A DNA stretch of 33,562 nt, taken from Bacteroidota bacterium (GTDB lineage: Bacteria; Bacteroidota; Bacteroidia; Bacteroidales; Prolixibacteraceae). Shown one piece after another: positions 1 through 33,562 of this stretch. Position numbers and translations under genes: made by a program. Where the stretch lies: positions 1 to 33,562 of the forward strand of contig JAUXUF010000251.1 in the NCBI GenBank assembly GCA_030684645.1, read 5' to 3'. The notes below the pieces were generated by a model that worked only from the letters and a program-made list of their open reading frames with translations, was not told where the DNA came from and did not search any database. Within the stretch, counting starts at the first letter, position 1. Each line of letters begins with the position of its first letter.

Positions 1-30
1 TTTTGAATAGGTTTCTTTGAGATTTTCTAT

Positions 31-360
31 TTAAACATTCTCATATTGATTTAAGATAAATGCCAGCTTACCATTTTCCATCAAGAAATGCTTGCAATAT
101 TCTATAGTCATGCGTAGATCAATATTATATTGATTACTGAAACATTGAACCACGTCTGAAATCTCTCCATTTTTATAAACCACATCCCATTTAATTTTTG
201 AAGAAGAATAATTGCCGTATGAGTCTGGTTTGTTATGATCTTTAGTCGTAAATTCAATAACTCTTCTAATATAATCAGCATCTTGTCCAATATCAATTGT
301 TTGCGACTTAAGTTGGCTGAAGCCTAAAAGCAATAGAGTCAAAATTAAAAGTTTCTTCAT
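31..360 (-). CDS. Small secreted protein, unknown function
   Basis: A 109-residue protein that I do not recognise. It opens with a clear signal peptide (MKKLLIL, a leucine-rich core, then a likely cut after SQLKSQ). The mature part is about 88 residues, polar, with two Cys (in VVQCFSNQ and EYCKHF) that could form a disulfide in the periplasm. The frame stays open upstream to 444, but the residues before the signal peptide do not look like protein. I place the start at 360, where a Shine-Dalgarno-like AAGGA lies 7 bases ahead of ATG. A second ATG with an identical upstream context lies at 378 and would add only MKKDTT. It follows the recombinase gene on the same strand after a 240-bp gap, so it may be accessory cargo (inference). 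Confidence 0.6.
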   Translation of the reverse strand: MKKLLILTLLLLGFSQLKSQTIDIGQDADYIRRVIEFTTKDHNKPDSYGNYSSSKIKWDVVYKNGEISDVVQCFSNQYNIDLRMTIEYCKHFLMENGKLAFILNQYENV

Positions 361-393
361 AGTGGTGTCCTTTTTCATAGTGGTGTCCTTTTT
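358..393 (-). repeat. Perfect 18-bp tandem duplication of RBS plus start codon
   Basis: On the minus strand AAAAAGGACACCACTATG occurs twice, head to tail (358-375 and 376-393). Each copy carries AAGGA and an ATG at the same spacing. Because 18 is a multiple of three, both ATGs are in the same frame. The gene therefore has two equivalent translation starts that differ by six residues. Confidence 0.9.
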
Positions 394-402
394 ATAATGG
401 TT

Positions 403-445
403 GCTAACACCTGTATATCCACAGAGTTGTGTATATATCGGCATT
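403..445. other. Hairpin with TAACACC and GTTGTGTATA ends, possible recombination site
   Basis: TATATCCACA (414-423) pairs with TGTGTATATA (428-437) around a 4-base loop, giving nine of ten base pairs. TAACACC lies just outside on the left. The right arm carries AGTTGTGTATATA (425-437), which recurs exactly at 2234-2246 on the other side of the recombinase gene. The layout loosely resembles an integron attC site, a folded site bounded by AAC and GTT boxes, but the right box GTTGTGT does not fit GTTRRRY strictly. It could also simply be a hairpin in the leader of the small gene. Confidence 0.3.
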
Positions 446-599
446 ATCTTGATTGAGTTAAATTTGTTAAAATGCTGATTGTGTGTAGTATATATAAATT
501 GTGTTTCATTTTTAATTAAAATTTAGGTTTAGAAAAAACAGATGATCTTTGATTGAATGAAACATAACCGGGATGCCATACAAACATAGGTTAATAGAT

Positions 600-2225
600 T
601 TAAAAATCCAATTTATCCAGTGGGTTTTGTATCTGATCGAAACCTTTAGTTGTGATGTGGGTATAAATTTCGGTGGTTTTGCTGCTTTCGTGTCCCATCA
701 GGCTTTGTATGTAACGCAAATCGGTACCGTTTTCCAGTAAATGGGTTGCAAAACTGTGCCGTAATGTATGGGTCGAAACTTTCTTTTTTATACCGGCTTT
801 GGCATAAGCGTCTTTTACAGTGGTTTGTACGCTGCTTACCGAATACTGCCGACCCTTTGCGCCCTCAAAAAGCCATTCTTTTGGCTTGTATTCAATAAAA
901 TATTGTCGCAAAACCGGCAACACTTTTTTCGATAACGATGTATATCTGTCTTTTCGGCCTTTTGCCTGTTGCACAAATACTTTCATTCTTTCGCTGTCAA
1001 TATCTTTAATTTTTAAGTTAACAACTTCGCTCAGGCGTAACCCGGCCGAGTATATTAATAATACTATTGCCTTGTGTTTGATATTGTCGATTTGTCGTAT
1101 TACCGACACAATTTCCTGCTCGCTCAGTACTTCGGGCAAGGTTTTTTCCTTTCGTGGCCGCTCAACCAGATATATTTTTCGCTGTCCGCCCAAAACCCGC
1201 TCGTAGTAAAATTTAATTGAATTAATAGATTGGTTTTGATACGATGTCGATATTTTCCGTTCGATTACAAGATAACGCATAAAGGCAATAATCATTTTCT
1301 CATCAATGTTGTTGATGTCATATTTATGGTAATAGTTTATGAACTCTTCAAATAGGCCTTTGTACGATTTTAACGTGCTTTCACTGTATCTGAGTTCTTT
1401 CAGTTTGAGGATATACTCTTCGGGGCAATGTCGGTAATTTGCAACATTATAAGCAGTAATCCTCGGAGATTTATCATTGGTTTTGATCTCTTCTTCATAC
1501 CGGACTTCTATTTTTTGAGCCTTTGCCAATACTGTTATTTCATTTAAAAACTTTTCAGAAAAAGGGACTGTCCACCATTTATTGACTGCGTCCCAGGTAT
1601 GAAAAGGCATTTTTTTTAGCAAATAGCTCAATTCCTTGTTGAAACCAAAAATCAATTTTAACCTTCTGCTATTTGTTTTAATTATTAAAAGCTCATTGTT
1701 CTTTATCGTTTTTTGTTCATCAGCGCTTGTTTTTATTTCATACTCGTCATGAATAATTAGTTCGCTAATTCTGTCCTTAAAATAGTCGTTTATTAAATCC
1801 AGATTGCCCGGGTAATTAGGCACTATCCAACAATACTGTTTAGCATCCCACCTGCTGTACCGCAATGAGACGATAAAATGCGTGTCGAGGGCGTTTTTGG
1901 GAAGTTTCAATATGATATTCCTACCTAAAACCTGCACCGAAACGCCCTTTACCGGTTGTGCCTTGTTGGAACATTCGGCATTTGTGAAATTAACAATGGG
2001 TTCAACCGTTTTTACATCGCTAACTTTTTGTGGGTATTCGATTTGGGGGAACAGTGTTTTTAACAGGTCAAATTCCTTTTTGGTATAAGGTATATGCCAG
2101 GCGTTCATTGTTCTGCTCCATTTTGCGCCCGGAATCTTTTTAATAAGTTGTGCAATTTCCTGATTATAAGGAAAATCAATTTTGATGCGTGATTCTCCTT
2201 TATGGGTGATTTTTGTTGCCCGCAT
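600..2225 (-). CDS. Tyrosine recombinase with three N-terminal HARP-like repeats
   Basis: A 541-residue site-specific recombinase. The C-terminal catalytic domain carries the full tyrosine-recombinase set: R397 in AGLRLSEVV, Lys in AKGRKDRYTS, the HTLRH box, His in LMGHESS, and the nucleophile Y521 in TEIYTH. Before it is a SAM-like core-binding domain (about 280-370: YILKLKELRYSESTLKSY…). The first 260 residues are unusual for the family. They hold three related units ending in W-x(5-7)-W-x-x-P: KWSRTMNAWHIPY near 36, RWDAKQYCWIVPN near 125 and TWDAVNKWWTVPF near 208. These resemble the HARP motif of SMARCAL1-type proteins and may help bind structured DNA (inference). I start at MRATKI because the upstream in-frame residues lie in a different sequence context and overlap the recombinase fragment. 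The direct repeats and the fragment suggest an active integration locus. Confidence 0.88.
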   Translation of the reverse strand: MRATKITHKGESRIKIDFPYNQEIAQLIKKIPGAKWSRTMNAWHIPYTKKEFDLLKTLFPQIEYPQKVSDVKTVEPIVNFTNAECSNKAQPVKGVSVQVLGRNIILKLPKNALDTHFIVSLRYSRWDAKQYCWIVPNYPGNLDLINDYFKDRISELIIHDEYEIKTSADEQKTIKNNELLIIKTNSRRLKLIFGFNKELSYLLKKMPFHTWDAVNKWWTVPFSEKFLNEITVLAKAQKIEVRYEEEIKTNDKSPRITAYNVANYRHCPEEYILKLKELRYSESTLKSYKGLFEEFINYYHKYDINNIDEKMIIAFMRYLVIERKISTSYQNQSINSIKFYYERVLGGQRKIYLVERPRKEKTLPEVLSEQEIVSVIRQIDNIKHKAIVLLIYSAGLRLSEVVNLKIKDIDSERMKVFVQQAKGRKDRYTSLSKKVLPVLRQYFIEYKPKEWLFEGAKGRQYSVSSVQTTVKDAYAKAGIKKKVSTHTLRHSFATHLLENGTDLRYIQSLMGHESSKTTEIYTHITTKGFDQIQNPLDKLDF

Positions 2226-2233
2226 AAGATAAA

Positions 2234-2246
2234 AGTTGTGTATATA
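2234..2246 (+). repeat. Second copy of 13-bp direct repeat AGTTGTGTATATA
   Basis: Identical to 425-437 and in the same orientation. It sits 9 bp upstream of the recombinase start codon, where an attI-like site would be expected. Unlike the copy at 425-437 it has no complementary left arm. The two copies bracket a unit of about 1.8 kb containing only the recombinase gene. Confidence 0.55.
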
Positions 2247-2248
2247 CC

Positions 2249-2413
2249 TTAAAAATAAGAAATATCTGCAATTGGAAACCGAAAGCAAGCACGAAAAATC
2301 TGGCTCCAACGGGTACCAAAGCTTTTGGCTTTGCTCTTCAATTCTTCATCAAATCCAAAGAATAGCCCAATCTGGTCATTTCCGTTGTGAAATAACTTTC
2401 GAAGTTGTACCAT
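2249..2413 (-). pseudogene. 5' fragment of a second HARP-repeat tyrosine recombinase
   Basis: A 54-codon ORF starting with ATG at 2413. Aligned without gaps to the intact recombinase, it shares F18, E23, K30, G33, W36-S37 and A42, plus an offset H-x-G. The residues (LFFGFDEELKSKAK, then GTRWSQ) also match the third repeat unit of the intact protein (LIFGFNKELSYLLKK). Similarity ends near residue 45, and the frame stops at 2249, only 23 bp before the intact gene starts. The catalytic part is missing. I read it as the surviving 5' end of an older recombinase gene whose body was lost or replaced. Translation from it might still occur. Confidence 0.6.
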
Positions 2414-2446
2414 AATCAAATAAGTCAGATAGGGTTATTTCTTGTT

Positions 2447-2473
2447 GACCCTAAATTAAACAATTACAGGGTC
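2447..2473. other. Short inverted repeat upstream of the recombinase fragment
   Basis: GACCCT (2447-2452) and AGGGTC (2468-2473) form a 6-bp stem, with an inner AATT/AATT pair. There is no T-run, so it is not a good terminator. It lies 34 bp upstream of the fragment start and could be an operator or recombinase-binding arm. Its function is unknown. Confidence 0.3.
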
Positions 2474-2503
2474 TTATACAAGGATGAAAGGGATTCTATC
2501 CAT

Positions 2504-2526
2504 AAAAAAAGGACGGAGTCCCTTTT
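2504..2526 (-). terminator. Second, distal terminator-like hairpin of the aromatic operon
   Basis: On the minus strand, AAAAG GGAC TCC GTCC is followed by seven T. The stem is short and the A/T flanks can pair. It lies just beyond the stronger hairpin at 2543-2578, so the operon may end in tandem terminators. Confidence 0.5.
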
Positions 2527-2542
2527 CCAGGCTCCTTCAAAA

Positions 2543-2578
2543 CAAAAAAGCCAGTCAGGAAATCAATCCTAACCGGCT
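2543..2578 (-). terminator. Rho-independent terminator of the tyrA operon
   Basis: On the minus strand, AGCCGGTTAGGA pairs with TCCTGACTGGCT (12-bp stem with two mismatches, loop of 6) and is followed by six T. It begins 55 bp after the DAHP synthase/chorismate mutase stop codon. Confidence 0.75.
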
Positions 2579-2600
2579 ATATCGTTTGTTCAATGTACCG

Positions 2601-2623
2601 CTCCCTGAGCTTGTCGAAGGGAG
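2601..2623. repeat. REP-like palindrome (CTCCCT…TTGTCGA…AGGGAG)
   Basis: Arms CTCCCT and AGGGAG flank GAGCTTGTCGA. The inner CCTGAGCTTGTCGAAGG is a repetitive intergenic word I know from many bacterial genomes, usually in 3' regions. It sits 10 bp after the end of the DAHP synthase/chorismate mutase gene. This is the only copy I noticed in the window. Confidence 0.5.
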
Positions 2624-2632
2624 TTTGCGAAC

Positions 2633-3718
2633 TTATTCCTTATCCATGATCTCAGTCTGTAATCTTACCGAATCTTCGTGGATGTGTTGGAATAACAGCT
2701 GAACGAGATTCCGATCCAGGTTCAGGCTTTCGCCCAGTTTCATGCGTTTTTCCATCAGTTCGGCAAAACGGCCAACCTGAAACGCGGTGACGTTGTTTTC
2801 TTTTTTATACTGACCAATTTGTCTCACAATTTCCATTCGCGACGACAAAGTTTCGAGCAATTCCGTGTCGATGGCATCAATGCGGTTACGAAGTAATTCG
2901 AGCTGATTTTCAAACAGTTTGTTGTCGATCCTAACATTCCGGATAATCAACCGGTCGAGTAATTTGGCCAGGTCAGCCGGAGTAAGTTGCTGTTCCTTGT
3001 CGCTCAATGCACACGACGGATCGCGGTGCGATTCGATCATCAGCCCTTCCATGCCCATATCAAACGCTTTCTGCGAAATATCGTACAAATACTCACGTTT
3101 CCCGCCAATGTGACTTGGATCGCAGATAATGGGCAGATTGGGCATCAAACGGCGCAATTCGATCACCGTTTTCCAGTTGGGGTAATTGCGGTACTCGGTT
3201 TCGCGAAAAGGCGTAAAACCTCGATGAATGGCCACCATATTTTTTATTCCGGCCTGGCTGAGGCGCTCAAAAGCCCCAACCCAAAGTTGTACATCGGGAT
3301 TGACGGGATTTTTCACCATCACCACAGCATCGGTTCCTTTCACCACGTCGGCAATTTCCTGCACCACAAAAGGACTGGCCGTTGAACGGGCTCCGATCCA
3401 CAGCACATCTACACCTGCTTCCAGCGCTTCTTCGGTATGTTGGGCGTTTGCCACTTCGGTGCCTACCGGCATTCCGGTTTCTTCGCGAACCATTTGCAGC
3501 CATTTTAAACCGATGCTTCCTATACCTTCGAAACTTCCGGGACGGGTGCGTGGTTTCCAAATACCACCGCGATAAACGAATACGCGGTGATCTCTGGCAA
3601 GCATCCGGGCAGTTTCCATGGTTTGTTCCTCGGTTTCGAGGCTACACGGACCGGCGATAATAAGCGGGTTGTTCAGTTGTGGCAACCAGTGCTTAATCGG
3701 GTTAATTTCTAATTCCAT
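2633..3718 (-). CDS. Bifunctional DAHP synthase / chorismate mutase (type II)
   Basis: A 361-residue fusion enzyme. Residues 1 to about 260 form a KDO8P/DAHP-synthase barrel that condenses phosphoenolpyruvate and erythrose 4-phosphate into DAHP, the first shikimate-pathway step. Visible signatures are IAGPCSLE, YRGGIWKPRTRPGSF, VKNPVNPDVQLW, IHRGF and CDPSHIGGKREYL. Residues about 270-355 form an AroQ-type all-helical chorismate mutase (LRNRIDAIDTELLETLSSRM…, IGQYKKENNV). The fusion is characteristic of Bacteroidota and lets the mutase domain sense prephenate and feed back on the synthase (family knowledge). It starts 2 bp after tyrA ends, so the two are surely co-transcribed and lie under the upstream attenuator. 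No prephenate dehydratase gene is present in this operon. Confidence 0.93.
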   Translation of the reverse strand: MELEINPIKHWLPQLNNPLIIAGPCSLETEEQTMETARMLARDHRVFVYRGGIWKPRTRPGSFEGIGSIGLKWLQMVREETGMPVGTEVANAQHTEEALEAGVDVLWIGARSTASPFVVQEIADVVKGTDAVVMVKNPVNPDVQLWVGAFERLSQAGIKNMVAIHRGFTPFRETEYRNYPNWKTVIELRRLMPNLPIICDPSHIGGKREYLYDISQKAFDMGMEGLMIESHRDPSCALSDKEQQLTPADLAKLLDRLIIRNVRIDNKLFENQLELLRNRIDAIDTELLETLSSRMEIVRQIGQYKKENNVTAFQVGRFAELMEKRMKLGESLNLDRNLVQLLFQHIHEDSVRLQTEIMDKE

Positions 3719-3720
3719 GA

Positions 3721-4614
3721 CTATTTGGTATAAAGTTTAACTATTGTCTTTTCATTTTTTACGAGCGAATCACCTTGTCCGTTCAGAATTCCTCGAATAC
3801 GGTTGGCATTTTTCATCAGCGCCATCATTTGTTCCGGATCAGATTCGATGCTTTTTTTAAATGCTTTCAGGTGTTTGATATATACTTCCAGCGATTCAAC
3901 AACGTATTCCTTGTTTTGTTGAAAAATTGGTCCCCACATTTCAGGAGAACTCTTGGCCAGTCGGACGGTAGAATTGAATCCACCGCTTGCCAGATCGAAA
4001 ATAATTTCGCGGTCTTCCTTGTCGAGAACCGCATTGGCCAAGGCAAAAGCTGCGGCATGCGGAAGGTGCGAAATAAATGCTGTACTGTGATCCTGATCAT
4101 CTGCAGTCATGTAAGCGATATCCATTCCCAGCGCCTGGAAAACTTTTTCGGCAAAAGCCAAATGTTGTGGTCCAATTTTTTCCTGATCGCAAATGATGTT
4201 GATCTTGCCTTCGAAAAGTCCTTCGAGCGCGGCTGACGGACCTGAATTTTCAGTACCCGCCATCGGGTGGGCCGGAATATAATTCCTGCGTTTCGGATGG
4301 TTTTCAACGGCTTCGGAAATCGCTTTCTTGGTCGATCCCACGTCAATTACTGTGGTTTGGGCAGAAATCAGGTCAAGAACCTGGGTTAGGGTGTTCAAAA
4401 CCTTATCAACCGGAATGGCAATAATCACCATATCGGCTTTCGAAACGGCATTTTCCAGCGTTTCAATCCGGTCGATAATTCCTAACCGAAGCGCTTCCAC
4501 GGCATTTTCCTGACTTGAATCGACGCCTGTAATTTCAGCAGCAAATCCGGCCTTCCGCAGGTCTTTTGCCATCGATCCGCCAATAAGTCCCAACCCAATA
4601 ACTGTAAGTTTCAT
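3721..4614 (-). CDS. tyrA: Prephenate dehydrogenase
   Basis: A 297-residue NAD(P)-dependent enzyme that oxidatively decarboxylates prephenate to 4-hydroxyphenylpyruvate for tyrosine synthesis. The Rossmann motif GLGLIGGS is at the very N terminus. Further TyrA hallmarks follow: VIIAIPVD, DVGSTKK, HPMAGTE (catalytic His region), FISHLPHAAAFALA and the helical dimer domain (FNSTVRLAKSSPEMW). I choose MKLTVIG as the start. The frame extends seven codons further to 4635 (MKINKLD), but family members begin directly at the Rossmann strand. It is first gene after the aromatic leader/attenuator, with a leader of about 175 bases, and is followed 2 bp later by the DAHP synthase/chorismate mutase fusion. 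Confidence 0.93.
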   Translation of the reverse strand: MKLTVIGLGLIGGSMAKDLRKAGFAAEITGVDSSQENAVEALRLGIIDRIETLENAVSKADMVIIAIPVDKVLNTLTQVLDLISAQTTVIDVGSTKKAISEAVENHPKRRNYIPAHPMAGTENSGPSAALEGLFEGKINIICDQEKIGPQHLAFAEKVFQALGMDIAYMTADDQDHSTAFISHLPHAAAFALANAVLDKEDREIIFDLASGGFNSTVRLAKSSPEMWGPIFQQNKEYVVESLEVYIKHLKAFKKSIESDPEQMMALMKNANRIRGILNGQGDSLVKNEKTIVKLYTK

Positions 4615-4683
4615 ATCTAATTTGTTTATTTTCATTTCGTACCACTTGACCCAAACGGTTCATGCAATTGCAAATCATTGCCT

Positions 4684-4720
4684 AAGCTTTCCCCCAGTTG
4701 GGGGAACGGGAAGGGGGCTT
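4684..4720. repeat. Nested G/C-tract palindrome in the tyrA leader
   Basis: TTCCCCC (4689-4695) and GGGGGAA (4700-4706) form a perfect 7-bp hairpin with a 4-base loop. An outer AAGC/GCTT pair (4684-4687 and 4717-4720) encloses it together with a second G-run. It lies between the attenuator and tyrA. It looks like an inserted repetitive element, and it could also hinder read-through or translation of tyrA (inference). Confidence 0.5.
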
Positions 4721-4726
4721 TAAAAT

Positions 4727-4760
4727 AAAAAAAGGGCCCCGTTATGCACGGGACCCTTTT
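4727..4760 (-). terminator. Attenuator terminator of the tyrA operon
   Basis: On the minus strand AAAAGGGTCCCGT (4760-4748) pairs with ACGGGGCCCTTTT (4742-4730): a 13-bp stem with one G-T wobble and a 5-base loop, ending in a run of seven T. It lies 30 bp after the leader-peptide stop and over 100 bp before tyrA, so it terminates prematurely rather than at the end of an operon. Its first arm (GGTCCCG, 4755-4749) can instead pair with CGGGATC (4805-4799) at leader codons 19-21, giving the antiterminator. Confidence 0.88.
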
Positions 4761-4789
4761 GTAAAATATCTTTTTGTAACAACAAGATA

Positions 4790-4861
4790 TTACCAGCCGA
4801 TCCCGATAGGAGAACAGAAGTAATAAAACCAATAAAAATTGTTGTTACCTGTACGTTTCAT
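4790..4861 (-). CDS. Aromatic leader peptide controlling the tyrA operon
   Basis: A 23-codon ORF beginning MKRTGNNN, followed by FYWFYYF at codons 9-15 and CSPIGIGW, then TAA. Eight of its 23 residues are Phe, Tyr or Trp, far beyond chance, and it sits between a perfect -7 box and an intrinsic terminator. In the classical model, ribosome stalling at codons 9-15 when charged aromatic tRNAs are scarce leaves codons 19-21 (CGGGATC) free to capture the terminator arm, and tyrA is transcribed. Translation to the stop covers that segment and the terminator forms. An additional 10-bp complementarity (GTAACAACAA at codons 5-8 with TTGTTGTTAC at 4785-4776) could form the pause hairpin. The FYWFYYF mix suggests response to all three aromatic amino acids. 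Confidence 0.87.
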   Translation of the reverse strand: MKRTGNNNFYWFYYFCSPIGIGW

Positions 4862-4880
4862 GTTACTTTCAATTTGGAAG

Positions 4881-4888
4881 CAAATATA
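4881..4888 (-). promoter_or_regulatory. Promoter -7 box (TATATTTG) of the aromatic leader
   Basis: A perfect match to the Bacteroidota -7 consensus TAnnTTTG on the minus strand. It lies 19 bp before the leader-peptide ATG and 21 bp past the end of the peptidase gene. No clear -33 TTTG is seen at the usual spacing. Confidence 0.6.
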
Positions 4889-4909
4889 GATATTTTATTT
4901 AATTGGCGG

Positions 4910-7705
4910 TTACTGTATCAGAATTTTCCGGGTAACTAGCTGGCCGTTTTCCGGTTCAACCGTAAATAAATACAGCCCGGGCCTGAAACTGCTTACATCA
5001 ATGGCCGTCTGAAAGGCGCTGGAACTAACAGGAAAGGTCCGGCTGTAAACCGGTATTCCGGAGGAATTATAGGCTTTCAGCATCAATTTATGAATATTCT
5101 TTTGCGCCTGAATCTGCAAAGTTAACTCATTGGTTGCCGGATTCGGGGAAAAATTAACCTCTCCGGATGACAAAAGTATCGGATTGACCGCAGTTCCAAT
5201 ATCCTGAATGTTCAAATTATCAATGATCCAGCCCCAACCGTTCGAATATGGATCGGAAAAAAGGCGAAACCTGACCATAATCGTATCTCCGGCGCTGAAA
5301 TTACCATTCGCCAACATATCAATTTCACGTTTCACAAACAAATCTTTTGTTGGCACAGATGTACTGTTATTACCTGAAATTCCTTTGTTAAACAAATTAG
5401 CCCATGTTGACTTCGCACCACTATCGTATCCATCAATCACAGGTTTCCAGGTTGTTCCATTATCTGTCGAACCTTCAACAATCACGTAATCGTAGAAGTT
5501 TTCGTCGCCAAATTTAGTTCCCGGATCGCCTGGTTCCACCAATACGATTTCATCGAAACTCATTTTTCCACCGGCCTTCAGGACAATTGGGTACCTGAGC
5601 ATGGCGCTGAAATTAAAGTTCGTATTGTCGGTATCCGGACTTAGGTATGGATGGGCAGAATTTAAGGCTGGATTATCGAACCCGGTAGCAGTGGAAACAT
5701 TAAAATCAGTGCCAATAAAATCGGTATTTACGGTATTGAAATCAGTAACATATTTATCGACGGGATTTTCAATTCCTTCGATTTTAATGCTGAAGTTTCC
5801 GGAAAGCGGCAAATAGCCGGTGTTACTTTGCGACGAAATATCAGTGGCAACAAACCGGTAATGAACCAGATCACCATTTTTGACAGAGCTGGAAGAAAGG
5901 ACCAAATCAGCCGAATAATAATTACCGGAGTCATTTTTCAGGATTAAATCATGATTTGTTCCTTCATTTATAAAATATTCCAGCTTTACTGATTTAACAC
6001 CCAGGTTGTCGGTTGCCCGAACATTCATTTTTGTGGTTAGATTTGTGGTTAAAAGGTATTTGATCGGTTTATGGATCAATACAGGGGCTTCCTTGTCAAG
6101 CTGAATCTTAAAAGGGAAATAGCCGGTTAGCGGCAAACGGCCTATATTACTTTGCGACGATATATCAGTGGCAATAATCCTGTAACTGACCTCATCTCCG
6201 TCTTTTACGGTTCCCTCCGGAAATGTCAGATTTACAGAATATTGATCATTTGAATCGTTATTCAGTGTCAAATCCGTTTTCGGTCCACCGTTTACAAAAT
6301 ATTCCAGTTTAACCGACTTAATTCCAATGTTGTCAGTTGCCACCACGTCAATTTTCGCCGAAAGCTTATCGGTTAACATCAATTTCACAGGTTCGTGTTT
6401 CAATACCGGAGGTGTATTGTCAATTCCAATGTTAAAGCTCAGATATTGGGCTGGTGAGCCGGAAGGGAAAACATACCTTCGGTTTTTCACATCGGTGGCC
6501 GAAAAGAAATAGCGAACTTCTCCATTTGAAGTTTGATTCAACTGGGCGTTAAAAACAGTATTTACATTCGTTGCTGCTAACCGAACAGAATCTCTTCTAA
6601 TAAACGGAGTCCTTGAATAAACCAAAAATAATTTGGTTGTATCCAGGCCATAATCACTAATTAGCTGAGCATCAAAATTGATTGGTGATGAAACATACTC
6701 AATGTCTTTTATGGATTTATGCCTGATGGATATATTTTTCCAGCCAATATCATACAGCATGGCAAGCGCATCGGGCCCGGGATCATGAATGGCTTCACCC
6801 ATATCGGCATAGGGCGTCATCAGCGAATTCACATCACTCACCGGATACGTCGATTCATCAAGATGGTAAATGCTCGAACCAGTGTCCCAACTGGTTGGTG
6901 CGAAAAGCCTTGGTATTTGACCGTCAACCATTCTGGAGTTAAATTCCAACCATCCTGAAGTTAGATTCTGATTGAGCAAAGTAGATGGATTCGTAAAAAG
7001 CTTGGTATTAACTAATTTTTCACCTTTCTTGTTTACCACAAACAAATCGAATGCAGCAGGCAAATAATCAGCTCCTGAAGAGTATCCTCCTCTGCCGGAA
7101 GCGGAATAAAAATTACCGATGAAACCTAATCCATGAGCCAATTCGTGCAAAACAGTTGAAACAAAATCGTATTGATTGAACGGGGTTTTTCCATCGGTGC
7201 CAAAATACCAGTTCGCAAAATCTTTGTTGAACGATGCATCAATTTCGTAATCGGTTGGAGAATTGACCTGCCCGCCCAACATCTTTTCAACTAATGCTAC
7301 AGAGTAATAGCAGTTCCAAACCTCTGTAGAATTAAAATTCTTAAAATAATCGGTTGAGCCAGTGCTTCCCAAAACGCCTTTTCCCAAACTCGTCCACACC
7401 GCCCTTACCCGAATGGGTACCGGAGAGTAAATCAGGCTTTTCCAAATATCAACGGCATACTGAAATGCCTGCTGAGCTTCAGGAGGAAACCCGAAATAAG
7501 TGACTTCGATGGTGGTTGTTTGGGTTGAAGCCGACTTTAAATGCTCATAAAATTCTACTGGCGGTTTAACAAATGAAGGATGAGGTACGTTTGAACCATA
7601 ACAAACCGGTGGCGGTATCTTAATTCCTTTCTTCTTCCATGATTCCTGTCCATAACTCAACCCTGCTGTTATCAGGAATAAAAACAAACCCAGTTTTACC
7701 TTCAT
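4910..7705 (-). CDS. Secreted zincin-type peptidase with T9SS sorting domain
   Basis: A 931-residue exported protein. It has a signal peptide (MKVKLGLFLFLITAGLSYGQ), then a metallopeptidase-like region (about 45-310) with HELAHGLGFIGNF. This is HExxH, but the metzincin third ligand (H or D) is replaced by G, so activity needs proof. Two Ig-like repeats of 108 residues follow (VKLEYFVNGGP… and VKLEYFINEGT…, both with YR(I/F)(I/V)ATDISSQSN). The repeats are still similar in DNA, for example TTACTTTGCGACGA at 5823 and 6147. Next comes a jelly-roll-like region ending GWGWIIDNLNIQ, and then a type A sorting domain (FSPNPATNELTLQIQ … FRPGLYLFTVE … RKILIQ) that directs export by T9SS. The start at 7705 is chosen for the signal peptide; the frame runs nine codons further upstream. 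It is transcribed toward the aromatic operon, with only 48 bp between its stop codon and the leader ATG. Confidence 0.85.
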   Translation of the reverse strand: MKVKLGLFLFLITAGLSYGQESWKKKGIKIPPPVCYGSNVPHPSFVKPPVEFYEHLKSASTQTTTIEVTYFGFPPEAQQAFQYAVDIWKSLIYSPVPIRVRAVWTSLGKGVLGSTGSTDYFKNFNSTEVWNCYYSVALVEKMLGGQVNSPTDYEIDASFNKDFANWYFGTDGKTPFNQYDFVSTVLHELAHGLGFIGNFYSASGRGGYSSGADYLPAAFDLFVVNKKGEKLVNTKLFTNPSTLLNQNLTSGWLEFNSRMVDGQIPRLFAPTSWDTGSSIYHLDESTYPVSDVNSLMTPYADMGEAIHDPGPDALAMLYDIGWKNISIRHKSIKDIEYVSSPINFDAQLISDYGLDTTKLFLVYSRTPFIRRDSVRLAATNVNTVFNAQLNQTSNGEVRYFFSATDVKNRRYVFPSGSPAQYLSFNIGIDNTPPVLKHEPVKLMLTDKLSAKIDVVATDNIGIKSVKLEYFVNGGPKTDLTLNNDSNDQYSVNLTFPEGTVKDGDEVSYRIIATDISSQSNIGRLPLTGYFPFKIQLDKEAPVLIHKPIKYLLTTNLTTKMNVRATDNLGVKSVKLEYFINEGTNHDLILKNDSGNYYSADLVLSSSSVKNGDLVHYRFVATDISSQSNTGYLPLSGNFSIKIEGIENPVDKYVTDFNTVNTDFIGTDFNVSTATGFDNPALNSAHPYLSPDTDNTNFNFSAMLRYPIVLKAGGKMSFDEIVLVEPGDPGTKFGDENFYDYVIVEGSTDNGTTWKPVIDGYDSGAKSTWANLFNKGISGNNSTSVPTKDLFVKREIDMLANGNFSAGDTIMVRFRLFSDPYSNGWGWIIDNLNIQDIGTAVNPILLSSGEVNFSPNPATNELTLQIQAQKNIHKLMLKAYNSSGIPVYSRTFPVSSSAFQTAIDVSSFRPGLYLFTVEPENGQLVTRKILIQ

Positions 7706-7821
7706 TTTACTTTCAGTTATAGTTCTGCCCAATGTACTTCAACACAAAAAATCACACTGCAAAAAAAGATCCAAAAGATTAAGCGTCTGTCTTAAGCTCT
7801 ATTTTATCGGTCTTCTGAATC

Positions 7822-7829
7822 CAAAAGTA
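7822..7829 (-). promoter_or_regulatory. Promoter -7 box (TACTTTTG) of the zincin gene
   Basis: A perfect TAnnTTTG on the minus strand, 117 bp upstream of the peptidase start. It lies back-to-back with the GH32 promoter in the 188-bp divergent gap. Confidence 0.45.
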
Positions 7830-7854
7830 GCAGAAATAATCGCAATTTTTAATC

Positions 7855-7862
7855 TATATTTG
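7855..7862 (+). promoter_or_regulatory. Promoter -7 box (TATATTTG) of the GH32–tdh pair
   Basis: A perfect TAnnTTTG located 31 bp before the GH32 ATG. No distinct -33 element can be assigned. Confidence 0.55.
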
Positions 7863-7893
7863 CCTGAAGTACGATGTCATTAACAAATTTACC

Positions 7894-9345
7894 ATGAAAT
7901 TTCCTTTCTATTTTCTCATTTTATTTTTTACCTCAATAATGGTTTCTGCGGCCAAACCCGAAAAACCTTTCGACGAATTGTACCGGTCACAGTTTCATTT
8001 TACTCCTGAAAAAAACTGGCAAAACGATCCAAATGGTTTGGTTTTCTACAAAGGCGAATATCATCTGTTCTATCAGTACAATCCTTTGGGGAAAAAATGG
8101 GGATACATGCACTGGGGCCACGCCATCAGCGCCGATCTGGTGCACTGGAAACACTTGCCAATAGCGCTTTTTCCGGATAACGATTCGAAAGACTCGGTTG
8201 AATGCACTGCTTTTTCAGGAAGCGGACTGGTTGACGAAAATAATGTAACAGGCTTACAATCAGGCGACGAAAAAACCCTCTTGTTATTCTATACCAGTCA
8301 GAAATGCGGACAGCGACTGGCGTACAGCAACGATAAAGGAAGAACCTGGCAGAAATACGCTAAAAATCCGATCATCGCATACAACGAAACCGATGACGCC
8401 CGCGATCCTAAAGTTTTCTGGCACGAAGGAAGCAATCAATACGTGATGGTGATTTACCGAAGACCAAACAACAACGATAAACAAAAAGGAGTATCATTTT
8501 ATACCTCCAAAAACCTGATCGATTGGGAATTCAAAAATCACATTCCCGGTTTTTTTGAGTGTCCCGATCTGGTTGAGCTGCCGGTAAATCGTCGTTCTGA
8601 TGATAAAAAATGGGTTTTATTCGATGGAGATGGAAGCTATGTCATCGGTTCGTTTGATGGCGAAAAGTTCGTTACTGAAACGCCTAAAATCAAAAGCGAC
8701 TTCGGGGCCAACTACTATGCCACTCAAACCTGGAGCAATATTCCCGAAAACGATGGCCGTACCATTCAGATTGCCTGGATGAAAGGTGGTGAATTTCCCG
8801 GAATGCCATTCATGGGGCAAATGACTTTTCCGTGTGAATTGTCGCTTACAAAATTCGTGGAGGGAATCAAGCTGGTTCGAAAACCAGTGAAGGAAATTGC
8901 TCTTCTGCACTGGAAAGGCGAAGTTTGGGAAAATAAAAATCTGATTCCCGGAATCAATAAAAATCTGGCCCATGGCATTAAAGGTGATTGTTTACACATC
9001 AAGGGAAGTTTCAAACTTAAAACTGTTGACAGTTTTGGTTTTGTTGTTCGTTTAGATAAAAAACAAAACGGAACCGAAATGGTATATAACACCAAAACAA
9101 GCACGCTGACCTGCCTCGGTAAATCAGCTGTTGTTGAACCAATTGACGGAGTCCTGAAACTTGAGATTCTGCTTGACCGCAGTTCATTGGAAATTTTTGC
9201 CAACGACGGAAAAGTAGTTATGAGTTCATGTTTTGTTCCTGACGATAATGCATTTGGTTTATACCTGTTCAACACCGGGGGTGAATTATTTGTCGAAAAA
9301 CTGGAAATATATCCGATGAAATCGATCTGGTGGGAAGAAAAATAA
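7894..9345 (+). CDS. Glycoside hydrolase family 32 exo-fructosidase (levanase/invertase type)
   Basis: A 483-residue secreted enzyme with a signal peptide (MKFPFYFLILFFTSIMVSAA). It shows the three GH32 catalytic blocks: NDPNG with nucleophile D45, RDP near residue 168 (transition-state stabiliser) and EC near 222 (acid/base). W-x-N-DPNG followed by YHLFYQYNP, and the SGSGLV block, are typical of fructan- or sucrose-cleaving enzymes. The C-terminal β-sandwich (SSLEIFANDGKVVMSS) is intact. The expected role is release of terminal fructose from levan, inulin or sucrose in the periplasm or outside the cell. No SusC/SusD pair, fructokinase or sensor is nearby, so this is not a full polysaccharide utilisation locus. 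It is followed 7 bp later by tdh on the same strand. Confidence 0.92.
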   Translation: MKFPFYFLILFFTSIMVSAAKPEKPFDELYRSQFHFTPEKNWQNDPNGLVFYKGEYHLFYQYNPLGKKWGYMHWGHAISADLVHWKHLPIALFPDNDSKDSVECTAFSGSGLVDENNVTGLQSGDEKTLLLFYTSQKCGQRLAYSNDKGRTWQKYAKNPIIAYNETDDARDPKVFWHEGSNQYVMVIYRRPNNNDKQKGVSFYTSKNLIDWEFKNHIPGFFECPDLVELPVNRRSDDKKWVLFDGDGSYVIGSFDGEKFVTETPKIKSDFGANYYATQTWSNIPENDGRTIQIAWMKGGEFPGMPFMGQMTFPCELSLTKFVEGIKLVRKPVKEIALLHWKGEVWENKNLIPGINKNLAHGIKGDCLHIKGSFKLKTVDSFGFVVRLDKKQNGTEMVYNTKTSTLTCLGKSAVVEPIDGVLKLEILLDRSSLEIFANDGKVVMSSCFVPDDNAFGLYLFNTGGELFVEKLEIYPMKSIWWEEK

Positions 9346-9352
9346 GAATGCT

Positions 9353-10381
9353 ATGAAAGCAATTGTAAAAATAAAACCTGAAAAGGGAATTTGGATGGCC
9401 GATGTCCCGATGCCGGTTATTGGACCCAATGATGTTTTGCTTAAAATCAAGAAATCTGCTATTTGCGGCACCGATCTTCATATATACAAGTGGGACGAAT
9501 GGGCACAAAATACCATCAAAACACCATTGGTAATTGGTCACGAGTACATGGGAATTGTAGTCGAAAAAGGATCAGAAGTTTCCCGGGTCCACCTGGGCGA
9601 ACGGGTCACTGTCGAAGGTCATATTTCATGTGGTTTCTGTCGAAATTGCAGGCGCGGACGACAACACATTTGCGATCATACCTTAGGAATCGGAGTAAAC
9701 CGGGATGGTGGTTTTGCTGAATACGTTTCAGTTCCTGCTTCAAATGTTCTGAAAGTAGATGATCGTATTTCAGATGAATTAATGTCAGTCATGGATCCGC
9801 TGGGCAATGCCACCCATACTGCCCTGTCGTTTCCGTTACTTGGCGAAGATGTTCTGATTACCGGAATCGGTGGTCCGATTGGTGCGATGGCTGCGGCAGT
9901 TTGTAAGTTTGCAGGGGCCCGGTATATTGTTGGTACCGATTTGAGCGAATATCGCCGCAATCTGGCCATGAAAATGGGTGCAACAACGGTTATTGATCCA
10001 CAAAAAGAAAGTGTCAGGGACGCCATGAAATCGCTTGGAATGGTTAGTGGTTTCGATATTGGTCTCGAATGTAGCGGGTCGTCAGCCGCTTTTAACGATA
10101 TGGTCGAAAATATGTACAATGGAGGCAAGGTATCATTGCTGGGATTGCTGCCCTCTTCGACGCAAATCAATTGGAGCAAACTTATTTTTAAAGGATTGAC
10201 ACTCAAAGGCATCTATGGTCGCGAAATGTATGAAACCTGGTATCAAATGGAAATGATGCTTTCGCACGGGTTAAACATCAGTCCGGTAATTACACACCGG
10301 TTCCCAGCTGATAATTATCAGGAAGCCTTCCGAATCATGGAAGAGGGAAATTGCGGAAAGATTATTCTGGACTGGGAATAA
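9353..10381 (+). CDS. tdh: L-threonine 3-dehydrogenase
   Basis: A 342-residue zinc-dependent medium-chain dehydrogenase that oxidises L-threonine to 2-amino-3-ketobutyrate with NAD. The length matches the family. Catalytic zinc ligands are visible in CGTDLHIYKWDEW and GHEYMG, and the structural zinc loop in HISCGFCRNCRRGRQHIC. The GIGVNRDGGFAEY and MDPLGNATHTALSF blocks are close to bacterial Tdh rather than to generic alcohol dehydrogenases. The NAD-binding fold has GIGGPIGAMA followed by GTDLSEYR. The partner ligase gene (kbl) is not in the window. It is probably co-transcribed with the GH32 gene, although the two functions do not obviously belong together. Confidence 0.9.
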   Translation: MKAIVKIKPEKGIWMADVPMPVIGPNDVLLKIKKSAICGTDLHIYKWDEWAQNTIKTPLVIGHEYMGIVVEKGSEVSRVHLGERVTVEGHISCGFCRNCRRGRQHICDHTLGIGVNRDGGFAEYVSVPASNVLKVDDRISDELMSVMDPLGNATHTALSFPLLGEDVLITGIGGPIGAMAAAVCKFAGARYIVGTDLSEYRRNLAMKMGATTVIDPQKESVRDAMKSLGMVSGFDIGLECSGSSAAFNDMVENMYNGGKVSLLGLLPSSTQINWSKLIFKGLTLKGIYGREMYETWYQMEMMLSHGLNISPVITHRFPADNYQEAFRIMEEGNCGKIILDWE

Positions 10382-10576
10382 AGTATTCATAACATAATTG
10401 TTTTGGGAGGTTGACCAAAAAATCTTCTTCTCTAGAATACGGCCTGATTATCAAATAGTTATAATAAATTTCAATGTAACTGTAATCTTTTTCTGCAGTA
10501 AAGAAACCTTTAGAGGATTGGGCTTCAGCAGAAAAATAAAAACAAGAAAGCTGAAAATAAACAGGTAACGACGCAT
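10362..10576 (-). pseudogene. Frameshifted small secreted protein behind exonuclease III
   Basis: An ATG at 10576 follows the exonuclease stop by one base and begins a signal peptide (MRRYLFIFSFLVFIF). That frame then degenerates and stops at 10451. The -1 frame continues the expected protein: SAEAQSS, then KGFFTAEKDYSYIEIYYN and IRPYSREEDFLVNLPKQ, to a stop at 10362, overlapping the end of tdh by 20 bp. Adding one T to the homopolymer at 10532-10536 or 10538-10542 (A-runs on the plus strand) restores a 71-codon ORF with a normal signal-peptide cleavage region ending in AEAQ. It could be a sequencing error, a true pseudogene, a truncated longer gene or a slippage-controlled gene. I do not recognise the family. 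Confidence 0.45.
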
Positions 10577-10577
10577 G

Positions 10578-11345
10578 CTAAAAATCCATATAAACCAAAA
10601 CTGGGCAATGATCAGATTGAACTACATTTTGCAATATACTGGCATCTTTTATCTTATCTTTTAATTCATCAGTTACCATGTGATAGTCAATCCGCCATCC
10701 TTTGTTATTCTGCCGTGAACCGGCACGATAGCTCCACCATGAATACTGGTGCGGTTCCTGGTTAATTTCACGAAAACTATCCACATAACCATCCCCGGCA
10801 AATTTGGCAAACCATTCCCTTTCTTCAGGTAAAAAACCGGATGTACTTTGTTGTTTTTCAGGATTATGAATATCAATCCAAAGCCTGCAAATGTTATAAT
10901 CTCCGGAAATAATGAGTTTCGAGCGGGTTTTGCGCAGCTCATTCAGGTAGTTGTGAAAATCGGCCAGAAAGTCCATTTTAAAGGCTTGTCTCACACCGCC
11001 AGTAGTTCCCGAAGGGAAATAAGCGCTAATCACCGAAACATCTCCAAAATCAGCTCTAATCACTCTGCCTTCCATGTCGTATTTGTCAACGCCCATGCCA
11101 TAAACAACCTTATCTGGTTGTTGCTTACAGAAAATGGCCACACCACTGTACCCTTTTTTGATGGCAGAAAACGCATAACAATGGTATCCTAAAGCCTCAA
11201 ATTCAGACTCGTGCATCTGGCCTGGCTGCGCTTTCGTTTCCTGAAAACAAATGACATCGGGATTTATCTCTTTGAGATGATTAAGTAAATCTTTACTTAT
11301 AGCAGACCTGATTCCATTTACATTGTAGCTTAAAATGCTTTTCAC
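10578..11345 (-). CDS. xth: Exodeoxyribonuclease III / AP endonuclease
   Basis: A 255-residue member of the exonuclease III family. It cuts DNA at abasic sites and degrades 3' ends in base-excision repair. The conserved blocks are in order: SYNVNGIRS (Asn), CFQETKAQ (metal-binding Glu36), SAYFPSG, ISGDYNICR (Asp-Asn), WRIDYHMV and the C-terminal QSDHCPV with the catalytic Asp-His pair. Full length for the family, with no signal peptide, so it acts in the cytoplasm. It is divergent from rsgA and convergent with tdh. A broken secreted ORF starts one base after its stop codon. Confidence 0.93.
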   Translation of the reverse strand: MKSILSYNVNGIRSAISKDLLNHLKEINPDVICFQETKAQPGQMHESEFEALGYHCYAFSAIKKGYSGVAIFCKQQPDKVVYGMGVDKYDMEGRVIRADFGDVSVISAYFPSGTTGGVRQAFKMDFLADFHNYLNELRKTRSKLIISGDYNICRLWIDIHNPEKQQSTSGFLPEEREWFAKFAGDGYVDSFREINQEPHQYSWWSYRAGSRQNNKGWRIDYHMVTDELKDKIKDASILQNVVQSDHCPVLVYMDF

Positions 11346-11354
11346 AATTTTTGT

Positions 11355-11362
11355 TACTTTTG
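11355..11362 (+). promoter_or_regulatory. Promoter -7 box (TACTTTTG) of rsgA
   Basis: A perfect TAnnTTTG in the 74-bp gap between divergent exonuclease III and rsgA, giving a leader of about 50 bases. Confidence 0.5.
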
Positions 11363-11419
11363 GTTCATATTAATTGAATGGCTAAAGTATAACGAATAAA
11401 TTTAACGGAAAAATATCCA

Positions 11420-12364
11420 TTGAAAAAAGGTATTGTGATTAAATCAACAGGCAGCTGGTACACTGTTAAAACAGAAGAAGGTAATCTGATTGAAAGCAGG
11501 ATAAAAGGAAATTTAAGACTAAAAGGTATCAGAAGTACCAACCCGATTGCAGTTGGTGATCAGGTAGAACTAACAGAATCAAACGAAGATAATAATGCTG
11601 TAAGTCAAGTTGTTGGCTTTATTTATAAAATTTTGCCCCGAACCAATTACATTATCCGGAAATCTCCGAATCTCTCAAAAGAATCACATATCATTGCCGC
11701 CAATATCGACCAGGCTTTTCTGGTTGTAACCATACAATATCCATTAACTACAACAACCTTTATTGATCGCTTTTTGGTCTCTGCCGAAGCCTACCGGATT
11801 CCCTGTCATCTGATTTTCAATAAAATAGATCTTTACAATGAAGAACAAACAGAGGAAATGAATTCTCTGATCGGAATTTATGAAAAGGTAGGTTACCAAT
11901 GTTTAAAATTATCGGCAAAAAAAGACATCGGCTTCACTGCATTAAAAAGCATGATGACCAATAAAACCAATGTTTTTGCCGGTCATTCAGGTGTTGGAAA
12001 ATCGACCATCATCAATTCCTTACAACCTGAGATGATGATAAAAACTGGTATTATATCCGAAGCTCATTTTTCAGGAAAACATACCACAACAAATTCTGAA
12101 ATGTATGAACTCGATTTTGGAGGTTACATTATCGATACTCCGGGAATAAAAGGTTTTGGTGTGCTCGAAATGGAAAAAGAAGAAATCTCACATTATTTTC
12201 CTGAAATTTTTAAACTTTTGGATGGATGCCAGTACTACAATTGCACCCATACTCACGAACCACAATGCGCGGTAAAAAAATCGGTGGAAGAAGGTGAAAT
12301 TGCACAGAGCAGATATAATTCTTACCTCGGATTGCTCGAAGGGGAAGAAAAGTACCGGAACTGA
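11420..12364 (+). CDS. rsgA: Ribosome small-subunit biogenesis GTPase RsgA
   Basis: A 314-residue circularly permuted GTPase that acts in late 30S subunit maturation. An N-terminal OB fold (GSWYTVKTEEG…) is followed by the permuted G motifs: NKID near residue 133 (G4) comes before GHSGVGKST near 188 (G1, P-loop) and DTPG (G3). The C-terminal zinc-binding element is C-x5-C-x-H-x5-C (CQYYNCTHTHEPQC) near residue 270. The start codon is TTG. The next candidate is GTG at 11432, but MKKGIVIKSTGSW matches how the family normally begins. A GGAAAAA stretch lies just upstream as a weak ribosome-binding site. Confidence 0.93.
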   Translation: MKKGIVIKSTGSWYTVKTEEGNLIESRIKGNLRLKGIRSTNPIAVGDQVELTESNEDNNAVSQVVGFIYKILPRTNYIIRKSPNLSKESHIIAANIDQAFLVVTIQYPLTTTTFIDRFLVSAEAYRIPCHLIFNKIDLYNEEQTEEMNSLIGIYEKVGYQCLKLSAKKDIGFTALKSMMTNKTNVFAGHSGVGKSTIINSLQPEMMIKTGIISEAHFSGKHTTTNSEMYELDFGGYIIDTPGIKGFGVLEMEKEEISHYFPEIFKLLDGCQYYNCTHTHEPQCAVKKSVEEGEIAQSRYNSYLGLLEGEEKYRN

Positions 12365-12390
12365 CCTATATTCAGTTAAAAACGGACACA

Positions 12391-12425
12391 AAAAAAGCTT
12401 AATTCTGGTCAGGTTAAGCTTTTTT
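12391..12425. terminator. Bidirectional terminator between rsgA and uvrC
   Basis: A perfect 12-bp stem (AAAAAAGCTTAA with TTAAGCTTTTTT, loop of 11 bases). The flanking A and T runs serve as the U-tract in either direction. It ends 4 bp before the uvrC stop codon. Confidence 0.88.
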
Positions 12426-12428
12426 ATT

Positions 12429-14237
12429 TCAATGTGTTAGCTTATAAAAACCGAAGATTAACCGTGCCTTAGAATCTCCTATTTCGTCAGCCACCTGCTG
12501 GTAGCCTTGTTTTTTAAGATTCTCGACGCTATTAAAACGCTTCAAAATCGCAGTTATGGTCTTCTCTCCTATTCCGGGAATAGTTTCAAGTTCTGATTTG
12601 ATAAATTCGCCCGATCGTTTGTTCCGGTGAAAAGTAATTCCAAACCGATGTGCTTCGTCGCGCAACTGCTGAATAATTTTTAGTGTCTCCGAATTTTTAT
12701 CCAGGTACAATGGAACTGAATCTCCCGGAAAATATATTTCCTCTAATTTTTTTGCTATACCAATGATTGAAATCTTTCCACGAAGGTTCAATTTTTCCAG
12801 AGCACCTAACGCAGCACTGAGCTGCCCCTTGCCTCCATCGATAACAATTAGCTGCGGCAGTGATTTTTCTTCGTCGAGTAATCGCTTATATCGTCGGTAA
12901 ACGACCTCTTCCATCGAAGCAAAATCATCTGGTCCTACAACTGTTTTTACATTAAAATGACGGTAGTCCTTTTTCGAAGGTCTAGTGTCTTTGAAAACCA
13001 CACAGGATGATACCGGATTTGTCCCCTGAAGATTACTATTATCAAAACATTCGATGTGAACCGGCTGAACTTTTAACTGAAGATCCTTCTGCATGGTTTC
13101 CAAAATACGGGCAGCATTCTTTTCTGTCTTCGAAACTAGCTGATGTTTTTGTTTCTCCAAACGATAATATTTTGCATTCCGTTCTGAAAGTTCAAGAAGC
13201 TTTTTTTTATCCCCTTGCTTCGGTATCTGAATTTTCACTCCTTCCAATTCCATATCCAATTTGAATGGAACCAGAATTTCCTTAGCATTGCTGAATATCT
13301 TAAGCCGTATTTCGACAATAGCAAACTCAAGAAGTTCAGTTGCGGATTCATCCAAAACCTTCTTTATTTCCAGGGTATAAGTTTGAATGATTGCACCGCG
13401 TATAATTTTCAGATAATTCACATAGGCAAAACCTTCATCCTGATCAATAGAAAAAACATCAACATCGCTAATTGAATTGCTAACAACGGTTGACTTCGAT
13501 TGAAATTTTTCAAGTAAATCAAGCTTCTCTTTAATTACGGCAGCTTCTTCATATTTTAAATCGAGAGACAACTCCCGCATCAAATCCTTTAAATATTTAA
13601 TCACGCCCGTGATGTTGCCCTTCAATATCTCCTTTATTTGATCGATATTTTTAGTATAAAGATCGTGCTCTAAAGCGCCAATACATGGTCCCAAACAATT
13701 TCCCATATGATATTCGAGACATACTTTGAATTTTTTCTGGCGAATATTCTCCTCCGACAAATTGAGTTTACAGTTTCGCAATTTGAAAAGTTTGCGAAAA
13801 AGATCGAGTAAAAAACGAACAGTTATGATTGAAGTATAAGGACCGAAGTACACCGAACCGTCACGAATAACAGTCCTGGTTTGAAAAACTCTTGGAAACC
13901 GCTCCTTTTTAATTACGATCCACGGATATGTTTTGTCGTCCTTCAGGCGGATATTATAACGCGGCTGATATTTCTTAATCAGGTTGTTTTCGAGAAGCAA
14001 TGCGTCCTGCTCCGTTTCTACAACCAGGTGTTTAATGTCTGCTATACTCCTAATAAGTAATGCAGTTTTTCTGTTCTGCTGATTTTTATTGAAATATGAG
14101 GCAACGCGCTTTTTAAGGTTTTTAGCCTTTCCTACATAGATGATTTTACCACTTACATCAAAATACTGATATATTCCAGGTTGGTCAGGAAGGACAGAAA
14201 CTAAAGACCGTAGATATTCAGCGTTTTTTAATACCAT
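12429..14237 (-). CDS. uvrC: Excinuclease ABC subunit C
   Basis: A 602-residue nucleotide-excision-repair endonuclease that makes both incisions around a lesion after UvrA/UvrB loading. It has an N-terminal GIY-YIG nuclease domain (PGIYQYFD…KIIYVGKAKNLKKRVASYF), a Cys-rich element (CLEYHMGNCLGPC), a UVR UvrB-binding helix (LKYEEAAVIKEKLDLLEK near 220), an RNase H-like domain (ECFDNSNLQGTNPVSSCVVF; VIDGGKGQLSAA) and C-terminal helix-hairpin-helix repeats (TIPGIGEKTITAILKRF). Full length. It is the last gene of the minus-strand cluster, 26 bp after apt, and ends at the shared terminator. Confidence 0.95.
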   Translation of the reverse strand: MVLKNAEYLRSLVSVLPDQPGIYQYFDVSGKIIYVGKAKNLKKRVASYFNKNQQNRKTALLIRSIADIKHLVVETEQDALLLENNLIKKYQPRYNIRLKDDKTYPWIVIKKERFPRVFQTRTVIRDGSVYFGPYTSIITVRFLLDLFRKLFKLRNCKLNLSEENIRQKKFKVCLEYHMGNCLGPCIGALEHDLYTKNIDQIKEILKGNITGVIKYLKDLMRELSLDLKYEEAAVIKEKLDLLEKFQSKSTVVSNSISDVDVFSIDQDEGFAYVNYLKIIRGAIIQTYTLEIKKVLDESATELLEFAIVEIRLKIFSNAKEILVPFKLDMELEGVKIQIPKQGDKKKLLELSERNAKYYRLEKQKHQLVSKTEKNAARILETMQKDLQLKVQPVHIECFDNSNLQGTNPVSSCVVFKDTRPSKKDYRHFNVKTVVGPDDFASMEEVVYRRYKRLLDEEKSLPQLIVIDGGKGQLSAALGALEKLNLRGKISIIGIAKKLEEIYFPGDSVPLYLDKNSETLKIIQQLRDEAHRFGITFHRNKRSGEFIKSELETIPGIGEKTITAILKRFNSVENLKKQGYQQVADEIGDSKARLIFGFYKLTH

Positions 14238-14263
14238 CAGGAGAAGACTATTTACACCTTATT

Positions 14264-14788
14264 TTAATACTGAATGACCGAATGAGCATCGTATTCAGCT
14301 AATTCCTTCTTTTTATCGGTTTGAATAAAGGTTAAATCCACAATAAAAGAGAAGTAAATTTTTTTTACATTCAACTGTTTTACCAGGTTAAGAGCTGCCA
14401 AAGCTGTGCCACCGGTTGCTAAAAGATCATCATGAATCAACACAATGTCATCTTCATTTAAGGCGTCAACGTGAATCTCAATAGAATCAACTCCATATTC
14501 CAATTCATACGATTCACTAAGAACTGCAGCGGGCAATTTTCCTTTTTTACGAATTGGCACAAACCCTGCATTAATACGATATGCGACTGCCCCTCCAACT
14601 ATAAAACCACGCGATTCGAGTGAAACAATTTTGGTAATTCCCTTATCTTTATAAAATTCAGAAATTTGATCTACTACGCTTTTAAAAGCATTTGGCTCTT
14701 TAAACAAGGTTGTAATATCTTTAAAACTTATACCATCGATTGGATAATTTTCGATGGTTCGCACATAATTTTTAAGCTCCATATTCAT
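14264..14788 (-). CDS. apt: Adenine phosphoribosyltransferase
   Basis: A 174-residue cytoplasmic salvage enzyme making AMP from adenine and PRPP. It has GISFKDITTL, the ESRGF(I)VGGAVA loop, the KKGKLP stretch and the PRPP-binding motif VLIHDDLLATGGTA. Length and order are normal. An alternative ATG two codons downstream (14782) is equally plausible. It lies between mnmG and uvrC with short gaps, and the parS-like palindrome occupies the upstream gap. Confidence 0.94.
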   Translation of the reverse strand: MNMELKNYVRTIENYPIDGISFKDITTLFKEPNAFKSVVDQISEFYKDKGITKIVSLESRGFIVGGAVAYRINAGFVPIRKKGKLPAAVLSESYELEYGVDSIEIHVDALNEDDIVLIHDDLLATGGTALAALNLVKQLNVKKIYFSFIVDLTFIQTDKKKELAEYDAHSVIQY

Positions 14789-14796
14789 AAATTTAT

Positions 14797-14812
14797 AGTT
14801 CCACGTGGAACA
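14797..14812. promoter_or_regulatory. parS-like ParB-binding palindrome
   Basis: GTTCCACGTGGAAC (14798-14811) is a perfect 14-bp palindrome with the CACGTG core of chromosomal parS. With flanks it matches TGTTCCACGTGGAACA at 15 of 16 positions. It lies in the 24-bp gap between mnmG and apt. parS sites near mnmG/gidA are common and often mark the origin-proximal region (family knowledge). No parA/parB gene is in the window. Confidence 0.7.
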
Positions 14813-16690
14813 TTATCTTCCTAACAAAACAAGTAATACGTTTATATCAGATGGACTGACTCCGGAAATCCGACTTGCCTGACCAATGGTATCAGGTTTA
14901 ATTTGCGAAAGTTTCTGCCTGGCTTCAGTACTAATCGTTAAAATATTTCCGTAATCAAACTTTCCTGAAATGGATATCTTTTCTAATCTGCGATACTTAT
15001 CAGCCACCAATTTTTCTCGCTCAATATAACCTGCATATTTAATGGCAATTTCAGCTGACTCCAGAATTTCAACAAAACGTTTGGCCGGTATCCCTGCCAA
15101 AAATGATTTAAACGGGATAATTTCTTCAGTCAAATCAAAGATAGAAATCTGTGGACGAAGAATAATATCTATTAATTTCACACCTTGTTTCAATGCCAAT
15201 GAACCTTTTCTCTCTAGAATATGATCGACAAATTGAGGTTTAATTGAGAAATTTGAAACAAATTCAATAATACTTTCAACTGCCTTCTTCTTCTCCAAAC
15301 ACAAATCAAACCTTTCCTTTTTGGCCAAACCCAATTCAAAAGCACGTGGTGTTAACCGAAAATCAGCATTATCCTGACGTAATAAAATCCGATATTCAGC
15401 TCGCGAAGTAAACATGCGGTAAGGTTCATCAACACCTTTTGTTACCAAATCATCTACCAAAACTCCAATATAGGCTTCATCCCTATTCAAGATAAACGGA
15501 TCAAGATTATGAGCTTTCTGGTGCGCATTAATACCGGCAATTATACCTTGTGCAGCTGCCTCTTCGTAACCGGTTGTTCCGTTTATCTGGCCAGCAAAAA
15601 ACAGGTTCTCAACTAACTTGGTTTCCAGTGTATGGTGAAGTTGTGTAGGATCGAAGTAATCGTATTCAATGGCATAGCCCGGTCTGAAAATCTTTACATT
15701 TTCCAGTCCTGGAACCATCTTCAATGCTTTTAACTGAACATCCCATGGCAAAGAAGAAGAAAATCCATTCAAATAATATTCAATGGTATCTTCACCTTCA
15801 GGTTCTAAAAATAACTGATGAGATTTCTTCTCAGAAAAAGTAACTATTTTGGATTCGATACTTGGACAATATCGGGGACCGGCACCAATGATGGTTCCAT
15901 TATACATGGGCGAATCTGCAAATCCTTCTTCCAGAATGGAGTGAACAGTCTCATTGGTAGATGTAATCCAGCAACTTTTTTGTTTTAAATTAGATTTAAT
16001 ATCAGGCAAAAAAGAAAACTTTCCGATGTTTTCATCACCTGATTGTTCCTCCAACTTTGAAAAATCAATGGACCTTCCATCAATACGAACAGGAGTTCCT
16101 GTTTTTAACCTTCCGGTTTTAAAACCAATATCAGTTAACTGATCTGAAATATGGTACGAAGCGCTCTCACCTATACGCCCACCTTCCATTTGAGCTTTGC
16201 CGATATGCATCAAACCATTCAGAAAGGTTCCATTAGTTAGCACAACTGATTTGGAAAAGAAATCCACTCCTATTTTAGTACGAACTCCATTGACCACATT
16301 ATCCTTGATGTGAATCGAAATAACCGAATCCTGCCAAAGATCCAGATTCGGAGTATTTTCCAGAACGTGCCGCCAAAGCTCCGTAAAACGAACGCGATCG
16401 TTTTGTGCTCGCGGGCTCCACATGGCCGGACCTTTGGATTGATTTAGCATCCGAAACTGAATACTCGACTGATCGCTGACAATGCCGGAATATCCTCCGA
16501 GAGCATCAATTTCGCGAACTATTTGTCCTTTTGCAATTCCTCCCATCGCCGGATTACACGACATCTGAGCATATTTAGTCATATCCATTGTAATCAGCAA
16601 TGTTTTTGAACCCAAATTTGCTGCAGCCACAGCTGCTTCACACCCGGCGTGTCCTCCCCCAACCACAATAACATCGTAAAACGGTAACAT
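14813..16690 (-). CDS. mnmG: tRNA uridine-34 carboxymethylaminomethyl enzyme MnmG (GidA)
   Basis: A 625-residue FAD enzyme that works with MnmE to install the cmnm5 group on U34 of tRNAs reading two-fold codons. The FAD motif [12 protein letters not shown] is at the N terminus, followed by the family signature [22 protein letters not shown], then [13 protein letters not shown] and a second dinucleotide region ([23 protein letters not shown]). The C-terminal helical domain that docks MnmE and tRNA is complete ([16 protein letters not shown]). It starts 20 bp after ybeY ends. mnmE is not present here. Confidence 0.96.
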
Positions 16691-16710
16691 CTATCTGTAT
16701 TTATATATAA

Positions 16711-17133
16711 TCAACTATCTGCTAATACTTTAAGGTAATAATCTTCCTTTTCAGTCATTAATTTTTTATCATTCTTCTTTTTATCCTTGTAACCCAATAA
16801 ATGCAATATCCCATGGATCAAAATCCGGTTCAATTCATTTGCAAACGGTGTTGAAAATTCATTTGCATTATCTTTAACCCGATCAATACTAATAAAAATA
16901 TCACCATTGATATTTTTATCTTCAACATAATCGAAAGTAATGATGTCGGTATAATAATCGTGATCCAGATACTTTTTATTCATGTCTAATAAATAGTCAT
17001 CAGAACAAAAAACAAATGAAATATCTCCAGCAATTTTACCTTCAGAAAATATCACCGTTTTAATCCAATTCGAAGAGATTCTTTTCTCTAATTTAGGAAA
17101 AGGAATATCTTCATTAAAATATTGTATGCTCAT
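16711..17133 (-). CDS. ybeY: rRNA maturation endoribonuclease YbeY
   Basis: A 140-residue metalloprotein for 16S rRNA 3'-end maturation and ribosome quality control. The zinc motif reads HGILHLLGYKDKKK. The first two His ligands of the canonical H-x3-H-x5-H are present, but the third position is Asp (GYKDK instead of GYDH), which could still bind zinc. FDYVEDKNINGDIFIS upstream is the typical ITFDY…GDIFIS block. It lies between the DUF4175 gene and mnmG with gaps of 52 and 20 bp. Confidence 0.9.
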   Translation of the reverse strand: MSIQYFNEDIPFPKLEKRISSNWIKTVIFSEGKIAGDISFVFCSDDYLLDMNKKYLDHDYYTDIITFDYVEDKNINGDIFISIDRVKDNANEFSTPFANELNRILIHGILHLLGYKDKKKNDKKLMTEKEDYYLKVLADS

Positions 17134-17185
17134 TAGGGTAAAATATATAAAGGTTGCAAAGATAGTTCTAAGTCACGTTCCAAAA

Positions 17186-20100
17186 TTAGTTCTTTATCTG
17201 TTTGATAAAGCTGTTGTATTTTTGATCGTAAAAACTACGTAGTTTATAATTGCTTCGTTTTATGATTTCGCTCTCATTTTTGAGCTTATTTTTATACTCA
17301 AAATAGCCTTCCGGGTTTCCCTTTTGGATATCAATTGCAGTTTTCGATTCCCGTTTGTCTTCATAGTCTCTTTCAATTTCAGACTTTTCTGCATCAAGTA
17401 ATTTTGACAAAATCAAATTCTGTCGGTTAATTAATTCGCTATTTATATTTCGGTTAATCAAATCCTTTCTCGATTGTTCCAATAACTGGTCAACCGCTTT
17501 AAGTTGGTCCTTTGCTTTTGAACCTACCGTGCTACCATTCATCATATCCCGAATCAACTGTTGCATAATCTCTTGTTGGGCAATCGTTTGGCCAATACTT
17601 TTGCTCATTTTTCCCATGTCCCCCTTTTTCATCTGGTCAATCATCTGTTGTAATTGGTCCTTTATAGAACCCTGACTATCTTTCAGACTTTTCATTCCGG
17701 GTTTTGAACCTTTTCCGCCAGGTTTATCACAATCCCCATCGCCAGGTTGACCTTCCTTTTCTTGCTTTTTAATGTTTTCAAGCGCTTCACTTAAAAAGAG
17801 AGCTAAGTTATTGGCTGCAGTAATTCCATATTGCTGATACATCCGCGTACCTCCAATATTGCCTGATTCCAAATTATCAAAAGCTGAATTCGTACTGGTT
17901 TCAAAGGCAAGCATTTCCTTGTTAATTACTGAACTAATTTCCGGAGTACGTTTAGATAAAGAATACAACGAATCTTTTATAAAAACAACCTGACCCTGAA
18001 GATTCATCTGTTTGATTTTTAAATCATTGATCATTGGATTATTAAAGTCAACTGAAGTTAATTTTTTCAGGAGTTTTTCCTGATCAAAAGAAACAAAAAT
18101 CAAATTATCCAGAATTTGTTTTAAGTCTTCTATATTCGCTTTATTTTGCTTTTTCTTATTGTTTTTGAGCATTTGATCCATTTCAAAAACAAGTTGATCC
18201 AAACTTTTTCGATTGTTTTCAATTTCTGCAGAAGTTTTGCGTTTGTTCCCCTTTGCAGAATCTTCAATAATTTTAGAGTAGTTATCTTTTATGACTGAAA
18301 ACTCATTATCAAAATCAAATAAATTCATTGGCTTCTCCAGCGTCTTATTAAGTTCCAGCGCTCCATTATAATCGTTTTTGAGATTATTCAAAAGCGACTG
18401 ATTATCCCTTTCCTCGGTATTAATTTGAATCAAATCAGATCGCTTCTCTATTTTTTCCAAAAGAGTTTTTTCTGAATCAGATAATTTTTTAAGTTGCTGA
18501 ATTACACGATCGACTTTTTGTTCAACCTTCATCTTCTTCAACAACTGCATATTTTTATCCAATTGTTTGGAAAGATTACCTAGGCTTGATTCCATTTCTT
18601 TCGATAACTGATCAAACTTTTTTGAATCAAATTGTTTAGCTAATTCATTAAATTCTTCGAATAGCTTTTTTAATTCATCACTCATCACTTCGTTTAACAA
18701 TTTCTCAATCTGCTCCTGCTTTTTCAGTATTTCGCTTTTATCTTCTGAAAAAGAATTCTGAAAATTATTGGCATCCTTATTTTGCTGACTGATTTGTTTC
18801 AATATATTTTCAAGTTCATTCTTTTTACTCATGATATCCTTCACCGTCTGAAACTTTTCCCATTCAGAAAGGTCAGAATTTATTTGCTTCATTTTTAAAA
18901 TTTCAAACTCCTTCTGAATGTCTTCAGTTAGTTTGGCACTTTTCTGAAACAAATGATCCATTGAACTTTGATCTGAATTTTCTTTCTCAATAATTTCTTT
19001 ATAATCAGGAAAACTGAAGGTAAAGGTTTCGCTGATAGTACGTTTAAAATGATTGATATAATCGTTATCAGAAACTGAAAAATAGTATTTAAATGATTTT
19101 CCATAGTTTACAAATGAATCGAAATTCAGGGAATAATAAAAGTCTTGATTCAGGAAAAAAGGTGTGAACGGAAGATGAATAACACTGTCTTTTCCTTCTG
19201 TATTAATATTCAAATCAAGCTTACTGAAACCATAATCATCAACAATATTACCTTTAAAATGAAAAATTTTAAAATCAACGGAATCTCTTATCTGTGCAAC
19301 TCTTATTTCCGGAAATAAATCAGAAATGGTTTGAATTCTATACACCAAATTATTGGCATCATTCAATTTTGAATTTTGAATGGCTATTCGATATTCAACA
19401 TCGTTGTATATAGTTTTCAAAATTTCAAATGAATCTCCGGTCTTTTTTCCTACTATCCTGGTACTGTCATTCATCAGCATGACCAAACTGTCAGTATCAA
19501 CAGTTTTTAATATCCATTTTACTTTAGTACCTGAAACAATTTTTAAATCACCAATATTTTGAAGTGTCTCTGTACTCAGATTAGTATAGGAAGGAGGTTG
19601 AATTTCAACATTAAATGAAGAGATAAATGGCTTATTCAAAACTTTAATCCGATAGTTTTCTGAAACATATTTTTTATCAGTAAAAAAAATAGAGATAGAA
19701 CTGTTTATATTTTCAATGGTGTATTTAAAAAGTTCTTCTTCATTTTTCATCAAAAAATTATTTCCACTGATGTTAATATACATCATATCCGGTATTTCCT
19801 TTCCCTTACAACTCAATTTAAGTTCTATTGATTCACCCGTAATTATTTCTAAATCAGTATTTAAAAGTTCAAAAGTAAAAGGTGCAGGTTTATCAAATTT
19901 TTGATGAAAACGAACAAGTCTGACAGAACTTTCTGTAAAAAAATCTGGAGCCTCAATAAAAGCAGCAGAAAATATAAAAATGACCAATAATAAAATACCA
20001 AATATTAATTTAAGGTCTTTGAATCGAATTGCTTTCGAAAAGCTGAAGATTTTCAGTTCTTCAATTTTTTGATCAATACTTGCCTTTTTTAAATCGCTGG

Positions 20101-20470
20101 AATATATAGAATCATATTCATTGGCTAATTCCACAATATTGATCAGTTTATCCTTTATTTCGGGATAGTATTTTCGCAATAAGGAAGAAACATCATAATA
20201 AGTCAATCTCTTCCCTATGCCCAATAATTTGATTACAGGAATAATTAAAAAATAAACAAAGATGAATAGGATAAGTAATAAAGTACTGATTACGAGAACT
20301 AATTTAATTTTTGGATCGAAGTAATTGAAATATTCAAGACCAGCTATTAAACTGAAGTAAACAATCAAAAGAAGGACAAAGAGAATTAAGCCTCTTACCA
20401 ACTGATAAAGGTAGAACTTCCTTATATAGGCATTAAGCTTATCAATAAACTGTTTATAATTTTTATCCAT
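17186..20470 (-). CDS. Large DUF4175-type membrane protein with coiled coils
   Basis: A 1094-residue protein of the DUF4175 type, to judge from its architecture and its position beside ybeY/mnmG. Three hydrophobic segments near 24-46, 54-82 and 155-172 anchor it. A β-rich extracytoplasmic region follows (about 185-480: PPSYTNLSTETLQ…, VDDYGFSKLDL…). From about 500 onward it is a long Lys/Glu/Gln-rich helical, coiled-coil segment, including KEGQPGDGDCDKPGGKGSKPG as a flexible linker near 890. The function is unknown. The periplasmic β domains and rods suggest an envelope scaffold (inference). Local DNA is distinctly more AT-rich than the aromatic operon. It is the first gene of the probable operon with ybeY, mnmG, apt and uvrC. 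Confidence 0.8.
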   Translation of the reverse strand: MDKNYKQFIDKLNAYIRKFYLYQLVRGLILFVLLLIVYFSLIAGLEYFNYFDPKIKLVLVISTLLLILFIFVYFLIIPVIKLLGIGKRLTYYDVSSLLRKYYPEIKDKLINIVELANEYDSIYSSDLKKASIDQKIEELKIFSFSKAIRFKDLKLIFGILLLVIFIFSAAFIEAPDFFTESSVRLVRFHQKFDKPAPFTFELLNTDLEIITGESIELKLSCKGKEIPDMMYINISGNNFLMKNEEELFKYTIENINSSISIFFTDKKYVSENYRIKVLNKPFISSFNVEIQPPSYTNLSTETLQNIGDLKIVSGTKVKWILKTVDTDSLVMLMNDSTRIVGKKTGDSFEILKTIYNDVEYRIAIQNSKLNDANNLVYRIQTISDLFPEIRVAQIRDSVDFKIFHFKGNIVDDYGFSKLDLNINTEGKDSVIHLPFTPFFLNQDFYYSLNFDSFVNYGKSFKYYFSVSDNDYINHFKRTISETFTFSFPDYKEIIEKENSDQSSMDHLFQKSAKLTEDIQKEFEILKMKQINSDLSEWEKFQTVKDIMSKKNELENILKQISQQNKDANNFQNSFSEDKSEILKKQEQIEKLLNEVMSDELKKLFEEFNELAKQFDSKKFDQLSKEMESSLGNLSKQLDKNMQLLKKMKVEQKVDRVIQQLKKLSDSEKTLLEKIEKRSDLIQINTEERDNQSLLNNLKNDYNGALELNKTLEKPMNLFDFDNEFSVIKDNYSKIIEDSAKGNKRKTSAEIENNRKSLDQLVFEMDQMLKNNKKKQNKANIEDLKQILDNLIFVSFDQEKLLKKLTSVDFNNPMINDLKIKQMNLQGQVVFIKDSLYSLSKRTPEISSVINKEMLAFETSTNSAFDNLESGNIGGTRMYQQYGITAANNLALFLSEALENIKKQEKEGQPGDGDCDKPGGKGSKPGMKSLKDSQGSIKDQLQQMIDQMKKGDMGKMSKSIGQTIAQQEIMQQLIRDMMNGSTVGSKAKDQLKAVDQLLEQSRKDLINRNINSELINRQNLILSKLLDAEKSEIERDYEDKRESKTAIDIQKGNPEGYFEYKNKLKNESEIIKRSNYKLRSFYDQKYNSFIKQIKN

Positions 20471-20571
20471 CTTTATAATATATTCATTTTTAGATCCTTA
20501 AATTATCATCTTTTAAACATTAAATAAGTACTGATGTTTATAAGTTAATTTAAAAAGCCTTAAATATTTTA

Positions 20572-20579
20572 CAAAGATA
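20572..20579 (-). promoter_or_regulatory. Promoter -7 box (TATCTTTG) of the DUF4175–uvrC operon
   Basis: A perfect TAnnTTTG on the minus strand, 102 bp before the DUF4175 start. It is the best promoter candidate for the five-gene cluster. Confidence 0.45.
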
Positions 20580-20977
20580 TTGATTGCAATTCGTATTAGA
20601 TATTTTTTTGATTGGTGCAAGAAAAATTAATCAATTATATTCACCATATCTTTGAACAGAAATGAGTCATTCTAATATACTTTTTTATTAATATTTCGAG
20701 TAACTAACACTTGTTATAAGAAATTAAAGTAACTTTAATATCAAAGTTTTAGCTTGTTTAAAACTCGTTAACAAAATAATATAAAAGTTTGTTTTTTAGA
20801 AAAACAAGAAGAATAGGAAAAAGATATCCTATCTATTAACAGGACATATTCATATTCATTCTTTTTAATTTAGATTTAAATAAATAATAATAATAGTTTC
20901 TGAAAATAAATAGAACTTGAGGGTAACCTTTTATTGTTTTTAGGAATAAAGTATATTCGCTGTAAAGAATTTTGGGT
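20580..20977. other. AT-rich non-coding stretch with a palindrome, upstream of the receiver gene
   Basis: Almost 400 bp without a credible ORF. It contains a 17-bp palindrome ATTAAAGTAACTTTAAT (20723-20739), a 7-bp hairpin AGTTTTA/TAAAACT (20745-20765), a plus-strand -7 box TATCTTTG (20647-20654) with no ORF behind it, and TATATTCG at 20952-20959 near the receiver gene. I found no clear DnaA boxes. It could hold an operator or an unrecognised small RNA. Confidence 0.4.
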
Positions 20978-21367
20978 ATGGGAGATGGACTAAATATTTT
21001 ATTGGTAGAGGATAATCTTTTAAATCAACGTATTGTAACGTTTAGTTTAAAAAAATACAATCACGATGTTATTATTGCCAATAATGGTATTGAGGCAATA
21101 GATAAATTTCGTGAATATAAATTTGACGTGATTTTAATGGACATCATGATGCCAGTTATGGATGGTCTTGAGGCAACTGCAAAAATAAGAGAAATTGAAA
21201 ATTCTGATCATATTGCAAAAAGAACTCCCATTATTGCGCTCACGGCAAATACTATGGACAACGATCGTGATAAATGTATTTCATACGGTATGGATGATTT
21301 TATGGCTAAACCTTTTGACATAGAAAAGCTTAAATCCATATTTTCTGAACTAAAAATTCCAGTCTGA
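20978..21367 (+). CDS. Single-domain response regulator (receiver only)
   Basis: A 129-residue CheY-like protein made of one receiver domain and nothing else. The acidic pair E11-D12, phosphoacceptor D55 (ILMDIMMPVMDG), T89 (ALTAN) and K111 (AKPF) are all present, so it should be phosphorylatable. Its sequence style (NQRIV…, ATAKIRE, MDDFMAKPF) resembles receivers at the C terminus of hybrid histidine kinases, suggesting phosphorelay use (inference). No kinase or output partner is nearby. I use ATG at 20978; an in-frame TTG lies two codons upstream. Confidence 0.85.
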   Translation: MGDGLNILLVEDNLLNQRIVTFSLKKYNHDVIIANNGIEAIDKFREYKFDVILMDIMMPVMDGLEATAKIREIENSDHIAKRTPIIALTANTMDNDRDKCISYGMDDFMAKPFDIEKLKSIFSELKIPV

Positions 21368-21410
21368 TTTAATCCCTTCTGAATTTCAATACTTAAAAGT
21401 TTAATTTTTT

Positions 21411-21418
21411 TACTTTTG
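21411..21418 (+). promoter_or_regulatory. Promoter -7 box (TACTTTTG) of ruvB
   Basis: A perfect TAnnTTTG, 20 bp before the ruvB ATG, so ruvB probably has its own short-leader promoter. Confidence 0.5.
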
Positions 21419-21438
21419 GCTGGTATTAAAAGCTAAAA

Positions 21439-22461
21439 ATGAACGAACCCTTTGATTTTAGAGATGAATCATTTCCAGATGACGAAAAAGAGATCGACAA
21501 ACAATTACGTCCACTTGCGTTTGACGATTTCAGCGGTCAGAGTAAAATTGTAGAAAACCTGAAGATATTTGTCAAAGCCGCTAAAATGAGAGGCGAAGCT
21601 TTGGACCATGTTTTACTTCACGGTCCACCCGGATTAGGAAAAACCACCCTTTCAAACATTATTGCCAACGAACTGGGAGTTTCGCTGAAATTAACCTCAG
21701 GACCAGTTTTGGATAAACCAGGCGATTTGGCTGGTTTATTGACTAACCTGGAACCTAATGCTGTTTTGTTTATTGATGAGATTCACCGGCTCAGTCCGAT
21801 TGTTGAAGAATATTTGTATTCTGCAATGGAAGATTACAAAATAGACATCATGATTGACAAAGGGCCCAGTGCGCGGTCCATACAACTCGAATTAAATCCT
21901 TTTACATTAATTGGCGCAACTACCCGCTCGGGTTTATTAACAAGTCCCCTGCGGGCTCGTTTTGGTATTAAAGCGCATCTTGAATACTACGATGTTGACA
22001 TCCTTACCAAAATTGTAAGACGATCAGCTTTTATTCTGGATGTAAAGATTGACGATCAGGCTGCTGTTGAAATAGCCACAAGAAGCCGTGGTACACCACG
22101 AATAGTGAATGCGCTCTTGCGACGTGTACGTGATTTTGCCCAGGTAAAAGGAAATGGGCAAATTGACATGGAAATTACGTTGTATGCTTTAGATGCATTA
22201 AATATAGATAAATATGGTCTGGATGATATGGATAATAGAATTCTGACTACTATTATCGATAAATTTAAAGGAGGACCGGTTGGTGTTTCAACAATTGCCA
22301 CTGCAGTTGGTGAAGATTCCGGAACCATTGAAGAAGTTTATGAACCGTTTCTTATCAAGGAAGGTTTTATGAAAAGGACTCCACGCGGAAGGGAAGTTAC
22401 AGAATTAGCCTATAAACATCTGGGTAAAATTCATTATGGCGACGCTCCTACCCTTTTTTAA
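21439..22461 (+). CDS. ruvB: Holliday junction branch-migration helicase RuvB
   Basis: A 340-residue AAA+ motor that drives branch migration with RuvA. It has Walker [11 protein letters not shown] near 60, Walker [10 protein letters not shown] near 112, sensor 1 IGATTRSG, the arginine-finger region LRARFG, and the C-terminal winged helix ending [10 protein letters not shown]. Full length. Its last 14 bp overlap the 3' end of the convergent glutaminyl cyclase gene, so there is no room for a separate terminator. Confidence 0.96.
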
Positions 22462-23518
22462 CCAGCTTAATTTCAAATATTTTGGAGTACAATTTTCCGG
22501 TTACAAACATATTTTTAGTTACCGGATCAATGGCAATTCCATTCAAAACATCAACCTGTTTATCTGAGTTCGACATCGTAAGAATTCCGTCCAGATCAAT
22601 TTTTGAAAGTACTTTTCCGGTTTTTGGATCAATTTTAACAATCAGGTTGGTTGTCCACACATTGGCATAAATGTACCCATCCGAATATTCAAGTTCATTC
22701 AAATACATAACTGGATTTTTATCATCGTAAACCTGAAGTTTTTTAACACCTTTGAAGGTAGTTGGATTGATGTAGGTTAATATATTGGTTCCATCACTCA
22801 TAATTAGATTTTCGTCATCATGAGTCATTCCCCAGCCTTCGGTCGATTCAAAATGAAAGCTGTCTATCACAGCCATATTTTCGGGTTCATAAACAAACCC
22901 AATCTGGGTTTTATAGGTCAGTTGATAAATACGGTTGTTGAAAATAGTAATTCCTTCTCCAAAATACCGGTCGGCAAGTTTGACTGATTGCACGGTTTTT
23001 CCGGTTTTTAGATTGTTTTTGTAAAGAACTGATTTTCCATTTTCACCGGTACTTTCGTATAGAAATCCATTATGAATTTCAAGTCCTTCGGTAAATGATG
23101 TTTCGTTGTGCGGATAGGAATGAATTAACTCATATCCAAACTTTTCAGGAACAAGATCTGATAATACTTCAAAGGTTTTAAAATAAACACCCTCTACCCC
23201 ATCGGTTTTAACAGCTTCAGCTTTCACCGTATGTTTTCCAATGTTTTCAAATTTTTTCAGGACAGATGTAAATTCGGTATCCTTACTGGTAGTGACTAAA
23301 ACCGAATCAACAAAAATTTTGGTTTCTTTTAATTCACCATCTTTCAGTTTAATGGCAATGCTGATCGAAATATCGTCGCCATAAATTATTTTTTTATGGA
23401 TGGATTCAACAGTGATGCGTACAGCAGGTTTTCGTGAACGGTTTGATTTATTTGAACAGGAAAACGAACTGATAAAAATGGATAGAAAGATGAAAATTAT
23501 GAATAATCTGAAATTCAT
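22448..23518 (-). CDS. Glutaminyl-peptide cyclotransferase, lipoprotein
   Basis: A 356-residue protein of the plant/bacterial glutamine cyclotransferase type, which turns N-terminal Gln into pyroglutamate. The N terminus is a lipoprotein signal ([11 protein letters not shown], lipid Cys at 21). An extra β domain of about 90 residues follows. The β-propeller catalytic domain begins at [21 protein letters not shown]. Family hallmarks seen are [39 protein letters not shown] and DVLNGIAID. It is probably attached to a membrane on the periplasmic side. Pyroglutamate capping fits with T9SS export, since many exported proteins begin with Gln after signal cleavage (inference). Confidence 0.88.
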
Positions 23519-23541
23519 TTTATTGGTTTTTAAACAGGCAC

Positions 23542-23549
23542 CAAATATA
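23542..23549 (-). promoter_or_regulatory. Promoter -7 box (TATATTTG) of the glutaminyl cyclase gene
   Basis: A perfect TAnnTTTG on the minus strand, 23 bp before the gene start. Confidence 0.5.
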
Positions 23550-23614
23550 AAACAAATTAAAAATCAATTTGCTTTCAGCTTCATTATTCAGGACGGCAAT
23601 AAGAATTAGGTTTG

Positions 23615-23622
23615 TATATTTG
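23615..23622 (+). promoter_or_regulatory. Promoter -7 box (TATATTTG) that fixes the flippase start
   Basis: A perfect TAnnTTTG, 16 bp before GTG 23639. It lies inside the longer possible reading frame (from TTG 23612), so transcripts from it could not use that earlier start. This argues for the GTG. Confidence 0.55.
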
Positions 23623-23638
23623 GCAAAATTTAACTGAA

Positions 23639-25111
23639 GTGGGTACATTAAAAAAACTTGCCGGAGAAACAGCCATTTATGGCATGAGCAGCATTATTGG
23701 CCGTTTTCTGAATTGGTGGCTGGTTCCTTACTATTCGCGTATTTTTCTACCAGAAGAATACGGAGTGGTGACCAACTTATATTCGTATGTTGCCTTTTTA
23801 CTGGTCATCCTCACTTTTGGGATGGAAACCGGATTTTTCAGGTTTGCCAATAAAACCCAGCAAAACGATAAGATATACTCTACCAGCGCTTTTTCACTCT
23901 TTGGAAGTTCTCTGCTATTTGTGGCAATCGCTTTTATTTTCTCCGGAAAATTAGCTGGTTTTCTGGATTATCCGAACAGCAAACAATACATTGAATGGCT
24001 TGCCGTGATTGTGGCGCTCGATGCCGCAACAGCTATTCCGTTCGCCAATTTGCGTCTCGAAGGAAAAGCTGTCCGGTTTGCCACATTGAAGATGGTCAAT
24101 ATCTTTTTCAACATTTTCTTCAATGTGTTTTTCCTGACTGTTTGTCCGTATATTTTGAAGTCAAATCCTGATAGTTTTGTCCGTTTCATTTATCATCCTG
24201 AATTTGGTGTTGGCTATGTGTTTATTTCAAACCTGATCGCTTCTGTGATTACGCTGATCATGTTAATACCTGAAATCAGGAAAATAAAATTACTTTTCGA
24301 CTGGCGGCTTTTCAGGGAAATGTTTTGGTACTCCTTCCCTATCCTACTGGTTGGAATTGCCGGAATGGTGAATCAAAACATCGACAAAATTTTGATTCCG
24401 GAGTTGATACCGGCCGCTCAAAAACCAATGGAACAGCTTGGAATTTACGGGGCAAACTACAAACTGGCAGTTATCATGAACATGTTTATCCAGGCCTTCC
24501 GGTATTCGTTCGAACCCTTCTTTTTCAGTCATCAAAAAAACAGTAATTCCCGGCTGATTTACGCGCACGTCATGAAGTATTTTGTCATCTTCGGATTGCT
24601 TATTTTTTTGGGAATCACCCTGTTTATCGATGTCTTTAAGATTATCATCGGATCTGAATATCACTCCGGATTAAAGGTTGTTCCGGCAGTTTTGATGGCC
24701 AATTTGTTTATGGGAATCTATTTTAACCTTTCGCTCTGGTATAAATTGTCAGATAAAACCTGGATGGGCGCCTGGATTGCCGGAATTGGCGCCGTTTTGA
24801 CCATCGCGGCAAATGTATTGCTCATTCCGGTAATGGGTTACATGGGGTCGGCATACGGCGTGCTGGTTTGCTTCATCATCATGACTATAATCTCCTATGT
24901 GGTTGGCCAGAAATACTACCGCGTTGATTACGACCTGAAACGAATACTGATGTATCTCGCTGTTGCTGTTGGTTTTTATTACCTCTCCGACCAGGTTCAT
25001 TTTTCGTCTTCACTAATAGAATATGGATTGAATATCAGCCTATTTTCTGCATTTTTAGTTGTTGTGTTTTTTGCTGAAAAAAATGATATCCGAAGTTTAT
25101 TGAAACGATAG
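23639..25111 (+). CDS. Polysaccharide (Wzx/MOP-type) flippase
   Basis: A 490-residue integral membrane protein with about 12-14 hydrophobic segments, of the polysaccharide-export branch of the MOP superfamily. It begins with LKKLAGETAIYGMSSIIGRFLNWWLVPYYSRIF, typical of lipid-linked oligosaccharide flippases. Central segments include FGMETGFFRF and FPILLVGIAGMVNQNIDKIL. Such proteins move undecaprenyl-linked sugars across the inner membrane for O-antigen or capsule synthesis. No glycosyltransferases or polymerase lie nearby, so the substrate cannot be assigned. Start GTG 23639 is inferred from the promoter position and from the usual family start; the frame is open nine codons further upstream. 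Confidence 0.85.
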   Translation: MGTLKKLAGETAIYGMSSIIGRFLNWWLVPYYSRIFLPEEYGVVTNLYSYVAFLLVILTFGMETGFFRFANKTQQNDKIYSTSAFSLFGSSLLFVAIAFIFSGKLAGFLDYPNSKQYIEWLAVIVALDAATAIPFANLRLEGKAVRFATLKMVNIFFNIFFNVFFLTVCPYILKSNPDSFVRFIYHPEFGVGYVFISNLIASVITLIMLIPEIRKIKLLFDWRLFREMFWYSFPILLVGIAGMVNQNIDKILIPELIPAAQKPMEQLGIYGANYKLAVIMNMFIQAFRYSFEPFFFSHQKNSNSRLIYAHVMKYFVIFGLLIFLGITLFIDVFKIIIGSEYHSGLKVVPAVLMANLFMGIYFNLSLWYKLSDKTWMGAWIAGIGAVLTIAANVLLIPVMGYMGSAYGVLVCFIIMTIISYVVGQKYYRVDYDLKRILMYLAVAVGFYYLSDQVHFSSSLIEYGLNISLFSAFLVVVFFAEKNDIRSLLKR

Positions 25112-25119
25112 GCTAATAA

Positions 25120-25141
25120 AATACTTTTAAGTATTATTTTT
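25120..25141 (+). terminator. Weak terminator after the flippase gene
   Basis: AATACTT and AAGTATT form a perfect 7-bp A/T-only stem with a 2-base loop, followed after one A by five T. It is weak, and it overlaps the promoter box of rpiB. Confidence 0.35.
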
Positions 25142-25142
25142 G
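25135..25142 (+). promoter_or_regulatory. Promoter -7 box (TATTTTTG) of the rpiB group
   Basis: A perfect TAnnTTTG, 19 bp before the rpiB ATG, positioned to transcribe rpiB, lutB-like, rrf2 and hemW, which are separated by 3-8 bp. Confidence 0.5.
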
Positions 25143-25161
25143 AATCATATTTTAAATAAAA

Positions 25162-25599
25162 ATGGAAAAAATAAAAATCGCTGTATCCTGTGATCATGCG
25201 GGTTACGAACGAAAACAAGCCGTATTGAATTTTCTTCAGGAACAAGGAATTGAATACAAGGATTTTGGTACTTTTTCGGGCGAAAGCTGCGATTATCCTG
25301 ACTTTGCGCATCCTTTGGCCGAAGCAGTCAGCAAAGGTGAATTTGATAAAGGAATTACCCTGTGCGGCAGTGGGAACGGAATCAATATGACGGCGAACAA
25401 ACACTTGGGGATTCGTTCGGCCATCTGTTGGCTTCCCGAAATTGCCCAACTGGCCCGCTTGCATAATGATGCCAATATTTGCGCCCTTCCGGCCCGGTTT
25501 ATTTCCGACAGCGAAGCCATCGAAATAGTGAAAATATTTCTGGCAACCGGATTTGAAGGAGGTCGCCATTTGGCTAGGATCAATAAGATACCGGTATAA
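25162..25599 (+). CDS. rpiB: Ribose-5-phosphate isomerase B
   Basis: A 145-residue RpiB/LacAB-fold enzyme interconverting ribose 5-phosphate and ribulose 5-phosphate. The signature pieces are SCDHAGYERK, DYPDFAHPLAEAV and the active-site loop GITLCGSGNGINMTANK with the catalytic Cys. HNDANICALPAR closes the phosphate site. Length is normal. The stop codon is three bases before the next gene, so they are transcribed together. Confidence 0.94.
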   Translation: MEKIKIAVSCDHAGYERKQAVLNFLQEQGIEYKDFGTFSGESCDYPDFAHPLAEAVSKGEFDKGITLCGSGNGINMTANKHLGIRSAICWLPEIAQLARLHNDANICALPARFISDSEAIEIVKIFLATGFEGGRHLARINKIPV

Positions 25600-25602
25600 A
25601 AA

Positions 25603-26973
25603 ATGTCGGAACAGAAGAAAATATTCCTGCAAAAATCAGAGGAGATTGCTTTCGATCTGAAACATCGGGCAACCATCAAATTCAACATGTCGAAATACGA
25701 TGCTGCGGTTGATCGTGGCATGAAACGATATTCCAATCTGGATTTGGCGAAATCCCGCGCTTCATACATCAAATCATTATCCATCAATAATTTGCATGAA
25801 TATTTGCTTCAGTTTGAAAAGAACATTACTGCCAATGGCGCTTCAGTGGTTTGGGCCGAAAATACAGAGGAAGCGATTGAAGCGGTAAAGAAAATTCTGA
25901 TCGAAAACCATTCAAAGACGGTTGTTAAAAGCAAGTCGATGACTACTGAGGAAATTGATTTGAACGATCATCTGGAAGAAATCGGCGTTGAATCGCTTGA
26001 AACCGATTTAGGCGAATACATTGTGCAATTGGCAGGTGAAAAACCATATCACATTGTAACGCCGTGCATGCACAAATCGCGGCAGGACATTGCTGAACTT
26101 TTCACCGAAAAATTTAATACTCCGGAAGGCAGCTCCCCGGAATACCTTACTGCCTGGGTCAGGCAAAAACTCCGTTCCAAATTTACAACTGCTGATGTGG
26201 GAATTACCGGGGCTAATTTCCTGGTTGCTGATGTTGGCGGAATTGCATTGACCGAAAATGAAGGAAATGCACTGATGTCGGTTTCGTTTCCTAAAATTCA
26301 TATTGTCATTGCCGGAATTGAGAAAGTTATTCCACGAATGCGGGATCTGGGCCTGATGTGGCCGATCCTGGCAGCTCATGGAACCGGCCAGCAGGTTTCG
26401 GTTTACAATTCATTGATCACCGGCCCCAAAAAACCGGGAGAATCGGATGGCCCGGATCAAATGATTGTTATATTGCTCGATAACAAACGATCTCAGCTAT
26501 ACAGCAACGATGACCAGTACGAAGCATTGAAATGCATCCGATGTGGAGCTTGTTTGAATGCCTGCCCGATTTATCGGAACATTGGAGGTTATACCTATGA
26601 TGCAACATACAGTGGTCCAATTGGCTCAGTAATTACGCCTTTTTTCAAGGGATTGAAAGAATACAATCACCTGAGTTCGGCCTGTTCTGTTTGTGGAAAA
26701 TGTACCGAAGTTTGTCCGGTAAAAATTCCGCTTCATCACATGCTGCTCATAAACCGGCGCGATGCCGTAAGAGCGGGAGCAGGCGGATTTATTTGGAACC
26801 AGGGAATGAAAGTCTATGAATTTGCTTTGTCGAAGCGAAGCCGACTCGATTTTATGGGCGGTAAAACAAAAAAAATGTTTACTTTGTTAGGAGCTAATGC
26901 ACTGGGCGAACAAAAACAAATTCCCAGGCTGGCCGATCAATCGTTTAGCAAACAATGGACCACTAAAAAATAA
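25603..26973 (+). CDS. lutB: LutB-like LUD-domain iron-sulfur protein
   Basis: A 456-residue protein with an N-terminal LUD domain (about 60-290: VKSKSMTTEEIDLNDHLE…, NFLVADVGGIALTENEGNA, SFPKIHIVIAGIEKVIPRM) and two [4Fe-4S] motifs near 310 and 365: CIRCGACLNACPIY and CSVCGKCTEVCPVKI. LutB proteins are part of the LutABC complex that oxidises L-lactate to pyruvate. Here lutA and lutC are not adjacent; the neighbours are rpiB upstream and an Rrf2 regulator 5 bp downstream. The gene may be a stand-alone copy or pair with lutA/lutC elsewhere. The assignment to the LutB family is firm, but lactate as the substrate is inferred. Confidence 0.85.
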   Translation: MSEQKKIFLQKSEEIAFDLKHRATIKFNMSKYDAAVDRGMKRYSNLDLAKSRASYIKSLSINNLHEYLLQFEKNITANGASVVWAENTEEAIEAVKKILIENHSKTVVKSKSMTTEEIDLNDHLEEIGVESLETDLGEYIVQLAGEKPYHIVTPCMHKSRQDIAELFTEKFNTPEGSSPEYLTAWVRQKLRSKFTTADVGITGANFLVADVGGIALTENEGNALMSVSFPKIHIVIAGIEKVIPRMRDLGLMWPILAAHGTGQQVSVYNSLITGPKKPGESDGPDQMIVILLDNKRSQLYSNDDQYEALKCIRCGACLNACPIYRNIGGYTYDATYSGPIGSVITPFFKGLKEYNHLSSACSVCGKCTEVCPVKIPLHHMLLINRRDAVRAGAGGFIWNQGMKVYEFALSKRSRLDFMGGKTKKMFTLLGANALGEQKQIPRLADQSFSKQWTTKK

Positions 26974-26978
26974 AACCT

Positions 26979-27422
26979 ATGCTATCCAATACGTGTAAAT
27001 ATGCTGTGAGAGCGCTCATTTATCTGGGAAAATATTCTTCAGATGGGACCAAAATAGGAATTAAAAAAATCTCATCCGATTTATCTATTCCTACTCCTTT
27101 TTTAGGAAAAATACTTCAGAATCTGGTGAAACAGAAAATTTTAGTTTCGACCAAAGGACCGAACGGAGGTTTTGGAATGGGGAAAAAAACAAACGAAATT
27201 TCGCTGTACGATATCGTCAGGATTGTTGATGGAGAAGATTTCTTCAAAAATTGTCTGATTGGACTTCAGCCTTGTTCAACACATGAAAATAATGAAAAAC
27301 CATGTCCGGTCCATAGTCGGTTTGGTCCCATACGCGCTGAATTGTTGTTGTTTTATCAGGAAACAACCATCGACGGAATTTTAGGTGATATGACGGGTTT
27401 CGAGGATTTGATAAGGCTTTAA
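26979..27422 (+). CDS. Rrf2-family transcriptional regulator, likely Fe-S sensing
   Basis: A 147-residue Rrf2 protein with an N-terminal winged helix (MLSNTCKYAVRALIYLG…, ISSDLSIPTPFLGKILQNL, LVSTKGPNGGFGMGK). Three Cys in the second half (C-x6-C-x9-C within CLIGLQPCSTHENNEKPC) could hold a [2Fe-2S] cluster; spacing is looser than in IscR. Lying 5 bp after the Fe-S protein gene and 8 bp before the radical-SAM gene hemW, it could tune this group to iron or redox state (inference). Confidence 0.87.
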   Translation: MLSNTCKYAVRALIYLGKYSSDGTKIGIKKISSDLSIPTPFLGKILQNLVKQKILVSTKGPNGGFGMGKKTNEISLYDIVRIVDGEDFFKNCLIGLQPCSTHENNEKPCPVHSRFGPIRAELLLFYQETTIDGILGDMTGFEDLIRL

Positions 27423-27430
27423 ATCAATTA

Positions 27431-28567
27431 ATGGCTGGAATCTATATTCATATTCCTTTTTGCCGAAAACGTTGCCATTATTGCGATTTTTTCAAATCAA
27501 CCGATTTTAGCCAAAAAGTCCGGTTATTGGCAGGTTTGAAAAAGGAATTGGAAAGCCGGCCATCGGAGTTGGCAACCGAAGAAATTACTACCATTTACCT
27601 GGGCGGGGGAACTCCTTCGGTTTTACTCATTGATGAGCTGAAAGATCTTTTGTCCACTATCAATCAGAATTACCAGGTTTCGCCGGAAGCTGAAATTACA
27701 TTGGAGGCCAATCCGGATGATTTAAGCCAGGCAACACTGTCAGCAATCCGGCAGGTTGGATTCAACCGTTTGAGCATGGGAGTTCAGTCTTTTTCTGAAT
27801 CTGACCTGAAACTGATGAACCGCAGGCATGGGGTTATGCAGGCCATTCAATCGGTAAAATGGGCAAAAAAAGCCGGATTTTCAAACATCAGCATCGACCT
27901 GATTTATGGACTGCCCAATCAAACCCTGGAGGAGTGGGAGCGAAACGTTCGCATTGCTGTTGAGTTGGATGTGCAGCATATTTCGGCCTACAACCTTACT
28001 TACCACGAAGGAACCGTGTTTTATGATCGGCTTAAAAAAGGAATACTGAAAGAATTGCCAGACGAACTTAGTCTTCAGCAATTTGAAATACTTATCCGGA
28101 TTTTGAAGAAAGCAGGATTCGAACATTACGAGATTTCGAATTTTTGTAAGCCAGGACTTTATTCGCGACACAATTCCTCGTATTGGAAAAGTAAAAAATA
28201 CCTCGGAGTCGGTCCGTCAGCCCATTCGTACGATTTTGAAAGCCGCCGCTGGAACGTATCCTCCCTGGCAAAGTATTTACACGGAGTTGAGAACAATGAG
28301 ACTTACAGTGAATCCGAAATTCTGACCGAACAGGACCGGTACAACGATTACATAATCACTGGTCTTCGAACCATTTGGGGCATTTCTGAAGAACTGATTC
28401 AAACTGAATTTTCGGCTTTGTATTTCAGTCATTTTCAGAAAATAAAGGAAAAATATTTGACGTCTGGCCACCTTTCCTGCATGGCTGAAATAGTCAGTTT
28501 AAGTCCGGAAGGATTGTTTATTTCAGATCGGATTATGGGCGATTTCATGGTGGTTGAATCATGCTAA
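27431..28567 (+). CDS. hemW: Radical-SAM heme chaperone HemW
   Basis: A 378-residue HemN-like radical-SAM protein of the HemW branch. The [4Fe-4S]-SAM motif CRKRCHYCDF (C-x3-C-x2-C) is at residues 11-18, preceded by IYIHIPFC. Further signs are TIYLGGGTPS, LEANPDDL, FNRLSMGVQSF, IDLIYGLPNQT and AYNLTYHEGT, and the C-terminal HemN-like domain is present (YNDYIITGLRTIWG). HemW inserts heme into target proteins rather than acting as coproporphyrinogen oxidase (family knowledge). Last gene of the rpiB group; a 121-bp gap with no evident terminator precedes dut. Confidence 0.9.
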   Translation: MAGIYIHIPFCRKRCHYCDFFKSTDFSQKVRLLAGLKKELESRPSELATEEITTIYLGGGTPSVLLIDELKDLLSTINQNYQVSPEAEITLEANPDDLSQATLSAIRQVGFNRLSMGVQSFSESDLKLMNRRHGVMQAIQSVKWAKKAGFSNISIDLIYGLPNQTLEEWERNVRIAVELDVQHISAYNLTYHEGTVFYDRLKKGILKELPDELSLQQFEILIRILKKAGFEHYEISNFCKPGLYSRHNSSYWKSKKYLGVGPSAHSYDFESRRWNVSSLAKYLHGVENNETYSESEILTEQDRYNDYIITGLRTIWGISEELIQTEFSALYFSHFQKIKEKYLTSGHLSCMAEIVSLSPEGLFISDRIMGDFMVVESC

Positions 28568-28688
28568 ATATTGTTAACGTCGGCGGTTGATGTGATTCAT
28601 TCCAGCTATAAATCCATATCTTAGCAGCTTGAAAATGATTTTTAAAGAAAAATTGGATCTATTTTATTGAATCTGTAACCGAAAAGTA

Positions 28689-29123
28689 ATGATCGTAAAT
28701 ATTGTCAATCAATCCAACAATCCGCTACCTGAATATAGCACCGTGCATTCTGCCGGAATGGATCTTCGCGCCAATCTTCTTGAACCGGTTGTATTAAAAC
28801 CACTCGAACGGGTGCTGATTCCAACCGGCTTGCTTATTGAATTGCCGGTGGGTTATGAGGCGCAGATTCGTCCCAGAAGCGGATTGGCATTGAAAACAGG
28901 AATCACTGTGCTGAATTCTCCGGGAACAATTGATGCCGATTACCGGGGAGAAATCGGAATTATTTTGGTTAATCTGTCGAACCAGGAGTTTGTCATTCAG
29001 CATGGCGAACGCATTTGCCAGATGGTCATTGCCAGGCATGAACATATTGGCTGGGAATTGGTTGAAGTGTTGGAAGAAACTGAACGTGGAGCCGGTGGTT
29101 TCGGGCATACCGGAAAAAAGTAA
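28689..29123 (+). CDS. dut: dUTP diphosphatase
   Basis: A 144-residue trimeric dUTPase that hydrolyses dUTP to dUMP, limiting uracil in DNA. All five family motifs are present: [25 protein letters not shown] (catalytic Asp), ERICQMVI and the C-terminal P-loop-like [10 protein letters not shown]. Length is normal. It heads a group of four genes (TPR lipoprotein, DUF4292, EnvC-like) with gaps of 5 and 6 bp and then an 8-bp overlap; this order recurs in Bacteroidota. Confidence 0.95.
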
Positions 29124-29128
29124 AACGA

Positions 29129-30883
29129 ATGAAAAACAGATATTTAGCATACCTTGCAGTTGTTTCAATCCTTATTTCATCCTGTGGAATTGCAAAGAAA
29201 CAAGTAAAGTCGGTCACTCCGATCAAATCTGAAATACAGGAAAAAACTATTTCAGAAGATGATAAAAATGAATTTGAATATACGTTTATCGAAGGGTTGA
29301 AGCAAAAAATGATTGGAAATCAGCAGGCAGCTGTTACGATGTTTTCAAAGTGCCTCGAAATCAATCCCAATTCATCTTCAGCCATGTTCGAACTGGCCAA
29401 GATACACCTTGGCAATGGTGATCAAACCAGCTCGTCGCTTTTGCTCGAAAAAGCGATAAATATTGATCCTGCAAACAAGTGGTACAAATTATTGCTTGCC
29501 CAGATCTTTCAGCAGGGGAAGCAATACTTAAAGGCAGCTACTTTATATCAGCAACTTCATACACTCGACCCTGAAAATCTGGAATACCAATACCTGAACG
29601 CTGCTTTACTTTCGTCAGCCCAAAAATATGACCAGGCCATTGAAGCCTATGACAAACTTGAAAAGAAGATCGGAATCAATGATCAGATTTCGGTTGAGAA
29701 ACAGCAGATCTACCAGGCAGCCGGAAAGAAAAAAGAAGCTCAGGCTGAACTTCAGAAACTCATTGATTTTAATCCCCGTGAACCACGCTATTATGGTTTG
29801 ATGGCCGACTTTTACCTTTCTGAAAAAGATGAAGTAAATGCCCTGAAATATTATCAGAAAATTCTTGAAATTGATCCTGAAAACGGATTTGTTCTTTTCT
29901 CACTTACCTCTTTTTACCGGCAAAAGGAAGATAAAGAAAAAGCATGGGAGTATATCCGCAAAGGATTTCTTAATAAATCGGTTGAGGTCGATACTAAAAT
30001 TCAGTATTTCCTGATGATGAACGCCGAAAAGGAAACGCCTTTTTTTACCGAAGATCAGGTTGGCGAATTGGTAAATATCCTGGTAAAAACCAACCCCGAT
30101 GATTACCGTGTTTATACCGTGTATGCCGAATTTCTGATCCAAAAAGGCAAACTGGCCGAAGCCCGCGAACAACTTCGGAAAGTACTTCAAACAGAAAAAG
30201 ACAACTACGTGATTTGGGAACGCTTGCTTTTTATTAGCAATGATTTGCTTGATTTTAAAAGCATCTTTACCGATTCGGAAAAGGCGCTCGATTTGTTTCC
30301 CAATCAGGTTAATTTATACGGTTTACGGGCAGTGGCCTGTCTGCAACTTGAGAAATATACCGAAGCGCTGGATGTTTTGAAAGAAGGCGAACCGTATTTG
30401 CTGGATAATAAACCAATGAAAATACAGTTTGATTTATACCGGGCTGAAGCCAATTATAAGCTTGACCGGGTGGAGGAAGCTTTCAAGGCTTTTGACGAGG
30501 TAATCAGTCTCGATCCTGAAAACTGGCTGGCGATGAACAATTATGCCTATTACCTTTCGATCCGGAATGAAAACCTCGAAAAAGCAGAGGAATTAGGCAG
30601 CAAGGCAGTTCGGGCGAACCCTGAAAATCCGACTTATCTGGATACGTATGCCTGGGTTTTGTTTATGCGAAAAGATTATTCGCTGGCAAAATTTTACATG
30701 GATACAGCCATGAAAAACGGCGGGGACAAGAATGGGGTTATCGTTGAACATTATGGCGATATTTTGTTCATGCTGGGTGAAAAAGACAAGGCAATCGGGC
30801 TGTGGAAAAATGCCCTCGAAACAGGAGAAGGTTCAAAATTATTAAGCGAAAAAATAAAACAGGGTCGCTACCTCGATAAATAA
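29129..30883 (+). CDS. TPR-repeat lipoprotein
   Basis: A 584-residue lipoprotein (SILISSC, lipid Cys at 19). Almost the whole mature chain is tetratricopeptide repeats, for example AAVTMFSKCLEINPNSSSAMFELAKIH and LKYYQKILEIDPENG, with the last block (EEAFKAFDEVISLDPENWLAMNNYAYYL) also matching the consensus. TPR arrays scaffold protein complexes; the partner is unknown. The setting between dut and the DUF4292/EnvC pair suggests work at the outer membrane or in cell-wall turnover (inference). Confidence 0.87.
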   Translation: MKNRYLAYLAVVSILISSCGIAKKQVKSVTPIKSEIQEKTISEDDKNEFEYTFIEGLKQKMIGNQQAAVTMFSKCLEINPNSSSAMFELAKIHLGNGDQTSSSLLLEKAINIDPANKWYKLLLAQIFQQGKQYLKAATLYQQLHTLDPENLEYQYLNAALLSSAQKYDQAIEAYDKLEKKIGINDQISVEKQQIYQAAGKKKEAQAELQKLIDFNPREPRYYGLMADFYLSEKDEVNALKYYQKILEIDPENGFVLFSLTSFYRQKEDKEKAWEYIRKGFLNKSVEVDTKIQYFLMMNAEKETPFFTEDQVGELVNILVKTNPDDYRVYTVYAEFLIQKGKLAEAREQLRKVLQTEKDNYVIWERLLFISNDLLDFKSIFTDSEKALDLFPNQVNLYGLRAVACLQLEKYTEALDVLKEGEPYLLDNKPMKIQFDLYRAEANYKLDRVEEAFKAFDEVISLDPENWLAMNNYAYYLSIRNENLEKAEELGSKAVRANPENPTYLDTYAWVLFMRKDYSLAKFYMDTAMKNGGDKNGVIVEHYGDILFMLGEKDKAIGLWKNALETGEGSKLLSEKIKQGRYLDK

Positions 30884-30889
30884 AAAACA

Positions 30890-31780
30890 GTGAGCAGAAT
30901 TACTTCAAAAAAAAATATAGTTTTTGTACTGGTTGGTGCGATTTTGCTGGGACTTTCCTCCTGTAAAACAACGCGTTTGGCCACCACAACTTCTGTTGTT
31001 AAACCCATGAGCGCCAACAAACTGATCCGGAACATAGAGAACAATGCATTTGATTACAAACATTTATCGATTAAAAAAATTAATTGCCAGTTCGATAACG
31101 GAAAGACCAAAACTTCATTCAGGGCCAGTATTCTGGCCAAAAAGGACAAGCAGATTATTGTAATGCTTACCAAACTGAATATCCCGGTAGGACGGATTTG
31201 GTTAACTCCCGACAGCGTTAAATTCATCAATTACATTGAAAATAATTATTTTCTGGACGACTACAGTTACCTGAGTTCTCTGCTTGATATGGACCTCGAT
31301 TTTGAAACAGTTAATTCAATCATTTCGAATTCAATCTTTTCGGTTCGTGATGAAAAGCGCGATAAAGATAACCGTGAATATGAGGCCAGAATTGATTCAG
31401 GAATGTATATGCTGGAATCAGTCAAAAAGCTGAAGGTAAAAAGAGTCGGTCAAAAACCCGGTGAAAGGAAACAAGCGCGTAAAGCACATAAAATCATTGC
31501 GGATGCGCCTGTTCGTCAATCCATTTATATTGATCCTGTTTCCTATAAACTCCGGAAAATAGAAATGCGGGATGCTGTAAATTCCCGAAACCTGAACATT
31601 GATTTTTCTGATTATACGATGGTTGGAAAACAATTGTATCCGGGAGAAATTTCCCTTCATTTTGTTAGTCCGGAGAGTTATGTGCAATTAAAGATCAAAC
31701 TTGGAGGGTTCTCCATGGAAGAAGAAAAGGAACTTCGATTTAAAGTACCCGAAAAATATAGCCGGATTAATCATGACTAA
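30890..31780 (+). CDS. DUF4292 lipoprotein
   Basis: A 296-residue protein starting at GTG with lipobox GLSSC (Cys25). The mature part is β-rich and resembles the LolA/LolB-like fold assigned to DUF4292 proteins (INCQFDNGKTKTSFRASILAKKDKQIIV…, VGRIWLTPDSVKFINYIENNYF). DUF4292 members are usually encoded just upstream of the envC-like gene in Bacteroidota, as here. A role in lipoprotein or outer-membrane handling is possible, but the function is unknown. Its last 8 bp overlap the next gene. Confidence 0.82.
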   Translation: MSRITSKKNIVFVLVGAILLGLSSCKTTRLATTTSVVKPMSANKLIRNIENNAFDYKHLSIKKINCQFDNGKTKTSFRASILAKKDKQIIVMLTKLNIPVGRIWLTPDSVKFINYIENNYFLDDYSYLSSLLDMDLDFETVNSIISNSIFSVRDEKRDKDNREYEARIDSGMYMLESVKKLKVKRVGQKPGERKQARKAHKIIADAPVRQSIYIDPVSYKLRKIEMRDAVNSRNLNIDFSDYTMVGKQLYPGEISLHFVSPESYVQLKIKLGGFSMEEEKELRFKVPEKYSRINHD

Positions 31781-32972
31781 CACCAGGAGCTTTTTACTTC
31801 TTTTCGTTTTTTTATTGCTGACCTTACTGACTCAAGGTCAGTCGTTGGACGAGTTGCGCAAGAAAAAAGAAAAAACCAACGAGCAGATCAAATTCACCAC
31901 CAAACTGTTGGATGAAGCTAAAAAGAACGAAAAGAAAACGCTCAACAAATACAATATTCTCAACAAACAAATAGAATTGCGAACGAGTTTGATCACAGGT
32001 ATCAACTCTGAGGTTGGGGTTTTAGCCGATTTCATCGATCAAAATGTATGGTTGGTGAATTCGTTGAACTCTGATATGGAAGAATTGAGAAAGGAATATG
32101 CCAATATGATTGTGTTTGCACAGAAAAATCAAACCAATTACAGCAAGGTTTTGTTTATTCTTTCGGCAGGCAGTTTTAACCAGGCCTATAAACGGTTGAT
32201 GTACTTGAGGCAATATACCGAATACCGAAAACGACAGGCAGAACTGATTCAATGGATTCACGACCTGATTCAATCTAAAGTAACGGCTTTGCAGCAACAG
32301 CGCACAGTAAAGGAAACACTGCTTCAAACGAAAAAAAGAGAAGCCGATCAGCTAAACAAAGAAAAAAAAGAACAGGGTAAATACCTGACCACTTTACAGG
32401 AAAAACAAAAAGACATTAAGAAAAAACTTCGGGAACAACAACAGATAGAGTCACAGTTAAGCAACGAAATACAACGGATTATCGATGAAGAAGTCAGAAA
32501 AGCCAAACAAAGTGGTAAGGCTGGTTTTGAAATGACTCCGGAGCAAAAATTGGTGTCCGGTCAGTTTGAGCAGAATAAACGACGCATTCCCTGGCCAGTC
32601 GAACGGGGCGTGATCACCGATCATTTCGGGATTCACAACCATCCGGTACTGAAAAATATTCAGGTAAAAAACAATGGTGTTGACATTTCAACAGCTCAGG
32701 GAGCCATTGCCCGCTCGGTATTTGCCGGAGAGGTGAGCAAGGTGTTTGTGGTTTCAGGCGGAAATATGGCTGTGATTATCCGCCACGGGAAATACCTCAC
32801 CGTTTATTCCAACCTGGTGAATGTGCTGGTCAATTCGGGAGATAAAGTATCCGTAAAAGAAGCTATTGGAACCATTGGTACTGATAGTGATGAAGGGGAC
32901 AAAACCGTGCTCAAATTCCAGATTTGGAAGGAAAATGTCAAGCAGGATCCGGAAGAATGGATTGCAAAGTAA
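31773..32972 (+). CDS. EnvC-like murein hydrolase activator with degenerate M23 domain
   Basis: A 399-residue periplasmic protein with a signal peptide (FLLLFVFLLLTLLTQGQ), a long coiled coil (about 25-260, rich in K, E and Q) and a C-terminal LytM/M23 fold (WPVERGVITDHFGIHNHPVLKNI…). The zinc-binding residues are lost: the H-x-x-x-D motif reads NNGVDI, the Y-x-H-L position reads YSNL and the final H-x-H reads KFQIW. It should therefore not cut peptidoglycan itself but, like EnvC, activate amidases at division sites (inference from the family). ATG 31773 overlaps the DUF4292 stop region by 8 bp and matches the signal peptide; the longer frame from 31701 is not used. Confidence 0.88.
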   Translation: MTNTRSFLLLFVFLLLTLLTQGQSLDELRKKKEKTNEQIKFTTKLLDEAKKNEKKTLNKYNILNKQIELRTSLITGINSEVGVLADFIDQNVWLVNSLNSDMEELRKEYANMIVFAQKNQTNYSKVLFILSAGSFNQAYKRLMYLRQYTEYRKRQAELIQWIHDLIQSKVTALQQQRTVKETLLQTKKREADQLNKEKKEQGKYLTTLQEKQKDIKKKLREQQQIESQLSNEIQRIIDEEVRKAKQSGKAGFEMTPEQKLVSGQFEQNKRRIPWPVERGVITDHFGIHNHPVLKNIQVKNNGVDISTAQGAIARSVFAGEVSKVFVVSGGNMAVIIRHGKYLTVYSNLVNVLVNSGDKVSVKEAIGTIGTDSDEGDKTVLKFQIWKENVKQDPEEWIAK

Positions 32973-32992
32973 GTTTCGGATTTCAGTTCATA

Positions 32993-33029
32993 AAAAGAGG
33001 TCGCTTCGTCAACAGAAACGACCTCTTTT
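32993..33029 (+). terminator. Terminator of the dut–envC cluster
   Basis: AAAAGAGGTCG pairs perfectly with CGACCTCTTTT (11-bp stem, loop of 15 bases). The T-run lies inside the stem. It begins 20 bp after the stop of the EnvC-like gene. Confidence 0.8.
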
Positions 33030-33112
33030 GCGTGGTAAATGTTGTTTTTACAGCAAATTGGCTACTTTAGTTAAGCTCTATACCTCAAATGACTATTGGA
33101 AAAGTTTTGATT

Positions 33113-33343
33113 TGCTCATTTCACCTGACAACTTGTATATTTCATGCGACACCTTGTCAGTTTTATGTGGCCTTTCATTCATTTAACAGGACAGTAAATC
33201 GATGTGATCCGACGATTAGTTCGTTTAATGAGGCGATCAGACAATGTGAGAGGTCGTTTAAATGATTTTATATGGCGATTAGATAAGATTGGAGGACAAG
33301 TTGAAGGTTTTACTCATCAGGTAGGGTGTTTTAGCGGAGAAAC
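33113..33343. repeat. Degenerate tandem array of eleven 21-bp units
   Basis: Eleven consecutive units of exactly 21 bp (33113, 33134, 33155, … 33323) without one insertion or deletion. In the first eight units, position 7 is always T, 9 T, 11 A, 15 G and 17 C; position 8 is T or G, and 16 is mostly A or G. Units nine to eleven keep three or four of these five. Most other positions drift, so the repeat is easily missed. Each frame is open for only part of the array: frames open at 33089-33265 and 33204-33362, giving seven-residue periodic peptides such as VIRRLVR, LMRRSDN, VRGRLND, FIWRLDK. It may be the relic of a heptad-repeat gene, or a non-coding array: 21 bp is two turns of B-DNA. Confidence 0.8.
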
Positions 33344-33413
33344 ATTGATTACCCTTTCTTAAACCTTATTTTAGATGGCTACCTCAGTAGAAAAGCCCTG
33401 CTCATGGCCCACA

Positions 33414-33534
33414 ACCTTATTCCCTTATTTAGGGTTGATAGTCTTCTGGTAGAATTTAATGAATGTCTCATAATTCTTCCATGCATGAGTGTAAGGGTTG
33501 TTGTATTCTACTTTCATAAATAAGGTAATAAGGT
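33414..33534 (-). repeat. 20-bp inverted repeats around a 30-codon ORF
   Basis: 33414-33433 and the reverse complement of 33515-33534 agree at 18 of 20 positions (both start ACCTTATT and contain CCTTATTTA). On the minus strand they enclose a 30-codon ORF (33517-33425, MKVEYNNPYTHAWKN…, ending NPK). The start codon lies in one arm and the stop codon in the other, so the transcript would hide both in a stem. A third partial copy, ACCTTATTTTAG, is at 33363. It could be the end of an insertion element, a miniature element, or chance. I do not recognise the peptide. Confidence 0.35.
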
Positions 33535-33562
33535 TTAATCCTGTTGGTTATATACTTTCTAC

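Follow-up and report, generated by a model that had tools for sequence, protein, structure and literature searches.

Our analyses concern a window of 33,562 nucleotides, whose minus strand carries a short regulatory element (4888 to 4728) situated between the gene end of an ORF with a C-terminal secretion-sorting domain (4910-7732) and the gene tyrA. The minus-strand leader begins just past that gene end, and at its head lies the box TATATTTG (4881..4888), which was read in the sequence and conforms to TAnnTTTG, the motif that we take to be the -7 motif of Bacteroidota promoters. No -33 TTG was seen by eye in the window, and the promoter, of which only the -7 half is good, is thus less certain than the rest of the element. 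The box is followed by a leader peptide ORF, MKRTGNNNFYWFYYFCSPIGIGW, of 23 codons and a TAA (4790..4861, minus strand; ATG at 4861, stop at 4792-4790), whose codons 9-15 (4817..4837) read F Y W F Y Y F, all seven of them (F9-F15) being aromatic. The ORF is too short for routine gene calling; both it and the box had been described in an earlier note on this DNA, made from the letters alone, and both are present as described.

The remainder of the element consists of segments, all on the minus strand, that can pair in alternative ways. Region A (codons 5-8; GGTAACAACAA, 4839..4849) forms the 5' arm of a candidate protector helix, the 3' arm of which, region A' (TTGTTGTTAC, 4776..4785), overlaps the inner hairpin of the antiterminator. 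Region 2 (CGGGATC, codons 19-21, 4799..4805) is the 5' arm of the antiterminator, and region 3 (GGGTCCCG, 4749..4756) is the 5' arm of the terminator and contains GGTCCCG (4755-4749), the 3' arm of the antiterminator; between CGGGATC (4805-4799) and GGTCCCG 7 bp are possible, one of them G-U, as the earlier note had proposed. The additional hairpin that it had listed, between AATATCTT (4791-4784) and AAGATATT (4772-4765), is likewise present and, judging from the folds, most plausibly represents the antiterminator's inner part; in prefix folds of the window this inner hairpin (4761..4793) pairs GUAAUAUCUU with AAGAUAUUUUAC, two bases being bulged. The element ends in an intrinsic terminator (4728..4760) with a 13-bp stem and a T7 run (4734-4728), the first Ts of which are used by the last four stem pairs. 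The 162-nt RNA folds with -45.4 kcal/mol compared with a mean of -29.3 for shuffled sequences (z -4.7), and 0 of 200 shuffles were as good.

The gene downstream of the terminator is tyrA (3721..4635, minus strand), encoding prephenate dehydrogenase (Pfam PDH_N and PDH_C). Its start is likely the ATG at 4614 (MKLTV), because this is the sole ATG among the first codons in the relatives compared, and the distance from the terminator to this ATG is 113 nt. The next gene (2633..3718, minus strand) encodes DAHP synthase fused to chorismate mutase (Pfam DAHP_synth_1 and CM_2), which confirms the gene order given earlier; it adjoins tyrA on the 3' side in 30/30 loci tested, the window among them, and the two genes are presumably co-transcribed as one operon. 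Part of the gap between the terminator and tyrA is occupied by a dispersed repeat of ~40 bp, AAGCCCCCTTCCCGTTCCCCCAACTGGGGGAAAGCTT (4680-4721, minus strand), for which 21 further matches are found in the same genome; a similar copy lies directly past the terminator in one related locus (L011), and in three others (L017, L023, and L026) the repeat seems to begin there. A phage-integrase-family recombinase (569-aa ORF, 600-2309, minus strand) is located just downstream of the aromatic genes.

The distribution of this leader was examined within the family Prolixibacteraceae, where tyrA was located in 127 of 140 genomes and 122 loci (30 + 92) were examined, the five left out (viz. those of G007, G048, G049, G084, and G119) being fragments or weak matches only. 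An aromatic leader, that is, an ORF whose predicted translation holds a run of pathway-product residues, precedes tyrA in all of the 122 loci, and in 118 of them both the leader and an intrinsic terminator between it and the first gene were found by script. The remaining four are a locus in which the contig end cuts the leader, the aromatic run and the terminator being visible by eye (L011), one in which both parts are present by eye (L122), one in which the leader is present and the terminator was missed by the script (L148; at this place the leader model matches its genome, G028, with E 5.7e-15), and one with a strongly diverged leader, MKPFFYRSSYYYVPYSGAA, and a terminator seen by eye (L085). 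The longest aromatic run comprises at least 4 residues in 118/118 scripted leaders, a run of 4 being one of the two rules by which the script admitted a leader, and about eight aromatic residues are present per leader. In 110/118 scripted leaders a TAnnTTTG box occurs no more than 60 nt ahead of the leader ATG, compared with 4% of shuffled upstream sequences. The mixture of F, Y, and W drifts among genera, with residues exchanging for one another (e.g. NNSFFYWFYYFCS, NNNYFYFYFYYGS, and NTFYFWFGYLGLR). The earlier note had held that Phe, Tyr, and Trp are sensed jointly; codons for both Phe and Tyr are indeed found in 118/118 scripted leaders, whereas the case for Trp is weaker than claimed, since its codons are present in 81/118, absent from 37, and found in just 6/34 leaders of one genus (g5). 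In the genome from which the window derives, the covariance model of the leader (R1) has one match, and upstream of pheA (L247) no such leader was found by script or seen by eye.

The pairings of the leader were assessed in an alignment of 117 distinct family leaders, in which the pairs tested were chosen from the structure of the window and the counts of shuffles, which ignore relatedness, are not probabilities. The helix between codons 19-21 and GGTCCCG is paired in 97.7% of cells, with changes on both sides at 5/7 pairs, two of these five resting on a single sequence each; its outer pair occurs as C-G (76), G-C (24), and A-U (2), and its third pair as G-C (63), G-U (40), and A-U (12). The inner hairpin is paired in 79.6% of cells and the whole antiterminator, inner hairpin included, in 87.1%, compared with 36-55% for slid controls. 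In covariation score, in paired cells, and in both-side cells it exceeds all 500 shuffles; in how many pairs change on both sides (140/500 shuffles as high) and in further pair types (80/500) it is not outstanding. For the protector A:A' 88.9% of cells are paired over the seven pairs counted, with both-side changes at 5/7, and for the terminator 94.7% over the nine pairs counted, with both-side changes at 6/9; taken together, protector and terminator are paired in 92.2% of cells (slid controls 36-60%) and show both-side changes at 11/16 pairs, a number reached by 17/500 shuffles.

Because the first arm of the terminator is common to both alternatives, three segments change together, viz. GGAGATC with GGTCTCC in one genus (g2), CGGAATC with GGTTCCG in three others (g3, g4, and g19), and ACCGGGACC with GGTCCCGGT in a fifth (g23). 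The family loci contain an antiterminator that excludes the terminator and is kept by compensatory change. Scored for pairing, tails and their own terminator arms reach 16.2, compared with 14.4 for arms swapped across genera and 11.1 for shuffled tails, and own arms exceed the mean of their own swaps in 98/118 leaders (20/118 do not). In one genus of 3 genomes (g8; L136, L156, and L158) the ORF stops ahead of region 2 and GGGATC is retained past the stop codon; region 2 lies outside the ORF there and is kept nevertheless, and it is thus as RNA that it is conserved in this genus. The presence of the leader in 122/122 family loci and the covariation of its pairings establish that it is not a chance feature. 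The earlier note had named, as one test of its reading, whether related genomes retain the aromatic run and compensating changes in the stems, and the family loci retain both.

The influence of ribosome position upon these structures was computed for the 118 leaders from equilibrium folds of the transcript truncated just after the first terminator arm, with the ribosome footprint, the size of which was taken from general knowledge, masked. The mean probability of the antiterminator is 0.54 without a ribosome, 0.60 with a ribosome at the start codon, 0.89 with a ribosome stalled on the aromatic codons, and 0.004 with a ribosome at the stop codon, which is the switch expected from the ribosome-stalling logic of the trp/phe type invoked in the earlier note. 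The stalled value exceeds that at the stop codon by more than 0.1 in 116/118 leaders, the exceptions being L078 and L157, and in four of the 118 the stalled probability does not exceed 0.5 (L078 0.25, L083 0.43, L095 0.38, and L157 0.02); in L078 the antiterminator probability exceeds 0.5 at the stop codon, and the pairing scored by the script there differs from that of its relatives. For the window the model gives antiterminator probabilities of 0.975 without a ribosome, 0.976 stalled, 0.0 at the stop codon, and 0.984 at the start codon, and prefix folds of the window show the same ribosome-dependent switch. The value of 0.975 indicates that in the window termination is not made the default state by the predicted protector, and without translation of the leader the model predicts readthrough and not termination. 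In this model the core switch is well supported and the protector of codons 5-8 appears to be unneeded for the window; the 10-bp pairing of these codons with 4785-4776 noted earlier is present and conserved.

Related leaders are also found beyond the family. In the counts that follow, order and class are the ranks of the genome collection used; for Prolixibacteraceae, NCBI gives the order Marinilabiliales and GTDB the order Bacteroidales. At a loose threshold (E up to 0.1) the R1 model has matches in 131/140 family genomes and in 119/295 genomes of the order, and at E <0.001 the matches listed include 25 places outside the family. Among 27 R1 loci that were read (L174-L200, one of them of the family), the leader is followed by a long ORF in 21, and these ORFs presumably encode, by their motifs, prephenate dehydratase, an aminotransferase, or DAHP synthase; adjoining Pfam matches confirm pheA beside the leader in five genomes (G256, G181, G244, G162, and G177). 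A search of the order with a codon pattern (seven aromatic codons, Trp third) matched 120/393 genomes and was set aside as too noisy, the reversed control having matched many too and the pattern demanding a Trp codon that many true leaders are without.

The region upstream of pheA, identified by PF00800 in 52 of 119 genomes of the order, was scanned in 50 loci, 38 of which carry an F/Y-rich leader and a terminator on the coding strand, compared with 2/50 on the opposite strand. The 12 misses include two Prolixibacteraceae loci (L245 and L247) whose leader sits at tyrA, one locus just 91 bp long (L274), and 5 in which a leader is similarly placed and no terminator was found. In other orders of the class (24 genomes with pheA; seven families) leader units are present in 18 of the 22 loci examined, viz. 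17/20 (opposite strand 0/20) and 1/2 (L310 yes, L297 no). No leader was found at pheA outside the class in the best-scoring 28 of 77 genomes with pheA, 15 of which belong to one family, and none was found in a same-strand control downstream of pheA (0/28). The earlier note had called for a comparison of such leaders across the phylum; the scope revealed by the present comparison is wider than this family, extending through the class with different genes leading the operon.

A finer script applied to 70 of these loci gave 67 leader units, not all checked by eye, in 56 loci. Pairing of the tail with its own terminator arm scores 18.7 in these units, compared with 13.0 for swapped and 10.7 for shuffled sequences, and 63/67 units lie above their own swap mean. 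Two units in series precede pheA in 11 of the 56 leader-bearing loci (viz. L239, L248, L251, L256, L259, L264, L265, L271, L282, L321, and L327), separated by 117-191 nt. An exact TAnnTTTG is found ahead of the first tandem unit in 6/11 and of the second in 0/11, as against 33/45 single units, and a single promoter thus probably serves both. Some weak tandem units (e.g. the first in L251 and L256 and the second in L321) may be false.

Two other tyrA loci were encountered. The 600 bases upstream of tyrA in Winogradskyella (L228) look by eye like the end of a coding gene. A 96% identical tyrA piece is filed under Candidatus Saccharibacteria (L229; LCPR01000022.1) and most likely represents a mis-binned Prolixibacteraceae contig.

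The element in the window is, with high confidence, a classical ribosome-mediated transcription attenuator of the tyrA and DAHP synthase/chorismate mutase genes. This reading is based on the anatomy of the locus, its conservation, the covariation of both mutually exclusive structures, and the dependence of the folding model on ribosome position, the last of these being computed only; the neighbouring aromatic genes match the codons of the leader, which also counts in its favour. For the window we infer promoter use, actual termination, co-transcription of the two genes, the response to starvation, and which tRNAs count. RNA polymerase would start at the -7 box and a ribosome would follow, translating the 23-codon leader. 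If charged tRNA-Phe or tRNA-Tyr (possibly also tRNA-Trp) is scarce, the ribosome would stall within codons 9-15, leaving codons 19-21 free to pair with the first arm of the terminator, aided by the hairpin just past the stop codon; the antiterminator so formed would block the terminator and allow tyrA and the DAHP synthase/chorismate mutase gene to be transcribed. When the aromatic tRNAs are charged, the ribosome would proceed to the stop codon and cover codons 19-21 together with the beginning of the hairpin, upon which the terminator would form and a transcript of ~145-150 nt would be released. The attenuator probably pools the signals of Phe and Tyr, and Trp is possibly a further signal.

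Attenuators of this kind are already known, and the essentials of the element, which is a real one, had been correctly interpreted. The leader attenuator of Escherichia coli pheA is described as regulated by charged tRNA-Phe (PMC11802643) and resembles the present case in having a leader peptide ahead of an aromatic gene; it differs from it in that the run here is a mixture of Phe, Tyr, and Trp, the genes are tyrA and that for DAHP synthase/chorismate mutase, and the host belongs to Bacteroidia. In Corynebacterium glutamicum, the aroR leader (Phe-Tyr-Phe) before aroF is described as acting by ribosome stalling upon Phe limitation, Tyr being without effect (PMC11802643). The likeness to this system, drawn from its description and not from sequence, lies in an aromatic leader before a DAHP synthase operon and in ribosome stalling; unlike the present leaders it belongs to Actinobacteria, and three aromatic residues are named in that description, whereas the family leaders have about eight. 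For the B. thetaiotaomicron operon pheA > hisHb > aroAIbeta-aroQ > tyrA a putative attenuator was tabulated in 2005 (Table 7) from a web database of predictions (PMC1173090). By its description, it concerns genes of the same pathway in the same phylum with a different operon order, and the main text of that paper mentions no leader peptide, the word "leader" occurring 0 times. Some 5' UTRs of B. thetaiotaomicron are reported to hold short ORFs reminiscent of leaders (PMC7366714), and for Flavobacterium psychrophilum strong clues were described for leader-peptide attenuation upstream of amino-acid biosynthesis operons (PMC9723704), which is like the present case in kind, the operons and leaders being unnamed in the text compared. 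Among the open-licence PMC papers searched, no account was found of a leader peptide from Bacteroidia in which aromatic codons are mixed, of its class-wide spread, or of its tandem form.

The behavior of aroR bears on the possibility that the same attenuator operates and only one amino acid matters in practice (e.g. Phe alone), the others being passengers. This possibility, which is nested within the preferred explanation and which we regard as rather unlikely, is favored by the Phe response of aroR and its indifference to Tyr (PMC11802643); the presence of Phe together with Tyr in every scripted family leader, and of Phe in 67/67 and Tyr in 66/67 leader units elsewhere in the class, argues against it, as does the exchange of Phe and Tyr at the same positions between genera. 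In a different explanation, stalling would be caused by the aromatic peptide within the exit tunnel in response to a ligand, in the manner of TnaC or Erm leaders, and an empty tRNA would play no part. Arrest peptides generally depend on exact residues, whereas here both the residues (F, Y, or W) and their order differ from genus to genus, and the conserved flanking blocks coincide with arms of RNA pairing; although the length of the aromatic tract and its conserved position speak for it, arrest by the nascent peptide is considered very improbable.

A similarly slight probability is assigned to an element without cis regulation, either a small-protein gene combined with a terminator that acts constitutively or a small RNA that ends at the terminator and acts in trans. 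The transcript expected from it, ~145 nt long, would carry a conserved short ORF, and action in trans has been reported for a trp leader peptide (PMC7298713). However, aromatic genes remain headed by leaders of this type even where a different gene comes first, and compensatory change keeps an antiterminator for which a plain terminator has no need.

A riboswitch or other known RNA was considered and rejected, as no match to Rfam 15 at gathering level was obtained in the window and 40 further loci (drawn from the 122 family and 70 class loci). The best sub-threshold match is to RF01859 (Phe_leader), with 25.2 bits against a gathering threshold of 55 (E 0.038), and the element is not a member of that family. 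On these comparisons the window attenuator appears as one of a broad set for which Rfam yields nothing at gathering level in the loci scanned. Bacteroidia likely possess one uncatalogued family of attenuators pooling Phe and Tyr (and Trp) at the heads of operons whose leading gene changes (viz. tyrA, pheA, aminotransferase, or DAHP synthase); in roughly one in five pheA loci with a leader there would be two in series, probably under a single promoter. Such a family would provide a Bacteroidia-wide case, supported by sequence, of attenuation with mixed aromatic codons, and it suggests that aromatic biosynthesis in many Bacteroidia may be set by tRNA charging. Two attenuators in series, if real, would sharpen or widen the response, and the mixed-codon leaders offer a means to test whether several tRNA signals are pooled and what two attenuators in series do.

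Bacteroid-trp (RF01692; gathering threshold 49 bits), a candidate cis-regulatory RNA of Bacteroidetes (PMC2864571), differs from the present leaders in its Trp codons, and at gathering level it has no match in the window or elsewhere in the genome from which the window derives. A search for RF01692 over 41 genomes matched 3, that genome not being among them. One match lies in a congener (G011; L201, ~1521-1660), where what reads as a Trp leader, MTTRLANTYWWWLLYNFQKS, is followed by a terminator-like hairpin.
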